A stretch of DNA of 62,373 bases from a virus: IMG/VR virus record IMGVR_UViG_3300008120_000066, positions 1 through 62,373 of that record; one strand, written 5' to 3'. The notes under the pieces were generated by a model. It was not told where the DNA came from, did not search any database, and saw nothing but the letters and a program-made list of their open reading frames with translations. This document shows, piece by piece, positions 1 through 62,373 of the stretch. A program made the translations under genes and the position numbers. The first letter of the stretch is position 1. Each line of letters opens with the position of its first letter.

Positions 1-1
1 T

Positions 2-223
2 GAGGCTGGTGGAGCAGAAGCTGGTGGAGCAGAAGCTGGTGGAGCAGAAGCTGGTGGAGCAGAAGCTGGTGGTGCTGAAGGTGGTGGTGCTGAAGGTGGT
101 GGTGCTGAAGGTGGTGGTGCTGAAGGTGGTGGTGGAGAAGGTGGTGGAGGAGGAGAAGGTGGTGGAGGAGAAGGTGGTGGAGGAGAAGGTGGTGGAGGAG
201 AAGGTGGTGGTGGTGGTGGATAA
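2..223 (+). CDS. C-terminal Gly/Glu/Ala-rich tail of an upstream virion protein (5' partial)
   Basis: Frame 2 is open from the window edge to TAA at 221-223 and reads as a low-complexity tail: about five EAGGA-type units, then EGGGA units, then EGGGG units. At DNA level it is a run of 15-bp units such as GCTGGTGGAGCAGAA. The alternative frame (a Leu/Val/Lys/Glu-rich product from position 9) is a by-product of the repeat. In marine T4-like phages the gene just before gp25 is often the baseplate hub gp5, so this may be the end of gp5. That is inference from gene order, because no catalytic part is in the window. A similar Gly-rich linker occurs in the DUF4815-type protein. Confidence 0.6.
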   Translation, partial: EAGGAEAGGAEAGGAEAGGAEAGGAEGGGAEGGGAEGGGAEGGGGEGGGGGEGGGGEGGGGEGGGGEGGGGGG

Positions 224-238
224 ATCTTACAGAAAACG

Positions 239-246
239 AATAAATA
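239..246 (+). promoter_or_regulatory. Late promoter-like box AATAAATA abutting gp25
   Basis: AATAAATA matches the T4 late -10 consensus TATAAATA at 7 of 8 positions. With the usual T4 geometry transcription would start at about 252, one base before the gp25 ATG at 253, which would give an essentially leaderless message. In AT-rich DNA the box could be chance. Confidence 0.35.
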
Positions 247-252
247 AAAGAT

Positions 253-654
253 ATGGCGACAATTCAAAGAACAACACAAATTTTTAAAGATTTCGATATC
301 GCTTTCGCAGCACATCCTAATACTAAAGATGTTGCTAAAAAAACAAACGCAGAAGCAATAAAACAATCCTTAAAAAATCTATTACTAACTCAATACTATG
401 AAAGACCTTTTCATAGTGAAATAGGATCACCCATAAAGGGATTACTATTTGAATTAGCTACACCTTTATTACAACAAACAATACAAAGAGCAGTAATCGA
501 TACTGTTACCAATTTTGAACCAAGAGTTACCCTTGAGAATGTTTACGTTTTTATGAAAGATGAAACCAATGAAGTTAATATTACGCTTCTCTATGTAATA
601 ACTGGTTTAAACATTTTACAAGAATTAGAACTAACCCTAGAAAGAACAAGGTAA
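253..654 (+). CDS. gp25: Baseplate wedge subunit gp25
   Basis: The 133-residue product matches T4 gp25 in length (132) and in the family hallmark ERPFHSEIGS at residues 50-59, followed by the conserved helix and beta C-terminus of the gp25/lysozyme-like wedge fold. gp25 is a structural wedge protein that contacts gp6 and helps nucleate sheath assembly on the baseplate. It acts in the virion and has no catalytic role. It lies 29 bp after the preceding Gly-rich gene and 4 bp before gp6, as in other marine T4-like phages. There is no clear Shine-Dalgarno sequence, only A-rich sequence and the late-type box just upstream. Confidence 0.93.
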   Translation: MATIQRTTQIFKDFDIAFAAHPNTKDVAKKTNAEAIKQSLKNLLLTQYYERPFHSEIGSPIKGLLFELATPLLQQTIQRAVIDTVTNFEPRVTLENVYVFMKDETNEVNITLLYVITGLNILQELELTLERTR

Positions 655-658
655 TTCG

Positions 659-2425
659 ATGGCAAATACATCTAAACTAAGAGTAACAGAATTAGATTTT
701 GATGATATAAAAAGTAATTTAAAAACTTTTTTACAGTCTCAATCTGAATTTACAGATTATGATTTTGAGGGATCTGCGCTTTCAGTTTTACTTGACCTTT
801 TAGCATATAATACTCATTACAATTCAGTCTATGCAAATCTAGTTGCTAATGAAATGTTTTTAGACAGCGCATCAAAACGTGCGTCTGTTGTTTCATTAGC
901 AAAACATTTTGGATATACACCAACATCAAGAGTATCACCAAGAGCAAATATTAATTTACAGGTTGTTGTTACAGGTTCTCCAACAACATTAACACTTCCG
1001 AAATATACAACATTTACAACTACACTTGATGGAACAGATTATACATTTTATAATCTATCTTCTTTGACAAAAACACCAATCAGCGCTAATACCTTTTTGT
1101 TTGATAGTATTGAGATTGTTGAGGGGACACCATTATCTTATCGCTACACTGTATCTAATAATCAAAGATCTTTTGTTATACCAAATGTAAATGTAGATAT
1201 TACTACATTATATGTAGAAGTTCAAAATAGTGCAACAGATGCTACGAAACATACATATGTTAAAGCAACTGATATGGTATCCGTAACATCAACCGACAAA
1301 GTGTTTTTTGTTGAAGAAACACGAGATGGTCTATTCCAACTTGTGTTTGGAGACGATACTATTGGCAAACAATTAGTAAATGGTAACATCATAACTATTA
1401 CATATTTGTCATCTAATGGAATTACAACAAACAATTGTAATTCGTTTAATTTGGGAACTACTGCTGGTTTCACAGTTAACAGTTATACTATTACTCTTAA
1501 CACAAAAGCAACAGGTGGAAAAGAAAGAGAAAGTATAGAATCTATTAGATTTAATGCTCCCAAGTTCTTTAATACACAAAACAGAGCAGTTACTTCAGAA
1601 GATTACAAAAATATTATTGTTAGAGAATATGGTCAAATAGATGCTATTTCAGTTTGGGGTGGTGATGTAAATGATCCACCAATATATGGTAAAGTTTTTA
1701 TCTGCGCGAAACCAAAAAATGGTTTAAGTCTCAGTGATTCTGATCGTTATTTTATTAGACAGATCTTAAAGAATAAAAATGTTGTTGGTATTACACCAGA
1801 ATTTATTGACCCCGAATATTTGTACATGACAGTGGAAGCTGATACGTATTTTGATCCAGGACAAACATCAACTTCTAGTTCTACTCTACAATCAAATATT
1901 ATTTCAACAATTATTAATTACAGAGATTCTGATCTTGATAATTTTGATAGTATTTTTAGAAAGAGTAAACTGTCTAGATTGATTGATTATACCAACAAAG
2001 CGATTTTAAATAATAACATTAGAACAAAACTCTACAAAATATTGCCAATAAATACTGAATTAGAAGTGGACTATGTGATAAACTTTGTAAATTCTATCAC
2101 AAAAATATACTCATCGTCATTTAGATTAGTTGGTGATTCAGTTGATTATTATATGGAAGATAATGGTCAAGGAACAATGATACGTTATCATTACAACAAC
2201 AATATCAAAGTAATTGATGACTTAGAGTTTGGTTCTATTAACTATAAAACTGGTGTTCTAACAATACCACAGGTTCAATTTTCATTACTAACAGATACAT
2301 GTAAAATTTATGCAGAACAAGAAATACCAGATGTTAATTCTGTTAGAAATCAGATATTAACAATTCTTGAGAGCGATATTACAGTAAACGTAAGTATTGA
2401 TACAAGAAAATCGTTAATAAGGTAA
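659..2425 (+). CDS. gp6: Baseplate wedge subunit gp6
   Basis: This 588-residue protein (T4 gp6 is 660) has the N-terminal signature of gp6/baseplate-J proteins: a helical start with FEGSALSVLLDLLAYNTHYN at about residues 37-56, then LAKHFGYTP. The body is beta-rich, with NRAVTSEDYKNIIVREYG near residues 311-328, a motif typical of the family. gp6 forms the inner ring of wedges that joins six wedges around the hub. An AAGG ribosome-binding site precedes the ATG. The gene is tightly packed between gp25 and the gp7-like gene, with gaps of 4 bp on each side, so co-translation is likely. Confidence 0.92.
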   Translation: MANTSKLRVTELDFDDIKSNLKTFLQSQSEFTDYDFEGSALSVLLDLLAYNTHYNSVYANLVANEMFLDSASKRASVVSLAKHFGYTPTSRVSPRANINLQVVVTGSPTTLTLPKYTTFTTTLDGTDYTFYNLSSLTKTPISANTFLFDSIEIVEGTPLSYRYTVSNNQRSFVIPNVNVDITTLYVEVQNSATDATKHTYVKATDMVSVTSTDKVFFVEETRDGLFQLVFGDDTIGKQLVNGNIITITYLSSNGITTNNCNSFNLGTTAGFTVNSYTITLNTKATGGKERESIESIRFNAPKFFNTQNRAVTSEDYKNIIVREYGQIDAISVWGGDVNDPPIYGKVFICAKPKNGLSLSDSDRYFIRQILKNKNVVGITPEFIDPEYLYMTVEADTYFDPGQTSTSSSTLQSNIISTIINYRDSDLDNFDSIFRKSKLSRLIDYTNKAILNNNIRTKLYKILPINTELEVDYVINFVNSITKIYSSSFRLVGDSVDYYMEDNGQGTMIRYHYNNNIKVIDDLEFGSINYKTGVLTIPQVQFSLLTDTCKIYAEQEIPDVNSVRNQILTILESDITVNVSIDTRKSLIR

Positions 2426-2429
2426 CTAG

Positions 2430-5400
2430 ATGGTTGCGAAACAAAAGAATTCATTAGTAGTAAATTTTCAAGCGCCAGAATTTATACGCAGCGATTATGC
2501 GAAATTCATCACATTCCTAAAAAGTTACTACGAATATCTAGAGCAAACAGATAAAACTCTAGATGTTATGAGAAATCTAGATACATATAATGATATTGAT
2601 GAGCAAACTAATTCTCTAATCTTAAGTGTTTTTTATACAGCATTTTTACCAGATTTTCCACAGATATTATCAGCAGATAGAAAGTTTCTACTAAAAAACA
2701 TAGTAGACTTTTATAATTCTAAAGGTTCTAATGAATCTATTAAAGCATTTTTTAGAATTGTTTATGGTGAAGAAATCCAGATCTATCTACCAAAGATTGA
2801 TATTATTAAAGTCGGCGCTGGTATTTGGAAAAAACGATTTAAGATCAAACTTACTGGTATTTCTTCTGGAACAATTTACGAATTGCTTGGCCAAGAAATA
2901 TATCAGATCAGTTCAATAACAGGAAACAAAACTGTAAGAGCAAGAATTGTTGATTATGAGGAACTAACTGGATCTGTAATTATTACTGCAGATAATATTG
3001 TCCTAAACTTCGATAGTTCTATTCCTGTTTATACAACAAGAAATGATACTGGAGCAACAGTAACATTTACTCTAATTAATCAACTTGCTTCTGCAACAGT
3101 CTCCTATGGTGGTTTAAATTATTCATCTGGAGATAATGTTGAAATATCAACAGCCGTATCAAATACAGAAAATATACAAGTAGACAATGTAAGTTATGGT
3201 GTTGTTAGAGATATAATTTTAAACACTAATGGAGACAATTATTCAACATTAGATGAGATTTCATTTGATGACAATTATCTATTTAATCCTTCTGTTAATG
3301 TGTCAACAGCTGATAATACAATTACAATTAGCAGTGGAGTTTCTCTCACAACAGGAGATATTGTTACATATCGTGTAACAGTTGATAATAATAATAATGG
3401 AACAGCAGTTGGTGGATTAGTTGATGATACGAAATATTATATTATCACAGTATCCAACACAATTGTTAAACTAGCTACAACAAAAGAAAATGCTATTAAT
3501 GGTATTAGTATTGATCTTACCACTGTTGGTTCTGGAACAAAACACTATCTTGTTTACGAGTTACCAGGTGTTGTAAAAGCAAAAGCAAAAATTACAAAAA
3601 CATCTAGTGATGATCTGTATGGAGACGTTGCTGATCTTGAGGGTGAATACCCAACAATAGTTGACGATGAGGATAAACTGTTGTTTGAGGATGGTCAAAC
3701 AATTAAAGAAGAACTTGGCGAAACAAATACTTTTAAATCAATAACAAAAAACAAGTATAATACAGATGATGATCGAACTGGAATTTCTACTGGCTCGATT
3801 ACGTCAGACGACTTTGGTATTATGCCAGAAAATCAAGAGAATGATTCAGTTGTTTATACGAGATCATCATATAATGCATCTAATGGATTAATTAGACAGT
3901 TTCTTCCTGCAGTTTCTGATCCAAATAAACAATTTTCTCTTGAGTGGGCGCAGAATAAAGGTATTACTGCTGTTCTACAAGATGAGGAGTTGAGGGTTGG
4001 TTTCGCTTATGAAGATTCCTACGCAGCATCAGGAAGTTATACACCTTCTGATCCAATGACAATTGTTATTGAGTTTCAAAGCAATGAAGATTATAATAAC
4101 TTAGAGAGATATGAACTCGTAAGAACATGGGGAACTACAAGTTATCCAGAAATTAAAAATATTACGAGTTGGGATTATTCAACACCAACACAATATGAAG
4201 ATTTTAATCAGTTTAGTGAATTACAACACATTGGAATATATCCAGAAAGCGCAGCTGTTGTTTCTTATGGAGAAAAAACAGTTTCTCAGAAGGGATTTGA
4301 TCCAAATAACAAACCAATTATTTACATTCGTGAGCGTGTATCTGATGTTGATTCTTCATTTACTACTACACAAAGACCTTGGGAATATAAATTCGTATTT
4401 AAAGAAAACACAAAATCTAATATAAAAATATATGTAAATTCTCAACCAATAAAAACTGAGAATCAACTCATTAAGACAGAAGACAGTGCATTTACTCTGT
4501 TTAATGAGGACAATACATATTTGTTTAAAGAAATTTATACTGATGTTGATACTAAAGCAATAGATCCATCAATTGCTGGTTCTAATGATACATTTACATC
4601 AAATGATCATGGTTTTGTTCAAGGCGATAAAGTAAAATTTACAACCGATGACTCTACATCACATCATAGTAGTGTTGTTCCACCAATGGAATCTTTACTA
4701 AAACAAACAACTATTGGTGTAGCTTATACTGGAAAATTTTCTGATACAATTATTGCTAAATCAACTGGCGCTGATTCAGCTGTAATAACAATCGTAGATG
4801 ATGACACATCATATTATTTAAACAGTAATTATGGTGTCACACCAACAATTACAACAACAGGAACATTGCCTGTTTCTGCTCCTTGGGCAGGAATTGCTAC
4901 AAATGGTTCTGGTCAACTATTGCTTGTTAAGAAATCTAATAGTTCAATAGAAGGTGTTAGCGCATCATATTCCACAGACCCAACAAACGTATACTATACT
5001 GCAACATTATCTTCTACAACTTCTGCTCCAGCTTGGACTGAAGCAACATTACCAATTACAGGTGTATGGGGTAATGTAGAATATGGTAATGGAAACTATG
5101 TTGTTGTTCAGGGAACGGGAAATCCAAGAAAAGAACCAACATACAAATTTGTACCAGGAACACGTGCAGTTTATTCTTCAGATGCGACAAACTGGACACA
5201 AGTTACTCTGCCAATTTCAGACTACTGGACAGATTTAAAATTTGTTAATGGTAGATTTTTCTTATTGCCATATGGTAATATTAGAAATGAATTAAATGGT
5301 TCTGTTTATGAATCTGTTGTTGCAGGAGAAACACTTGAACTAAGAGCGCCTGTTGGTGCTGTGTTTACACGTGTTTTGTTTTCAAGTTATGGTGATCCTA

Positions 5401-8400
5401 CTGGAGCAAATGGTAATTATTATGTTGGAACTGTTGATTCCCCATTATCAATCAGTCAGGTTGAGAAACAGTTCTTAGGAAAAAACTATTCTTCGATTGT
5501 TGCTTCTGATACAATATTTGGAACAACAAATGTGGCTGGTAAAAGACTTTATGTCAAACTAGAATATGCGTACCAAAACCAAACACTTGGTTTGATGTCA
5601 TTTAATGGTTCAATCTGGGATCAAATAACATTTCCATTTAGTAAATGTGCTGATCTTGCTTATGGAAATGGTGTATATGTCCTTACATCATACAACAATA
5701 CAAGCGATTATGCGTACTCATATGATTTAATAAAATGGAAAACAGCAAGATTTCCGATTTCCGACAAAGAATTAAACAATTATGAAAATTTAGATAAGTC
5801 GTTTTGGTCAAGTGTTGTATTTGGTTACGATAAGTTTATTGCAACTTTCAACAGTGATCCTAACAAAGTAGTTAATTCACAAATTAAAAACAAGTTTGCT
5901 GTTTCTTCTGATGGTATTAACTGGGATACCCATACTAACGCAAGTTACGCATCAACAATAACTTCAACAGGATCAGCTTCAACAGGAAAAGGTTATTTTC
6001 TTGGTGGTCTTACGAGAATTCAATCTCCTCTGAATAATACTAGTTATACGGAAATTGATGGCATTAACTTTACTACAGAAGCAGCAATAAATCCAGCTGC
6101 TGCGTTAGTGCAACAAAGGTTTGGGGCATTTTCAACGCAATCAACAACAAAAGGATATGTAGCTGGTGGTGTTTATAATCCTGTCCCTTCATCTCCTGTA
6201 GGTGTGTGGATTAATTCCTTTGAGAATATTACTTTCTCTACGGAATCTGGATCTGCTATGGGTATAACTCTTGCTGCTGGTCGATATCAAGGAGCATCAA
6301 CACAAAATACAACAAGAGCATATTTTCTTGGAGGGAACGCAAGTGGTTCAGTTACATCAGAAGTTGATGGTTTAGTATTTTCATCTGAAACATATGATAA
6401 TCCAGCTTCGACATTAACAAATATTACTTTAAGTAATTCTGGATTAAGTTCAGCTACAAAGGGTTATACTCTTGGTGGTTATAGTCCATCAACTATTATT
6501 GAATCAATAGTATTTTCTAGCGCATCTACTAGTGTTCTTGGTACTGCACTTCCTACCGCAAGGAGCAGCGCAGGCAGTGTACAAAATTTGACAACAAAAG
6601 GATATGTGGGCGGATCAACTTCGCCATTTACTACAAGTATTGTTGGATTTGTTTTTTCGAGCGAATCTGTAACTTCTCAATCTGCTGTTTTGCAAATAGC
6701 ACGCCAAGAGGCTAGTGGTGTTTCTTCCAGCACTAGAGGCTACTTTGGTGGTGGAGTATCTTATGTTACTAGTCCAACAGTATTTACAAATTACGACGAA
6801 ATCGATGGTATTAGATTTGACACAGAATCATCGGTAAATCCATCTGCAGTGTTAACAAGTTCAAGATCATTTGCTTCTGGTGTGTCTTCTCCATCGACAG
6901 ATATTTCAATATCAACTAATTATGTGCCTGAGATAGAGCAATCTATTTATGACCCAACTGGTAAAGTATTTGCTTTCGTTGCTCAGAATAAAAAAAGAAC
7001 AGATGTAACAACTACTACTACTTTTACAAATTATGGTAATGGTTATTTTGGTGGTGGTCTTACTCCATCAACTAGTAGTGAAATTGATGGTATTAATTTT
7101 CAAACAGAAGCATCAGTAAATCCAGCTGCTACACTTGCTACTGCAAGATACATACCAACTGGAATGATGAGTTCAACTATTGGTTATTTCTTTTCGGGGT
7201 GGAGTAGTACTGCTGTATACGAAATTGATGGTATTCGTTTCTCAAACCAAACAGCAGTAAATCCTTCTGCTAGTTCAACTGCTCCAGTTGGTGGTCACAG
7301 TTCAACAACTGGTTCAATGTCGAATGATGGACAGCGTGGCTACATGCATAGTGGTCATATATCTCCACTCAACACTAATATGATACAAAGGTTTGATTTT
7401 CCAACAGAAACAGCTTTTCAACTTGTTGCTACTGCAGCATTACCAAGATACATGGGCGCTGGTGGATACTCTGCAGTAACCAACAAAGGTTATTATATGG
7501 GTGGTTATTCATACACAGCGCATGGTGTACCAGCAGATGGACCAACAACTGAAATTGATGGTTTAGATATGACATCTGAAACAGCAATTAATCCATCAGC
7601 TGTTTTATCTGTTCCTGTTTCTCATAATACGAGTTTAAATTTTACAAATTATGCCGTTGTTGTTTCTGGTTATGGTACTGGGGGAACAACTATAAATGAA
7701 GTAGAAACATTTACATTTGATACTGAAAGTGTAACGAATGTCGCTTGGACAATGCCAGCAGCAAGATTTGGAATAACTGGTGTTCAAAACATAAATTTGA
7801 ATAAAGGATTTATTGCTGGAGCTCAATCACCAGCAGTTCTTTCTTCAATGCTCAATTTTAACAATACAACATTTGTATTTGCTAATATTGCTGCTACTCT
7901 TGCTGCTGCAAGAGGATATATGGGTGGTGTTTCAGAACCAACAAGCACAACATCTTACAGCAATACAAGTTTATTTAACAGCGATAATAGTAGTATTGGT
8001 TTGTTTACGATGAAAGACCAATTGACAAAAAATAAATCGTATCTTGTAAATTATGTTTCATCTTCTCAATTTAAGTTGGCTAAATCAAGAAAAGATTTAA
8101 TTGATGGTGTATATGTTACAACTTCGCCACAAATAACTGACAATACAGGTTATGCAAAATTAATTACTGATCGTATTGACGCTGGTTCTCAAGACTCATT
8201 CACTAAAGCAAGTAAAAATGCGCAATTTAATGTGTATGCTAAGAAACAAACTGCTGGATTTCGTTCTTCGACAATGAAGATTAATCAAAATCCGAATGTA
8301 GCAACATACGATGATACTGAGAAGAGCTTTAAAAATTATACAAGCGATAACAAGTATTACATTTATGAGGCAGTTAATGAATCTACTGAATATCTTGTTA

Positions 8401-11400
8401 TGGAAAGATCTGATATTGAAGGAACAGATCAGGTAAACATTGAGTTAGAGTTAGATAAGAGAAGTGAGACTGAAAAATTGCATTATGTTACGTATCCATA
8501 TCTTGCTTCTGAAACATCAATAGTTTCTAAAGTTCAGGCAAATAATGAAATCGATATTCCAAACTACAGTAAAGTCAGACTGTTTGTTGATAGTTCTGTC
8601 CTTCAATCAGTAAATAGCGTTGAGAGAAATCCAGAAGAACTAATCTATAATGATTATGGTAGTTTTGATTTATCAGAAGATGCTACAGTTTTAAATAAAG
8701 AGAGAGATGAATACTTCAATCTTTCAAATCCTATTGTTTCAGAAACAAGCACAACGAAAACATATCGCAATAACTATAATGTTGTTCCATTTGGGCACGA
8801 GGATAAACCATATGTTGTTGGATTAACACCAGCAACAAATCAATTTTCTAGTGGACCTGGAGAATTTGGTAATACTGGTATTACTTCGTTTGTACAAAAT
8901 ACTAATATACGATTTAATGCTGATGCTGCATTTTTAGACAACACATTTTATACAATAGCAGCGAGTACTGAGCAAGCATACTACGATAATGATCCAAATA
9001 AACCGACAAAAGATGGAAGAACATTCCACACATTCTCATTTAATGTACCAAAAGAAGTCGGTGCGACATTTGATAATCCACTAACTGTTGCGATTAAAAA
9101 TCTTGTGACAAATAGACAAAATAACACAAGCCACAAAACAGTGGATTATGGCGATAAGATTTTGTTGGGAGAAACTGAAAAGTTATCAACAATAGTTCAA
9201 CTTCAAAAGAGACCAATAGAATGGACACCAGTTCTTACAGGAAATGTAAACTGGATTACTACAAATCAAAAAAATCTACGAATTTCAACAACAGGTTTTT
9301 CTGGTCAATCAACTTTCTATCCATACTATGAGCCAATAATTAAAGAAGTAAAAAATAATGATTTAATAAGAACCGTAAGTTCTAGCACTATTCTTAGATA
9401 TAACAACTTACCTTCTTATCTGGCTGGTTTACAAGCAACAAATTCAATTAATGATTCTGACACAGCAGCATTTTATACCAATAATAGAGTTCGTGTTTTC
9501 TTGCTAAGAAATCCAAGTTGGAATGCTGTTGATACTACAACTTGGCTAGCATTAACATTCGAAACAAACAAAAATTATATTGTTGACAATGCTACTGGCA
9601 CATCGCAGGCTATAAGTGTTTTCTACAAAGATTTTGAACCAGGAGGTCCATATACACTTGATAATAATTCTGCAATATATCTTTTCCAAAATTTAGCAGG
9701 TCCAAGTGCTGATAATTCTAAATATGGATTCTATAAACCAGGAACAGGCGATAATGTATGGGATGCGCAGGTGTTTTCTCGTGAGGGATTTATAAGAAAT
9801 GTCTTTGCCAGCGCAAGAATTAATAGAGTTACTGCAAATAGTGAGTGGATGTTTGGTTTAAATTCAGACCCCTCTAATAATGCAAGTTTCGATACAATCG
9901 ATTATTGTTGGTATCCTAACAGTAGTGGTGCTGCTAGCATTTATGAAAGTGGTTCATCTATCGGAACCTTCGGTACGTATACCGCTGGAAGTACATTTGA
10001 GATTACATATGATGGAACAAATGTAATTTACTATCTTGATGGTAATGAAAAAAGAAGGGTTACAAGATCAATAGGAAATCCATTGTTCCTTGATAGTTCT
10101 CTTTACAAGCAATATGGCACTAATACTACTGCTGTTTCAATGTTTGATGTAGATTTTGGTGAATTAAATGTGCCAGTAAGTTTTGATTTACCAAAAGTTC
10201 CAACTGACACAAGTGTTCCAGATGAAATATCTTTAGAAGATAATAGCGCAACAATTGCAGCAGAAACAAATATCTTTGGATTGCATGATGTTGGTGGAAA
10301 TTATTCTAATGTCACACCTTCTCTAGCGATTGAATTTTATTCTCCATCTCTTGCTTTAGATGTTGCTAAAAATGGTTTATCTAATTCAAATTCTAGCTAC
10401 CACATGGTTTATTACTGCGATAAAGCAGAGTATTTGAATGTTTCTACCGACACGCAGAAAACAACATACAAATTTTACAATTGTTGGAGTCCAACGAATT
10501 CAAATACTTTAAATGTAGCATCAACAGTAAACGATTATATTGTAACGATTCGTGATTTAACAAAGAATGATTATATTATTAAAAAGAAAAACGATTTTAT
10601 TAATAAGATAACAACAAATGGACTGTTATATCGTGATGTTTGGGTTTCGAAATCTTCTGACGATTATGGTAAGTATGTTAAATTCTATCCATCCTATGCA
10701 GATTCTGTTGCTGATACAAATATAATTTCGTTATCAACTTTAAATATCGGAACAGCAAAAACTTTTAATCAAACATCATATTCTGGTAACTCAATTGTTG
10801 CTGAAGATCCTAGCGTATCAAAAATTGGACACTCCTATTATGGAGCAATCGAAGAGAACGATATTTTAAGAACCTTCCGCTTTGATCCTAATGTTGATGT
10901 TTCTGCAAATGCGATTACTATTTCAAATCATGGTTTACGAAATGGAGATAGAGTGTTATACCGAGTAGATTTTAATGGTGCAAAAATAACTGGTCTAACA
11001 GATAACACAATTTATAGTGTTATACAGAGAACAGACAATACATTAAAACTCTCAAGCGACGAAACTACAGCAATTACACTTACTGCTTCTGTTGAAACTG
11101 GAAAGAGAAATTATTTGCAAATTTATCCAGAATCTTTAGACTTTGGATCAACTAAAACATTATTTAATACTAAAACTGAATACTCTGTTTCTTCATCAGA
11201 TCTCGTTCCATATTCTATCGCAACAGGACTAATCTCAAACCTTGGAGAAAAGCAATATGTTGTTGAGGGGAGAAATGATATTCTACAGGTCCAAGATACT
11301 ACATTTGCCTTTAAAAATCCAGTAGAATTTAATACTGGAGATTATATTCGTATTGAACTAGGTGGTGGGGATCAATTAAAAGACCATGATGGAACCATAT

Positions 11401-12656
11401 TAACAGGAACACAATACGCATATGCAATTAGATACAATGATAGATTGTTCGCTTTTGTTAAAAGATATGAAGAGGCTCTTGACGGTATTACATTCTTAAC
11501 TGGTTATTATAATAATTCTCAATCAGTGTTTAGTAATACAATATTTTACAAAAATGAATCAAAATATAACAGTGGATCATGGTTTAATGCTGGACAAAAC
11601 GCTTTACCACCATACATTAAAGATAATATGAAAGTGAAATTTTATGGTACATCTTCTGGTAAAACTCCAGGAGCAAGCTACTATGTTGATGCCTCATCTA
11701 ATTCATTTACATTACATAACACAGTAGCATTAAGTGGTGTTCAGACATTTACTAATACAGACTACAATAATCTTGTTGAGTTTTCACCTGTTAGACCGAC
11801 CTACCTTAAAATTGTATCCCCAATGATTACTGGAACTGTTAAAGAAGATGTTACTATTTCTTACAGTCCATATCCAAGTAGAGAAACAGGAATAATTGAG
11901 AACTTTGAATTAACGAACAAAGGAAATTACAATAGAATACCAAATGCTACAATCATAACAGATGATGGTAGACTTGGAACTGGCGCAGAAATTTATCCAA
12001 TTGTTGACGACATTGGAGTTGTTAATTCAGTTACATTTATTGATGGTGGCACACACTCTGTTAACAGAACACTATATCTGCCTTATTCATTCTTCTCTGA
12101 AACTATTACTGGAACATGGGAGATTGGCGAAAAAGTATCAAAATCTGGAACAGAAATTGGAACACTTGTTGAAAAAAATGGAAGATACTTTAAGATTGAA
12201 CAGAATGGTTCAGCAACAACTGTTACCTATGCAGATACATTAATCGGTATGATATCTGGAGCAACAGCTGTTGTTGGAAGAACTCTAAATATATCTGCAG
12301 CAACTAATGCAAGACCAGCAAAAATTACAACAACTACACCACATTATTTAAATACTGGTGATTTTGTATATGTGTCTGGTATTAATTCAACTGTTGCGAA
12401 TGGAATATATTATGTAACAGTTACTGGAGTAAATACTTTTGCTCTATTTACTAATGTAACAATGGCAACACCATATGATTCCAGATTAACATCAGCATAT
12501 GTTTCTGGTGGAACAGTTTCTGCTGGTTTATATACAGCACAAGGAACTGCTATACCTGGAGAAATAACATTATCCAGCGCTAATGGTCCAACAAACAACT
12601 ATGAGAATGATAAAAATCTTATTCTGCCGACTTCTAAAGTTCAAGATTCTTACTAA
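2430..12656 (+). CDS. Giant gp7-like baseplate wedge protein with lectin, Asp-box and kelch-like repeats
   Basis: The 3408-residue product sits where gp7 belongs, between gp6 and gp8. Its N-terminus (about residues 1-200, with YYEYLEQ and FRIVYGEE) looks like the wedge anchor. Beyond it are a TGD...YYII...KLATT module (about 293-373), Asp-box repeats (SSDATNW, SYDLIKW, SSDGINW) at about 810-1170 interrupted by an SUEL-type rhamnose/galactose-lectin-like domain (about 967-1048), kelch-like repeats (about 1186-1835), and a jelly-roll-like segment (about 2450-2575). This suggests wedge structure fused to glycan-binding modules. The reading frame ends at TAA 12654-12656 within what looks like a conserved C-terminal domain that continues in frame to 12875 (see next entry). 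T4 gp7 has 1032 residues, so this is far larger. Assignment as gp7 rests on position and N-terminus. Confidence 0.75.
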   Translation: MVAKQKNSLVVNFQAPEFIRSDYAKFITFLKSYYEYLEQTDKTLDVMRNLDTYNDIDEQTNSLILSVFYTAFLPDFPQILSADRKFLLKNIVDFYNSKGSNESIKAFFRIVYGEEIQIYLPKIDIIKVGAGIWKKRFKIKLTGISSGTIYELLGQEIYQISSITGNKTVRARIVDYEELTGSVIITADNIVLNFDSSIPVYTTRNDTGATVTFTLINQLASATVSYGGLNYSSGDNVEISTAVSNTENIQVDNVSYGVVRDIILNTNGDNYSTLDEISFDDNYLFNPSVNVSTADNTITISSGVSLTTGDIVTYRVTVDNNNNGTAVGGLVDDTKYYIITVSNTIVKLATTKENAINGISIDLTTVGSGTKHYLVYELPGVVKAKAKITKTSSDDLYGDVADLEGEYPTIVDDEDKLLFEDGQTIKEELGETNTFKSITKNKYNTDDDRTGISTGSITSDDFGIMPENQENDSVVYTRSSYNASNGLIRQFLPAVSDPNKQFSLEWAQNKGITAVLQDEELRVGFAYEDSYAASGSYTPSDPMTIVIEFQSNEDYNNLERYELVRTWGTTSYPEIKNITSWDYSTPTQYEDFNQFSELQHIGIYPESAAVVSYGEKTVSQKGFDPNNKPIIYIRERVSDVDSSFTTTQRPWEYKFVFKENTKSNIKIYVNSQPIKTENQLIKTEDSAFTLFNEDNTYLFKEIYTDVDTKAIDPSIAGSNDTFTSNDHGFVQGDKVKFTTDDSTSHHSSVVPPMESLLKQTTIGVAYTGKFSDTIIAKSTGADSAVITIVDDDTSYYLNSNYGVTPTITTTGTLPVSAPWAGIATNGSGQLLLVKKSNSSIEGVSASYSTDPTNVYYTATLSSTTSAPAWTEATLPITGVWGNVEYGNGNYVVVQGTGNPRKEPTYKFVPGTRAVYSSDATNWTQVTLPISDYWTDLKFVNGRFFLLPYGNIRNELNGSVYESVVAGETLELRAPVGAVFTRVLFSSYGDPTGANGNYYVGTVDSPLSISQVEKQFLGKNYSSIVASDTIFGTTNVAGKRLYVKLEYAYQNQTLGLMSFNGSIWDQITFPFSKCADLAYGNGVYVLTSYNNTSDYAYSYDLIKWKTARFPISDKELNNYENLDKSFWSSVVFGYDKFIATFNSDPNKVVNSQIKNKFAVSSDGINWDTHTNASYASTITSTGSASTGKGYFLGGLTRIQSPLNNTSYTEIDGINFTTEAAINPAAALVQQRFGAFSTQSTTKGYVAGGVYNPVPSSPVGVWINSFENITFSTESGSAMGITLAAGRYQGASTQNTTRAYFLGGNASGSVTSEVDGLVFSSETYDNPASTLTNITLSNSGLSSATKGYTLGGYSPSTIIESIVFSSASTSVLGTALPTARSSAGSVQNLTTKGYVGGSTSPFTTSIVGFVFSSESVTSQSAVLQIARQEASGVSSSTRGYFGGGVSYVTSPTVFTNYDEIDGIRFDTESSVNPSAVLTSSRSFASGVSSPSTDISISTNYVPEIEQSIYDPTGKVFAFVAQNKKRTDVTTTTTFTNYGNGYFGGGLTPSTSSEIDGINFQTEASVNPAATLATARYIPTGMMSSTIGYFFSGWSSTAVYEIDGIRFSNQTAVNPSASSTAPVGGHSSTTGSMSNDGQRGYMHSGHISPLNTNMIQRFDFPTETAFQLVATAALPRYMGAGGYSAVTNKGYYMGGYSYTAHGVPADGPTTEIDGLDMTSETAINPSAVLSVPVSHNTSLNFTNYAVVVSGYGTGGTTINEVETFTFDTESVTNVAWTMPAARFGITGVQNINLNKGFIAGAQSPAVLSSMLNFNNTTFVFANIAATLAAARGYMGGVSEPTSTTSYSNTSLFNSDNSSIGLFTMKDQLTKNKSYLVNYVSSSQFKLAKSRKDLIDGVYVTTSPQITDNTGYAKLITDRIDAGSQDSFTKASKNAQFNVYAKKQTAGFRSSTMKINQNPNVATYDDTEKSFKNYTSDNKYYIYEAVNESTEYLVMERSDIEGTDQVNIELELDKRSETEKLHYVTYPYLASETSIVSKVQANNEIDIPNYSKVRLFVDSSVLQSVNSVERNPEELIYNDYGSFDLSEDATVLNKERDEYFNLSNPIVSETSTTKTYRNNYNVVPFGHEDKPYVVGLTPATNQFSSGPGEFGNTGITSFVQNTNIRFNADAAFLDNTFYTIAASTEQAYYDNDPNKPTKDGRTFHTFSFNVPKEVGATFDNPLTVAIKNLVTNRQNNTSHKTVDYGDKILLGETEKLSTIVQLQKRPIEWTPVLTGNVNWITTNQKNLRISTTGFSGQSTFYPYYEPIIKEVKNNDLIRTVSSSTILRYNNLPSYLAGLQATNSINDSDTAAFYTNNRVRVFLLRNPSWNAVDTTTWLALTFETNKNYIVDNATGTSQAISVFYKDFEPGGPYTLDNNSAIYLFQNLAGPSADNSKYGFYKPGTGDNVWDAQVFSREGFIRNVFASARINRVTANSEWMFGLNSDPSNNASFDTIDYCWYPNSSGAASIYESGSSIGTFGTYTAGSTFEITYDGTNVIYYLDGNEKRRVTRSIGNPLFLDSSLYKQYGTNTTAVSMFDVDFGELNVPVSFDLPKVPTDTSVPDEISLEDNSATIAAETNIFGLHDVGGNYSNVTPSLAIEFYSPSLALDVAKNGLSNSNSSYHMVYYCDKAEYLNVSTDTQKTTYKFYNCWSPTNSNTLNVASTVNDYIVTIRDLTKNDYIIKKKNDFINKITTNGLLYRDVWVSKSSDDYGKYVKFYPSYADSVADTNIISLSTLNIGTAKTFNQTSYSGNSIVAEDPSVSKIGHSYYGAIEENDILRTFRFDPNVDVSANAITISNHGLRNGDRVLYRVDFNGAKITGLTDNTIYSVIQRTDNTLKLSSDETTAITLTASVETGKRNYLQIYPESLDFGSTKTLFNTKTEYSVSSSDLVPYSIATGLISNLGEKQYVVEGRNDILQVQDTTFAFKNPVEFNTGDYIRIELGGGDQLKDHDGTILTGTQYAYAIRYNDRLFAFVKRYEEALDGITFLTGYYNNSQSVFSNTIFYKNESKYNSGSWFNAGQNALPPYIKDNMKVKFYGTSSGKTPGASYYVDASSNSFTLHNTVALSGVQTFTNTDYNNLVEFSPVRPTYLKIVSPMITGTVKEDVTISYSPYPSRETGIIENFELTNKGNYNRIPNATIITDDGRLGTGAEIYPIVDDIGVVNSVTFIDGGTHSVNRTLYLPYSFFSETITGTWEIGEKVSKSGTEIGTLVEKNGRYFKIEQNGSATTVTYADTLIGMISGATAVVGRTLNISAATNARPAKITTTTPHYLNTGDFVYVSGINSTVANGIYYVTVTGVNTFALFTNVTMATPYDSRLTSAYVSGGTVSAGLYTAQGTAIPGEITLSSANGPTNNYENDKNLILPTSKVQDSY
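5328..5573 (+). other. SUEL-type (D-galactoside/L-rhamnose-binding) lectin-like domain within the gp7-like protein
   Basis: Residues about 967-1048 read ETLELRAPVGAVFTRVLF, SSYGDPTG, SLSISQVEKQFLGKNYSSI and KRLYVKLEYA. The order of strands and the G-x-YG-x-P, GK-x-x-S and LYVKLEY landmarks follow the SUEL lectin family (Gal_Lectin). The disulphide cysteines common in that family are absent. The domain sits between Asp-box repeats. Family membership is pattern-based and not verified by search. Confidence 0.55.
5988..6900 (+). repeat. Kelch-like repeat block 1 in the gp7-like protein (about six units)
   Basis: Units of about 46-58 residues share a TKGYxxGG turn, a variable loop, an EIDGIxFxTE strand, then NPAAxLxxAR and a Gly/Ser-rich closing segment. 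The GY-GG turns read GYFLGG, GYVAGG, AYFLGG, GYTLGG, GYVGGS and GYFGGG. The arrangement resembles blades of a kelch-type beta-propeller, but the fold is inferred. Confidence 0.6.
7032..7935 (+). repeat. Kelch-like repeat block 2 in the gp7-like protein (about six to seven units)
   Basis: The same unit as in block 1 resumes after a linker of about 45 residues: GYFGGG, GYFFSG, GYMHSG, GYYMGG, GFIAGA and GYMGG turns with EIDGIxF strands. The gap between blocks and the unit counts suggest two separate propellers. Some units (around 7650-7720) are more degenerate. Confidence 0.55.
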
Positions 12657-12875
12657 TATCAAGACTATTCATATGTTGTTCGCTCTGGTGTTTCATTTGA
12701 GAATTGGAAACCTTATTTTAATAAACTTGTCCACCCAGCTGGTATAGCTGTTTTCGGCGAGGTTGACTATGCTAATGTAAATAGTGGTCAAGTATTAATG
12801 GGCAACACAGAGGTTGTGAATAACCAAATAAATAATACAAAGACGACTACATCAACAACTGTAACAATAACATAA
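12657..12875 (+). other. In-frame extension of the gp7-like gene after TAA: conserved C-terminal segment
   Basis: Immediately after TAA 12654-12656 the same frame stays open for 72 codons to TAA 12873-12875. The encoded peptide begins YQDYSYVVRSGVSFENWKPY and continues FNKLVHPAGIAVFGEV, a motif that I recognise from the C-termini of large marine phage baseplate proteins. The end lies one base before the gp8 start codon. The simplest reading is that the ancestral gene ran to 12875 and one base change (for instance TAC to TAA) split it. Readthrough or a sequencing error are alternatives. An AATAAATA box lies inside it at 12827-12834. Confidence 0.7.
12827..12834 (+). promoter_or_regulatory. Possible late promoter box before gp8
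   Basis: AATAAATA matches the T4-type late box at 7 of 8 positions and lies 42 bp before the gp8 ATG. It is embedded in Asn/Ile codons of the gp7-like extension, so chance is quite possible. If active it would let gp8 be expressed independently of the stop codon at 12654. Confidence 0.25.
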
Positions 12876-12876
12876 T

Positions 12877-14883
12877 ATGCCAGCAATCATTAAAGACAAA
12901 ACAAAATACCAAAGCGCTGCAGACTACAGAGGATTGTTGTCTGCAGGTACAACCAGTTTGTATTATTACTTTGGGAATCCAGTTTCATGGGTAAAATACC
13001 CAGGTGGAAGTTATAACGAATCAACACCCCCAACGCCAAAAGATACATTGTTCGAAGAAAAAGAAATTTGGGATGGTGTTATTGGGTTGAAAAAAGTTGC
13101 GCCAGCAGATACTAAACTTGGTTTTAGGAGAATAGACTGGGCTTCTGGGCAATATTATGATATTGTTGGCGATTATACAAACACCAAACCACTTTCATTA
13201 GCAAGATCTAATAGTTTAGTTCTTGTTGATGTAAATGGAGATGGCGCAACCTATCGTGTATATCGTTGCGTTGATAATAGGAGTACTTCGACTGGTAATC
13301 CTATTGCATCTACAACTAAACCAACACATACTACTTCAACAGTAACAACTACAGCAGATGGATACAAATGGAAATATCTTGGGCAACTTGACTCAACAGA
13401 TATAAATGAGTTTTTAACCACAACTGTTTGTCCAATACCAACAACACTGTCAACAGCTACTTTATCTGGTGGAATTTGTTCAGTCGTAATGACATCTCGT
13501 GGAACAGGATATACTGGAACACCAACAGTAACTATAAAGGGAGATGGTGCAGGTTTAACACTAGGATCACCTGTTCTGTCTGGTGGACAAATTGTTTATA
13601 TTCCTGTAACAGCTAGTGGTTCAGGTTATACATATGTTGAACTTTCGATATCAGGGACAGGAACTTCAGCAACTGCAAAAGCAGTTCTTTCTCCATCAGG
13701 TGGATTTGCATATAATGTTGAAAAAGAAATAGAACCAAATTTTTTGTGCGTTAGAGTAACAAATATTAATACTGATTCTTATTTTGTTGCAAGAGGAACG
13801 GCTCCTACTACTTATGGAACTGCTACTGCTTTAGATAGTGATAATCCAAATGTAAATGGATTAGTTTACAGAAGTGTTGGTCTTATTGAAAATCCATACA
13901 ATTATGGCACAACTACAAAAGCGACATCAAATTTGTTAACTAATTTTAAAGAATTTAGATTCAATGTAAATGTAGGATCTGCCCCATCATTTGGTTCTAG
14001 ATATTACACATCAGCTAGTGGTTCTTCTAATGCTGTTTGTACAACAGTTGGATATAGAGTTAACAGTGTAACATTCAATACAACTACTGATGTAAATACT
14101 TCAACCAATCAAATTACAATTTCTGGTGGCCACTCATTTGTTACAGCAGAGCCAGTAGAATATGCTGTTGGATCAGGAACAACTGTAGTTGGAAGTGGAA
14201 TCAGTAATGGAGCAACTCTTTACGTAATTAAAGACAGTAATACTCAAATTAGACTTGCGACTACAGATGCCAATGCTAATGCTGGTACTGCTATTGATAT
14301 TACTGGAGCTGGAAGTGGAACTGTGCATAGGTTAATATCTATGAATTCACCAAAAGCGTATGTTTCTTTTATTCAAACAACGCAGCAAAAAACTGTAAAT
14401 AATCCCCTTGTTTCCACAAACGCATTAACTTATATGTCTGGAGATCCGATTTCTAGCATAAGAATTGGTCCATTCGAAGCATTTAATGGATCTTCTGCTA
14501 GTTTTGTATCATTATTAAATGACACAATTACAATAAACAGTCACCCATTTATTACTGGAGATCAAATTACATACAGTAATGGTGGTGGCACTTCTATTAT
14601 AACAAGTACAGGTTCATTAACAAGTGGCGGAACATATTATGTTATCAAATACGATAATGATTCGATTAAATTAGCAACAACACTTGCGAATGCGAATGCT
14701 GGTACAGCAATAGATTTAACTGGGCTTGGAACAGGAACTAGTCATAGCATAACTTATTCTGGAAGTGATGCGTCTTATAACCCAACAGTTGAAAGATATT
14801 CTGGAAGTATAATTTTCGCTGAGTATAGAACACCAGCAACAAGATCAATCTCTGAAAAATACAGATTCCTTCTTGAATTCTAA
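12877..14883 (+). CDS. gp8: Baseplate wedge subunit gp8
   Basis: The 668-residue product is about twice T4 gp8 (334) but keeps its framework. It has an N-terminal FGNPVSW segment, then PPTPKDTLFEEKEIWDGVIG and KVAPADTKLGFRRIDW, then VYRCVDN, GYKWKYLGQL and a C-terminus SGSIIFAEYRTPATRS comparable to the 'GEMIYMENRPP' end of T4 gp8. The extra length comes from beta modules in the second half, including two copies of a TGD...YYVI...IKLATT...GTAIDLTG module (about 14090-14335 and 14507-14750). gp8 joins gp7 and gp10 in the wedge. The ATG follows the gp7-extension stop by one base and has no clear Shine-Dalgarno, suggesting coupling or a promoter just upstream. Confidence 0.88.
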   Translation: MPAIIKDKTKYQSAADYRGLLSAGTTSLYYYFGNPVSWVKYPGGSYNESTPPTPKDTLFEEKEIWDGVIGLKKVAPADTKLGFRRIDWASGQYYDIVGDYTNTKPLSLARSNSLVLVDVNGDGATYRVYRCVDNRSTSTGNPIASTTKPTHTTSTVTTTADGYKWKYLGQLDSTDINEFLTTTVCPIPTTLSTATLSGGICSVVMTSRGTGYTGTPTVTIKGDGAGLTLGSPVLSGGQIVYIPVTASGSGYTYVELSISGTGTSATAKAVLSPSGGFAYNVEKEIEPNFLCVRVTNINTDSYFVARGTAPTTYGTATALDSDNPNVNGLVYRSVGLIENPYNYGTTTKATSNLLTNFKEFRFNVNVGSAPSFGSRYYTSASGSSNAVCTTVGYRVNSVTFNTTTDVNTSTNQITISGGHSFVTAEPVEYAVGSGTTVVGSGISNGATLYVIKDSNTQIRLATTDANANAGTAIDITGAGSGTVHRLISMNSPKAYVSFIQTTQQKTVNNPLVSTNALTYMSGDPISSIRIGPFEAFNGSSASFVSLLNDTITINSHPFITGDQITYSNGGGTSIITSTGSLTSGGTYYVIKYDNDSIKLATTLANANAGTAIDLTGLGTGTSHSITYSGSDASYNPTVERYSGSIIFAEYRTPATRSISEKYRFLLEF

Positions 14884-14889
14884 TAAATA
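14882..14889 (+). promoter_or_regulatory. Late promoter-like box upstream of the DUF4815-type gene
   Basis: AATAAATA matches the T4 late -10 box at 7 of 8 positions. The predicted start near 14895 leaves a leader containing the GGAG ribosome-binding site before the ATG at 14919. The box overlaps the gp8 stop codon. Confidence 0.55.
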
Positions 14890-14918
14890 TAAAGCAAACT
14901 ATAATGGAGAAAGCATAG

Positions 14919-17900
14919 ATGGACTTTAATATTCCACCATATTATGATGATTTCGATGAGGATAAAAAATTCCTTAAGGTATTGTTCCGACCAGGATACT
15001 CTCTACAAGCCAGAGAGTTGTCACAACTTCAGTCGATTTTACAAAACCAAGTATCAAAAGTTGGCGATTTTATTTTTAATAATAAGTCTAGAGTAATTCC
15101 AGGCGCAGTAATGCACCAACCAACTTGGACAATAAAACTTGAACCATTAGAAGTTGACACAGCTGTAAATGTTGATACATTTGTTGATAGTATTATTGGT
15201 TATGATATTTTAGGTGAAACTGCTGGTGTTCGCGGAAGAGTTCAATATGCTGAAAAAAGCGATATAGAAGGTAATCCAGCTATACTATATTATAGCATTA
15301 TCTCTGGTGGGTCAGACTCAAGCGCATACTTTAATTTTAATCCTGATGAAATTTTAACAATTAAACAGGGAACAACATCATACAGAGTTCGTGTTCAAAA
15401 TGCATCTGATGCTAGAAATTATGGTAGAATTTTTAAAATTTCACCAGGAGTATTTTACGTAAATGGTTATTTTGTTAAAAATGATGAACAAACTATTTCT
15501 CTAGGAAAATATACAAACGTACCATCTTGTACAATCGGTCTTGATGTTGTTGAAAAAATTATTACACCAGAAGAAGATACATCTTTATTAGATAATTCAG
15601 TCGGCGCTCCAAACTACACAGCTCCTGGCGCTCATAGATTCGTTATTGATTTAGTTCTTGTCAAACGAGAAATTGGATATGCTGCGGATAATTTTATTGA
15701 ATTGATGAGAATTAGGAATGGTGAGACAGAGTTTCAATTGAAAGACAATGATTTGTCATATTTGCAGGATGTTCTTGCGAAAAGAACGTATGATGAATCT
15801 GGTGATTACATAGTTGATCCATTTGAAATGGAAATGAGAGAGCATAGAAACTCAGACCAAGGCGAATGGGAAGGAACAAGAAATTATCAGAAGGGTGATG
15901 TTGTTTACTACATAAACACATTAACAAACACATATCAATATTATTTGTGTTTAGACAATGGAGTTTCTGGATCCAGCACACCAACACATACTTCTGGCGT
16001 TGGTAGCGATGGTGGTGTTCGTTGGAGATATACCGCAAAACCAGTTTATGACTACGGTATATACTCTGAATCTCAAGGTGGTGATACAGACAAAATTGCG
16101 TTTGGTTTAAAACAAGGCACTGCATATATCAAAGGATATGAGTTTAAGACATTCGGAACAACATATCTGTCAGCAGATAAACCAAGAGAATACGCTCAAA
16201 TTAAAAACACTTCTACTCCAGTTGTTCTTGGTAATTTATTGGATGTTCGTGTATTTGGCTCGCCAGATGTAGACAATTTTCAGATTGTTGATCTTTACAA
16301 AGTTGATACTATTCCAGCTGATGGATCTAACATTGGTATTCTTGTTTCTAATGGCGCTAATACTGCATCAAATGTTTATTCAAGCAGCACAACTTATTGG
16401 CCAAATGGTGTAAATAAACTTACATATGTTATTGTTTGCGCAACCTCGCAGAACTATGTTGTTGAAAAAATGAAATTTGATCATAATGCTACAACAAAAG
16501 CTCCATACAATTATAACGGAGCAAGTGGTTGGGTTCCATATATAACAACAAGTAAAATTGGAACAGCTAGGATTCGTTATTACGAACCCTACGAAAGAAT
16601 CAACTCAAGAACAACTGCTAAGATTTCTCTGATTGATATTCAGATGAATCCTGGCGAAGACTTCCGTAAAGTTCGTGTCATTGGAACACCACTTAGTGTT
16701 GGTAGTACATCAACAGGTGGAGATCCAAATTGTTTCCGTGCTCTTGTTTTACCAGCGCTTTATAATAGTACATCAGTTGGTTCTGCTTCTGTTGCTAACA
16801 GTGGTGGCTATGGTGTAAATAATTCTGGTTCTTGGAGTGATATGGCATCAAACTTAACAGGGCAAGGAACAAGATGGACTTCATCAAATCAATTACAATC
16901 TGGAGATATGGTTTGGTTTGCTAATGACCCATCTCAGTTTTTCTTTGTTCGTGGTTTAACAAATGGTTCAGATACAACTACTAGGGATAATATAGGTATC
17001 GTAATGAATCATGCAACAGGTGGTGGTATTTCAGGTAATTTGTTAAGATCTGATTGCGCATTTGAAAACCCACAAGATTATGACAGTTTATTTACTCTAC
17101 CAAAAACTGGTGCATACACGATCCGTGGTGGTAATGATTTACAAACCCTTAACACATCTTATACAGTTCTCGAGAGATATACTGCATCATCTACAGCAAC
17201 TGATCCTGTTGTATTAACAATTTCTACATCATTCCCAGACGAATTTGTATCTAATGTTCCAACACAATACGTTGTAACAAATCAAGATAATGGCGAAAGT
17301 GTCAGTGTTACTTCCCTAACATTAACAAATAACACACAAGCAGTTTTGTCATTGAGCGCATCAGCTTCTATTTCTAATTCTATCGGCACTATGCAGAATA
17401 AAACATTTACTGTATATGCGCCAACAAAGAAAAGACTGTTTAATGCAAAAGAAAAAGTAAAATCGTTAAAAACTTCAACATTAAACATCATAATTCAGTC
17501 TGCTCTAGAACAAGAAACACTAAGTCTCTTTAAAGCTGATATTTTTAGATTGTTAAAAGTTGAGGTATTCCCCAATGTAATTTTTGGTAATAGTATTGAT
17601 GGAATTGTTTCTGGAACTGGAATTGATATAACAAATCAGTACGAGTTAGATAATGGTCAGAGAGATACACATTACGATTTAGGACGTTTAATAAAAGGTA
17701 AAGCATTCCCATTCCCATCAGGTCCAATTAGAGTTACTTTTGAATATTTTGAACATTCTGCTGGCGACTATCTTTCTGTTGATTCATATTCAGATTTGCT
17801 CTATGAAGAAATTCCAACATATTACAGTAAGGTAACTGGAAGAACTCTTAATTTGAAAGACGTATTAGATTTTCGTCCAAGAATGAATGATGCTGGTACT

Positions 17901-20900
17901 TTCGATGGTGGAACTACATCTAGTTCATCAATACCGCAGAGACTTTATGGAATTAATCTTGATATGGCATATTTTATGTCAAGAAAAGACTCAATTATAC
18001 TTGAAAGAAATGGTGGGTTAAAATTAATTCAAGGTGTTCCTTCAGATAATCCAATTTTACCATCATTACCTTCTGATACAATGATTTTATATGATATTGA
18101 TTATGTGCCATATGTTAATCAAGTCGATGCTCTTAATGTAAGAATTAAAGAGCATGAGCATAAACGCTACACAATGAGAGATATTGGTAAAATTGATAAA
18201 CGTGTACAGAATATTGAACAAGTAACCGCATTAAATTTACTTGAAAAAGAAACAGCTTCTATGAACATTAAAGATCAAGATGGTCTTGATCGATTTAAAA
18301 ATGGATTTGTTGTCGATAATTTTAGAGGACATACGGTTGGTAATCCAAGAGATCCAGATCATGAGTGCTCTATTGATATCGATCGAAGAGAACTAAGACC
18401 TGCATTTTCTCAAGTTGTTGTTGATCTCGTAGAATCTGCATCAACTCTAGTTGAAAGAACAAATTCTAATTATAGAATGCATGATGAGAATATTGTTACT
18501 CTTCCATATTATACTGGCGCTGAGTATTATTATAAAAATAAAAATGAATTGGCTACAATTAATGCTAAAGGCGCATCAGCAACCACAACAGAACTGTTTA
18601 GAAAAGAAACTCTATTAAGAGAAAATATGGATTTGGTTATTGTTGATAATCCATATGCAACTCATGCAGAAAAAGTTTGTCAATTACTTAATACTCAACA
18701 ATCTGGTATCGTTGCTCTTACACCATCTAATGATTCATGGATTGAAGAGGCAATTCCCCCAGAATTGGTTATTGAGGAAGGTGGAACATATGATTCTGTT
18801 GCTGCTTCTAAAGACGCATTTGGTATTGATTTCGGTACAATATGGAATGGTTGGCAGGTAACACAATTAGGAACACCAATTACTGCAACCACTTCAACTA
18901 CAAGTTTTGCTGGTCTTGGCACTTCTGGTGCTTCTGCTACAACAACAACTACATCAGTAACTACACAGCAAATTACTGAAACTAATACTGGAAAAGAAAT
19001 TGGTCTTAAAGAAACTACTGGTAAAAAAGAAATTAATGGTAGACTAACTGCTAGACAATCTATTTCGTATGTTCGCTCTAGACCTATTGTTTTCCAAGCA
19101 ACAGGATTAAAACCATCAACAAGATTTTACGCTTTCGTTGATGAAACACCTGTTTCTGATTACTGCACACAAGCTACAAGATTATTGCTTGGCGCAAGAT
19201 CTTTTAATTATGAATATACACCATATCAGTATGGTAATTATGCGCAGGCTAGAAAAGTATATGAAACATTTGATACAAACAGTATTTTTGGATCAGCTGT
19301 TACTAATCTAGAAAGAAGATTTGCTGGACAATTAACATATCCTGATGAAACAACTGCTGCAACAACGCAATTTACTTCTGTTTATAATGGAGATGTAAAA
19401 TCAATAACAAACTTAGTTAATGGTACTAGTGGGTTAAATGATGTTGCTAGAGATATTATGGGTATGGATGGAGAAGTGACAGCATTTATGCGTGGTGAAG
19501 TTATTATTGGAGAAACAAGTGGAACAACAGGAATTGTTGTTTTACATGAGCAATCAACAAACAGTAGCACAGGAGAGCCAGATGGTCTCGCTGATGTTTT
19601 ACATGTTGTTAACATTCAATTAGGGCAAGGTCTTGGACCAACAACAAGAAGAGGTGGTTTTGTTAATGGCGAATATATTCGTGGAACTGTGTCAAGATCA
19701 TCTCTAAATGGAAATCCTCTTAGATTACAATTAAGAGGCGCTGGTGCAGTAGAGGCTGCTTCTCCAGGAAATCTTGTTTCTACAGGAACTGGTCGTTTGA
19801 GTGGTGTTTGGTTCTTAACAAGCGGACAGACAATTAATAATAGAGCTGCTCCTAAGTTCCTAACAGGAAAAAGATTGTTTACATTAAGCGATAGTGCAAC
19901 AAACGATATCACAAGAAGAACAAGTATAGCTGACACAATATACAATGCTGTTGGTATCATTGATGCTGGTAATGGCTCGTTTGTTTCAGTTAGAAACGCA
20001 GAATTAGCGATTAATAATGTGAGAATTGATAGACAGAGAACACTCGAGAGTGTTGTTCGTTCCGTTAATACAGTAACTTGGGATGATTCTCCTCCACCAG
20101 CACCTCCTTCTGGTGGTGGCGATGGTGGTGGCGATGGTGGTGGCGATGGTGGTGGTGGAGATCCATTGGCTCAAACATTTATTTCAACAATAGAGGGCGG
20201 AAAAGATGGATGTTTCGTGCGCGAAGTTGAATTGTTCTTTAAAAATAAAGATTCGTTTTTACCTGTTGTTGTTGAACTAAGAACAGTAAATCCAGGTGGA
20301 TCGCCATCAGAAACTGTTATACCATTTGGCAGAAAAGTTTTATATCCGTCAGACATTATAACTGACTTTACTGGAACAGTTGGTACAGTAGTCAGATTCC
20401 CAGCACCAGTTCATCTATTAGACAGTGTGAGATATGCTGTTGTACTTGTTACTGTTTCTCCGAATTATGAAGTTTGGACAGCAAGACTTGGAAGCGCTGA
20501 TGTAAGTTTAAACAAAATGGGAAATGTTGTTAAACAACCAAGTCTTGGCGCTTGTTTTATTTCTAAGAATGGAGCAAACTGGGTCGAGACACCAGAAACA
20601 ACATTAAAAGTTAATGTGTTTAGATGTATTTTTAATACAAATGAAACACTAAGTGCTCCATCATTGGTGAAATTAGTCAACAGAGAAATTGAGCCACAGT
20701 CAACTTCTGGCAGACCAATTTCATATACTAAGTTTGGAAATAATCCATTTAGAGTTAAATTAAACAGTAGTGAAGTAATCGTAACTCAACCAAACCACGG
20801 ATTTAGCGTTGGGTCTTATGTTTCATTCCAAAATGTTTCTGGTAGTTCTAATTTTGGTTTCTCTGATGATAACATCAATTCTTATACAATGATACCAGAT

Positions 20901-23135
20901 GTATATGATGGAGCAACAAATACTATTAAACAAATTTCTGGATTTAAATCACATCAAGTTTTTAAAGTTTATAGTCACGATAGATATAGTATTAGAATTT
21001 TAGATAGTATTGGATCTAATACAATATCTACTGCTACTGGAACCTTTGGTGGATCAGAAGTTAGAGCAACACGTAATACTCTCTATACTACATATCATCC
21101 TACAATCAATTATATGGCTTTGCCAGGAACATCTGTTACTGGTCTTATTAAACACACTTCTGGTAAAAGTCCACATGGTAATGAAGTTCCATACGCAAAA
21201 GATACATCTCCAGAAACTATTATTTTAAATGATAATAATTACACTACAACTCAGAAAACAATTCTTAATAAACACAACGAAGCGCAAGTGCTTGGAAGAG
21301 ATAGTTCAGTTGAATTGCAATTAAAATTAGAATCAACAAATAAATTTGTTTCTCCAGTTATTGATTTAGACAGAGCATCTATTGTTTGTGTGCAAAATAG
21401 AATTGATGATCCAGTAACAATAAAGAGTGCGTCAACAAATTACTATTCTGCTACTGGTGGTTTTGATGGTACTGACATCTATCAATCTGAGTATGAAAAC
21501 AAAGAGGGAGTTGCCCAAGCAGCATACATAACAAGGAAAGTTCAGTTTAAAAATAGTTCAAGACTATTAAAAGTGCAAATTGCTGCTAATGTTCCTTCTA
21601 ATTCATTAGTTGATAAAACAATAAGTTCAGTTACTATACCATTTAGATTTGCTTCTGGCGCTAGAATTTCGGATCATCCAACTATATTAACACAAAGAAC
21701 AACTGCATCAACTGCATTTGCGCAAGGTGTAACATCGATAACTTTACAGTCTGGAACTGGATTATTGAGAGGAATGTATGTTTATGGTCCAGGTATTCAG
21801 AAAGGAACAAGAATATCTACATCCTATTCAAATGGATCGACTTCTCTAATTATTGATAAAGCATTAAAAGAGAATTTACCTGCTACAGCAAGTAGTGGTA
21901 CGGTGCTGTTCTTTACGTCAATTGATATTTCTTCAATGTATACTGTTTCTCAGATAGATACTGGAGATTATTTGTCTTTACCTACTGGTGTTTCTGGAAT
22001 TACTACAGGAACATATGTAACGCTGGCGCCAAAAAATAGCTACTTTACAAGAAAAGTTGGTACTTACTCAACTGGAAGTTTTCAACAATACAGTGTAACT
22101 AACTTCTTTTCTTTATCAACATTAATTGATAGAAGTAGTGGATGGATTGATGCTACTACAAACAACATGACAATTTTCTTAGATAATGTCTCAGATATTA
22201 AAGTTGGAACATATGCGTATCTTGGCAATAGTACAGGTAATGACGGCACATTTGAATATGCTCCAAAATCGCTTCGTAGAGTTGTTCAAGTTAATACTTC
22301 ATCTAAGAGTATTGTTTTAGAAGATTTATTAAGTTCTGGCGCTGAGTATGATTCAACTGGATTTGGTACAACATTTACCTTTAACAGAAATAATCCAGTT
22401 GTTACGTTTTTTGATCCACGTGTTAGAATTAGTCAAGCAACAACAGCTGCAATTGAACCAACAAATGATTCAACAACTGGTAATATAACAAACGCTATTA
22501 CATTTACAACACCACCGAACGATGTGTTTGAGGTGTATGCAAAAACATCTACTTCAGGAAACGCTACTTCTACAAATGCATATACATTTGTAAGTAGTTC
22601 TGGTGTTGCGTCTAACACAATTACACTTGCCCAAACACATAATTTAAGTTTAGGTTCTCCAATAACATACTATGGTGAGAACAATGTTGTTAGTGGTTTA
22701 ATAAATGGAGCTACTTATTATGCTATTGTTGGATCAGATTTTAGTTTAGGTGTTAATCAAATAAAATTAGCGAGTTCTTTAAACAGCGCTCTTGCTGGCT
22801 CTGCGTTAACAATAACATCAACTTCTTCTGCTGAAACACATAGAATTATTGATGTAAATCAGAAAGATGCTGCGTCAATTGAAGATGACCAGTATTTTAG
22901 AATTCTTCCAGACATTGCTGTTGGTGGAGATTCTTTATTCTATGGTAATAGTTATACTCTGGCAACAAAAGGTTCTTTAGTTACAACAGATAATCCTAAT
23001 GAGTTTATTGATCATTCGTTTACTGTTGACAACTTATCTCCATTTAACGTGGCTATAATTAAGATTGTTATGAGATCAAGAAATCCAGCATATGTGCCTA
23101 AGTTTAGAGATTTAAGAATTATCGCTACAGCATAA
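14919..23135 (+). CDS. DUF4815-type large virion structural protein (baseplate/tail-fibre attachment region)
   Basis: The 2738-residue product opens with NIPPYYDDFDEDKKFLKVLF, then RPGYSLQARELSQLQSILQN, the hallmark N-terminus of DUF4815 proteins found next to gp8 in marine T4-like phages. It is beta-rich, with one coiled segment near residues 1070-1130. A linker of Pro then Gly/Asp repeats (GGGDGGGDGGG) at about residues 1724-1750 separates the N-terminal part from a beta-rich C-terminal half. Near the end (about 22600-22850) is a TGD-type module shared with gp8. It probably takes the place of gp9/gp10-like fibre-connector proteins, but no enzyme motif is seen and the role is inferred from position. 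A GGAG site precedes the ATG. Confidence 0.72.
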   Translation: MDFNIPPYYDDFDEDKKFLKVLFRPGYSLQARELSQLQSILQNQVSKVGDFIFNNKSRVIPGAVMHQPTWTIKLEPLEVDTAVNVDTFVDSIIGYDILGETAGVRGRVQYAEKSDIEGNPAILYYSIISGGSDSSAYFNFNPDEILTIKQGTTSYRVRVQNASDARNYGRIFKISPGVFYVNGYFVKNDEQTISLGKYTNVPSCTIGLDVVEKIITPEEDTSLLDNSVGAPNYTAPGAHRFVIDLVLVKREIGYAADNFIELMRIRNGETEFQLKDNDLSYLQDVLAKRTYDESGDYIVDPFEMEMREHRNSDQGEWEGTRNYQKGDVVYYINTLTNTYQYYLCLDNGVSGSSTPTHTSGVGSDGGVRWRYTAKPVYDYGIYSESQGGDTDKIAFGLKQGTAYIKGYEFKTFGTTYLSADKPREYAQIKNTSTPVVLGNLLDVRVFGSPDVDNFQIVDLYKVDTIPADGSNIGILVSNGANTASNVYSSSTTYWPNGVNKLTYVIVCATSQNYVVEKMKFDHNATTKAPYNYNGASGWVPYITTSKIGTARIRYYEPYERINSRTTAKISLIDIQMNPGEDFRKVRVIGTPLSVGSTSTGGDPNCFRALVLPALYNSTSVGSASVANSGGYGVNNSGSWSDMASNLTGQGTRWTSSNQLQSGDMVWFANDPSQFFFVRGLTNGSDTTTRDNIGIVMNHATGGGISGNLLRSDCAFENPQDYDSLFTLPKTGAYTIRGGNDLQTLNTSYTVLERYTASSTATDPVVLTISTSFPDEFVSNVPTQYVVTNQDNGESVSVTSLTLTNNTQAVLSLSASASISNSIGTMQNKTFTVYAPTKKRLFNAKEKVKSLKTSTLNIIIQSALEQETLSLFKADIFRLLKVEVFPNVIFGNSIDGIVSGTGIDITNQYELDNGQRDTHYDLGRLIKGKAFPFPSGPIRVTFEYFEHSAGDYLSVDSYSDLLYEEIPTYYSKVTGRTLNLKDVLDFRPRMNDAGTFDGGTTSSSSIPQRLYGINLDMAYFMSRKDSIILERNGGLKLIQGVPSDNPILPSLPSDTMILYDIDYVPYVNQVDALNVRIKEHEHKRYTMRDIGKIDKRVQNIEQVTALNLLEKETASMNIKDQDGLDRFKNGFVVDNFRGHTVGNPRDPDHECSIDIDRRELRPAFSQVVVDLVESASTLVERTNSNYRMHDENIVTLPYYTGAEYYYKNKNELATINAKGASATTTELFRKETLLRENMDLVIVDNPYATHAEKVCQLLNTQQSGIVALTPSNDSWIEEAIPPELVIEEGGTYDSVAASKDAFGIDFGTIWNGWQVTQLGTPITATTSTTSFAGLGTSGASATTTTTSVTTQQITETNTGKEIGLKETTGKKEINGRLTARQSISYVRSRPIVFQATGLKPSTRFYAFVDETPVSDYCTQATRLLLGARSFNYEYTPYQYGNYAQARKVYETFDTNSIFGSAVTNLERRFAGQLTYPDETTAATTQFTSVYNGDVKSITNLVNGTSGLNDVARDIMGMDGEVTAFMRGEVIIGETSGTTGIVVLHEQSTNSSTGEPDGLADVLHVVNIQLGQGLGPTTRRGGFVNGEYIRGTVSRSSLNGNPLRLQLRGAGAVEAASPGNLVSTGTGRLSGVWFLTSGQTINNRAAPKFLTGKRLFTLSDSATNDITRRTSIADTIYNAVGIIDAGNGSFVSVRNAELAINNVRIDRQRTLESVVRSVNTVTWDDSPPPAPPSGGGDGGGDGGGDGGGGDPLAQTFISTIEGGKDGCFVREVELFFKNKDSFLPVVVELRTVNPGGSPSETVIPFGRKVLYPSDIITDFTGTVGTVVRFPAPVHLLDSVRYAVVLVTVSPNYEVWTARLGSADVSLNKMGNVVKQPSLGACFISKNGANWVETPETTLKVNVFRCIFNTNETLSAPSLVKLVNREIEPQSTSGRPISYTKFGNNPFRVKLNSSEVIVTQPNHGFSVGSYVSFQNVSGSSNFGFSDDNINSYTMIPDVYDGATNTIKQISGFKSHQVFKVYSHDRYSIRILDSIGSNTISTATGTFGGSEVRATRNTLYTTYHPTINYMALPGTSVTGLIKHTSGKSPHGNEVPYAKDTSPETIILNDNNYTTTQKTILNKHNEAQVLGRDSSVELQLKLESTNKFVSPVIDLDRASIVCVQNRIDDPVTIKSASTNYYSATGGFDGTDIYQSEYENKEGVAQAAYITRKVQFKNSSRLLKVQIAANVPSNSLVDKTISSVTIPFRFASGARISDHPTILTQRTTASTAFAQGVTSITLQSGTGLLRGMYVYGPGIQKGTRISTSYSNGSTSLIIDKALKENLPATASSGTVLFFTSIDISSMYTVSQIDTGDYLSLPTGVSGITTGTYVTLAPKNSYFTRKVGTYSTGSFQQYSVTNFFSLSTLIDRSSGWIDATTNNMTIFLDNVSDIKVGTYAYLGNSTGNDGTFEYAPKSLRRVVQVNTSSKSIVLEDLLSSGAEYDSTGFGTTFTFNRNNPVVTFFDPRVRISQATTAAIEPTNDSTTGNITNAITFTTPPNDVFEVYAKTSTSGNATSTNAYTFVSSSGVASNTITLAQTHNLSLGSPITYYGENNVVSGLINGATYYAIVGSDFSLGVNQIKLASSLNSALAGSALTITSTSSAETHRIIDVNQKDAASIEDDQYFRILPDIAVGGDSLFYGNSYTLATKGSLVTTDNPNEFIDHSFTVDNLSPFNVAIIKIVMRSRNPAYVPKFRDLRIIATA

Positions 23136-23365
23136 TGAAAAAAGATTATATGAGAGTAGAAGGGGTTTCTGGTTTATACAGAGACCCTCATTCTAAAGCG
23201 ATAATAAACATGGATCAAACAGGTTATGATGCGTATATTATTCAAAAACAAGCCAATGAAAGAAAAAGAAAAGAACAACAAGAAGTTAGAGATGAGATTG
23301 ATAGTATAAGAAATGATGTAAACGATATTAAAAATCTGCTTTTAAAACTATTAGAAAAGAATTAA
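23135..23365 (+). CDS. Small coiled-coil protein conserved in marine T4-like phages
   Basis: The 76-residue product has an N-terminal VEGVSGLYRDPHSKAIINMD segment and then a charged helix (residues about 38-76) with heptad-like spacing ending in IKNLLLKLLEKN. I recognise this layout, an N-terminal 'VEG...L.RD..S.AIIN' motif plus coiled coil, as a small conserved gene of T4-like marine phages of unknown role. Its start codon overlaps the preceding stop (TAATG), so translation is probably coupled to the DUF4815 gene, in keeping with a part in fibre attachment or assembly. No function can be assigned. Confidence 0.7.
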   Translation: MKKDYMRVEGVSGLYRDPHSKAIINMDQTGYDAYIIQKQANERKRKEQQEVRDEIDSIRNDVNDIKNLLLKLLEKN

Positions 23366-23366
23366 T

Positions 23367-23702
23367 ATGGCACTACAACAAAACCTTTATATTGATCAAG
23401 GAGCAGATTTTACTACTGTTCTTACATTAACCAATGCAGCAGGAACTGGTCCATTAAATTTAACAGGTTCAACATTTGCTTGTCAGATGAGGAAAAATCA
23501 CACTTCTTCTACAGCAGTAACAATTTCAGTTTCTATACAAGATGCGCTCGAGGGAGAGATAGTGCTCAATCTTGACGATAGTATTACCACTGGAATTAAA
23601 GCTGGACGTTATGTCTATGATATTGAGATGTTAATGGCTGGTGTGAAATCTAGAATTGTCGAGGGTTTAATAATTGTTTCTCCACAGGTAACGCAGGTAT
23701 GA
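23367..23702 (+). CDS. Small beta-rich adaptor-like tail protein
   Basis: The 111-residue protein reads as a single beta-sandwich. It has an N-terminal QQNLYIDQGADFTTVLTLTN, a central LTGSTFACQMRKN strand pair, and GRYVYDIEM before a VEGLIIVSPQVTQV end. The pattern 'ID.G..F...LTL...LTG......R' with 'G.Y.YD' and a terminal 'V.P.VT' is common in small phage baseplate-to-fibre adaptors (BppU N-terminal-like). It lies directly before the large fibre gene. Function is inferred from pattern and context only. Confidence 0.65.
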   Translation: MALQQNLYIDQGADFTTVLTLTNAAGTGPLNLTGSTFACQMRKNHTSSTAVTISVSIQDALEGEIVLNLDDSITTGIKAGRYVYDIEMLMAGVKSRIVEGLIIVSPQVTQV

Positions 23703-23706
23703 TGGC

Positions 23707-26700
23707 ATGTCTAAAAGAGTCACCTCGCGAGATCTAGTAAAAAAAGTATCTGCTACATCCGCTAATGATCTAGTTGTAAAAGTAAAATACGCAGCTTCTC
23801 AATTAGCTGTTTCTGTAAAAACAGCACAAGCAGATTTTAATGAGCGTGCTAAAGATGTAAAAGCTGAGCTCCAAACTTTTGTTAGTGCTGTTAATGTAGT
23901 TTTCGATATAGATAACTTTGCTGTTGAACTAATATCGAGCGGTGTTGTAATTGATGATGTAACAATTAATTTACTCAAAAATTTAGTCGAAACACCAATT
24001 CTTTCAGACATTATTGCTCAAAAGGATGTTACTAAACTCCTTGGCGATATTGTCACACTCAATGAATCTCTTGCGTTCGCATATTCCAAAGCTCTTGAAG
24101 AAATAACTTCCACCTCTGACAATGCAGATGTTTATCTTAATAAGATAAGAGAAGACACGGCAGCTGCAGCTGACTCTCTCTCATTACTAATTAACAAAGC
24201 ATTCGCTGACATATCATCTATCTCTCAAGATGACACTGTACAATATATAAAAATTCTTGGCTCAGTAATAAATACTGCACCAGCAATTGGCTATTTTGTT
24301 TCTGGACAGATTGAATATTATGTACAAGTTGGACCAGGGCAATTTAGTCCTGTGGTTACTGGATCAACCAGTATTTCTGGTGTAAGTTTTACTACAGATA
24401 CAACAGTAAATTCAAGTAATAGTTTTTTAGCATTTAATCAAACAAGAGCTACTGGTGTTTCATCATCTGTAGCAGGATATATTTCTGGTGGTTATATTAC
24501 TGCATTTGGTGGTGGTATATCAGGTATACTTGCAAACGTAAATAAAATAGACATTTCAACAAGTACGTTGTCGACAGCTTCGTTTTTACATACTACTAAT
24601 TTTGCAAAATTTTCAGCAACTGGGGTTGAATCAGACACTAGAGGTTATTATCTTGGTGGTCATAATGGCAGCACTGCTCTCAACGAGATAGATGGAGTTC
24701 AATTTTCTAATGACACCTACATAAATCCAGCAGCATCAATACCTTTAGGTTGTTCTGCTGCTGGATTTTCATCATTAGCAAAGGGATATGCTGTAAAAGG
24801 AACAACATCAAATCCACTTGGTTATATATCAAATGTACAATCTATCAGTGGCATAAGATTTGCTGACGAAACTGGGTTTCTAATTGGAGCAGCTGGTGGT
24901 CTTGAGTTAGAATCTGCGTCATCAGAGACAACAACAAGAGGATATGTTTTTGGTGGACACTATAATCAATCTCGTGTATCACACTTAAGATTTGCTGACG
25001 AAACTTATAATATTGACGGAGTTTCTCTTTTATCTGCAAGAGAATCATCAGCAGGACTTTCATCTGCTAATAGTGGATATGTTGGTGGTGGTAATCGTTC
25101 AGACATGCAAAAATTTAATTATGCTAACTCGACAGTTAATACAATCGCAGCAAGTTTAGGCACAAATACAATTGGTCCTACGAGCATACAACCAAAACTT
25201 AATCGTCAAACAACTGCAGTAATCTCTGACAGTATTGGTAAAGGTGTTGGCAAACAAGCAACTGGCGATACTGCTAGAGGAACTGACGCAACAACAAAAC
25301 GACCAAACAAAGGATTATCTGATACTGTTCGTAGCACTGAAACATTATCATTTTTTACAAGCAAAAATATTTCTCAAGACATATCTCGAATCGCAGAATC
25401 AATTGAGAAATATTTTTCAAAACAAGCAACTGGCGATACTGCTAGAGGAACTGATGTAACAACAAAACAACCAAACAAAGGATTGTCTGATACAGCTTCT
25501 TTCTCTGAGGTCATAACAAGAATAATAGAAAAACATCTCACAGATAATGTAACAACATTTGAGGGTGTTACTGGTTTCGATGGAATTTCGTTTGTTCTTG
25601 ACAATACAGAAACGAATACATCTTCTGCATTTGATGTTTTCTCAAGAGTAGTTGATTACGTTAGATCTGGTGCTGCTTACAATTTAACACATACATCTAC
25701 TGTATCAGATACAATTACTAGCAAAGATGTTGGTAAAGGTTTAAGCGATACTGCTGAAGGTGATGACGCATTATCAAAAGAGCCAGGAAAAGCATTAAGT
25801 GATACTGTTCAAGCAACTGAAACATTTACTAGATTGCTTATATTTGGTCGTTCATTTGCTGATACCTCTAGTGTCGCTGATGAGTTAACTAGATCTGTGG
25901 AGTATAGTCGTTCTGGAGCAACATATAATTTGGTAGATATTACCAGAGGAACTGATGCGATATCGAAAGAACCTAACAAAAGACTTGGTAATGTGTATTC
26001 ATCAATTGAACAGGACAAATTACTAAGCGAATATCTTAATATTCCAGATGACATTCAAGAAAAACAAACTCTTACTGCAGTATATACACCAACTGATCAA
26101 AACATATCAAGAGCAACAGACGCAAGAACTAAACAAATAGGAGTTGGCTTAACAACTGCGAGAGGTGGTAGTAGATACACTGGAACCTTTCTTGGCGGAG
26201 AATTTGTTTTAAATATTGGTTTTATTAATTCAACTACTCACCTACTAGAAGGAACAGCTAATCCTACAAGTGCTGCTTGGTTAGCGATAAAAACATTTGA
26301 AGCTGGGCAGGTTGGTGTTATAATTGATACTGTTGCTCCAGGTATTGGTCGTCAATATCCCTTTACTGTTGTTTCTTGGCAAGATGAACCAACTCGTGAG
26401 CTCCTAATAATATCATCAAATATTCCACAAGGTGCTGAACTTGATAACTTTGCAATGGACATTATTGTTAGACCAACATCATTTCAAACTGCAACTAGAG
26501 CAAGTGAAGCGATAACTAAAAAAGCAGTAACAAAAGGATTAAGTGATATTGCTCGTGGTACTGATGAGTTTGCTAGAGTTATTACATACAATCGTTCTGG
26601 CGCAACGTATAATCTGGTTCATACTGCTAGAGGAACAGATACTGATACGATACAGTATACAAAAGTTGCTGGTGGTGAATCAACTGCTGGTTTAACTGAC

Positions 26701-28191
26701 TTTGTTGGATTAGATTATAATCAAGAATTAATTTTTCCAAAATTAAAATATGATAGAGCAAGAGTATCAGACTCTGTTACTACTGGACCAGGAAAAGGAT
26801 TAAGTGATACTGCTGCAGCATCTGATTCTTTCTTTAGATTGGTCGCATTCTCAAAAAATTATGCTGATACTGCTAGAGCAACCGATGAGTTGAGTAGAGT
26901 TGTAAATTACAGTCGTCTTGGTGCAACATATAACTTAACTAGAACAGCTAGAGCAACTGATGTAGCAACAAAACAAATAGATAAGGCTCTATTCGATACT
27001 GCTCGTGGGACTGATGCGTTTACTAGAGTTGTAAACTATATTCGATCTGGAGCAACATATAATTTAGTAGATATTACTAGAGGAACAGACGCACAAACAA
27101 AAACAGCCAGTATTTATGGTGGTGGAGAAGAAGCCTATGTTGAAATAGATGTTGCTGGTATTGGACCTGACTTATCAGCAGAAATTTCTCAGAATTATAA
27201 TAAACGAAATTTTAAACCAGTTCCTTTTGTGAATTTAATTACAACAGGAACTGGAGCAAATGGTCCAGCTACTGCGCCAGCAAGTTCAGTAGTTTATACA
27301 AGCTCTCCCTTTATTCCGAACTCATTTATTGGTGGTATTAATAATGGTTACATATCTATAACTATACTAACTACTGGCGTATATACTTTCGACATTACTG
27401 GCGCAGCTGGTGGTGTTAGTACAGTTAGACCTCCTACTAACGCAGCAGCACCAACAATTAATGGATTTAAGCGTGCTCCTGGTGCAAGAATTGTTGGTAC
27501 GATATCTCTTGTTGCTGGTAATATAATTACTATGGTTATTGGTCAAGGTGGTGGCGATGACATTAACGGATGGGATAATCCAGGTGGTGGCGGTGGTACA
27601 TTTGTTACATTGGGAACTGTTGCTAATATTCAAGCTGGAACAGATACGCTATTATTTGCTGCAGGTGGTGGTGGTGGCGGTGCGGATCCTGGTTTCGGAA
27701 CAGATAATTATTCTGCTGGTATTGGTCAAGCTGGAACAGCTGGTGGTAGTACTCCCGATAACTCTGGTGGTACTGGCGGAAGTGGGGCAGGGATAAATGG
27801 TGCTTCTAATTCAACAGGTGGTGGTGGATATTTAAGTAATGCTGGTGGTACTATATCCCAAGGATTTGGTGCTGCTCCTGCCGATGGACTTTCTAGAGGT
27901 TTTAGGCAGGGCGCAGTTGGTAGTAGAAATAGTGGAACTGCAGTAGGTATTGGTGGTTTTGGTGGTGGTGGATCTGGATCTTCTCAGACATCTTCTGACC
28001 TAGATAAAGGTGGTGGTGGTGGTTACTCAGGTGGTGGTTTTGCCTTTGATAGTACCATATTCGCTGGTGGTGGTGGATCATTTGCAATTGGAGTCGCGAC
28101 TGCAGTATCAATTACTGCTGGTGGTGGAACATCATATAATGGTTCTGTTCTTATTTCTGGTAATTTTATACACAGCTACTTTATTCGATGA
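23707..28191 (+). CDS. Repeat-rich tail fibre/adhesin with kelch-like block and Gly-rich C-terminus
   Basis: The 1494-residue product has four parts. Residues about 1-200 are helical and polar, probably the attachment end. Residues about 220-480 hold five kelch-like units (TRGYYLGG, EIDGVQF) of the same family as in the gp7-like protein. Residues about 510-1135 carry a degenerate repeat, 'TK.PNKGLSDTARGTD...TR' alternating with 'YSRSGATYNLV'. Residues about 1175-1494 are Gly-rich (GGGGGG, GAAGGVST), like Gly-rich tips of phage adhesins. The gene should make host-contacting fibre. The frame ends at TGA 28189-28191, but the same frame continues open with another copy of the 'KGLSD.ARGTD' repeat (next entry), suggesting the Gly-rich tip was inserted into a longer repeat protein. 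Confidence 0.75.
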   Translation: MSKRVTSRDLVKKVSATSANDLVVKVKYAASQLAVSVKTAQADFNERAKDVKAELQTFVSAVNVVFDIDNFAVELISSGVVIDDVTINLLKNLVETPILSDIIAQKDVTKLLGDIVTLNESLAFAYSKALEEITSTSDNADVYLNKIREDTAAAADSLSLLINKAFADISSISQDDTVQYIKILGSVINTAPAIGYFVSGQIEYYVQVGPGQFSPVVTGSTSISGVSFTTDTTVNSSNSFLAFNQTRATGVSSSVAGYISGGYITAFGGGISGILANVNKIDISTSTLSTASFLHTTNFAKFSATGVESDTRGYYLGGHNGSTALNEIDGVQFSNDTYINPAASIPLGCSAAGFSSLAKGYAVKGTTSNPLGYISNVQSISGIRFADETGFLIGAAGGLELESASSETTTRGYVFGGHYNQSRVSHLRFADETYNIDGVSLLSARESSAGLSSANSGYVGGGNRSDMQKFNYANSTVNTIAASLGTNTIGPTSIQPKLNRQTTAVISDSIGKGVGKQATGDTARGTDATTKRPNKGLSDTVRSTETLSFFTSKNISQDISRIAESIEKYFSKQATGDTARGTDVTTKQPNKGLSDTASFSEVITRIIEKHLTDNVTTFEGVTGFDGISFVLDNTETNTSSAFDVFSRVVDYVRSGAAYNLTHTSTVSDTITSKDVGKGLSDTAEGDDALSKEPGKALSDTVQATETFTRLLIFGRSFADTSSVADELTRSVEYSRSGATYNLVDITRGTDAISKEPNKRLGNVYSSIEQDKLLSEYLNIPDDIQEKQTLTAVYTPTDQNISRATDARTKQIGVGLTTARGGSRYTGTFLGGEFVLNIGFINSTTHLLEGTANPTSAAWLAIKTFEAGQVGVIIDTVAPGIGRQYPFTVVSWQDEPTRELLIISSNIPQGAELDNFAMDIIVRPTSFQTATRASEAITKKAVTKGLSDIARGTDEFARVITYNRSGATYNLVHTARGTDTDTIQYTKVAGGESTAGLTDFVGLDYNQELIFPKLKYDRARVSDSVTTGPGKGLSDTAAASDSFFRLVAFSKNYADTARATDELSRVVNYSRLGATYNLTRTARATDVATKQIDKALFDTARGTDAFTRVVNYIRSGATYNLVDITRGTDAQTKTASIYGGGEEAYVEIDVAGIGPDLSAEISQNYNKRNFKPVPFVNLITTGTGANGPATAPASSVVYTSSPFIPNSFIGGINNGYISITILTTGVYTFDITGAAGGVSTVRPPTNAAAPTINGFKRAPGARIVGTISLVAGNIITMVIGQGGGDDINGWDNPGGGGGTFVTLGTVANIQAGTDTLLFAAGGGGGGADPGFGTDNYSAGIGQAGTAGGSTPDNSGGTGGSGAGINGASNSTGGGGYLSNAGGTISQGFGAAPADGLSRGFRQGAVGSRNSGTAVGIGGFGGGGSGSSQTSSDLDKGGGGGYSGGGFAFDSTIFAGGGGSFAIGVATAVSITAGGGTSYNGSVLISGNFIHSYFIR
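24380..25140 (+). repeat. Kelch-like repeat block in the fibre protein (about five units)
   Basis: The units resemble those of the gp7-like protein: GYISGG, GYYLGG, GYAVKG, GYVFGG and GYVGGG turns, with EIDGVQF or ISGIRF strands followed by 'ET..N/G'. A partial unit at the start (ISGVSFTTDT) and the terminal GYVGGG unit could close a propeller ring. The same repeat family in two different virion genes implies domain exchange. Confidence 0.55.
25235..27110 (+). repeat. Degenerate fibre repeat 'KGLSDTARGTD / RSGATYNLV'
   Basis: The protein repeats TKQPNKGLSDTARGTD-like and YNRSGATYNLVHTARGTD-like segments about ten times. At DNA level two neighbouring copies, beginning near 25252 and near 25423, are nearly identical over about 75 bp and are separated by 171 bp (57 codons). 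This marks a recent tandem duplication and a likely site for length variation. Confidence 0.65.
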
Positions 28192-28386
28192 GATCGATTT
28201 AGATTACAAGATCAAATTACCACAAAAGAACCTGGAAAGGGATTAAGTGATGTCGCTCGTGGCACTGATACAATTGCAAAAGATATTAGTATACAAGCAA
28301 GTGGTCAGGCGAGAACAAAACTTACTGAATTTACACCTATAAATTATACTCAAGACCTATTACACATTATTCAAGCAGATCTATGA
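28192..28386 (+). other. In-frame extension of the fibre gene after TGA: remnant or readthrough C-terminus
   Basis: After TGA 28189-28191 the same frame is open for 64 codons to TGA 28384-28386. It encodes TTKEPGKGLSDVARGTDTIA, the fibre repeat motif, then a unique end FTPINYTQDLLHIIQADL. Its stop overlaps the next gene's ATG (ATGA at 28383-28386), the arrangement expected of a real gene end. Either the Gly-rich tip arrived recently and cut off this original C-terminus, or low-level readthrough adds it to some fibres. A box TATAAATT at 28338-28345 (7 of 8 to the late consensus) lies within it. Confidence 0.65.
28338..28345 (+). promoter_or_regulatory. Possible late promoter box before the lectin-like fibre gene
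   Basis: TATAAATT differs from TATAAATA only in the last base. It is 37 bp upstream of the ATG at 28383 and would start transcripts near 28351. Chance occurrence is possible. Confidence 0.3.
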
Positions 28387-29813
28387 CAATAAGAGACGTA
28401 AATTACATTAACGATGTTTGCCGAGTGGTTCTTTCTAAACCACAAGGTATTACCAAATCGGAGCCAGCTGGAACAATTAGAATTTCTGGCACACCAACAT
28501 CGCTTACTGAAAGTTCATATGCTTCTCCTACTCTTGATTTAGATTTTGCTAAAACACAAAGTGTTGACTCAAGAATTACATTTTCAAGATCTACTACTGC
28601 GTCATACTATGATAGTAACGGATTTCTTAGATTTGCTGCTGTCAATCAACCAAGAATACAATTTGATCCAGACACAAAAGAATGTCTTGGATTGTTGATG
28701 GAAAATGTATCAACAAACATTATTAATGCTAGTGAGTGGCAATTTGGAGCTAGTAATGGATTTACAAATCTTGATCCTGATAATACATTTGATCCGTCAG
28801 ACGTTACTGTTCCAACAAATGAATCTGGAACAGTTAGATCTTTAATCGCATCAACTACAGCTTCAAGTATTAGATATGCTCTTGCTGCAAAAACTCATAT
28901 AGGAACAGAAATATGTGCGTTTTCTGCATTTTTTAAACAAGTAACAAACAATCAGGTTTTTCCATGTTTAGTTATAGATAATACTGTTGGTAGTGGTGTG
29001 TTTGCTAGATTTAATTTAGTAAACGGAACAGTAGAACAAGCCCAAATTACTGGTACTGGTGTACTTATTGCTTCAGGAATTGAAAAACTTCCAGGTGGTT
29101 GGTCACGCTGTTGGGTTATTGGTCGTTCCCCCGCAACAGCTTCTGGTAGACTTGCGATTAGTATAGTAGGTGGAAATTCAACTAATGGTTATGATCCACC
29201 TTGGACACCAACAGCAGTAGGAGATGGTGTTCGAGTTTGGGGTATTCAATATGAACAAGGTCTTCCTTTTAATCGATTAAGACCATCTTCTTATATAAGA
29301 ACCCAAAGCGGAGCAATTACGAAATTTGCAGATTCTGCGAGTATAACAGGAACAAATTTTTCTAGATGGTATAATCAATCTCAAGGAACAATCCTTGTTG
29401 ATTTTTACAAGAGATATGCTGGAAATTATCCAGAGACCAATATGATTTTTAGATTCTCAGACGGAACTCTGAATAATTTTATTGATTTATCAGGTGTTAC
29501 TGGCACTAATACCATTCGTTTTGTAGGAACAACTGCTGCTGGTAACGGAACATTTCAAACTGCTAATGCTCAACAAGGATTTAATCGAGCTGTTGGAACA
29601 TATTTGTTTAATAGAGGCGATCTGGTTTCAAATGGAACAAGAACAACAGCTGTTGATACGTTATATACTCCACCAACAGCTCTTATAGGTGTAGATATTG
29701 GGCATTTTGGAGGATCTTTCCAACTAAATGATTGTATTGCTAGACTAGTATATTATCCTATATCTATAGACCCTAATGTTACTCTTGGAATGTCAGTTCC
29801 TAGAAACTTTTAA
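28383..29813 (+). CDS. Tail fibre/spike protein with lectin-like (ConA-like) fold
   Basis: The 476-residue product contains LDLDFAKTQSVDSRITFSRS, then TTASYYDSNGFLRFAA and PRIQFDPDTKECLGLLMENV, at about residues 48-106. This is the widespread phage spike/fibre motif 'F.RaStATy...G.......PR.d.dp.....GLLiE...TN'. The rest is beta-rich, with ITGTNFSRWYNQSQGTILVD and a C-terminal sandwich as in concanavalin-like glycan-binding domains. It probably binds host surface sugars as a second fibre or spike. The start overlaps the stop of the preceding gene's extension. No strong Shine-Dalgarno is present. Confidence 0.72.
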   Translation: MTIRDVNYINDVCRVVLSKPQGITKSEPAGTIRISGTPTSLTESSYASPTLDLDFAKTQSVDSRITFSRSTTASYYDSNGFLRFAAVNQPRIQFDPDTKECLGLLMENVSTNIINASEWQFGASNGFTNLDPDNTFDPSDVTVPTNESGTVRSLIASTTASSIRYALAAKTHIGTEICAFSAFFKQVTNNQVFPCLVIDNTVGSGVFARFNLVNGTVEQAQITGTGVLIASGIEKLPGGWSRCWVIGRSPATASGRLAISIVGGNSTNGYDPPWTPTAVGDGVRVWGIQYEQGLPFNRLRPSSYIRTQSGAITKFADSASITGTNFSRWYNQSQGTILVDFYKRYAGNYPETNMIFRFSDGTLNNFIDLSGVTGTNTIRFVGTTAAGNGTFQTANAQQGFNRAVGTYLFNRGDLVSNGTRTTAVDTLYTPPTALIGVDIGHFGGSFQLNDCIARLVYYPISIDPNVTLGMSVPRNF

Positions 29814-29824
29814 ATGCAGTATTT

Positions 29825-29832
29825 TATAAATA
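29825..29832 (+). promoter_or_regulatory. T4-type late promoter, perfect box
   Basis: TATAAATA is an exact match to the T4 late -10 element. The expected start is near 29838, giving a leader of about 50 nt with a strong AAGGAG ribosome-binding site (about 29876-29881) before the ATG at 29890. Confidence 0.75.
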
Positions 29833-29889
29833 ATCCAATAAACCCAACGATTTTTTATCGTAGAACAACCCCTCCAAGGAGACGAAACA

Positions 29890-30345
29890 ATGATTAATGA
29901 AGATTTAAGAGCCATCGGTAAACTCAAGATTGAAGTTATTTCACCAGATGGTATTGTAAAAGACAAACGTGAGGTTGACAATTTAGTTGTTGACACTGGA
30001 AGAACTCATATCGCATCTCGTATGGTGGGAGTTGCTCAAAACATTATGAGTCATATGGCTATCGGCACTTCCTCAACAGCTGCTGCAGCTGGTCAAACAA
30101 CTCTTACTGCTGAAGTTGGAACTCGTGTTGCGTTTACATCATATACTAACGCATCTCAGGTTGTAACTGCCATTGCTACATTCGGCGCTAGCAACCCAGC
30201 AACTGCGCAAGGTATTCAGGAAGCAGGAATTTTTAATGCTCTTACTTCTGGAACTATGCTTTGCCGTACAACTTTTTCAGTAGTTAACAAGGATCCTGCT
30301 GATACATTGCAGATTACTTGGACAATTACAGTTAATGCGCCTTAA
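29890..30345 (+). CDS. Small conserved phage tail/virion protein
   Basis: The 151-residue product reads KLKIEVISPDGIVKDKREVD, NLVVDTGRTHIASRMVG, SHMAIGTSSTAAAAGQTTL, IQEAGIFNA and TMLCRTTFSVVNKDPADTL. I recognise this family as widespread in tailed phages beside fibre genes, usually annotated as a tail or virion structural protein. It is a compact beta protein without enzyme motifs. It has its own late promoter and strong ribosome-binding site and is followed by a hairpin, so it may be made in large amounts. The molecular role is unknown. Confidence 0.65.
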   Translation: MINEDLRAIGKLKIEVISPDGIVKDKREVDNLVVDTGRTHIASRMVGVAQNIMSHMAIGTSSTAAAAGQTTLTAEVGTRVAFTSYTNASQVVTAIATFGASNPATAQGIQEAGIFNALTSGTMLCRTTFSVVNKDPADTLQITWTITVNAP

Positions 30346-30364
30346 TAGTTGACTTGGTTATACT

Positions 30365-30388
30365 GGAGCAGAGTTAATTCTCTGCTCC
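30365..30388 (+). terminator. Perfect 9-bp hairpin in front of a late promoter
   Basis: GGAGCAGAG (30365-30373), loop TTAATT, CTCTGCTCC (30380-30388). The stem is perfect and GC-rich but is not followed by a T-run, so it is either a weak terminator or an mRNA-stabilising hairpin for the upstream gene. Confidence 0.5.
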
Positions 30389-30394
30389 TAAATA
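30388..30394 (+). promoter_or_regulatory. Late promoter-like CTAAATA directly after the hairpin
   Basis: CTAAATA is a variant late box that recurs here before gp18 and gp19. It begins on the last base of the hairpin, so the stem may end one transcript while the box starts the next. A CGGAG ribosome-binding site follows before the ATG at 30422. Confidence 0.5.
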
Positions 30395-30421
30395 TTAGAA
30401 AATTGATCAACGGAGAATTAA

Positions 30422-33400
30422 ATGGCAAGAACAGTCCTTAACGAACAGTATTATACATTCAATCCAAGCACTAGAGTAATTGTAATCCCACGTGTTATTC
30501 AGCGTGAGCAGTTACTGCTTATCACCAACGTAACGACAAATACTGTCATTTATAACTTCAGTGATAATGCGCTAAGAGCAACAGCATATGCGATTACTGG
30601 AACAAACTTTCAGTATGGTGTGGCGCCAACAGGAGCAACAACTCCAGGCAAACCATATACAACAATTACATTAAACTTTAACACCAGTAGTATGTCAGCA
30701 GCAGATGAACTTCAGTTCATTGTTGACATTGAACAAGCAGAGTTTATCCCAGCAGAACAATATCGTGATCCAGTTGATAAGCTGCGTGTTTCTACACCTC
30801 AGTCATTAATTGATACTGACTTTGAATATTCTGTTCAGCCATCTAAATGGGAAAACATTAACTACATTTGGAATAAACCATCATTCTTCTCAAAGGGATC
30901 TGGTGGTAACTCTGTTGATATTACATCAATTACTGGTGGCAATCAACTTCCATATTCAACAGTTACAGTGACAACTCAAGCTGCTCATGGATTTGCTGCT
31001 GGTGATGTTATTACTGTTCAAGAAACAACAAGTCAATTTGCTGAGGGAACATTTGCAATTACATCAATTCCATCAGGAACACAATTTACATACCTAGCAA
31101 AAGGTCAAGTGAATGGATCAATTCTTGCTACTGGTCTAACAACAGTTTATGGTGGTGATACATATGACTTCTCAAATATCCCAGTTAGCGCAATTTCATC
31201 AAACGTAGGATCTCCATCTACAATTACAATCACAACACCAAACCCACATGGTTTCTTACCTGGATCTACAATTTTAGTTTCAGGTTCTTCTACAGCTGGT
31301 GTTGATGGTAACTGGATTATTACATCTGTAGTATCTCCAACAACATTCTCATATGTAACAGGAACTAATGCAATTACTGCATCGCCAAACTTAACAACAA
31401 GTATTTCAACTTTTACTTCTGCTACATCATCTGGAGCTACACGTTCTATAATTACAGCAACACTCGGAGCTGTGCATAATTTTAAAGTTGGTGATTATAT
31501 ACAGGTAACAGGTTCATCAAATGCTCAGTTGAATGGTAGCTGGGTTGTGGTAGCAACACCATCAACAACAATTGTTTCGTTTGTAATTTCAACTACAATT
31601 ACTGCTGGCGCAGTTGGTTCTGTGGGAACAGCAACAGTAAATAGATTTATTCGTTTATTCCCAAGATCAGAAGCATACCAACAACATCGTGCTCTTGATG
31701 GAGGTGTTTCTCTTACAACATCAGCAAATTTTGCTGGAGGAACTGCTACTCGCCAAACAAGACGTTATTTCCGCTATCAATCTGGAAAAGGATTGCAGTT
31801 TTCGACTGGTGCAAAATTTACACCAACATTTGACATTACAACAATTTCTGGAAGTAGCATTGGTGCTGGCTCAAAAACAGTAACTGTTACAACATTCCAA
31901 GATCATAATCTGCAAGTTGGTGCAACAATTGTTGTAGAGGGACTAACAGTTGGAACAGGAACAAATCCATATAATGGTACATTCTTAGTCGCTTCTGTTA
32001 CAGGATCAAAAACATTTACATATACAACAACATCAGACGCAGGTTTTAACGATCTTGCTCCAGGTGGCGCTGAATCCTATATTACCTGTACATTGTGGCG
32101 TGGCGCTGTAACAAGAACTGGGTTGTTTGATGACATGAATGGATTTTACTATGAATATGATGGATTAACATTATATGCTGCTCGTCGCTGGGGTATTAAA
32201 GAAATATTTGGAACAGTCGCTCCTGTTCAAGGTTCTACTACAATAACTGGAACTAATACCAGATTCCGTGAACAAATGGTTGTGGGCGACAGAATTATTG
32301 TTCGAGGAGTTCCTTATCAAGTAACAAGAATTTCTTCTGATACTTCTCTCGACATTACTGTCGCATATCGTGGATTAACACCACCATCTGAAGTAAAAGC
32401 ATTAAAGGTTCAAGAATTCCGTGTTCCACAATCTCAGTGGAATTTAGATAGAATGGATGGAACTGGACCATCAGGATATAACTTAGATATCAAAAATATG
32501 CAAATGGCATATATTGATTACACTTGGTACGGTGCTGGTTTTATTCGTTTTGGTTTCCGTTCAACAAATGGCGATATCGTTTATTGCCATAAAATGCCAA
32601 ACAATAACGTAAATAAAACTGCGTATATGCGTTCTGGTAACCTACCTGGACGTTTTGAGGCTACTAATATTGGTCCATATTCACGTGTTATGGCAGGTGT
32701 TGGCGGAACAAAAGGTAATACTGTTGGAACAGCTGATACTACAATTTACTTAGAAAATATCAGTGGTTGGCCAACCAATACTAACTCAACAAACGCATTT
32801 ATAATCAGCGATGGAACAAACGTAGAACTTTGTACATATACAGCAATCAACACAACATTTAACGCAACAGCTGGTGGATATGCAGTATCTGGTATTACTA
32901 GAAGAACTTCATTGGGTGTTAATGCGATTACTCCAGCAGGAACGTATGGTACAGTAACACTTTCAGGAACTGCGTCTAGTTTTTCATATGCTCCTGACTT
33001 TACCATCGGTGGCGGTGGAACCTCTCAGGTATTTGCACAGTATCTAACAAATACCTGCGCTCCAAATATTGCCCACTGGGGTGTGTCCGTAATTATGGAT
33101 GGTCGTTTCGATGATGATCGTTCCATTATTTTCACAACACCTACTGGTAACACTGTTTCTGTTGGATCTATTGCGATATCAACAACTTCTGTCTCAGGAA
33201 GTGTGTTGACAGTAAATACTACAGGAAACCACAATTTAGTTCAAGGTCAATTTATTACGATTAGCGGAAATGCTGGTAATATTAATCGTGAATATCAAGT
33301 TCAATCTGTACCATCAGCATCATCGTTTACTGTAGTTCAAGTAACTCCAGCAATTTCTGGTACAAACAACGCTGGTAATATTTTCCCTGTTCGTCCACTA

Positions 33401-33901
33401 ATTTCAATCCGTGTTGCGCCAACTGTTGACAACGCTATCGCCAGAAACTTTGGTATTCGTGAGGTTGTTAATCGTATGCAGCTAACACTAGTATCTTGTG
33501 GTGTTAACGTAACTGGTCAAACATGTTTAATTCGTGGATTTTTAAATCCAACATTCTTAACTCTCCAAGCATCTGGTGGACAGAATGTTGCAGTTCCAGA
33601 TGCTTGGGAATTTAACAGAGTTGGTTCTGGTTCCCTCTCACAAGTTATCTATCACGTTCAAAACGATGCGGTTGGTGGTGGAGAATCTGTGTTTGGTATT
33701 TTCGCAAACAATAACACTACTACTGCTCTTGATCTGACTAAAGCTCGTGATCTCGGTAATTCAATTTACTCTGGTAACGGGAATTTTAAATCTCCTGGAT
33801 ATCCAAATGGACCAGATGTGTTAACAATTTGTGCGCAGCCAGTGACAACAACACCATCAATAGTTTTGGCTAGATTATCCTGGACTGAAGCGCAAGCGTA
33901 A
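30422..33901 (+). CDS. Large virion structural protein, paralogue A
   Basis: The 1159-residue product starts MARTVLNEQYYTFNPSTRVI and ends ARLSWTEAQA. A paralogue of the same architecture follows at 34850. Shared landmarks are [20 protein letters not shown] (about residues 128-147), [12 protein letters not shown], a DGTGPSGYN motif, YTWYGAGFIRFGF, and VAPTVDN with a C-terminal beta domain. Between these lie four or five short 'HGF..GD.I.V.G....NG.W.VT.V.S.T.F.Y' units. This family is found in marine T4-like phages as a virion structural protein, and location suggests fibre or neck-appendage parts. Function is not established. The upstream CTAAATA and CGGAG fit late, strong expression. Confidence 0.72.
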   Translation: MARTVLNEQYYTFNPSTRVIVIPRVIQREQLLLITNVTTNTVIYNFSDNALRATAYAITGTNFQYGVAPTGATTPGKPYTTITLNFNTSSMSAADELQFIVDIEQAEFIPAEQYRDPVDKLRVSTPQSLIDTDFEYSVQPSKWENINYIWNKPSFFSKGSGGNSVDITSITGGNQLPYSTVTVTTQAAHGFAAGDVITVQETTSQFAEGTFAITSIPSGTQFTYLAKGQVNGSILATGLTTVYGGDTYDFSNIPVSAISSNVGSPSTITITTPNPHGFLPGSTILVSGSSTAGVDGNWIITSVVSPTTFSYVTGTNAITASPNLTTSISTFTSATSSGATRSIITATLGAVHNFKVGDYIQVTGSSNAQLNGSWVVVATPSTTIVSFVISTTITAGAVGSVGTATVNRFIRLFPRSEAYQQHRALDGGVSLTTSANFAGGTATRQTRRYFRYQSGKGLQFSTGAKFTPTFDITTISGSSIGAGSKTVTVTTFQDHNLQVGATIVVEGLTVGTGTNPYNGTFLVASVTGSKTFTYTTTSDAGFNDLAPGGAESYITCTLWRGAVTRTGLFDDMNGFYYEYDGLTLYAARRWGIKEIFGTVAPVQGSTTITGTNTRFREQMVVGDRIIVRGVPYQVTRISSDTSLDITVAYRGLTPPSEVKALKVQEFRVPQSQWNLDRMDGTGPSGYNLDIKNMQMAYIDYTWYGAGFIRFGFRSTNGDIVYCHKMPNNNVNKTAYMRSGNLPGRFEATNIGPYSRVMAGVGGTKGNTVGTADTTIYLENISGWPTNTNSTNAFIISDGTNVELCTYTAINTTFNATAGGYAVSGITRRTSLGVNAITPAGTYGTVTLSGTASSFSYAPDFTIGGGGTSQVFAQYLTNTCAPNIAHWGVSVIMDGRFDDDRSIIFTTPTGNTVSVGSIAISTTSVSGSVLTVNTTGNHNLVQGQFITISGNAGNINREYQVQSVPSASSFTVVQVTPAISGTNNAGNIFPVRPLISIRVAPTVDNAIARNFGIREVVNRMQLTLVSCGVNVTGQTCLIRGFLNPTFLTLQASGGQNVAVPDAWEFNRVGSGSLSQVIYHVQNDAVGGGESVFGIFANNNTTTALDLTKARDLGNSIYSGNGNFKSPGYPNGPDVLTICAQPVTTTPSIVLARLSWTEAQA

Positions 33902-34125
33902 TGGAAATATTTTGTTTTTACGAAAAAGCAATAAGAGAATTAGCACCAGAGGCAAACTGGTGCATATTCAATAATTCTCTTGAGGGGATAGAGTGGCGCT
34001 CTGATGATATAGAGCAGCCATCTATTGAAGATATTGAAGCAAAAGCGCAAGAGTTATATGAAGAGCATATAGAAAATGCGCCAACTGGAGATCCAGCACC
34101 ACCTGTTGGAATTTTTCCACAATAA
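33901..34125 (+). CDS. Small acidic protein resembling tail-fibre accessory/assembly proteins
   Basis: The 74-residue acidic product reads NNSLEGIEWRSDDIEQPSIE, then DIEAKAQELYEEH, with a Pro-rich end. The pattern 'I.W.sd..QPT..dIeAkA..L' is common in small proteins encoded next to phage fibre genes, including fibre-assembly proteins and XkdW-like proteins. The ATG overlaps the preceding stop (TAATG), so its translation is tied to the large virion protein, in line with a helper role. Assignment is by pattern and position. Confidence 0.6.
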   Translation: MEIFCFYEKAIRELAPEANWCIFNNSLEGIEWRSDDIEQPSIEDIEAKAQELYEEHIENAPTGDPAPPVGIFPQ

Positions 34126-34148
34126 TATTTTTTTACTTTGGGGATATA

Positions 34149-34805
34149 ATGAACGAAGTTGCACAAATTACGCAAGAAACTGCAGATGATATAATCAGAG
34201 AATTAGAAGATGCTTTTTATGACATCCCATTCGAGAATTCTAAATTTCAAACCGAAGCGTTTGTAATTGCTGCACAAATTACTCCAGAAAGATCATATAG
34301 ATCCATTGGTTTAAGGATGATGGCAAAACTTCGTGCGCTTAATGAAGCCAAGTTTGCAAGAATGAAACAACAAATAGATATTGATGAGATTAATTATAAA
34401 TTAGATAATAGTGAACTTGATCAATTTGAAAGACGTAGACAAGAATTAAAAAAGCAAGAATTACTGTCTGGGAATTATTGGTCAGATAAGTTAATTAACG
34501 ATGCCATTGAAGAATTAAACGTATTGTATAAACATTTTAAAACACTTCCTAAATTTACTAGAGAGCAGTTTGAATCAGCCGAAAAACTACATTTTGAGCA
34601 GCGTTTAAATAGGCAGGTTTTGGGTCTCTCTGGCGCAAAAGAAAGTCTTGTGAATATGAGCGATGATATTAGGGCATTAGAGAATTATGAGCAAAAAGTA
34701 CAAGAACTTGGTTTTACTGGTCAAGATACTCTAAAGTTGGAAGACTTAAGAAATTCTATGGCAAATATTTTAAAAGAAACTGAACAGAGAGTTCCTGCTC
34801 AGTGA
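34149..34805 (+). CDS. Helical virion-associated protein, function unknown
   Basis: The 218-residue product is almost wholly helical and charged. It has a coiled region (about residues 65-135, with DEINYKLDNSELDQFERRRQ, a heptad-rich stretch) and a second near the C-terminus. I recall similar proteins between the paralogous virion genes and gp13 in marine T4-like phages but know no function. Its length and helical nature do not match the small terminase well enough to assign it as gp16. A GGGG-containing ribosome-binding region lies before the ATG. Confidence 0.6.
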   Translation: MNEVAQITQETADDIIRELEDAFYDIPFENSKFQTEAFVIAAQITPERSYRSIGLRMMAKLRALNEAKFARMKQQIDIDEINYKLDNSELDQFERRRQELKKQELLSGNYWSDKLINDAIEELNVLYKHFKTLPKFTREQFESAEKLHFEQRLNRQVLGLSGAKESLVNMSDDIRALENYEQKVQELGFTGQDTLKLEDLRNSMANILKETEQRVPAQ

Positions 34806-34807
34806 TT

Positions 34808-34815
34808 TATAAATA
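34808..34815 (+). promoter_or_regulatory. T4-type late promoter, perfect box
   Basis: TATAAATA is an exact match to the late consensus. The predicted start is near 34821 and a CGGAG site precedes the ATG at 34850. It mirrors the promoter arrangement of the paralogue at 30422. Confidence 0.75.
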
Positions 34816-34849
34816 TAGGATAGTAAGCCAAAATAACGGAGAAATTTAA

Positions 34850-37800
34850 ATGGCAAGAAAAGTCCTACTTGATCAATATTATACATTTACACCATCTACA
34901 AGAACAATTGTTATACCAAGAATTCTACAAAAAGAGTTTTTGGTTCTCATCACAAATGTAACGCAGAATCGTGTAATTTATAACTTTAGTGATCCGAATT
35001 TAACCTCAACATCATATACCTTTAATACAGCTACTAATACTACAACTGTTGTGTTGAATTATGACACGACTGGTATGTCGGGCAATGATGTTTTGCAAAT
35101 TACCTACGATGATATGGTTCAGGAATTTATTCCTGGAGAAACGTATAATGATCCAGTTTCTAAAATTCGTGTTTCTACACCACAGTCATTAATTGATACT
35201 GACTTTGAATATGGTTTACAGCCAACAAAATGGGAAAATATCTCTCTGTTAAATAATCGTCCTGGATTCTTCAATGATGTTACTTCGCCAATTCCAGTAT
35301 CAGACATTCAAGTTACAAATAATTCAAGAACTGTAACTGTTACTATTAGACCATTTTCCTTTGATGGATCTTCTTCGTCTATTGTTGACACAACGAACGA
35401 CACTATTGTTGTTTCTTCTCATCCCTATCAAACTGGTGATTTAATTAGATATTTCAATGGTGGTGGTAATATTGGTGGTCTTTCTAATGCGACTGATTAT
35501 TACGCAATCAAAATTGATTCAAATACTATTGCTTTGGCAACATCATTAAATAATTCTCTTGCTGGTACAAAAATTGATTTAACTACTGTTGGCTCTGGTA
35601 CTACTCACAATTTTGTAAATAGAATTTCTGGATCAGGAGTTCCATTCTTTATGTCTGACACATCTTTCGTGCCAGCCAATGGATCTTATTTAATTGAAAC
35701 ATATAGTGCTCCTGGTACATTACCAAGCACTTTTACGTATACTATGATTAACTTTTTTCCTGGAAGTTCTGGATCAATTTATAATCAAGACGTAACGCAA
35801 ATGTATCTTGGTGTATTTTTTAATGCGTCCGCTATTCCTGTTACATCAATTACATACTCTGGTGTTACAATTACTGTTACTACAGTTCAACCACATGGAT
35901 TAACAGCAGGTAATCTAATATACATAACAAATACAACAGCATCTACCAATGCTCCTAACGGATCTTGGGTTGTTTCACAAATTGTTAGTCCTACAATATT
36001 CAGTTTTCAAGCAGTAAACACACCAACTGGCAGTATTGCTGGCGTTACTGCATTCCCGCACACTTATACTACCGCAAATACATTATACATTCGTAACGAA
36101 AATCAACTTGTGCATAGACCACAAGATGGTGGTGTAAGATTCTCACTTGGTAGTTCAAGTAATGGATATCAACTTATTCGTCAGACAAGACGTTATTTCC
36201 GATATCAATCTGGTAAGGGGATACAGTTCTCTACTGGTACAATTTTAAAACCAACTTTCCAAGTCGATGAGTTAAATGCTGTTGGTACATTAATTACGGT
36301 AACAACAAAAGAACCACATAATTTGAATCCAGGTGTTTCTGTAACAATTTCTGGAGCAACAGATTCAGCATACAATGGAACAAGACTTGTTGTTGATGTA
36401 ATTGATGATTTTAGATTTACTTACACTGCTCTTTCCGCTCCATCAGGATCTGGTTCTTTTAATGCCGAGGCAAGTAACGCTACTGGAGCAATTAGTGGCA
36501 CAACATTAACGATTACTGTCGCACCATCATCAGGTAATTTTGCAATTAATCAGACAATTACAGGAACTGGTGTTGCTGCAGGAACTGTTATTACAGCTTT
36601 CTTAACAGGATCTGGTGGTGCTGGAACATATGAAGTTAATCAATCCCAAACTGTTTCTTCAACAACAATTTCTGGTAGTAATATAGTTGCTAGTGGTGAT
36701 AAAGTTGTCGTTGTTGCTAATCAATGGAGAGGTTCTTCTATTCGAGCAGGTATGTTTGATGAAGCAAATGGATTTTTCTTTGAATTTGATGGTCAGCAAT
36801 TATATGCATGCCGTAGAAACAGCACAACACAGTTATCTGGTTATGTTAACGTAACACAAGGTAGTAATGTAATAACTTCTGTTGCTGCTTCTTCCTTTGG
36901 TTCAGAAAAAAGAACTAAGTTTAGAAATCAACTAACACCTGGTGATAAAATTGTAGTTAAAGGGACAGTTTATACTGTAAATCACATAAACTCTAACTAC
37001 TCAATTAATATTTCTCCAGAGTATAAAGGACAAACATTATCTGGTAATAATTACGCAAATATATCAAAGGTTATTACTAGAAAAGATCCACAATCATCGT
37101 TTAATATTGATCGTTGCGATGGTACAGGTCCAAGTGGATTTAATGTAGATTTATCTAAAATGCAAATGCTATATGCAGATTATGCGTGGTATGGAGCTGG
37201 CGCTATTAGATATGGATTTAAAGATCAAACAGGCAACATATTCTACTGTCATAGAATTACTCACAGTAATTTAGAAACAGAAGCATATTTACGTTCTGGT
37301 AATTTACCAGCAAGATATGAAGTTGCTACTGATTGGGCTAGGTGTAAACTACGTGGTTCTATCGCTGATGCTGAAGTTACATCAATTACTGTTGATACAA
37401 CTGCGGAGTTTCCTTCTTCTGGTGTATTACTAATTGCTGATCCAAATGATTCTTCAAATGGTAGATATGAAACAATTGAATACTCGGGAAAAACAGCAAC
37501 AACATTTACTGGCTTAAAACGTGGTGGTGCTGTATCTGGTGCTCTTGGTTACGCAACTTCAGTTGCTTCCATAACAACAATTAAAAACAGCAATAATTTA
37601 ACTACACCAAGCGCAATTACTAATGTGCGTATTGGACAATACATAGCAGGAACAGGTATTCCCAATGATGCTTTTGTTACATCTATTACTTCTGGAACGC
37701 CAAATATTATTGAAATAAGTAGGGCAGCAACTGCATCATCTGGCGCTTCACCAATTACACTAACTTTATATCCTCTTGGTTCTACGAACGCTAACGCACG

Positions 37801-38782
37801 TGTTCATACTTATTCTTCTTCTGGCGAATCACCAGAAATTCCAATTTTCTTATATTCTCCTCAAGTAGGTATGGCAGCAAATCACTGGGGAACAGCTGTT
37901 ATAATGGATGGTCGTTTTGATGACGATAAATCTTTCGTGTTTACGCAGGGTATGCCATCTATTGTTCCTGTTTCTGCTACTGCTCCTATTGCCCTTATGA
38001 GTCTTCGTGTTGCTCCAACAGTCGATTCTGGTGTGACAGGTATTCTTGGCGCTAAAGAAGTTATTAATCGTATGCAGTTAACACTTAGTTCTCTTGGTAT
38101 TACAACTAACGGAGCGTTTTTCGTTCGTCTTGTGTTAAATCCAAGATTTGTTGTTTCTGGTATTGGTTCTGGAATAAGTTCGCCATTACTAACATTCCAA
38201 CCAGTTGGTGGATCAAGTCTCTCGCAAGTTTGTTTCCACTCTGTTGCTCCATCTGGTGCTGCAACAACATCAACACAGGTGTTTGCTCTTGGTGGTGAAA
38301 CAGTTTATGCGTTTTATACAGAACAAGGTGGTGGTGCATTGAACTATACTGTTACTACAGTAGACTTAAATAAAGTGCGTGATCTGGGTAACTCTATTCT
38401 TGGTGGTGGCACACAAAACTCTTTATTGAGCGAAAGATATAATAACATTTATCCTGATGGACCAGATATATTAACAGTTGTTGTTCAGAACGTGCTTTCT
38501 CCTGTGCCGCAAACTGCTCTTGGAACTGTTAATGTAACTAATGGTCAATCTGTTGTAACTGTTACAGATTCTTCAAGAGTTGATGTTGGGCATATCGTAA
38601 CAACAACAGGTAGCGGAAGTGGATTACCACTCGGTTCATTTATTCGTACTGTTGTTCCTGGTACAACGACAACAACATTAAACATGTCAAAACTAAACAC
38701 AACTGGCTCAGCAGGTTCATTTATATTAAGTCCGCCTTCGAACATTGCTGCTCGTATGTCATGGACAGAAGCGCAGGCGTAA
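34850..38782 (+). CDS. Large virion structural protein, paralogue B
   Basis: The 1310-residue product is a paralogue of the protein at 30422. Starts ([20 protein letters not shown] against MARTVLNEQYYTFNPSTRVI), the [20 protein letters not shown] segment, [41 protein letters not shown], the VAPTVDSG domain and the ending [10 protein letters not shown] all correspond. It differs by insertions, notably a TGD...YYAI...IALATS...GTKIDLT module (about 35384-35615) shared with gp8. It should therefore occupy an equivalent virion site with a different surface. The stop is followed by gp13 after 3 bp. Confidence 0.72.
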
Positions 38783-38785
38783 AAA

Positions 38786-39535
38786 ATGGCTGCTCCTATA
38801 ACAAGAGATCAGTTTACAGATTATTGTTTGCGCAAGTTGGGCGCACCTGTAGTCGAGATAAACGTAGATGATGATCAAGTATCAGATCGTATTGACGAGG
38901 CTCTACAATATTACAACGAATATCATTACGATGGTGTTGAAAGAATATACCTTAAACACCAGGTAACTTCTAATGATATTAACAATGGATATTTACCACT
39001 AACAGATTTAATTATTGGTGTCCGTAATATATTTCCAATTTCTGGAGACAATGTAACTGGTTCTGATGGTTTGTTTAATCTGCAGTATCAACTACGTCTT
39101 AACGATCTCTATGATTTGACAAATGTAAGTTTGGTGTATTATAATACAGTTCGTAATTATCTCGCTGAATTAGATTTGTTATTAAATGGAACAAAACCAT
39201 TAAGATTTAACAAACATCAAAACAGATTGTATATTGATATGGATTGGACAACTGATGTTCAAGTTGGACAATTTGTAATTGTAGATTGTTATCGTGCGCT
39301 AGATCCACAAACATGGGCTGATGTATGGAATGATATGTGGTTAAAAAGATACGCAACTGCTCTAATTAAAAAACAATGGGCGACTAATATTAAAAAGTTC
39401 TCTGGTTTGCAGCTTCCAGGTGGTGTAACATTAGATGGTGATAAATTATATGAAGAAGCATCTGATGAATTAAAAGAACTCGAAGATCAAATGCAAACCA
39501 ATTACTCATTACCACCAGATTTCATGATAGGATGA
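38786..39535 (+). CDS. gp13: Neck protein gp13
   Basis: The 249-residue product (T4 gp13 is 309) opens with TDYCLRKLGAPVVEINVDDD at about residues 11-30 and IDEALQYYNEYHYDGVER, the family signature. A conserved DPQTWADVWNDMWLKRYATA stretch lies at about 173-192. gp13 seals the filled head together with gp14 and forms the docking surface for the tail. It starts 3 bp after the paralogue B stop and is followed 1 bp later by gp14. Confidence 0.92.
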   Translation: MAAPITRDQFTDYCLRKLGAPVVEINVDDDQVSDRIDEALQYYNEYHYDGVERIYLKHQVTSNDINNGYLPLTDLIIGVRNIFPISGDNVTGSDGLFNLQYQLRLNDLYDLTNVSLVYYNTVRNYLAELDLLLNGTKPLRFNKHQNRLYIDMDWTTDVQVGQFVIVDCYRALDPQTWADVWNDMWLKRYATALIKKQWATNIKKFSGLQLPGGVTLDGDKLYEEASDELKELEDQMQTNYSLPPDFMIG

Positions 39536-39536
39536 A

Positions 39537-40289
39537 ATGGCAAGAAATGTATATTTCACGCAGGGAACAAAGAACGAGCAATGGCTACTTGAAGACATAA
39601 TAATTGAGTCTCTAAAAATATATGGTCAAGACGTTTATTATATCCCTCGAACATTAGTAAACAAGGACATAGTTCTTGGTGAGGATGTTCTCAGCACATT
39701 TGATTCTGCCTATGAAATTGAAATGTATTTTGAGGATGTGGATGATTTCCAAGGACAAGGAACATTTCTACAAAAATTTGGTATTGAGATAGAAAAATCT
39801 GCTACTCTTGTTGTTGCTCGTCGTAGATGGGAGCAATTAATCAGCAGAATTCAAGTTGGTCGCATATTAACAAGACCAGCAGAGGGTGATCTAATATATT
39901 TCCCACTTACTAAAAAATTATTTGAGATTAGATTCGTTGAGCACGAAGATCCATTCTATCAAATCGGTAAACTCTACACATATAAGTTAAGAATAGAAAC
40001 ATTCCAGTACGCAAGCGAAAGAATAAACACTGGTATTAGTGAAATTGACGCAATAGAAGCAAATTACACATACGACCAACTTGGTTATGAGCTGCTTATG
40101 GAAGATCCTCAGGGAGTAAATATCAGAATCGGCGATGAAGATAGAGACGAGGATTATTATTCTCAAGAGTTAGCGACCGATGATACACCAGAAGATTATT
40201 CTGATGGTAAAACATATGATGATATATCTAGATCTTCAGGACTAATCGATTTTGATGAAAGAAATCCATTCGGAGAAGTAAATGCTTAA
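39537..40289 (+). CDS. gp14: Neck protein gp14
   Basis: The 250-residue product matches T4 gp14 in length (256) and in its core: VYYIPRTLVNKDIVLGEDVL, then STFDSAYEIEMYFEDVDDF and LVVARRRWEQL. gp14 completes the neck with gp13 after packaging. The C-terminus is acidic (DEDRDEDYYSQE). Its last 8 bases overlap the start of gp15, so the two are probably co-translated. Confidence 0.92.
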   Translation: MARNVYFTQGTKNEQWLLEDIIIESLKIYGQDVYYIPRTLVNKDIVLGEDVLSTFDSAYEIEMYFEDVDDFQGQGTFLQKFGIEIEKSATLVVARRRWEQLISRIQVGRILTRPAEGDLIYFPLTKKLFEIRFVEHEDPFYQIGKLYTYKLRIETFQYASERINTGISEIDAIEANYTYDQLGYELLMEDPQGVNIRIGDEDRDEDYYSQELATDDTPEDYSDGKTYDDISRSSGLIDFDERNPFGEVNA

Positions 40290-41073
40290 TCATGGACATT
40301 TTTACCACGCTACAGTAAGAAATAGTATTATTTGCTTTGGCAAATTGTTTAATCAAATGTACATTAAGCGTGATGACTCTAGCAATGTAGAAACTCAGTT
40401 TATAAAAGTTCCAATAACATATGGTCCAAAAGAAAAGTGGTTGGTTCGAAGCGAAACTGATCCAAATCTTGATAAACCAGTAGAAATTGTTCTACCAAGA
40501 ATGTCGTTTGAGATAAACGACTTTCAGTTTGACACACAAAGAAAATTAAATTCTCTTACTGAACTTATTGTTGAAAATCCACAAGACAGAACAAAACAGA
40601 GAAAACAGTTTGCGCCTATTCCATACAACTTAGGAATAACACTATACATTATTTCTAAAACACAAGAAGATGCGCTGCAGATATTAGAGCAAGTATTACC
40701 ATTCTTTACTCCAGCATATAACCTTACTGTAAATTTAAATCCAGATATGGGTTATTCGTTTGATGTTCCGACTATCTTAAATTCTGTTTCATTAAACGAT
40801 GAATATGATGGCCAGTTCGAGATTAAAAGAACTGTGCTTTATACTTTACAGTTTACAATGAAAACACAAATGTTTGGACCTGTACAAGAATCTGCTGTTA
40901 TTCGCACTTCGATTGCTAAAATTAAAGAAGAAACTGTAGTTCCAACAACTGGTGAAACAGTAGTTAAAAATGTTCAAACATATACAGCGCAGGTTTCGCC
41001 ATCAACAACAATAAACACAACCCCAATTCCACTTACAACAGATGAGTGGGATTTTGATTTTGACGATGCCTAA
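40282..41073 (+). CDS. gp15: Tail terminator/sheath stabiliser gp15
   Basis: The 263-residue product (T4 gp15 is 272) carries HFYHATVRNSIICFGKLFNQ at the N-terminus, then PKEKWLVRSETDP, LPRMSFEINDFQFDTQRKLN and FAPIPYNLGITLYI, all characteristic of gp15. It caps the tail tube and sheath and docks them to the neck. It overlaps both gp14 and gp17. No gp16 gene lies between it and gp17. Confidence 0.92.
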   Translation: MLNHGHFYHATVRNSIICFGKLFNQMYIKRDDSSNVETQFIKVPITYGPKEKWLVRSETDPNLDKPVEIVLPRMSFEINDFQFDTQRKLNSLTELIVENPQDRTKQRKQFAPIPYNLGITLYIISKTQEDALQILEQVLPFFTPAYNLTVNLNPDMGYSFDVPTILNSVSLNDEYDGQFEIKRTVLYTLQFTMKTQMFGPVQESAVIRTSIAKIKEETVVPTTGETVVKNVQTYTAQVSPSTTINTTPIPLTTDEWDFDFDDA

Positions 41074-42652
41074 ACTATCTGAAAATTATAATGCGAATGT
41101 AAACTTAAAAACAGTTGGCGTAGATATTCAATATACGCAGGAACAAGTTCAAGAGTACATTAAATGTTCACAGGATCCAATATATTTTATTGATAATTAT
41201 TGTTATATTGTTACTCTTGACTCTGGTTTACAGCTCTTTAAACTTTATGACTGCCAAAAAGAAAAAATAAAAGTAATTCATGAGAATCGCAAAGTCATTC
41301 TTATGGAGGGTCGTCAGCAAGGCAAAACAACAACTGCTGCAGCATATATTCTTTGGTACACTATTTTCAATCAAAGCAAAACAGTAGCAATTTTAGCAAA
41401 CAAAGCAACAACTGCTAGAGAAATATTGTCACGCTACCAACTGATGTATGAGAACATCCCAATCTGGATGCAACAAGGTGTAAAAACTTGGAACAAAGGT
41501 GATATAGAGTTAGAAAATGGAAGTAAAGTATTTACTGCTGCTACAACTAAATCGGGTATTCGTTCTAAGTCTGTTAACCTACTATACATTGACGAAGCTG
41601 CGATTATTCCAAACAATATCGCAGAAGAATTTTTTACATCAGTATACCCAACTATTTCTGCTGGTAAAACTACCAAAATTCTAATGACATCAACACCATT
41701 AGGATATAATCATTTCTGGAAATTTTGGAATGATGCGGAAAATAATCGTAATGATTTTATCCCATTGTTTGTGCCATATTGGAAAATTCCTGGACGTGAT
41801 GAGAAATGGGCAGCTGAACAGAAAGCAACACTTGGCGAACTTAAATACAACCAAGAGGTTTTGTGTAAATTCCTTGGTTCATCGCTAACACTTATTGCTG
41901 CTGATATTATTGCTCAAATGTCACCAGCTACATATCTATACAGAAAAGATGGGTTAGATGTTATTGAGGCGCCAAATAAAGAGCGAGTTTATGTTTTGGT
42001 TGCTGACACAGCAAAAGGTGTAAATGGCGACTATTCAGCATTTACAGTTATTGACATTACAGAAGCACCTTACAAAGTTGTGGCTAAATATAGAGACAAT
42101 AAGATAAGTCCATTGCTATATCCAAACGTAATTGCTAAGGTCGGTAAAGACTATAATGATGCTTACGTTCTTGTTGAATTAAATTCTAGCGAGCAGGTTC
42201 CATATATTTTACATGAAGAACTACAGTATGAGAATTTGATTTTCGTAAATAGAACTATGGATGGGCAGGTTGTTTCTGGTGGTTTCGGTGGTGGTAAAAC
42301 GCAGTTCGGTGTGCATACTGATAAGAAGGTAAAGCGTACTGGATGTCAGAATTTTAAAGCATTGGTTGAAGAGAAAAAACTTCTTATTCAAGATATTGAT
42401 ATTATTTCAGAAATGTCAACATTTATTGAGGTAAGGGGTTCTTATGAGGCAGATGATGGTTACAATGACGATTTGGTTATGACACTGGTTCTGTTCTCTT
42501 GGTTAACTGCTCAGTCATATTTTAAAGACCTAAATGATGTAAATATGCGACAATTAATGTACCAAAATAAAATGAAACAAATTGAGGAAGAACTAACACC
42601 ATTTGGTTTTATAGACGATGGCATACCAGAAAATGTGGTCCAAAACTTCTGA
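41066..42652 (+). CDS. gp17: Terminase large subunit gp17 (packaging ATPase-nuclease)
   Basis: From the ATG at 41066 the product has 528 residues (T4 gp17 is 610). An alternative in-frame ATG at 41042 would add eight hydrophobic residues (MSGILILT) encoded within gp15. I prefer 41066. Walker A is GRQQGKTT (82-89), Walker B LLYIDE (172-177) with catalytic Glu, and a MTSTPLG coupling motif follows. The C-terminal RNase H-like nuclease shows Asp in VLVADTAKG, Glu in VLVELNSSEQ and Asp pair in GYNDDLVMTL. It pumps DNA into the prohead through the portal and cuts the concatemer. The partner small subunit gp16 is not recognised in this window. Confidence 0.95.
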   Translation: MPKLSENYNANVNLKTVGVDIQYTQEQVQEYIKCSQDPIYFIDNYCYIVTLDSGLQLFKLYDCQKEKIKVIHENRKVILMEGRQQGKTTTAAAYILWYTIFNQSKTVAILANKATTAREILSRYQLMYENIPIWMQQGVKTWNKGDIELENGSKVFTAATTKSGIRSKSVNLLYIDEAAIIPNNIAEEFFTSVYPTISAGKTTKILMTSTPLGYNHFWKFWNDAENNRNDFIPLFVPYWKIPGRDEKWAAEQKATLGELKYNQEVLCKFLGSSLTLIAADIIAQMSPATYLYRKDGLDVIEAPNKERVYVLVADTAKGVNGDYSAFTVIDITEAPYKVVAKYRDNKISPLLYPNVIAKVGKDYNDAYVLVELNSSEQVPYILHEELQYENLIFVNRTMDGQVVSGGFGGGKTQFGVHTDKKVKRTGCQNFKALVEEKKLLIQDIDIISEMSTFIEVRGSYEADDGYNDDLVMTLVLFSWLTAQSYFKDLNDVNMRQLMYQNKMKQIEEELTPFGFIDDGIPENVVQNF

Positions 42653-42665
42653 AAATGTCAAAATA

Positions 42666-42672
42666 CTAAATA
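42666..42672 (+). promoter_or_regulatory. Late promoter-like CTAAATA upstream of gp18
   Basis: CTAAATA, 59 bp before the gp18 ATG. The leader also carries an inverted repeat GTTGTT-AAT-AACAAC (42689-42703) and an AAGGAG ribosome-binding site. This fits strong late expression of the sheath gene. Confidence 0.6.
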
Positions 42673-42730
42673 ATAGGATGAAACTCAGGTTGTTAATAAC
42701 AACGTATAATCGTATCAAGGAGACATAGCC

Positions 42731-44833
42731 ATGCCATTTCAAGTTTCTCCAGGAGTTGCCGTAGTAGAGAAAGATCTTTCTCTCGTAATTCCTCAAATTG
42801 CAGCTTCAATCGGTGCAACAGCAGGATTTTTCCGCTGGGGTCCAGTTGAGCAACCAATTACAATTGCTAATGAGGGTGAATTAGCAAATATATTTGGAAA
42901 ACCAGTTGGTGTAAGCGACTTTATTGCTCGTTCTTTCTACACTGCATCTAATTTCTTATCCTACTCAAACAACATGGTTGTTGTTCGAGCAGTTCCAACA
43001 ACAACATCAATATCCGACGCAAAAAATGCGCTGTCTGAAGACGTAGCTGCTCTTGTTATCAAAAATACTGATGAATATGTAGGAAATTTTAGTACTTACA
43101 CAGCAACAAACGTAGCATTTGCTGCAAAATATCCAGGATCTTTAGGAAATACATTAAAAATTTCTGTTTGCGATGCTGACTCGTTCAACACTACTGCTAC
43201 AGGTACTATCGCTGCTGCTCAAACAACTACAGCATTGTCAATTACTGGTGGTGCTATCACCACTCAGGCTGCTGTTGGTTCTAAAGTATTGTTCTGGTCT
43301 GCCGCAGCTGGTACTGGTACATTGTTGGGATCTTCAACAATTGCTTCCATTACTTCAGCAACTGCTGCTACATTGTCTAGCAACCCAGCTATTGCTTCTG
43401 GTATCGTGTCTATCACATTCCGTTGGGAATACTATGATGATTTCGTGTCAGCCCCAGGAACATCAACATATCTGACATCACAAGGTTTATCTTCTGCAAA
43501 AGATGAAATGCATATTGTAGTAGTTGATCGTCTCGGTCAATTTACTGGCGTTCAAGGAGCAGTTCTTGAAAAATTTACTGCTGTTTCTAAAGCAGCAGAT
43601 GCTGTTTTAACAGACGGATCATCAAACTATTTTAAAACATTAATTAATCGCAGCTCAGATTATATTTGGGTTATGAAAGATTTAGATGACACAATTACAG
43701 CAACAGCAGGTGTGTATTCTTCAGCTGACTTAAATACTGCTTCTGCAGCTGCTTATGGTGTAAATGTTGCAACAAATGGTATGGGAGCTAATACTGTGTT
43801 TATTACACATAAGCGTCCATATACTGTGACCATGGGTTACAATCTTACACAAGCAACTGGCGCATTGGCTCTAATGTCAACAGGTAAAGGTGCTGATGGT
43901 TACACAATCTCAGACAATGCCCATACAGCAGCAGTTAAATCAGGTTTACAAATAGCATTTGGTTTATTTGCCAATACCGAAAATATTGATGTTGGTTTAA
44001 TTGCTCTTGGCGAAGTTGAGTCTGTTGTAGCAAAATATGTAATCTCCAACGTCGCTGAAGTCCGCAAAGATTGTTTAGTTTTCGTTTCTGCTGTAAAAGA
44101 CAGTGGTACTGCTTTAACAATCGTAACTAAATCATCAGATTTCACAGGTTTAATTGATTATAGAACAGCAGCTTCTAACTCTGTAAATACTTCAACATCA
44201 TATGCAACAATGGACAGTGGTTACAAATATATGTATGATAAGTATAACGATAAGTACATCTATGTTCCATTAAATGGTGACGTCGCAGGTTTATGCGCAA
44301 GAACTGATTTTACAGCTGATCCATGGTATTCTCCTGGTGGCTACAATCGTGGTATCATTAAGAATGTTGTTAAACTTTCTTACAACCCAAGTCAAACAGA
44401 GCGTGATACATTGTATAAGAATGGTATCAATCCAGTTGCTACATTCCCAGGACAAGGAACAGTATTGTTCGGCGATAAAACAATGTTGGCTAAGCCAAGC
44501 GCATTCGATCGTATTAACGTGCGTCGTCTGTTTATCGTTCTTGAGAAGTCTATCTCTACAGCTGCTAAATTCCAGTTGTTCGAGTTTAACGATACGTTTA
44601 CACGTGCTCAGTTCCGTAACTTAGTAGAGCCATTCCTGCGTGATGTTCAGGGTCGCCGTGGTATATACGATTTCCGTGTTGTATGCGATGAATCAAATAA
44701 CACTGGTGAAATTATTGACACTAATCAATTTATAGCAGATATCTTCATCAAGCCAGCTCGTTCTATCAACTTTATTACTCTAAACTTTATTGCTGCTAGA
44801 ACAAGTGTGAACTTTGAAGAGATTGGTGCTTAA
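42731..44833 (+). CDS. gp18: Tail sheath protein gp18
   Basis: The 700-residue product (T4 gp18 is 659) begins MPFQVSPGVAVVEKDLSLVI and ends with DTNQFIADIFIKPARSINFI before NFEEIGA, the conserved sheath termini that form the interlocking strands. The middle (about residues 140-220) is a Thr/Ala/Ser-rich variable domain of low complexity, the surface-exposed insertion typical of sheath proteins. It polymerises around the gp19 tube and contracts during infection. The gene begins a late transcript with its own box and a strong AAGGAG site. Confidence 0.95.
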   Translation: MPFQVSPGVAVVEKDLSLVIPQIAASIGATAGFFRWGPVEQPITIANEGELANIFGKPVGVSDFIARSFYTASNFLSYSNNMVVVRAVPTTTSISDAKNALSEDVAALVIKNTDEYVGNFSTYTATNVAFAAKYPGSLGNTLKISVCDADSFNTTATGTIAAAQTTTALSITGGAITTQAAVGSKVLFWSAAAGTGTLLGSSTIASITSATAATLSSNPAIASGIVSITFRWEYYDDFVSAPGTSTYLTSQGLSSAKDEMHIVVVDRLGQFTGVQGAVLEKFTAVSKAADAVLTDGSSNYFKTLINRSSDYIWVMKDLDDTITATAGVYSSADLNTASAAAYGVNVATNGMGANTVFITHKRPYTVTMGYNLTQATGALALMSTGKGADGYTISDNAHTAAVKSGLQIAFGLFANTENIDVGLIALGEVESVVAKYVISNVAEVRKDCLVFVSAVKDSGTALTIVTKSSDFTGLIDYRTAASNSVNTSTSYATMDSGYKYMYDKYNDKYIYVPLNGDVAGLCARTDFTADPWYSPGGYNRGIIKNVVKLSYNPSQTERDTLYKNGINPVATFPGQGTVLFGDKTMLAKPSAFDRINVRRLFIVLEKSISTAAKFQLFEFNDTFTRAQFRNLVEPFLRDVQGRRGIYDFRVVCDESNNTGEIIDTNQFIADIFIKPARSINFITLNFIAARTSVNFEEIGA

Positions 44834-44835
44834 TC

Positions 44836-44842
44836 CTAAATA
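44836..44842 (+). promoter_or_regulatory. Late promoter-like CTAAATA upstream of gp19
   Basis: CTAAATA two bases after the gp18 stop. The predicted start is near 44848, followed by a CAGGAG ribosome-binding site and the ATG at 44866. It gives the tube gene a promoter separate from the sheath gene. Confidence 0.6.
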
Positions 44843-44865
44843 AAAAGAAACAGGAGAAAAATTAA

Positions 44866-45462
44866 ATGGCAAATATTGACGCATTTAAAGCCAATCTAAT
44901 CGGTGGTGGCGCTCGCGCAAATCAGTTCTTTGTTCAATTAGCATTCCCGAGCTATGTTGCTGGTGGAGCGCTGTTAGCAGCAAAAGGACAGTTTATTTGT
45001 AAAGGCGCACAGCTTCCCTCATCAACAATTGATAATACACCTACGTTTTTCCGTGGGCGACAAGTTAATATGGCTGGTGAAAGAACTTTCGCACCATGGA
45101 CAGTTACTATTATTAACGACAACGATTTTGCATTAAGAAATGCATTTGAATCTTGGTCTAATGGTATGAATGATGTTGCAAATAACACTGGACGAATTCG
45201 TCCTGCTGAATATCAAGCTGATTTAGATGTTTATCAACTTGATCGTAATGGTAATCCAATTAAACATTATAAATTTGTTAATGCATTTCCAACAGAAATT
45301 TCAGCGATTGAATTAAATTTTGATACAAACAATCAGATTGAAGAATTTACTGTAACATTCCAGTACAATTACTGGACATCTGAGACAAGCACTCAGGGTA
45401 GATTAATCAGCGGTGGTGTGAATATTAACATAGGTGGTATCAATATTCCTACATCAATCTGA
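44866..45462 (+). CDS. gp19: Tail tube protein gp19
   Basis: The 198-residue product (T4 gp19 is 163) contains RANQFFVQLAFPSY near the start, then FICKGAQLPSSTIDNTPTFF, FAPWTVTIINDNDFALRNAF and ESWSNGMND, ending with FTVTFQYNYWTS. These are the landmark strands of the gp19 tube fold. Hexameric rings stack to form the tube through which DNA passes. An additional Gly-rich C-terminus (GGVNINIGGINI) accounts for the extra length. Confidence 0.95.
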   Translation: MANIDAFKANLIGGGARANQFFVQLAFPSYVAGGALLAAKGQFICKGAQLPSSTIDNTPTFFRGRQVNMAGERTFAPWTVTIINDNDFALRNAFESWSNGMNDVANNTGRIRPAEYQADLDVYQLDRNGNPIKHYKFVNAFPTEISAIELNFDTNNQIEEFTVTFQYNYWTSETSTQGRLISGGVNINIGGINIPTSI

Positions 45463-45484
45463 TGTAAACTTGTGAGGTTATTTT

Positions 45485-47062
45485 ATGCAATTTTTTGGTT
45501 TTGAAATAAAACGTAAAAAGGACTCATTACCAATTGAATCGGTGGTATCACCAACAATTGATGATGGGTCCACACTCGTATCTACAGCAGCAGGTTATTA
45601 TGCGCAAACTATTAATATGGATGCGGTTATTAATAACGAGAACGATCTTCTAAGAAAATACAGAGAAATCTCTGGGTTTCCAGAAGTTGATGCTGCTATC
45701 GAAGATATTCTTAATGAGGCAATTATTGTTGAAGACAATGAGCCTCCCGTATCATTAGACCTTAAGGATCTAAAGGTATCTGAAAATATTAAGAAAAAAC
45801 TTACTGAGGAATTTGAAACTGTATTAGATCTCTTAGGTTTTGGTGAGAGAGGTCATGATATTTTCCGTCTTTGGTATGTTGATGGACGCATCCATTACCA
45901 AGTATTGATTGACGAAAAAGATGTAAAGTCAGGAATTAAAGAACTGAGATACATCGATTCAATGAAAATTCGTAAAATAAAAGAAGTAAAAAAAGAACGA
46001 GATAAAAAAACAGGATTAGAAACTGTAAAAGAAGTGCAAGAGTACTATGTTTACAACGAGAAAGGTATTTCCTCTGCTAATTCTCAAGGTGTTAAGTTAA
46101 GTAAAGACAGTGTTGTATACTGTAACTCTGGTTTAATCGATCAGGCTCTTAACATGGTTCTTAGCCATTTACACAAAGCAATTAAACCAGCCAATCAATT
46201 AAAGATGATTGAAGATTCGCTGGTTATCTATCGTGTTTCTCGTGCGCCAGAGCGTCGTATATTCTATATCGATGTTGGTAATTTACCCAAAATTAAAGCA
46301 GAACAGTATGTTCGTGATATTATGAACAAGTATCGTAATAAACTTGTTTATGATGCAAATACTGGAGAAATTAAAGACGATCGTAAGCATATGTCTATGC
46401 TTGAAGATTTCTGGATGCCACGTCGTGAGGGTGGTAAAGGAACAGAAATTACAACTTTACAGGGTGGACAAAATCTTGGCGAGTTGGCTGATGTAAAATA
46501 TTTTAAAGACAAATTATATGAGTCTTTAAATGTTCCAAAAAGCAGAATGCAACAAGATCAAACAGCTTTTAATCTTGGTCGCTCAGCAGAAATTTCAAGA
46601 GATGAAGTTAAGTTTGCAAAATTTATCAACAGATTGCGTGTGCGTTTTTCGCTACTATTCTCTGAAATCTTAAGGACCCAACTTATACTCAAGGGAATCA
46701 TTAGAGAAGATGAGTGGGATGAATTTGATAAAAAAATTAAATACCATTTCAAAATTGACAATCATTACGCTGAACTAAAAGAGAACGATATATTTACTGG
46801 AAGATTGGCAATGCTTCAACAAGTTGACCCATTCGTTGGAAAATATTATTCTAAACAATACGTCCAGGATAATATTCTTAAACTTGCAGAAGAAGATATG
46901 CAAAGAATTGAGAAAGAGATTGAGCAAGAAAAAGGGCAACAATACGTTGACGCTGATCATTTGGGAACAATTGCTGGTGTAACACAAACTGCTCAACAAA
47001 CTTATCTTGCTGCAAATGCTCCGCCTGAAACTCAAGAAGCACCAACATCAAATACACAATAA
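45485..47062 (+). CDS. gp20: Portal protein gp20
   Basis: The 525-residue product equals T4 gp20 (524). Recognisable segments are DLLRKYREISGFPEVDAAIE, a region widely used for cyanophage g20 typing, DILNEAIIVE, FRLWYVDGRIHYQ, RRIFYIDVGNLPKIKAEQYV, YKSR-like LNVPKSRMQQ and FNLGRSAEISRDEVKFAKFI. The dodecameric portal is the packaging gate, scaffold nucleation site and neck docking point. The C-terminus is Gln/Ala/Thr-rich. GTGAGG serves as ribosome-binding site. Confidence 0.96.
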   Translation: MQFFGFEIKRKKDSLPIESVVSPTIDDGSTLVSTAAGYYAQTINMDAVINNENDLLRKYREISGFPEVDAAIEDILNEAIIVEDNEPPVSLDLKDLKVSENIKKKLTEEFETVLDLLGFGERGHDIFRLWYVDGRIHYQVLIDEKDVKSGIKELRYIDSMKIRKIKEVKKERDKKTGLETVKEVQEYYVYNEKGISSANSQGVKLSKDSVVYCNSGLIDQALNMVLSHLHKAIKPANQLKMIEDSLVIYRVSRAPERRIFYIDVGNLPKIKAEQYVRDIMNKYRNKLVYDANTGEIKDDRKHMSMLEDFWMPRREGGKGTEITTLQGGQNLGELADVKYFKDKLYESLNVPKSRMQQDQTAFNLGRSAEISRDEVKFAKFINRLRVRFSLLFSEILRTQLILKGIIREDEWDEFDKKIKYHFKIDNHYAELKENDIFTGRLAMLQQVDPFVGKYYSKQYVQDNILKLAEEDMQRIEKEIEQEKGQQYVDADHLGTIAGVTQTAQQTYLAANAPPETQEAPTSNTQ

Positions 47063-47071
47063 GGAATAATT

Positions 47072-47275
47072 ATGGCAAACGAACAAATTATTGATTTAAT
47101 CGACAATATTGTAAACGACAATGCAGTTGAATCAGAAAAAGCATTTAACTCTATTATGGCAGATAAAATAGCCGATAGATTACAAGATTATAGAAAAGAA
47201 GTAGCATCAACATTCTTTAACACGGCTGAGCAACAGGAAACAGAGGCAGAAACTCAAGAAAATGCAGCTGGCTAA
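47072..47275 (+). CDS. Probable prohead core protein, gp67-like
   Basis: The 67-residue acidic product reads AFNSIMADKIADRLQDYRKE at about residues 25-44 and ends in a Gln/Glu-rich tail. It has the size, helical acidic character and position (between portal and prohead protease) of T4 gp67-type core proteins, and the 'F..iM..Ki...l...R.eVA..fF' motif recurs in marine T4-like phages. It probably helps form the scaffold that is later digested by gp21. Its end overlaps the next gene by 14 bases. Homology to gp67 is suggested but not proven. Confidence 0.6.
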   Translation: MANEQIIDLIDNIVNDNAVESEKAFNSIMADKIADRLQDYRKEVASTFFNTAEQQETEAETQENAAG

Positions 47276-47819
47276 TTTTTTATCTAAGATCCACACTGTC
47301 AAAGGCAATTACGGAAAAGTTGTCAGTGTCGCATCGTATTATGATAAAGAGATTATCATAAATGATAAAGAAGAGTATTTTGTTGATGGTATAAAATTAG
47401 AGCAGAAGTTTGAAAACTTAGAGGAAGTCAAATCATACATTGATATACAAGAAGAAGCATTTAAAACCAAAGTAGAATTATACGAAAATATATCTGATAC
47501 CAAAGTTGCTTCGATTATTAGAAAACATACAGAAATAAAGATAACAAATCATCTCATTGAACATTATATACATACAGCTTCCTCTAAGTGTTTTACAGTT
47601 GATCCAATTATCTTAGAGATGAGAATGACCAATAAACTGGACTCTGAGATTAGTGGTAAAATAGTTTTTAGATTAGATGACGGTAAACAGGTCGCATTAT
47701 CAGAGCAAACTCTTGAGAAAATTGCGAATTTACTAAATAATATGGAAATAAAAGATCAAACGATTGACTTTATGAGAAAAAGTCAAGAAAATTTTCTCTC
47801 AGTTATAAGAATAGTATAG
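47262..47819 (+). CDS. Head-region protein of unknown function (gp68 position)
   Basis: The 185-residue product sits where T4 has gp68, between the gp67-like gene and the protease. It is mixed alpha/beta and charged, with NYGKVVSVASYYDKEIIIND near the start and KIVFRLDDGKQVALSEQTLE in the last third. I do not recognise a domain. It overlaps the preceding gene and uses TAG as stop, one of few in the window. A role in prohead assembly is suggested only by location. Confidence 0.55.
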   Translation: MQLANFLSKIHTVKGNYGKVVSVASYYDKEIIINDKEEYFVDGIKLEQKFENLEEVKSYIDIQEEAFKTKVELYENISDTKVASIIRKHTEIKITNHLIEHYIHTASSKCFTVDPIILEMRMTNKLDSEISGKIVFRLDDGKQVALSEQTLEKIANLLNNMEIKDQTIDFMRKSQENFLSVIRIV

Positions 47820-47829
47820 GAAAACTAAC

Positions 47830-48246
47830 ATGGCAGCAACAAAAACCGTAGTTAGAAATAACATCAATAAATGCTTAATCCGCATTGTTGGCACAACAGC
47901 TGCAGATACCTCAACAGTTGATTTAGATGTCGACTGTCTTGGATCTTTTGAAGCATTAACTGTTGGTGGAACAGTAGCTGTAAATATCGCAAAAGTAAAA
48001 GCGAGCACTGGTAATAGTATTACTCTTGTTCGTAATGGCGTTACAGTCGCATCATTATATGGCTCAGATATTTTAGATGAAGCTGATTGGGTAATTACTG
48101 ATCAAAATACACATGACATCGTTGTTACATTTGTCGGTGGCGGAGGAATGGTGTTGCTTGAACTAACAAAAGTTAGTGGATTCTCGCCTGAGTTTGAGCC
48201 AGGATCTTTTGGTGGTGGTGATAACATTAACGCAGTGGGGTCATAA
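47830..48246 (+). CDS. Small beta-rich head-region virion protein
   Basis: The 138-residue product has alternating short strands (KCLIRIVGTTAADTSTVDLD, SITLVRNGVTVASLYGSDIL) and a Gly-rich end (SFGGGDNINAVGS). Similar small proteins occur between the portal and protease genes of marine T4-like phages and are generally called structural. No enzymatic motif is seen. It lies 10 bp after one gene and 3 bp before gp21, so it is co-transcribed with the head genes. A decoration or core role is possible but unsupported. Confidence 0.55.
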   Translation: MAATKTVVRNNINKCLIRIVGTTAADTSTVDLDVDCLGSFEALTVGGTVAVNIAKVKASTGNSITLVRNGVTVASLYGSDILDEADWVITDQNTHDIVVTFVGGGGMVLLELTKVSGFSPEFEPGSFGGGDNINAVGS

Positions 48247-48249
48247 GCC

Positions 48250-48900
48250 ATGAGACTAATTAGAGAACAAGTAACAGAAACAAAATTTATTGTTGAAGAA
48301 AAGCTCGGTAAAGGAAAACAGTATTTTATCGAAGGTATATTTCTTCAATCAGAACTAAAAAATCGTAATGGACGCATGTATCCAGAATCAATTATGGATA
48401 GAGAAGCGTCTCGTTACATAACAGAATATGTAGAAAATAATCGTGCTTACGGAGAACTAGGTCATCCAGATACACCGACAATTAATCTTGATCGTGTATC
48501 CCATTTGATTGTAGATTTACGTAAAGAAGGTACAAACTACATTGGTAAGGCAAAGATTTTAGAAACCCCAATGGGTGCTATTGCTCGTGGTCTTTTAGAG
48601 GGTGGCGCAAGTCTTGGTGTTTCTAGTAGAGCACTTGGTTCTTTAAAAGAGGACAAAGATGGTGTTCAAATCGTTCAAGACGACTTTATGCTGTCAACTG
48701 CAGCTGATATCGTAGCCGACCCATCGGCTCCAGATGCTTTCGTTCGTGGCATTATGGAAGGAAAAGAGTGGGTTTATGTTGATGGAAAATTTGTGGAGAG
48801 ACATATTGAAGAGACAAAGAGGGCAATCCAAAAGGTTTCCTCTCGTAACTTAAACGAGCAAATGCTCAAAGAATTTAAAAAATTCTTGATGAAATTGTAA
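48250..48900 (+). CDS. gp21: Prohead core protease gp21
   Basis: The 216-residue serine protease equals T4 gp21 in size (212). Catalytic candidates are His72 in YGELGHPDTP and Ser125/Ser126 in LGVSSRALGS, with an acidic partner in ADIVADPSAPD. NRNGRMYPESI near residues 38-48 is typical of the family. It digests the scaffold and trims gp23 at (L/I/V)-x-E sites so that the head can expand. It is followed by a perfect late promoter for gp22. Confidence 0.94.
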   Translation: MRLIREQVTETKFIVEEKLGKGKQYFIEGIFLQSELKNRNGRMYPESIMDREASRYITEYVENNRAYGELGHPDTPTINLDRVSHLIVDLRKEGTNYIGKAKILETPMGAIARGLLEGGASLGVSSRALGSLKEDKDGVQIVQDDFMLSTAADIVADPSAPDAFVRGIMEGKEWVYVDGKFVERHIEETKRAIQKVSSRNLNEQMLKEFKKFLMKL

Positions 48901-48904
48901 TTTT

Positions 48905-48912
48905 TATAAATA
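48905..48912 (+). promoter_or_regulatory. T4-type late promoter, perfect box, upstream of gp22-gp23
   Basis: TATAAATA is an exact late consensus, five bases after the gp21 stop. The start is expected near 48918. An AGGAG site precedes the gp22 ATG at 48962. No box is seen just before gp23, so this promoter probably serves both genes up to the terminator at 51364. Confidence 0.78.
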
Positions 48913-48961
48913 AATTTATCGAAAATAAATCGGACATAACCTATTCAAACAGGAGATAAAC

Positions 48962-49954
48962 ATGTCAGTTGAAAAGAAAATAGCTGAGTTGCTTGCGGAG
49001 TCTGAAAAACTACGTCAGCAAGAAGAACAAATTGAGGATATCGTTGAGGAAATTAACGAAGAATCAGAAGAGCAACTCGATGAGGGTGCTGCCGAAACAA
49101 TCAAAATGAAAGGCAGTGCTGGTAGCGAGGGCGACAATCCAGACAATAAGAAAAACCAAGGAACAGAAAAGCCAGCTGTTACAACAAGCAAGGCGAAAGA
49201 TCCAGCACCAGGAGCAGCAATGAAAGAAGAAATTACAGTCGATGTTACTGATGATGTAGCTGCATTGGTAGAAGGCGAGGAGTTGTCAGAAGAATTTAAA
49301 ACAAAAGCTGCAACAATTTTTGAAGCAGCAGTTGTTACAAGAGTCAAGGCTGAATTAGCCAAGATTCAAGAGCAGTATGACGCACAACTCGTAGAAGAGT
49401 TTGAGCAGATTAAAGAGGGTCTAGTTGAAAAGGTTGATGGATATCTCGGTTATATTACCGAGCAGTGGATGAAACAAAATGAGATTGCCCTTGAAGGTGG
49501 TATGAAAGCAGAATTAGCAGAGTCATTTATCCAAGGTATGAAGACATTGTTCGAAGAGCATTATGTTGATGTACCAGCAGAGAAATATGATGTGCTTGGT
49601 TCACTTGAAGAGAGAGTTGCAGAACTCGAAGGCAAGTTGAATGAGTCTGTAAATACCAATATTGAAATGCAAAAGAAAATTGCAGAATATGATAGAGAGC
49701 AAATTGTTGCTGAACTCTCAGATGGCTTAACAGCTACTGAAGAAGAAAAGTTTGCAACATTGGCATCAGAAATTGTTTACGAATCAGCTGACCAGTATAA
49801 AGGTAAGCTACAAACTATTCGTGAATCATATTTCACAAAAGCAGCACCTGTAGCGAAAGATACAGTTGCAGCAGAAGAGCCAGTTGGTGATCAGAAAGTA
49901 ATTTCTGAGCAAATTGCTCACTATGCGTCTGCATTGGCAAAACTTAAGAAATAA
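48962..49954 (+). CDS. gp22: Prohead core scaffolding protein gp22
   Basis: The 330-residue product (T4 gp22 is 269) is acidic, helical and rich in Glu, Lys and Ala, as scaffolds are. Coiled segments are at about residues 5-35 and 215-245, and the core includes EEFEQIKEGLVEKVDGYLGY with EQWMKQNEIALEGGMKAELA, the best-conserved part of gp22. The C-terminus ends ISEQIAHYASALAKLKK. A Gly/Pro-rich loop (about residues 50-85) is extra compared with T4. It templates capsid assembly and is removed by gp21. Confidence 0.92.
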   Translation: MSVEKKIAELLAESEKLRQQEEQIEDIVEEINEESEEQLDEGAAETIKMKGSAGSEGDNPDNKKNQGTEKPAVTTSKAKDPAPGAAMKEEITVDVTDDVAALVEGEELSEEFKTKAATIFEAAVVTRVKAELAKIQEQYDAQLVEEFEQIKEGLVEKVDGYLGYITEQWMKQNEIALEGGMKAELAESFIQGMKTLFEEHYVDVPAEKYDVLGSLEERVAELEGKLNESVNTNIEMQKKIAEYDREQIVAELSDGLTATEEEKFATLASEIVYESADQYKGKLQTIRESYFTKAAPVAKDTVAAEEPVGDQKVISEQIAHYASALAKLKK

Positions 49955-49975
49955 CCTTTTCAGGAGAAAAATAAC

Positions 49976-51331
49976 ATGTCAACAATGTTAAGAGAAGATC
50001 TCGTTAAAAAATGGGCACCCGTCCTTGAGCACGAGACAATGGATCCAATTAAGGATCAGTATCGTAAAGAAGTTACTGCTGTTCTTTTAGAGAATCAACA
50101 AAAGTCTCTATCAGAAGAGCGTGCTGCTCTTTTCGAAGCAGTTCCAACAAACGCCAACTATAATGGCTCAACAACAAACCCAGACACAGGTGGTGTTGCT
50201 AAGTATGATCCAATCTTGATCAGCTTGGTACGTCGTGCTGCTCCACAAATGATCGCTTATGATGTTTGCGGTGTTCAGCCAATGACAGGTCCAACAGGTC
50301 TAGTGTTTGCAATGAAAGCACGTTATGGTACACAAGGTGGTACTGAGGCAGGCTACAACGAAGCAAATGCTGAGTTCTCAGGTGGCGACTTAGGTACAGA
50401 CACCAACCAGACAGCAATCTCTGGTTCTAACTGGTTCTCAACAGCTAATGCTCCAGGTGGTATGACCACACAACAGGCTGAAGGTGGTCACAGTGCTTCT
50501 TCATCTGTTGCTCCAGCAGCAGTTGGTCCTGGTTCTTCAACTTTCAACGAAATGGCTTTCTCAATCGAGAAGACCAGCGTTACTGCAAAGTCACGTGCTT
50601 TGAAAGCTGAGTACTCAATCGAATTAGCACAAGACTTGAAAGCAGTTCATGGTCTTGACGCTGAGTCAGAGTTAAGCAATATCCTCTCAACAGAAATTCT
50701 TGCTGAGATCAATCGCGAAGTTATCCGTACAATTTATTACACAGCTAAGAGCGGTGCAGCATCTGGTACAGTAACAACAGCAGGTGTGTTCGATCTTGAT
50801 ACAGATGCTAACGGACGTTGGTCAGTTGAGAAATTTAAGGGTCTGTTGTTCCAAATCGAGCGTGATGCGAACGTAATCGCACAAGAGACACGTCGTGGCA
50901 AAGGTAACTTCATCATCTGCTCTTCAGATGTTGCAAGTTCTTTAGCAATGGCTGGTGTTCTTGACTACGCTCCTGCTTTGAACACAAACTTAAATGTTGA
51001 TGACGCAGGTTCAACATTCGCTGGTGTTCTAAATGGACGCTATCGTGTTTACATCGATCCATATGCAGCCAATGGTGGCGCTAATGACCAATTCTACGTA
51101 GTTGGTTACAAAGGTTCTAGCGCATTCGACGCTGGTATCTTCTACTGCCCATACGTTCCTCTACAAATGGTTCGTGCTGTAGATCCAAATACATTCCAAC
51201 CAAAGATTGGTTTCAAGACACGCTACGGCATGATCGCGAACCCATTCGCACGTGGAACTACATTAGCAACATCAATCGGTTCAAACGAGAACGTCTACTA
51301 TCGTAGAGTTCGTGTTCAGAACATTATGTAA
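49976..51331 (+). CDS. gp23: Major capsid protein gp23
   Basis: The 451-residue product (T4 gp23 is 521) contains PILISLVRRAAPQMIAYDVC, GVQPMTGPTGLVFAMKARYG and, near the end, VPLQMVRAVDPNTFQPKIGF and KTRYGMIANPF, the standard g23 marker regions. The N-terminal about 54 residues form a helical delta-like domain. LFE at residues 52-54 fits the gp21 cleavage rule (L/I/V)-x-E, so the mature protein may begin at Ala55. Codon choice is more GC-rich than in the fibre genes, as expected of a heavily expressed gene. CAGGAG is the ribosome-binding site. Confidence 0.97.
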   Translation: MSTMLREDLVKKWAPVLEHETMDPIKDQYRKEVTAVLLENQQKSLSEERAALFEAVPTNANYNGSTTNPDTGGVAKYDPILISLVRRAAPQMIAYDVCGVQPMTGPTGLVFAMKARYGTQGGTEAGYNEANAEFSGGDLGTDTNQTAISGSNWFSTANAPGGMTTQQAEGGHSASSSVAPAAVGPGSSTFNEMAFSIEKTSVTAKSRALKAEYSIELAQDLKAVHGLDAESELSNILSTEILAEINREVIRTIYYTAKSGAASGTVTTAGVFDLDTDANGRWSVEKFKGLLFQIERDANVIAQETRRGKGNFIICSSDVASSLAMAGVLDYAPALNTNLNVDDAGSTFAGVLNGRYRVYIDPYAANGGANDQFYVVGYKGSSAFDAGIFYCPYVPLQMVRAVDPNTFQPKIGFKTRYGMIANPFARGTTLATSIGSNENVYYRRVRVQNIM

Positions 51332-51363
51332 TTGATGAAGCTGACGTAAGATCAGTATTTGAC

Positions 51364-51389
51364 AGAGCCACCTTCGGGTGGCTCTTTTT
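51364..51389 (+). terminator. Strong intrinsic terminator after gp23
   Basis: AGAGCCACC, loop TTCG, GGTGGCTCT (51364-51385), followed by TTTT. This is a perfect 9-bp stem closed by a C(UUCG)G tetraloop, the clearest rho-independent terminator in the window. It ends the gp22-gp23 transcript. Confidence 0.92.
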
Positions 51390-51394
51390 CATTG

Positions 51395-51402
51395 AATAAA
51401 TA
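51395..51402 (+). promoter_or_regulatory. Late promoter-like AATAAATA after the gp23 terminator
   Basis: AATAAATA (7 of 8 to the T4 late box) lies between the terminator and the next ORF. The predicted start coincides with the A of the ATG at 51408, so that ORF would be leaderless on this transcript, while gp3 downstream would have a normal leader. Confidence 0.5.
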
Positions 51403-51407
51403 TATGC

Positions 51408-51629
51408 ATGGAAGACAATAATGTTAAGATCATAGTCATTTCAGAACTTCTCGAAACTCGCGAGAGAAAAGAGAAGGAGCTGCAGTATTACCATGAACAA
51501 TTAAGAGAACTGCAGTTAAGAATGTCTTACGTCCAAGCTGAAATACATTTAACAACTAAAATTATTCATATGATTGAACATGAAAAGATAGTTGATATAA
51601 AGAAACATTTAACACAGAAAGAAAAATAA
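51408..51629 (+). CDS. Small coiled-coil protein between gp23 and gp3
   Basis: The 73-residue product is a single charged helix (ETRERKEKELQYYHEQLREL, RMSYVQAEIHLTTKIIHMIE) with heptad character. A gene of this size and nature is found at this position in marine T4-like phages but has no known function. There is no Shine-Dalgarno. The start codon falls at the predicted transcription start of the late box at 51395. Its stop overlaps the gp3 start (TAATG). Confidence 0.7.
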   Translation: MEDNNVKIIVISELLETRERKEKELQYYHEQLRELQLRMSYVQAEIHLTTKIIHMIEHEKIVDIKKHLTQKEK

Positions 51630-52177
51630 TGGCATATGTAGCGCAAGAATGGAAAACTAGAATTCCAGAAAACATGAATCCTCTTTCGCCATCAGGTTTC
51701 AAGTTTTTAATTAACAAACTACCAAAAATGCATTTTTATTGCCAGACGGTAAATCTTCCTGGAATCATACTGGGAGAACCAGAGTATGCTACGCCATTTA
51801 GTAATATTCCTATCCCAGGAGAAAAATTGTCATTTGGTGATCTAACTCTCCAGTTCCTTGTTGATGAAACTTTAGAAAATTATCAATCGATTCAAAGATG
51901 GTTGTTCGGACTAGGTTTTCCAAAAGAATATAGTCAATACATTGACTTTATTAACAGCGACACGATTACTGCAGGTCCTAATTCCGAATTATCAAGAAAC
52001 TATTCAGATGCTTCGCTTTTTATCTTGACAAATAATAACACTGAGAGTAAACTATTATCGTTCAAGAATGTTTTTCCAACATCATTAGAAAGTTTAACTT
52101 TTACTGGTATTGACAATGACATTCAATATCTCGTAGGACAAGTTACATTTAAATACTCATACTACGATTTCGAATAA
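51629..52177 (+). CDS. gp3: Tail completion and sheath stabiliser gp3
   Basis: The 182-residue product (T4 gp3 is 176) has a tail-tube-like fold signature: SGFKFLINKLPKMHFYCQTV, NLPGIILGEPEYATPF, IPIPGEKLSFGDLTLQFLVD and YQSIQRWLFGLGFP, ending with GQVTFKYSYYDFE. Those features and its place between gp23 and uvsY match gp3 of marine T4-like phages. gp3 terminates the tube and stabilises the sheath at the head-proximal end. The main uncertainty is distinguishing it from other tube-fold proteins such as gp54. Confidence 0.8.
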   Translation: MAYVAQEWKTRIPENMNPLSPSGFKFLINKLPKMHFYCQTVNLPGIILGEPEYATPFSNIPIPGEKLSFGDLTLQFLVDETLENYQSIQRWLFGLGFPKEYSQYIDFINSDTITAGPNSELSRNYSDASLFILTNNNTESKLLSFKNVFPTSLESLTFTGIDNDIQYLVGQVTFKYSYYDFE

Positions 52178-52195
52178 TTATTACTTGGAGTTGTT

Positions 52196-52633
52196 ATGAA
52201 TCTTGAAGAATTAATGCAACAATGGGAACACGACAGTAAAATTGATGACAATCACCTCGGAGAAGCATCAACAGAATCACCAAACTTGCATAGCAAATAT
52301 ATTAACACTATGGTATCTTACAAATTAAAACTTGCTAAGATACGTGGTGATTATAATCTACTCAGAAAAACCAAATTTCGCTATTATCGTGGCGAATTAT
52401 CAAGACAAGAATTAGAAGATCTTGGATGGCAGCAGTGGCAAGGTGTTAAACCACTTAGGAATGAGATGGATGAGTTTCTTCAGGGAGATACTGATCTTGT
52501 TCAGATGGAACAAAAAGTGGAATACTTAAATACTATTGTTTACTTCTTAGAAGAAGTGTTAAGACAAATACGTCAGCGTGACTGGCAAATTAGAACTGCT
52601 GTTGACTGGAAAAAGTTTCTAGTAGGAATGTAA
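52196..52633 (+). CDS. uvsY: Recombination mediator UvsY
   Basis: The 145-residue helical product (T4 UvsY is 137) contains KYINTMVSYKLKLAKIRGDY, LLRKTKFRYYRGELS and a C-terminal helix ending AVDWKKFLVGM. UvsY loads the UvsX recombinase onto gp32-coated single-stranded DNA and is needed for recombination-dependent replication. Position immediately before uvsW and overlap of its stop with the uvsW start (TAATG) support the call. uvsX itself is outside the window. Confidence 0.88.
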   Translation: MNLEELMQQWEHDSKIDDNHLGEASTESPNLHSKYINTMVSYKLKLAKIRGDYNLLRKTKFRYYRGELSRQELEDLGWQQWQGVKPLRNEMDEFLQGDTDLVQMEQKVEYLNTIVYFLEEVLRQIRQRDWQIRTAVDWKKFLVGM

Positions 52634-54120
52634 TGAAAATATACGTTGAACAAGTTGATGATGTTAATGTTCGTGTTTTCTCTGAAGATAGTATCGAAAA
52701 AGAGATAAGTAATTTCTTCACATTTGAAGTTCCTGGTGCAAAATTTATGCCAGCATACAAAGCGAGGTTATGGGATGGAAAAATTAGACTTTACGACTTA
52801 CAAAGAAAAACGCTATACGCTGGACTCAAAAACTATGTTGAGGAGTTTGCGAGAAGAAATGAATACCAATATCAAGAGTTGGCAAGCGCAGATTATAAGC
52901 CAGTGCAACTCAACAACTACACTTATGAACAAGTCGAAGGATATGCCGATTCTCTTAATCTCTCTGCTAGGGGAAACCCAATTGAGGTTCGAGACTATCA
53001 GATCGACGCAATTCAAAAATCTATAAACACGAATCGTACTTTACTATTATCACCAACAGCATCAGGTAAATCTCTTATAATATATTCAATTATGCGCCAC
53101 CATGTAAGTGAAGGGCGCAAGTGTATTCTTATTGTTCCAACTACGTCTCTTGTTGAACAAATGTATACTGACTTTGAAGATTACTCATTTGAGAATGGAT
53201 GGAGAGTAGATAAACATTGTCAAAAACTTTACTCTGGTTTCACAAAAGAGTTTAGTAAAGATGTACTAATTACCACATGGCAGTCTATTTACAAACAACC
53301 ACGTAATTGGTTTGATCAATTTCAGGTTGTGTTTGGTGATGAAGCGCACCAGTTTAAAGCCAAATCATTATCAACTGTTATGGAAAAGATGGGAAAAATT
53401 CCATATCGTATCGGCACAACAGGAACAATCGATAATAAGCAGGTACATCGCTTAGTTCTAGAGGGACTGTTCGGTCCAGTTCACAAAGTAACAACAACTA
53501 AAGAACTAATGGACACAGGAAGAGTAGCGAAACTAAATATTAATTGTCTACTACTAAAATACTCAGAAGAAACGTGTAAAGAACGCAAGAATAATTTATA
53601 CCAAGAAGAGATGGATTTTCTGGTCTCTCATCAGAAACGTAATCGTTTCATTAAAAATCTTGCCCTATCTCTTACAGGAAATACTTTAATATTATTTCAG
53701 TATGTAGAAAAACATGGTAAAGTTTTGCACGAATTGTTTGGTGATCAAACTGATCGCGAACTGGCAATAGTTCACGGAGATGTTGATGTTACTGTGAGAG
53801 AACAGATACGCAAGAGGGCAGACAAACAAGATAACATGATTATTTTAGCATCTTTCGGCACATATTCAACAGGGGTGAACATACCCTCAATCGAGAATAT
53901 TATTTTTGCATCGCCGAGCAAATCAAGAATTAGAAATTTACAGTCAATTGGTCGTGGGTTGAGGCTGAAAGATGGAAAGACCACATGCACTTTGTATGAT
54001 GTTGCTGATGATCTATCGTACAAATCATGGAAAAACCACACATTAAATCATTTCCTAGAGCGTGTTAAACTATACTCTGAAGAGAAGTTTAATGTAAAAA
54101 TATCGGAAGTAAACCTGTAA
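52633..54120 (+). CDS. uvsW: RNA-DNA/DNA helicase UvsW
   Basis: The 495-residue SF2 helicase has Walker A PTASGKS (141-147), DEAH box (236-239) in FGDEAHQFKA, motif III-like GTTGT (261-265) and motif VI in QSIGRGLRLKDGK near the C-terminus. The N-terminal about 115 residues form the small UvsW DNA-binding domain with FMPAYKARLWDGKIRLYD. UvsW unwinds R-loops and branched DNA, shifting T4 from origin to recombination-driven replication. Length is close to the functional T4 protein. Confidence 0.95.
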   Translation: MKIYVEQVDDVNVRVFSEDSIEKEISNFFTFEVPGAKFMPAYKARLWDGKIRLYDLQRKTLYAGLKNYVEEFARRNEYQYQELASADYKPVQLNNYTYEQVEGYADSLNLSARGNPIEVRDYQIDAIQKSINTNRTLLLSPTASGKSLIIYSIMRHHVSEGRKCILIVPTTSLVEQMYTDFEDYSFENGWRVDKHCQKLYSGFTKEFSKDVLITTWQSIYKQPRNWFDQFQVVFGDEAHQFKAKSLSTVMEKMGKIPYRIGTTGTIDNKQVHRLVLEGLFGPVHKVTTTKELMDTGRVAKLNINCLLLKYSEETCKERKNNLYQEEMDFLVSHQKRNRFIKNLALSLTGNTLILFQYVEKHGKVLHELFGDQTDRELAIVHGDVDVTVREQIRKRADKQDNMIILASFGTYSTGVNIPSIENIIFASPSKSRIRNLQSIGRGLRLKDGKTTCTLYDVADDLSYKSWKNHTLNHFLERVKLYSEEKFNVKISEVNL

Positions 54121-54575
54121 TGGATTATAGAATATTAGGAAAGAACAATGGGGAAAGTATGTTTTGTATTGTGTTGAAAGAAACGCAAGACGAGATTATG
54201 GTAATGTTTCCTATGACAATTGAAAAGCATGTAATACCAATCGGACCAACAACAATCAGAGAAACATACTCTGCATCACAGTTATGTCCTTTCAGTGATG
54301 ATAAAATCTTTACATTTTACAAACCAGAATTGCTTTACATCAAACCACTAAGTAAAGATGCTATACCATTTTATGTTAATATGATAAATAGACACGAGAG
54401 TTTAGAAACGATGAAGCGATATAACATTGAAAGTTTGGTTCAAAGCGATGAGGTCTTAAATCAGATTGAAGATATTAATGACAAAGTAGAAGTAATAAAG
54501 CAGTTTCTTTCTGAGCACGAAGAGAGCGAAGAAGAAGAAATCCCTTCTGTCAAGGGAAATAAAACAATGCATTAA
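54120..54575 (+). CDS. Conserved phage protein between uvsW and gp55, function unknown
   Basis: The 151-residue product begins with a beta-rich half (MDYRILGKNNGESMFCIVLK, EIMVMFPMTIEKHVIPIGPT) followed by helices and an acidic Glu-rich tail (EHEESEEEEIPS). The N-terminal part resembles the small LSm-like beta barrels seen in conserved marine T4-like phage proteins ('F.i......I.i..P......dG'), but I cannot name the family. It overlaps the uvsW stop (TAATG) and precedes a gap of 116 bp that holds the gp55 promoter. Confidence 0.6.
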   Translation: MDYRILGKNNGESMFCIVLKETQDEIMVMFPMTIEKHVIPIGPTTIRETYSASQLCPFSDDKIFTFYKPELLYIKPLSKDAIPFYVNMINRHESLETMKRYNIESLVQSDEVLNQIEDINDKVEVIKQFLSEHEESEEEEIPSVKGNKTMH

Positions 54576-54629
54576 TATCAAACCCCACATCGTTATTTTA
54601 CAACACAATGAATTTTATAGCAAATAAAT

Positions 54630-54658
54630 TTGACACTTTTTTAAAAAAATAGTATAAT
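54630..54658 (+). promoter_or_regulatory. Perfect sigma70-type promoter for gp55
   Basis: TTGACA (54630-54635), a 17-bp spacer made mostly of T and A runs, and TATAAT (54653-54658). All twelve consensus bases are present with ideal spacing. Transcription should start near 54665, leaving a short leader before the gp55 ATG at 54692. Host RNA polymerase would therefore read gp55 early, before the late genes it activates. Confidence 0.9.
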
Positions 54659-54691
54659 CTTTATATTATAACTAATAACACTGAGGATATT

Positions 54692-55231
54692 ATGGCATCA
54701 TCTCATTATGTAAATAACGCAGACTTTCTTGCTGCTATAAAAGAATATAGAATATCTGTTGAAGAAGCAGAATCTTCTGGCAAAGAAAAACCCCGTGTTC
54801 CTGAATATATTGGGGAATGTCTACTAAAAATCGCCACACATCTATCCTATAAAAGCAATTTTATCAATTACACATATCGTGAAGATATGATAAACGATGG
54901 TGTAGAAAATTGTCTCCAGTATATTGGTAATTTTGATCCCAACAAATCAAGCAATCCCTTTGCTTATTTCACACAAATTATTTACTATGCGTTCATTCGA
55001 AAAATCCAAAAAGAAAAGAAACAAACGATAGTCAAGAACAGAATAATTATGGACATGTCATTTGATGAATTCGAATTACAGGCACAAGATGAAGATGGTG
55101 AATTTACGAATATGATGATAGATTATTTGCGTAATAATAATGATAAAGAGTATACTATACCAAAGAAGAAGACAAAGAAAAAAGCATCTACTTCTTTAGA
55201 TGATTTTATGGAGGAAAGCGACAATGTATAA
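54692..55231 (+). CDS. gp55: Late transcription sigma factor gp55
   Basis: The 179-residue product (T4 gp55 is 185) carries YTYREDMINDGVENCLQYIG and NFDPNKSSNPFAYFTQIIYY, the region-2-like core of the gp55 family, followed by AFIRKIQKEKKQTIVKNRII. gp55 replaces host sigma to recognise the late TATAAATA box. It stands behind a consensus sigma70 promoter, and GAGG supplies the ribosome-binding site. The C-terminal Lys-rich segment (PKKKTKKKAST) precedes an acidic end. It overlaps the next gene's start. Confidence 0.93.
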   Translation: MASSHYVNNADFLAAIKEYRISVEEAESSGKEKPRVPEYIGECLLKIATHLSYKSNFINYTYREDMINDGVENCLQYIGNFDPNKSSNPFAYFTQIIYYAFIRKIQKEKKQTIVKNRIIMDMSFDEFELQAQDEDGEFTNMMIDYLRNNNDKEYTIPKKKTKKKASTSLDDFMEESDNV

Positions 55232-55403
55232 AGTTACATTCTATGCCAGTAACAGCACTTCTGAACAATCAGTTTTGTTTAAATGGTTTAAGACAGCTAA
55301 TGAGGCATTTGACTATTCTAGACAACTTGGGGATCGTGTTATTGAGACAAAACACTATAATGATCTTGAATCCTTCCCACTACCAGATCTAGACATGTCA
55401 TGA
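55224..55403 (+). CDS. Small protein between gp55 and gp47
   Basis: From the ATG at 55224 the product has 59 residues (MYKVTFYASNSTSEQS...). An upstream in-frame ATG at 55200 lies inside gp55. I chose 55224 because GAGGAAAG precedes it at the right distance. It reads as a small beta-alpha protein with KWFKTANEAFDYSRQLGDRV. A gene of this kind recurs between gp55 and gp47 in marine T4-like phages and its function is unknown. It overlaps gp55 at its start and gp47 by four bases (ATGA-type) at its end. Confidence 0.7.
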   Translation: MYKVTFYASNSTSEQSVLFKWFKTANEAFDYSRQLGDRVIETKHYNDLESFPLPDLDMS

Positions 55404-56464
55404 AAGTTGCGATTATTACAGACCAACATTTTGGCGCAAGAAATGATAGTACAGTATTCTTAGATTTTTTTCAAAAATTTTATGATAATGTTTTCTTCCC
55501 AACAATAGAACAACACAAGATAACTACTGTTCTTGTTCTTGGTGACACATTTGATAGACGCAAATATGTAAATTTCTATGCTTTGCAAAGAGCAAAAGAA
55601 ATGTTCTTTGATAAACTAGCAGAGAAAAATATACAGGTACATATGCTTGCTGGTAATCATGACACATATTATAAGAACACGAATGATGTAAATTCTCCTG
55701 ATCTATTGCTTCGTGAGTATGACAATATTAATGTGATAGATACACCACAAACAATACACCTAGATTATGGCAATACAGCTGCTGATATACTGATGTTACC
55801 ATGGATATGCGCCGATAACTATAACCAAACAATGACCGAGATACAGAATACAAGCGCAACACTATGTATGGGGCACTTAGAAATTTCTGGATTCGCAATG
55901 TACAGAGGAATGGAATCTTATGAAGGATTGGATAAAAAGACATTTGAGAAGTTTGATCTTGTTTTCTCTGGCCATTATCATCATCGCTCAGACGATGGTC
56001 ATATTTACTATCTGGGAAACCCATATGAACTCACTTGGCAGGACTATAATGATCCCAGAGGATTTCATTTGTTTGATGTTGGCACAAGAAAACTCGAATT
56101 TATCCAGAATCCATATCGTATGTTTGAAAGAATCGAATACAATGACAGAGACGGAGAAATCGACATTGATTCCATTAATCTAAGTGATATGTTCGTTAAG
56201 CTGGTTGTTGTAAGCAAAACAGACCACACTAAGTTTGACAAATTTACAACAAAGTTGTATAATAAGGGTTGCCATGATATTAAAATTATTGAAGACATGA
56301 CAGATTTTGAGTCAGGAACAATTGATGAAACAATTAATCTTGAAGATACAATGTCCGTATTAAGCAGTTTTATTGACTCAGTTGAGACGGAAGCAGACAA
56401 AGAGAGAATTAAAACAATGATGAAGACGTTATATACTGAGGCGATTAATCAGGAGGTCGTATGA
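55400..56464 (+). CDS. gp47: Recombination nuclease subunit gp47 (Mre11-like)
   Basis: The 354-residue metallophosphoesterase (T4 gp47 is 339) shows the full motif set: TDQHFG with Asp8 and His10, LGDTFDRR (47-54), AGNHD (84-88), GHLE, and FSGHYHHR. Together with gp46 it forms the Mre11/Rad50-type complex that resects DNA ends for recombination-dependent replication. Its stop overlaps the phosphoribosyltransferase-like gene (ATGA), which separates it from gp46. Confidence 0.96.
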   Translation: MKVAIITDQHFGARNDSTVFLDFFQKFYDNVFFPTIEQHKITTVLVLGDTFDRRKYVNFYALQRAKEMFFDKLAEKNIQVHMLAGNHDTYYKNTNDVNSPDLLLREYDNINVIDTPQTIHLDYGNTAADILMLPWICADNYNQTMTEIQNTSATLCMGHLEISGFAMYRGMESYEGLDKKTFEKFDLVFSGHYHHRSDDGHIYYLGNPYELTWQDYNDPRGFHLFDVGTRKLEFIQNPYRMFERIEYNDRDGEIDIDSINLSDMFVKLVVVSKTDHTKFDKFTTKLYNKGCHDIKIIEDMTDFESGTIDETINLEDTMSVLSSFIDSVETEADKERIKTMMKTLYTEAINQEVV

Positions 56465-57081
56465 TAATTTCTGACAAACAGTATCAGCATTACGAAAAGA
56501 TCATGCGAAATTTTATACAAGAGCACTGTATAGTTAAAAAAACAATGCCAGGAAAATTGCCTGGAACAACATATACTTGGATGTTTTATCTACGCAATGG
56601 TCTTTTTAATGCGGACTTTCTGCAATATGCCAGTGAAATGATGCTCTACAGACTTTATGAAGAGATTGGTAGTTTTAAATTTCAAATATGTGGCGCAGAG
56701 ACAGCAGGAACACCTCTCGCAGCTTCGTTACCATTAATTGCGAAAATGAATAATATTCAGCTTGGGTCTTTTGTTGTTCGCAAAGAGCAAAAAAAATATG
56801 GTTTGATGAATTGGCATGAAGGTATGGTATTTAAAGACATTCCTTATGTTCTTATTGATGATTTGTGTAATTCATCTATGTCATTAAAACATGCTGATGA
56901 TATATGTAGAAATAAACTAATGATACCATCAACAAATGTTGCTATTGTTCTTGTTAATAAAGTAAACAAAGAAATCCACAGCGAAAAAAGAACAAAAACA
57001 GATATGTATCTACCAGAAGATGTAAAAGTTATCTCTTTGTTTGATCTTGATTCGTTTGATCTATCTAACCCATCACACTAA
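56461..57081 (+). CDS. Orotate phosphoribosyltransferase-like protein
   Basis: The 206-residue product follows the type I PRTase layout: CGAETAGTPLAASLPLIA (about 77-94), VVRKEQKKYG (105-114), which matches the catalytic-loop motif RKE-K-HG of orotate PRTases, and VLIDDLCNSSMS (130-141), the PRPP-binding motif. The usual Thr-x-Gly-Gly after the acidic pair is replaced by Cys-Asn-Ser-Ser, so activity may be altered. If active it would use PRPP for nucleotide synthesis or salvage. It sits between gp47 and gp46, overlapping both, and is thus produced with the replication-recombination complex. Confidence 0.72.
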   Translation: MIISDKQYQHYEKIMRNFIQEHCIVKKTMPGKLPGTTYTWMFYLRNGLFNADFLQYASEMMLYRLYEEIGSFKFQICGAETAGTPLAASLPLIAKMNNIQLGSFVVRKEQKKYGLMNWHEGMVFKDIPYVLIDDLCNSSMSLKHADDICRNKLMIPSTNVAIVLVNKVNKEIHSEKRTKTDMYLPEDVKVISLFDLDSFDLSNPSH

Positions 57082-58793
57082 TGATTATATTCAAATCCAT
57101 TCTATGGAAAAACTTTTTATCAACAGGTAATTCTGCCAATAAAGTCTGTCTAAACAGAACATCTACCACACTGATCATTGGAAAAAATGGTGAAGGTAAA
57201 AGTACAATCTTAGATGCGTTGTGCTTTTCATTATTTGGCAAACCATTTCGTAACATTAACAAACCACAGTTAGTAAACAGTATTAATCAAAAGAACTGTT
57301 TGGTAGAGATAGAATTTTCTATTTCTGGATCAGAGTATAAAATCATTCGTGGTATGAAACCCACAGTGTTCGAAATCTATCAGAATGGGCAGTTGATTAA
57401 TCAAGACGCAGCAGCGAAAGATTATCAAAAGGTGCTCGAACAACAGATTCTTAAACTAAACTACAAAACATTTACGCAAGTTGTTATCCTTGGTAGCGCT
57501 TCGTTTGTGCCATTTATGCAGTTACCATCTCATACACGCAGAGAGGTTATTGAGGACATTCTAGATATCCGTGTGTTTAGTATTATGAATAATATATTAA
57601 AAGAGAAAATGCAGGAGACAAAAGATGAGATCAACAGCACTGAATCTGCGCTCACAGTGGCACGTGAGAGGGTTGAAAATCAGCAAAAGACCATTAAAAT
57701 ATTGCTCGACAGCAGAAAAGATGCTGTATCAGCGTTACAAGCAAAGATTGGCGATAATGAGGTATCTATCCAAACCACGAATGAAACTATTAATGTTCTC
57801 ACTCAAGATATTACTGATCTTAAACAGAGCATCGCTGACAGGACAGATATCGTATCGCAGATTGAAAAGGCGAAAACTCTGGCCAATAAGAAAGTTGGTA
57901 AAAGCACAGACCTCACGACTACAATAGAGTTCTTTAATCAAAATGAGCATTGCCCTCAGTGTGAACAAGGGATCCCACATGAGCATAAATCGCGAATAAT
58001 TGATCAAATTCAGCGTGATTTTGAGGAAAATCAGAGGAATATTGAGGACCTTACAGCAGCACTAGGGAAACTAGAGGAAAGACTAGAAAAAATTAATGAA
58101 ATACAGAATTTAATCTCTGATAAAAATATTGATGTTTCAACTGCGAATCAGACAGTTACAATGTTAAACAAAATGAATCAGGATTTGATGAAAGAGATCA
58201 ATGATGCGCAAACTGATGATACTAATGTGAATGAGGAAAAGAACAAACTCAAAGATATGGCTAAGGAAGCAATGTCATTACTTGACAGAAAGAACGAGCT
58301 GTCTGACAGCAGATATTATCAAGAAATAGCATCTAATCTTCTGCGTGACACTGGTATTAAAACAAAGATTATTCGTGAGTATCTACCAACTATGAATAAA
58401 CTCATTAACAAATATCTGCAAGCAATGGAGTTCTTTGTTCATTTTGAATTAGATGAAGTGTTTAATGAGGTGATTAAATCAAGATATCGCGATGAGTTTA
58501 CTTATGCAAGTTTCTCAGAGGGTGAGAAGATGCGTATTGACTTGGCTATTTTATTTACTTGGCGACAGATTGCAAAAATGAAGAACAGTGTCAATACTAA
58601 TCTGTTAATTCTTGACGAGATATTTGATAGTAGTTTAGATGTGGCAGGTACAGATTATTTTCTGACTCTGATGAATACTTTTGGCGAACATACCAATGTG
58701 TTTGTTATTAGTCACAAGGGTGATCAACTATTTGATAAATTCCGTAGTGTAATTAAGTTTGAAAAGCAGAATGATTTCTCAGTAATTGTATGA
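57081..58793 (+). CDS. gp46: Recombination nuclease subunit gp46 (Rad50-like ATPase)
   Basis: The 570-residue SMC-type ATPase (T4 gp46 is 560) has Walker A GKNGEGKST (34-42), a Q-loop region, long coiled coils broken by a zinc hook CPQC (about 291-294), the ABC signature FSEGEK (about 479) and Walker B LLILDE (about 509) followed by FDSSLD. It works with gp47 in end resection. Its stop overlaps the start of a 48-residue gene. Confidence 0.96.
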   Translation: MIIFKSILWKNFLSTGNSANKVCLNRTSTTLIIGKNGEGKSTILDALCFSLFGKPFRNINKPQLVNSINQKNCLVEIEFSISGSEYKIIRGMKPTVFEIYQNGQLINQDAAAKDYQKVLEQQILKLNYKTFTQVVILGSASFVPFMQLPSHTRREVIEDILDIRVFSIMNNILKEKMQETKDEINSTESALTVARERVENQQKTIKILLDSRKDAVSALQAKIGDNEVSIQTTNETINVLTQDITDLKQSIADRTDIVSQIEKAKTLANKKVGKSTDLTTTIEFFNQNEHCPQCEQGIPHEHKSRIIDQIQRDFEENQRNIEDLTAALGKLEERLEKINEIQNLISDKNIDVSTANQTVTMLNKMNQDLMKEINDAQTDDTNVNEEKNKLKDMAKEAMSLLDRKNELSDSRYYQEIASNLLRDTGIKTKIIREYLPTMNKLINKYLQAMEFFVHFELDEVFNEVIKSRYRDEFTYASFSEGEKMRIDLAILFTWRQIAKMKNSVNTNLLILDEIFDSSLDVAGTDYFLTLMNTFGEHTNVFVISHKGDQLFDKFRSVIKFEKQNDFSVIV

Positions 58794-58936
58794 CAGATGA
58801 AGAAATATTAAAAGCGTATGAGGAGATGGTTAAAGAGTGGGGAGACAAACTACCAAATCCAGAACATGAACCACGTAGATTTACATATTATGTAAAGTTG
58901 TATAGGTATTACAAAGAAATGAAGAAGGGAACATAA
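58790..58936 (+). CDS. 48-residue protein after gp46
   Basis: ATG 58790 overlaps the gp46 stop (ATGA) and the frame runs to TAA 58934-58936. The peptide is MTDEEILKAYEEMVKEWGDK, then LPNPEHEPRRFTYYVKLYRY and YKEMKKGT: charged, helical, with conserved-looking Tyr-rich end. The overlap, the good codon use and the tight fit before the next gene support a real gene. Small proteins with the 'P.P.HeP.rF.yyvklY.y' pattern occur near gp46 in related phages to my recollection. The function is unknown. Confidence 0.72.
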   Translation: MTDEEILKAYEEMVKEWGDKLPNPEHEPRRFTYYVKLYRYYKEMKKGT

Positions 58937-58937
58937 C

Positions 58938-59561
58938 TTGAAAATACAAGATCCAGTAATTGAAACCATTTTTCCAACACCAGTCTTACATTCATTTATG
59001 AAGCGTGAACCAACAGAAACAGAGTTGGCATTTTTCAATGAGCAAGGTAAAGTAGTAATAAAAAATACTGGTAATTGGACAAGCAAAAATCGTTATATTC
59101 TAGATGAACCAGAAATGGTAGAGATCAAAGAGATGTTGATGGAAGCTGTGGATTATTGGTTTAAAACAGTTGTATGTAACAGCAAAGTAGAGCCATATAT
59201 TACACAGTCTTGGTTAAACTGGACACAGAAAGAAGAAACACATCATCTACATAATCATCCAAATTCTATTGTTTCTGGTGTGCTGTATATTAATGGCGAG
59301 GATGATAAATTACATTTCCACAAACAAGAATATGAACAGATTAAAATTCTACCAGATACAGATGAACAATATAATGAGTATAATTGCGAAGTAGCATGGT
59401 TTTCAACACCACCTGGAAAAATTTTACTGTTTCCATCTAAAATACAGCATACTGTCGAGAAAAAGGTATCAGACAAATTACGTGTAACTCTTGCGTTTAA
59501 TGTATTTGTGCGTGGCACAATTGGTAAAGCATCAGCTCTAACTGAATTAAGATTGGGATAA
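58938..59561 (+). CDS. 2OG-Fe(II) oxygenase-like protein
   Basis: The 207-residue product has the double-stranded beta-helix motifs of the 2OG-FeII_Oxy_5 type: SWLNWTQKEETHHLHNHPNS with metal-binding His at 105/107 followed by IVSGVLYI, then LLFPSKIQHTVEK (distal His171) and RVTLAFN (Arg182 for 2-oxoglutarate). Such proteins are common in marine T4-like phages, but their substrates are unknown. The start is TTG at 58938. GAAGGGA sits at a suitable distance upstream and the next ATG (about residue 21) would cut into the conserved N-terminus. Confidence 0.85.
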   Translation: MKIQDPVIETIFPTPVLHSFMKREPTETELAFFNEQGKVVIKNTGNWTSKNRYILDEPEMVEIKEMLMEAVDYWFKTVVCNSKVEPYITQSWLNWTQKEETHHLHNHPNSIVSGVLYINGEDDKLHFHKQEYEQIKILPDTDEQYNEYNCEVAWFSTPPGKILLFPSKIQHTVEKKVSDKLRVTLAFNVFVRGTIGKASALTELRLG

Positions 59562-59562
59562 C

Positions 59563-59862
59563 ATGACAACACTTATTATCAAAATGATTACTGGTGAAGA
59601 AGTAATCGCAGAAACAGAAGCATCTCCGCAAGGATATCTTGAACTAACAAACGCAATGACAATCATCGCACGACCAGATGAATCTGGCAGTGTGCGTATG
59701 GGTATGGTTCCGTATGCTCAGTTTGCAACAAGCAAAAAGGTGCGTGTGTATCCACATGCTATCATGGCTGACTATGAGCCAGCGTTAGAAATTCTCAATC
59801 AATATAATAGACTATTTGGCACTGGTATTCAAATCGCAACAGCCGACATGATGCCAAAGTAA
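59563..59862 (+). CDS. Conserved small beta-barrel-like phage protein
   Basis: The 99-residue product reads IIKMITGEEVIAETEASPQG, then YLELTNAMTIIARP, VRMGMVPYAQFA, and ends EILNQYNRLFGTGIQIATAD. The pattern 'iKl.TGEevIae......l.nP..i......' with 'qYN..FGsGi' is found in many marine T4-like phages and resembles an Sm-like barrel plus helix. Its role is unknown. It begins one base after the oxygenase gene and is the last gene before the GC-rich GIY-YIG insertion. Confidence 0.75.
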   Translation: MTTLIIKMITGEEVIAETEASPQGYLELTNAMTIIARPDESGSVRMGMVPYAQFATSKKVRVYPHAIMADYEPALEILNQYNRLFGTGIQIATADMMPK

Positions 59863-59880
59863 GTGACCACTAACTTATAC

Positions 59881-59897
59881 CCCTACAACCTGTAGGG
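59881..59897 (+). promoter_or_regulatory. Dyad CCCTACA-ACC-TGTAGGG, left copy
   Basis: Perfect 7-bp inverted repeat with a 3-nt loop just upstream of a sigma70-type promoter. It lacks a T-run, so it is either a weak terminator of the upstream gene or an operator-like site. A second copy with loop GCG lies at 60254-60270. Confidence 0.6.
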
Positions 59898-59904
59898 TTA
59901 TTGC

Positions 59905-59933
59905 TTGACGAAAATTCGTTTTTCCCGTATAAT
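59905..59933 (+). promoter_or_regulatory. Sigma70-type promoter of the GIY-YIG gene
   Basis: TTGACG (59905-59910), 17-bp spacer, TATAAT (59928-59933). Eleven of twelve consensus bases match. The start is expected around 59940, at the ATG (59941), so the message would be leaderless. The -35 and spacer sequence TTGCTTGACGAAAATTCG recurs at 60283-60300. Confidence 0.8.
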
Positions 59934-59940
59934 AGACTGT

Positions 59941-60282
59941 ATGAATAGGAAAAAACGAACTGACCGTAACCACCTGATATATCAGCTGACCTGTCTTGAC
60001 ACAGGATCCAGCTACATTGGTGTAACAGTGATGCGTGGACGTGCTCAACAAAAAACCCTTGCCACACGCTGGCAACAGCATCAATATCGTGCTCATCGTC
60101 AAGACAAAGACTGGGCACTGTCCGACGCCATTCGTAGCTACGAAAACTGGCATACACAGGTGGTCACAGTAGTGCGTGGCAAAAAAGAAGCCCATGCACT
60201 GGAAACCCAGCTGATTGACGACCTGCAGCCAGCCCTGAATACCCATAAAAAGACCCTACAGCGTGTAGGGTTATCGAATTAA
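59941..60282 (+). CDS. GIY-YIG nuclease (probable homing endonuclease)
   Basis: From ATG 59941 the product has 113 residues: LIY (12-14) and YIG (25-27) of the GIY-YIG core, catalytic Arg candidate in TRWQQH (Arg43), and Glu88 in ALETQLIDDLQPALN with the terminal Asn100. It is a minimal single-domain nuclease with no evident DNA-binding extension. A TTG start at 59905 is unlikely because it would fall on the -35 box. The gene is much more GC-rich (near half GC by eye) than its neighbours, a sign of transfer. It lies between two dyad-promoter copies, and the right dyad is part of its own 3' coding end. Confidence 0.85.
   Translation: MNRKKRTDRNHLIYQLTCLDTGSSYIGVTVMRGRAQQKTLATRWQQHQYRAHRQDKDWALSDAIRSYENWHTQVVTVVRGKKEAHALETQLIDDLQPALNTHKKTLQRVGLSN
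60254..60270 (+). promoter_or_regulatory. Dyad CCCTACA-GCG-TGTAGGG, right copy
   Basis: The stem is the same as in the left copy with a different 3-nt loop. It is embedded in the last codons of the GIY-YIG gene and precedes the second promoter, so the module dyad plus TTGCTTGACGAAAATTCG is duplicated around the gene. Confidence 0.6.
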
Positions 60283-60286
60283 TTGC

Positions 60287-60315
60287 TTGACGAAAATTCG
60301 GTTTTACGGTAAACT
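60287..60315 (+). promoter_or_regulatory. Second copy of the early-type promoter
   Basis: TTGACG (60287-60292), 17-bp spacer, TAAACT (60310-60315). The -35 and first part of the spacer equal the left copy, while the -10 is weaker (4 of 6). The start would be near 60322. It should drive the downstream cluster of small genes. Confidence 0.6.
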
Positions 60316-60345
60316 TATACTATGATGATTAAAAAAGGAAACGAA

Positions 60346-60603
60346 ATGTTAAATGTGAAAATTGGTGATGTGATCCGTGCTTATGACTTTAAACCAATGG
60401 TTGGTCGTGACGACTGCTTCGTTGAAGGTGTCGTTGAGCGTGAGACAAATGAGACAGGTTACTCTGCTTTTAAAATTACCGTGACCAAAGATTCTTGGTC
60501 TGATGCATCTGACAAGGGTCGTGTTGGTAAAATTGTTTTCGTACCAAAAATTGTTTCGTTCAGCGAATTTCCTGGACGTGTGATTAACTTATCGAGGATT
60601 TAA
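60346..60603 (+). CDS. Conserved hypothetical phage protein
   Basis: From ATG 60346 the product has 85 residues: LNVKIGDVIRAYDFKPMVGR, DDCFVEGVVERE, GYSAFKITVTKD and a VGKIVFVPK end. I chose this start because AAAGGA lies six bases upstream. An in-frame ATG at 60322 is at the predicted transcript start and lacks such a site. 'GD.vRAyDF.Pm.gR.DCfVeG.v' is a motif of small proteins widespread in phages. Their function is unknown. It looks like a small beta barrel. Confidence 0.75.
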   Translation: MLNVKIGDVIRAYDFKPMVGRDDCFVEGVVERETNETGYSAFKITVTKDSWSDASDKGRVGKIVFVPKIVSFSEFPGRVINLSRI

Positions 60604-60604
60604 T

Positions 60605-60766
60605 ATGAAGGGTTCTATTCGAATGGTTGTTGGTCTGCTGATTGTGTTTGGTGCAGTTGGTGGTCTTGATGTCCCAGAAAATAATGAGTTGCTGTGCACT
60701 GGACTGGCGATCGCTGGTTTGCTGATTATGGCAAGTGGTATTAATGCTATGAAGAAAGTTGTTTAA
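60605..60766 (+). CDS. 53-residue protein with two membrane segments
   Basis: ATG 60605, two bases after the preceding stop, runs to TAA 60764-60766. The peptide MKGSIRMVVGLLIVFGAVGG then LDVPENNELLCTGLAIAGLL and IMASGINAMKKVV shows two hydrophobic helices (about residues 6-20 and 31-44) separated by a short polar loop, with basic ends. It is an inner-membrane hairpin by prediction. Its stop overlaps the start of the next gene (TAATG), which supports it being real. The function is unknown. Confidence 0.72.
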   Translation: MKGSIRMVVGLLIVFGAVGGLDVPENNELLCTGLAIAGLLIMASGINAMKKVV

Positions 60767-61050
60767 TGTTGAAATGTGTTTGTCCTGTTTGTAACGGTAG
60801 CGGTCGTGTCTCCGCTGGCGATAATAAGTATAAGTCTGTGATCGCTGGCTACGACAAAGAAACTGATACACTACCCTGCAGAAATTGTGGTGGTCAGTAT
60901 ATGTTTGGTCGTCCGACTGGTGAAGTTCGTGCGAGACCTGACGGTAGTGCATGTACTCATGAGTATACCAGCAAAACTGTTGGTCGCTGTTTGACTGAAT
61001 ATACCTGCGTTCATTGTGGTGATCGCCATCAGATTGACTCAGGAGATTGA
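60766..61050 (+). CDS. Zinc-ribbon-like small protein
   Basis: The 94-residue product has three CxxC pairs: CVCPVCNGSG at the N-terminus, LPCRNCGGQYMFGRPTG in the middle and TEYTCVHCGDRHQIDSGD at the C-terminus, plus a single Cys-His near ACTHEY. The pattern, with the GRPTGEVRARPDGSACTHEY stretch, is a small conserved phage protein of DnaJ-like zinc-finger style. It probably binds two or more zinc ions. What it binds besides is unknown. Confidence 0.78.
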   Translation: MLKCVCPVCNGSGRVSAGDNKYKSVIAGYDKETDTLPCRNCGGQYMFGRPTGEVRARPDGSACTHEYTSKTVGRCLTEYTCVHCGDRHQIDSGD

Positions 61051-61051
61051 G

Positions 61052-61273
61052 ATGTTTGTGACTGTGTTGAAATGGATAGCTACCGCAGTTACTCTTGCTG
61101 GTGCTGTGGCTACTGCGCTGATGATTGATCCGCTCAACATCTGGTTGCTAAATGCTGGTGCTCTGTTGTTTTTGATCTGGGGATACCTAATCAAAGAAAA
61201 AGCAATGATCGCTGTAAATGCAGGGCTGTTGTTTATATATGTGGTTGGTATTTTGTATAGGAATGTGATATGA
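61052..61273 (+). CDS. Small membrane protein (SemiSWEET-like in outline)
   Basis: From ATG 61052 the product has 73 residues and about three hydrophobic helices: WIATAVTLAGAVATALMI, WLLNAGALLFLIWGYLI and MIAVNAGLLFIYVVGILY, with 'KEKAM..VNAGL' between the last two. A half-transporter of the SemiSWEET type has this length and helix count, and related phage proteins are known, but the similarity is only in outline. AGGAG lies six bases before the ATG. A longer start at 61016 would lie inside the preceding gene and is less likely. The stop overlaps the next ATG. Confidence 0.68.
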   Translation: MFVTVLKWIATAVTLAGAVATALMIDPLNIWLLNAGALLFLIWGYLIKEKAMIAVNAGLLFIYVVGILYRNVI

Positions 61274-61458
61274 TGAAAGATGATGAATTGGTAAAAACAG
61301 TTGTAAGTAAACTCTACAACAAGTACGGAACCTATGCTCATGCAGCTGGTTACCTAGAATCAACAGTGGCTGGTCTGCTGTCTGGAATTGATGACACTGA
61401 CAGTGTGCGTCGTCGACTGAACAATATGTTAAGTGAATTGGAGAAAGAAAATGGGTAA
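61270..61458 (+). CDS. Small conserved hypothetical protein
   Basis: The 62-residue product reads VVSKLYNKYGTYAHAAGYLE, STVAGLLSGIDDTDSVRRRL and NNMLSELEKENG. It is helical and soluble. The 'Y.tya.aaGyLes.va.ll' part resembles short phage regulators but I cannot assign a family. It starts on ATGATGA overlapping the membrane gene stop, and its 3' end overlaps the following start, so it belongs to the same early operon. Confidence 0.65.
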   Translation: MMKDDELVKTVVSKLYNKYGTYAHAAGYLESTVAGLLSGIDDTDSVRRRLNNMLSELEKENG

Positions 61459-61693
61459 AGTGAAGAATGAAATAATTGATGTGATAGATGCACTGGAAAG
61501 CACAGGAATGGACTTTGAGAAAGTTGCTAATCAGTTCGGTATGTCACTAACCGAGGTAATTGAAATTGCTCGTGAGTATGGTGACTTTGAAAACGATGCC
61601 GATCCTGGCGACATGGATGGTGACTTTGATTCAGCAATGGCAAGTGCTGGCTTTGGCACCGATGAAGATTATGGTTACTACGGAGAAGAATGA
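61451..61693 (+). CDS. Small acidic protein with helix-turn-helix-like segment
   Basis: From ATG 61451 the product has 80 residues. GGAGAAAG precedes this start, which favours it over an in-frame ATG at 61433 inside the previous gene. Residues about 18-43 (MDFEKVANQFGMSLTEVIEI with AREYG) have a helix-turn-helix-like spacing. The rest is Asp/Gly/Glu-rich and disordered. It may bind DNA or a partner protein, but this is a weak inference. Confidence 0.65.
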   Translation: MGKVKNEIIDVIDALESTGMDFEKVANQFGMSLTEVIEIAREYGDFENDADPGDMDGDFDSAMASAGFGTDEDYGYYGEE

Positions 61694-61929
61694 TGAACAA
61701 CACAATTGAATATCGTGGACAAACATTTGATCGCAGTCATGGTAGTCCCTTTGATCGAGGTTCAGCTGACAGCTGGTATAGTCGACCAGAAGAACCACAC
61801 TGGTATCCTGAGGGAAGCTACAATGGTAATCGCATTGATTCCAAAGACATGAGTATAGCTGAGATGCGAGCATATTTCATGGGCTACGAATACAATGAAA
61901 AATTTGGTGGTAAAAAGAGTTGGGATTAA
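61690..61929 (+). CDS. Conserved small phage protein of unknown function
   Basis: The 79-residue product carries EYRGQTFDRSHGSPFDRGSA followed by DSWYSRPEEPHWYPEGSYNG and an Ala-Tyr-Phe-Met-Gly-Tyr C-terminal motif. 'fDR.HGSPfDRGsADSyY.R...PH.yp.G.y' is a widespread and well conserved phage protein pattern whose function is unknown. ATG 61690 overlaps the preceding stop (AATGATG), with a second ATG at 61693. Confidence 0.78.
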   Translation: MMNNTIEYRGQTFDRSHGSPFDRGSADSWYSRPEEPHWYPEGSYNGNRIDSKDMSIAEMRAYFMGYEYNEKFGGKKSWD

Positions 61930-61933
61930 AACC

Positions 61934-62034
61934 CCACAGTCTTACTGGAGGAGTATCCGTGGCAAGACTCTAAACTAGCCAAAACAGCAGCAGTCTATTT
62001 TTGCTGGTTATAGACTATAAAGAAAAACCAGCAA
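61934..62034 (+). ncRNA. Candidate structured leader RNA with H-type pseudoknot
   Basis: The 122-bp gap before the Cys-rich gene is rich in complementary segments. AGTCTAT (61992-61998) pairs with ATAGACT (62010-62016), and the loop segment TTGCTGGTT (62001-62009) pairs with AACCAGCAA (62026-62034). The order is that of an H-type pseudoknot: 7-bp and 9-bp helices abut with no spacer base, and the last loop is A-rich. Upstream, CCAC/GTGG and AGTCTT/AAGACT (61934-61969) are interleaved the same way. An AAGGAAG ribosome-binding site follows 10 bases after. It could be a riboswitch or translational operator. No known family is recognised. Confidence 0.4.
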
Positions 62035-62051
62035 CTATTTCAAAGGAAGAT

Positions 62052-62373
62052 ATGATTATACCTATAATACAAGAAAGACAATGTGGTGAGTGTACCGCAT
62101 GTTGCCAGGGCTACGTTACTGGATCTGCGCATGGGTATGAATTCTTTCGTGGTAAACCCTGCTTCTTTCTTGGTGACAACTGTACAATCTATGCTGATCG
62201 ACCTGTCAATCCTTGTCAAAACTTTCAATGTACTTGGCTAAAGGATAATACCCTTCCAGTTTGGATGAGACCAGATCGCTCAGGTGTACTTGTTGTTCAC
62301 GAAAATAAAGAGGGCATCGAATACTACAATGCAATTGAGACTGATAAACCTATGGCAGCAAACGTATTGAATT
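62052..62373 (+). CDS. YkgJ-like Cys-rich protein (3' partial)
   Basis: From ATG 62052 the frame is open to the window edge (107 codons). The N-terminus is CGECTACCQGYVTG with HGYEFF, then CFFLGDNCTIYADRPVNPCQ and NFQCTW: seven or more cysteines in the CxxCxxCC plus 'C.Yp.RP..C' pattern of the YkgJ/UPF0153 family, which is thought to chelate Zn or Fe-S. It may bind metal, but the role in phages is unknown. An AAGGAAG site precedes the ATG, and the structured leader above suggests post-transcriptional control. The 3' end is missing, so the size is unknown. Confidence 0.8.
   Translation, partial: MIIPIIQERQCGECTACCQGYVTGSAHGYEFFRGKPCFFLGDNCTIYADRPVNPCQNFQCTWLKDNTLPVWMRPDRSGVLVVHENKEGIEYYNAIETDKPMAANVLN

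Follow-up and report, generated by a model that had tools for sequence, protein, structure and literature searches.

In the stretch of viral DNA analysed here (62,373 nt, hereafter the window), a gene for a small GIY-YIG nuclease lies between two similar modules, each consisting of a hairpin followed by a promoter. This arrangement raises the question of whether the nuclease gene arrived as a homing-type insertion that brought or duplicated a promoter, as the first-pass annotation supposed, or whether the modules belong to the phage at large. Our analysis strongly favours the second answer, i.e. that the modules are general cassettes of a hairpin terminator and an early promoter and that the nuclease gene is one gene block between two of them.

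The record represents a T4-like phage: its gp46 homologue matches PHROG 77 (E = 1.5e-168) and has similar counterparts in 3992 phage records, the closest of which are approximately 50% identical (Methylophilales phage Melnitz). No similarity to phage records was found for the DNA of the locus, and the lineage is an uncultivated one without close cultured relatives. The genes are arranged in the order gp46, 2OG oxygenase, p99, module 1, nuclease, module 2, X, p53, Zn94, TM, p62, p86, and p79, and the gene content 3' of gp46 varies among close relatives, which marks this part of the window as the variable (hyperplastic) region of a T4-like genome. Elsewhere in the window, one weak tRNA call was obtained (48587-48685), with the amino acid not determined. 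Relatives in IMG/VR were sampled as 11 nuclease loci, 67 loci of gene X, and subsequently the best 80 of at least 480 nuclease loci, together with three large relatives (G001, G002, and G003; 147-165 kb) analysed as pieces, of which G002 is a 147 kb contig containing the nuclease locus L003. The features of the locus are as follows.

59563-59862, + strand: p99, a 99-aa gene, the upstream neighbour (PHROG 527, E = 2.9e-12)
59860-59877, + strand: imperfect palindrome TAAGTGACCACTAACTTA / TTAGTGACCACTAACTTA directly 5' of module 1 (1 mismatch; 0.09 expected by chance)
59881-59897, + strand: stem-loop 1, terminator-like, 7 bp with a 3-nt loop and a TTATT tail (RNA fold -8.4 kcal/mol)
59905-59933, + strand: predicted promoter 1, TTGACG-17-TATAAT, sigma70 fit 11/12, its -10 ending 7 nt before the nuclease ATG
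59941-60282, + strand: 113-aa single-domain GIY-YIG nuclease (PF01541, E = 1.9e-7, match 11-97)
60253-60271, + strand: stem-loop 2, within the 3' end of the nuclease coding sequence (residues 105-111; RNA fold -10.1 kcal/mol)
60287-60315, + strand: predicted promoter 2 (of gene X), TTGACG-17-TAAACT, sigma70 fit 9/12
60322-60603, + strand: gene X, 93 aa when read from the promoter-proximal ATG; opens the downstream operon (67 IMG/VR relatives)
60605-61929, + strand: downstream small-gene cluster p53, Zn94, TM, p62, p86, and p79, partly reordered in relatives

The dyad CCCTACA-N3-TGTAGGG is present in exactly two copies in the window (59881-59897 and 60254-60270), with other matches of up to three mismatches at chance level, and TTGCTTGACGAAAATTCG likewise occurs exactly twice (59901-59918 and 60283-60300), whereas shuffled sequences yielded 0.08 matches even with three mismatches allowed. 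Both elements of the repeated module described in the first-pass annotation are thus located where it had placed them and lie far beyond chance, and the nuclease gene does lie between the modules, with the second dyad read by codons 105-111 of the 59941-60282 ORF. The two modules do not form one perfect repeat, because the gap between the dyad and TTGCTTGACG is 3 nt in copy 1 and 12 nt in copy 2. The orthologous promoter sites in L003 show a sigma70 fit of 12/12. The T-tracts behind the window hairpins are weak (TTATTGC and TTATCG), which makes their strength as terminators uncertain; stem-loop 1 obtains a terminator-like score on the + strand and stem-loop 2 on the - strand only.

These are the only two modules within the 62 kb window, and the large relatives contain more. 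A scan for a hairpin plus a promoter identified 6, 4, and 3 modules in G001, G002, and G003, respectively, under a strict rule, compared with one match in 15 shuffled genome sets, and approximately 7, 6, and 7 when imperfect stems were included by eye; a full-genome search with a consensus pattern proved too stringent and recovered only a minority of them. The modules in these genomes precede several unrelated genes, a result that counts against the reading in which the promoter was duplicated along with the nuclease gene.

Gene X, which has no match in Pfam or PHROG, can be read from the promoter-proximal ATG or from an in-frame ATG preceded by a Shine-Dalgarno sequence at 60346. A promoter was found before gene X in all 48 distinct upstream regions (9 expected), so that no imported promoter was needed to rescue this gene, and a strict terminator lies 5' of that promoter in 25 of the 48 (3.4 expected). 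The hairpin sequences at this place vary among relatives (CCCTACA/TGTAGGG, CCCCTC/GAGGGG, CCCCG/CGGGG, and GACCCAC/GTGGGTC), and the differing hairpins carry long T-tracts, i.e. they are predicted to be strong terminators. From these upstream regions, insertion of the nuclease gene would leave the downstream operon transcribed, as the first-pass annotation had argued: the nuclease has its own putative promoter and the operon keeps its own.

Several further observations were made at such promoters. The gene X transcript is expected to start near ATGATGATT, and in many relatives its ATG is in frame with the Shine-Dalgarno-preceded ATG; before other genes, in L109 and L112, the ATG near the transcript start opens a mini-ORF whose end coincides with the start codon. 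The sequence AAATCAAYRACTTA recurs just 5' of the hairpin or the -35 of early promoters (L106:18626, L109:8422, L119:5652, L120:17586, L121:9145, L124:14944, L171:2444, L207:404, and L007:1467) and is absent from the window modules; it fits the IHF consensus, WATCAANNNNTTR. An intergenic region in L015-L021 contains mismatched hairpins with a left arm CCCCTCA and a right arm TGTAGGG, which look like chimeras of two hairpin types and may have been left by exchange within the loop.

Empty sites with a single promoter copy, for which the first-pass annotation suggested a search, were found in approximately 20 contigs (some from the same phage), in which a p99 homologue lies directly 5' of gene X, with one or more hairpins and one promoter between them and no nuclease gene. 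These relatives are distant (amino acid identity of 27-41% for p99 and 48-88% for X), and the IMG/VR relatives included no near-identical phage whose site is empty. L003, by contrast with the empty sites, carries the nuclease in the same slot as the window. The two sequences share approximately 92% identity over a block that has the palindrome (59860-59877) as its left edge and hairpin 2 as its right edge and that takes in hairpin 1, promoter 1, and the nuclease gene. On the left flank, identity is approximately 60%, with 50-72% in the 2OG gene and zero at p99, which is absent in L003; on the right flank, most of X lies at 45-75%, with a single 40-nt bin at 88%, and identity returns to approximately 85-100% (about 90%) from p53 on. 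A conserved block that is bounded by hairpins and diverged on both flanks indicates that cassettes have been exchanged with borders at the hairpins. The palindrome TTAGTGACCACTAACTTA is common to several phages (L003:3920-3937 and L045:3883-3900).

The occupant of the slot also changes. In G001, a membrane-protein gene (TM) takes the place of the nuclease gene; its product ends in VVGLFA, with the last codons forming the right hairpin arm, and the L003 nuclease has the similar end VGLFA. In L006 and L007, whose nucleases are 62-64% identical, the block precedes different genes and is once more bounded by modules of the local type, and the nuclease stop codon lies inside a CCCTCA..TGAGGG hairpin. 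These swaps mark the nuclease gene as one among several blocks that can replace one another. Most nuclease relatives have their own promoter and no promoter copy downstream, so the expectation that a duplication accompanies the nuclease did not hold; taken with the modules before other genes and the promoter found everywhere before X, this indicates that copy 1 is the promoter of the nuclease and copy 2 that of X. A comparable layout was noted in L056 (3723-4000), in which tandem promoters (97% alike) surround a small ORF between the nuclease gene and X with no hairpins.

The nuclease carries the catalytic motif GIY-N10-YIG, and residues Y14, Y25, G27, R43, E88, and N100 are invariant in 36 aligned sequences, 30 of which match PF01541. 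An AlphaFold2 model (pLDDT 87) consists of one GIY-YIG domain, and a fold search with it returned the catalytic domains of UvrC and I-TevI as best matches (E 0.004-0.04); the family profile had no match among sequences of solved structures. The 113-aa protein has no DNA-binding region beyond the catalytic domain, as the Pfam match covers residues 11-97 and the tail is disordered in the model, with pLDDT below 50 for residues 105-113 (hairpin 2 and after). Most distant relatives stop one or two residues after LNT, and the C-terminal tail therefore probably arose by chance, through translation running on into the module. The GC content of the gene is 48.5%, compared with a window mean of 35.9%, a value reached by 3 of 1241 equal-sized windows (approximately 3 sd above the mean). 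The gene is thus clearly more GC-rich than its surroundings on the upstream side, as first described, but less distinctly so on the downstream side, where the genes are also raised (40-46%).

In 34 of 49 distinct nuclease loci, the distance from the end of the sigma70 -10 to the ATG is 6-8 nt (28 of them at 6 nt), a spacing shared by only 22 of 464 other ORFs; it was seen in the window (59928-59943, with the ATG 7 nt past the -10) and in L003, L006-L013, and L128-L206. Such proximity across the family suggests that the nuclease mRNA is probably leaderless, behind an early-type promoter. Other strong promoters of this phage group are likewise followed by an ATG at offset 6 in excess (14/91). 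The family is present at no fewer than 480 metagenomic phage loci (confirmed candidates), while a tblastn search with three of its members gave no match in 50,697 phage records and the profile search of bacterial and archaeal genomes gave a single 4.4 kb MAG contig. A reading of the locus as a known defence system was rejected, PADLOC giving no match.

A homing-type origin, in which the nuclease would cut an empty allele and repair would copy nuclease and promoter to leave two promoter copies, finds some support in the flanks: at the four nuclease genes of the window clade, the promoters on the two sides resemble each other (83, 83, 90, and 79% identity, compared with a within-genome mean of 71-74%). 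Matched flanking promoters are not proof of duplication, however, because the promoters of one phage are alike anyway. Promoters 1 and 2 of the window are also identical over GCTTGACGAAAATTCG, where promoter 1 of L003 differs, which is compatible with local duplication or gene conversion; this identity rests on two bases and hints at local conversion, and the likeness of the two copies reflects a shared promoter family, possibly with local homogenisation. The GIY-YIG fold and catalytic residues are intact, but the nuclease lacks a DNA-binding domain beyond the catalytic one. Since, in addition, the same module stands before unrelated genes, the promoter of gene X is present without the nuclease, and the downstream copy is missing from most nuclease relatives, we regard homing with promoter duplication as unlikely. 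The first-pass proposal that an insertion brought or duplicated the promoter is therefore not supported.

The nuclease might instead cut preferentially at or near the modules and drive the shuffling or amplification of the genes that they bound, much as SegB does in T6. SegB is also a GIY-YIG enzyme and amplifies segments between short homologies (PMC13096335), and the locus shares with that system a GIY-YIG gene near short repeats able to recombine, although no amplification was seen at this locus and the parallel is hypothetical. Several divergent phages have a relative of the nuclease gene 5' of X, next to it or almost next to it in L053 and L056 and further upstream in L033-L035. Shuffling is seen, however, where the site lacks the nuclease (G001), and in the near-identical phage L005 (4001-4283) a 56-nt deletion breaks the frame of the nuclease gene and removes E88 while both modules remain intact, so that this explanation seems very unlikely to us. 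We see only a slim chance for its broader form, that a minimal, apparently virus-only GIY-YIG family with leaderless early transcripts cuts at or near modules and thereby reshuffles module-bounded genes; if true, this would be a nuclease-powered form of an exchange so far ascribed to general recombination between promoter early stem-loops (PeSLs). The dyads might also be operators that place both promoters under one transcription regulator rather than terminators. CCCTACA-N3-TGTAGGG is conserved just 5' of the -35 in several phages, and the strong conservation of the CCCTAC/GTAGGG core would also fit a protein-binding site. Against this stand the differing hairpin sequences at the same place in relatives, their long T-tracts, and a distance from dyad to -35 that varies between a few nucleotides and over 30 nt. 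Moreover, an anchored test covered 46 distinct hairpins of the form CCCTAC-N5-GTAGGG: 28 have a Watson-Crick apical pair, against 17 expected, and 4 of 5000 shuffles gave as many. Pairing that persists through changes of the letters points to an RNA hairpin rather than to a protein site. The operator reading is accordingly most improbable.

We therefore return to the modules as general cassettes. Each would consist of a short hairpin resembling a rho-independent terminator, followed at once by a strong early promoter for the host sigma70 RNA polymerase. The hairpin would end transcription coming from upstream and the promoter, judged by its consensus, would restart it for the next block, so that one small transcription unit would finish and another begin at every module. 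In the variable region after gp46, module 1 would drive the nuclease gene, and module 2 would drive X and the genes that follow. Homologous or semi-homologous recombination at the modules could then allow a block to enter, leave, or be replaced, and because the modules are alike, such exchange could take place while the next unit stays transcribed.

This arrangement has a counterpart in PeSL cassettes. Excision between copies, as inferred in the first-pass annotation, has been reported for PeSLs and is mechanically plausible here, though no case of it was seen. Arbiol et al. 2010 and Comeau et al. 2014 reportedly describe PeSL cassettes in which gene blocks are swapped by recombination between copies. 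By the same model, recombination at the modules would account for the borders found there in our lineage. The likeness includes a stem-loop beside a strong sigma70-like promoter, early-type here by its sequence; many copies per genome before different genes (approximately 6-7 in each of the three large relatives); and location in variable regions of T4-like genomes, with comparative evidence for gene exchange bordered by modules. The present modules differ in their hairpin core (CCCTAC/GTAGGG), in the overlap of hairpin 2 with the coding end of its cargo, and in belonging to an uncultivated lineage. PeSL cassettes of T4-type phages are cited in passages of PMC4503421 and PMC3950731, and the promoter/inverted-repeat motifs of the haloarchaeal virus HGTV-1 have been likened to them (PMC3950731); HGTV-1 similarly has a repeated promoter plus inverted-repeat motif before many ORFs, but is an archaeal virus with a motif of the TATA-box type.

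The nuclease itself invites comparison with SegA-SegG of T4, which are free-standing GIY-YIG homing endonucleases (PMC2988022). It shares with them a GIY-N10-YIG domain that has the Arg, Glu, and Asn of the motif and an intergenic position in the same orientation as its neighbours, and with segG the presence of a regulatory signal of the next gene inside the nuclease coding end (gene 32 promoters in segG). Unlike SegA-SegG, the present nucleases are approximately 100-113 aa long, have no extra DNA-binding domain, and stand behind a strong early-type promoter, whereas the endonuclease-specific promoters of T4 are only middle or late ones (review, PMC2988022).

These results extend module shuffling of the PeSL type to an uncultivated T4-like lineage. 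They also point to a nuclease family with a probably leaderless and unusual early organisation, represented at no fewer than 480 metagenomic phage loci and without a match to three of its members among 50,697 phage records. The sharp mosaic borders and the empty sites suggest that a selfish-looking nuclease gene is carried as ordinary cassette cargo, apparently without harm to downstream expression. The locus would thus add an example to an established route of gene exchange among phages and would not represent a mobile element of a novel type.
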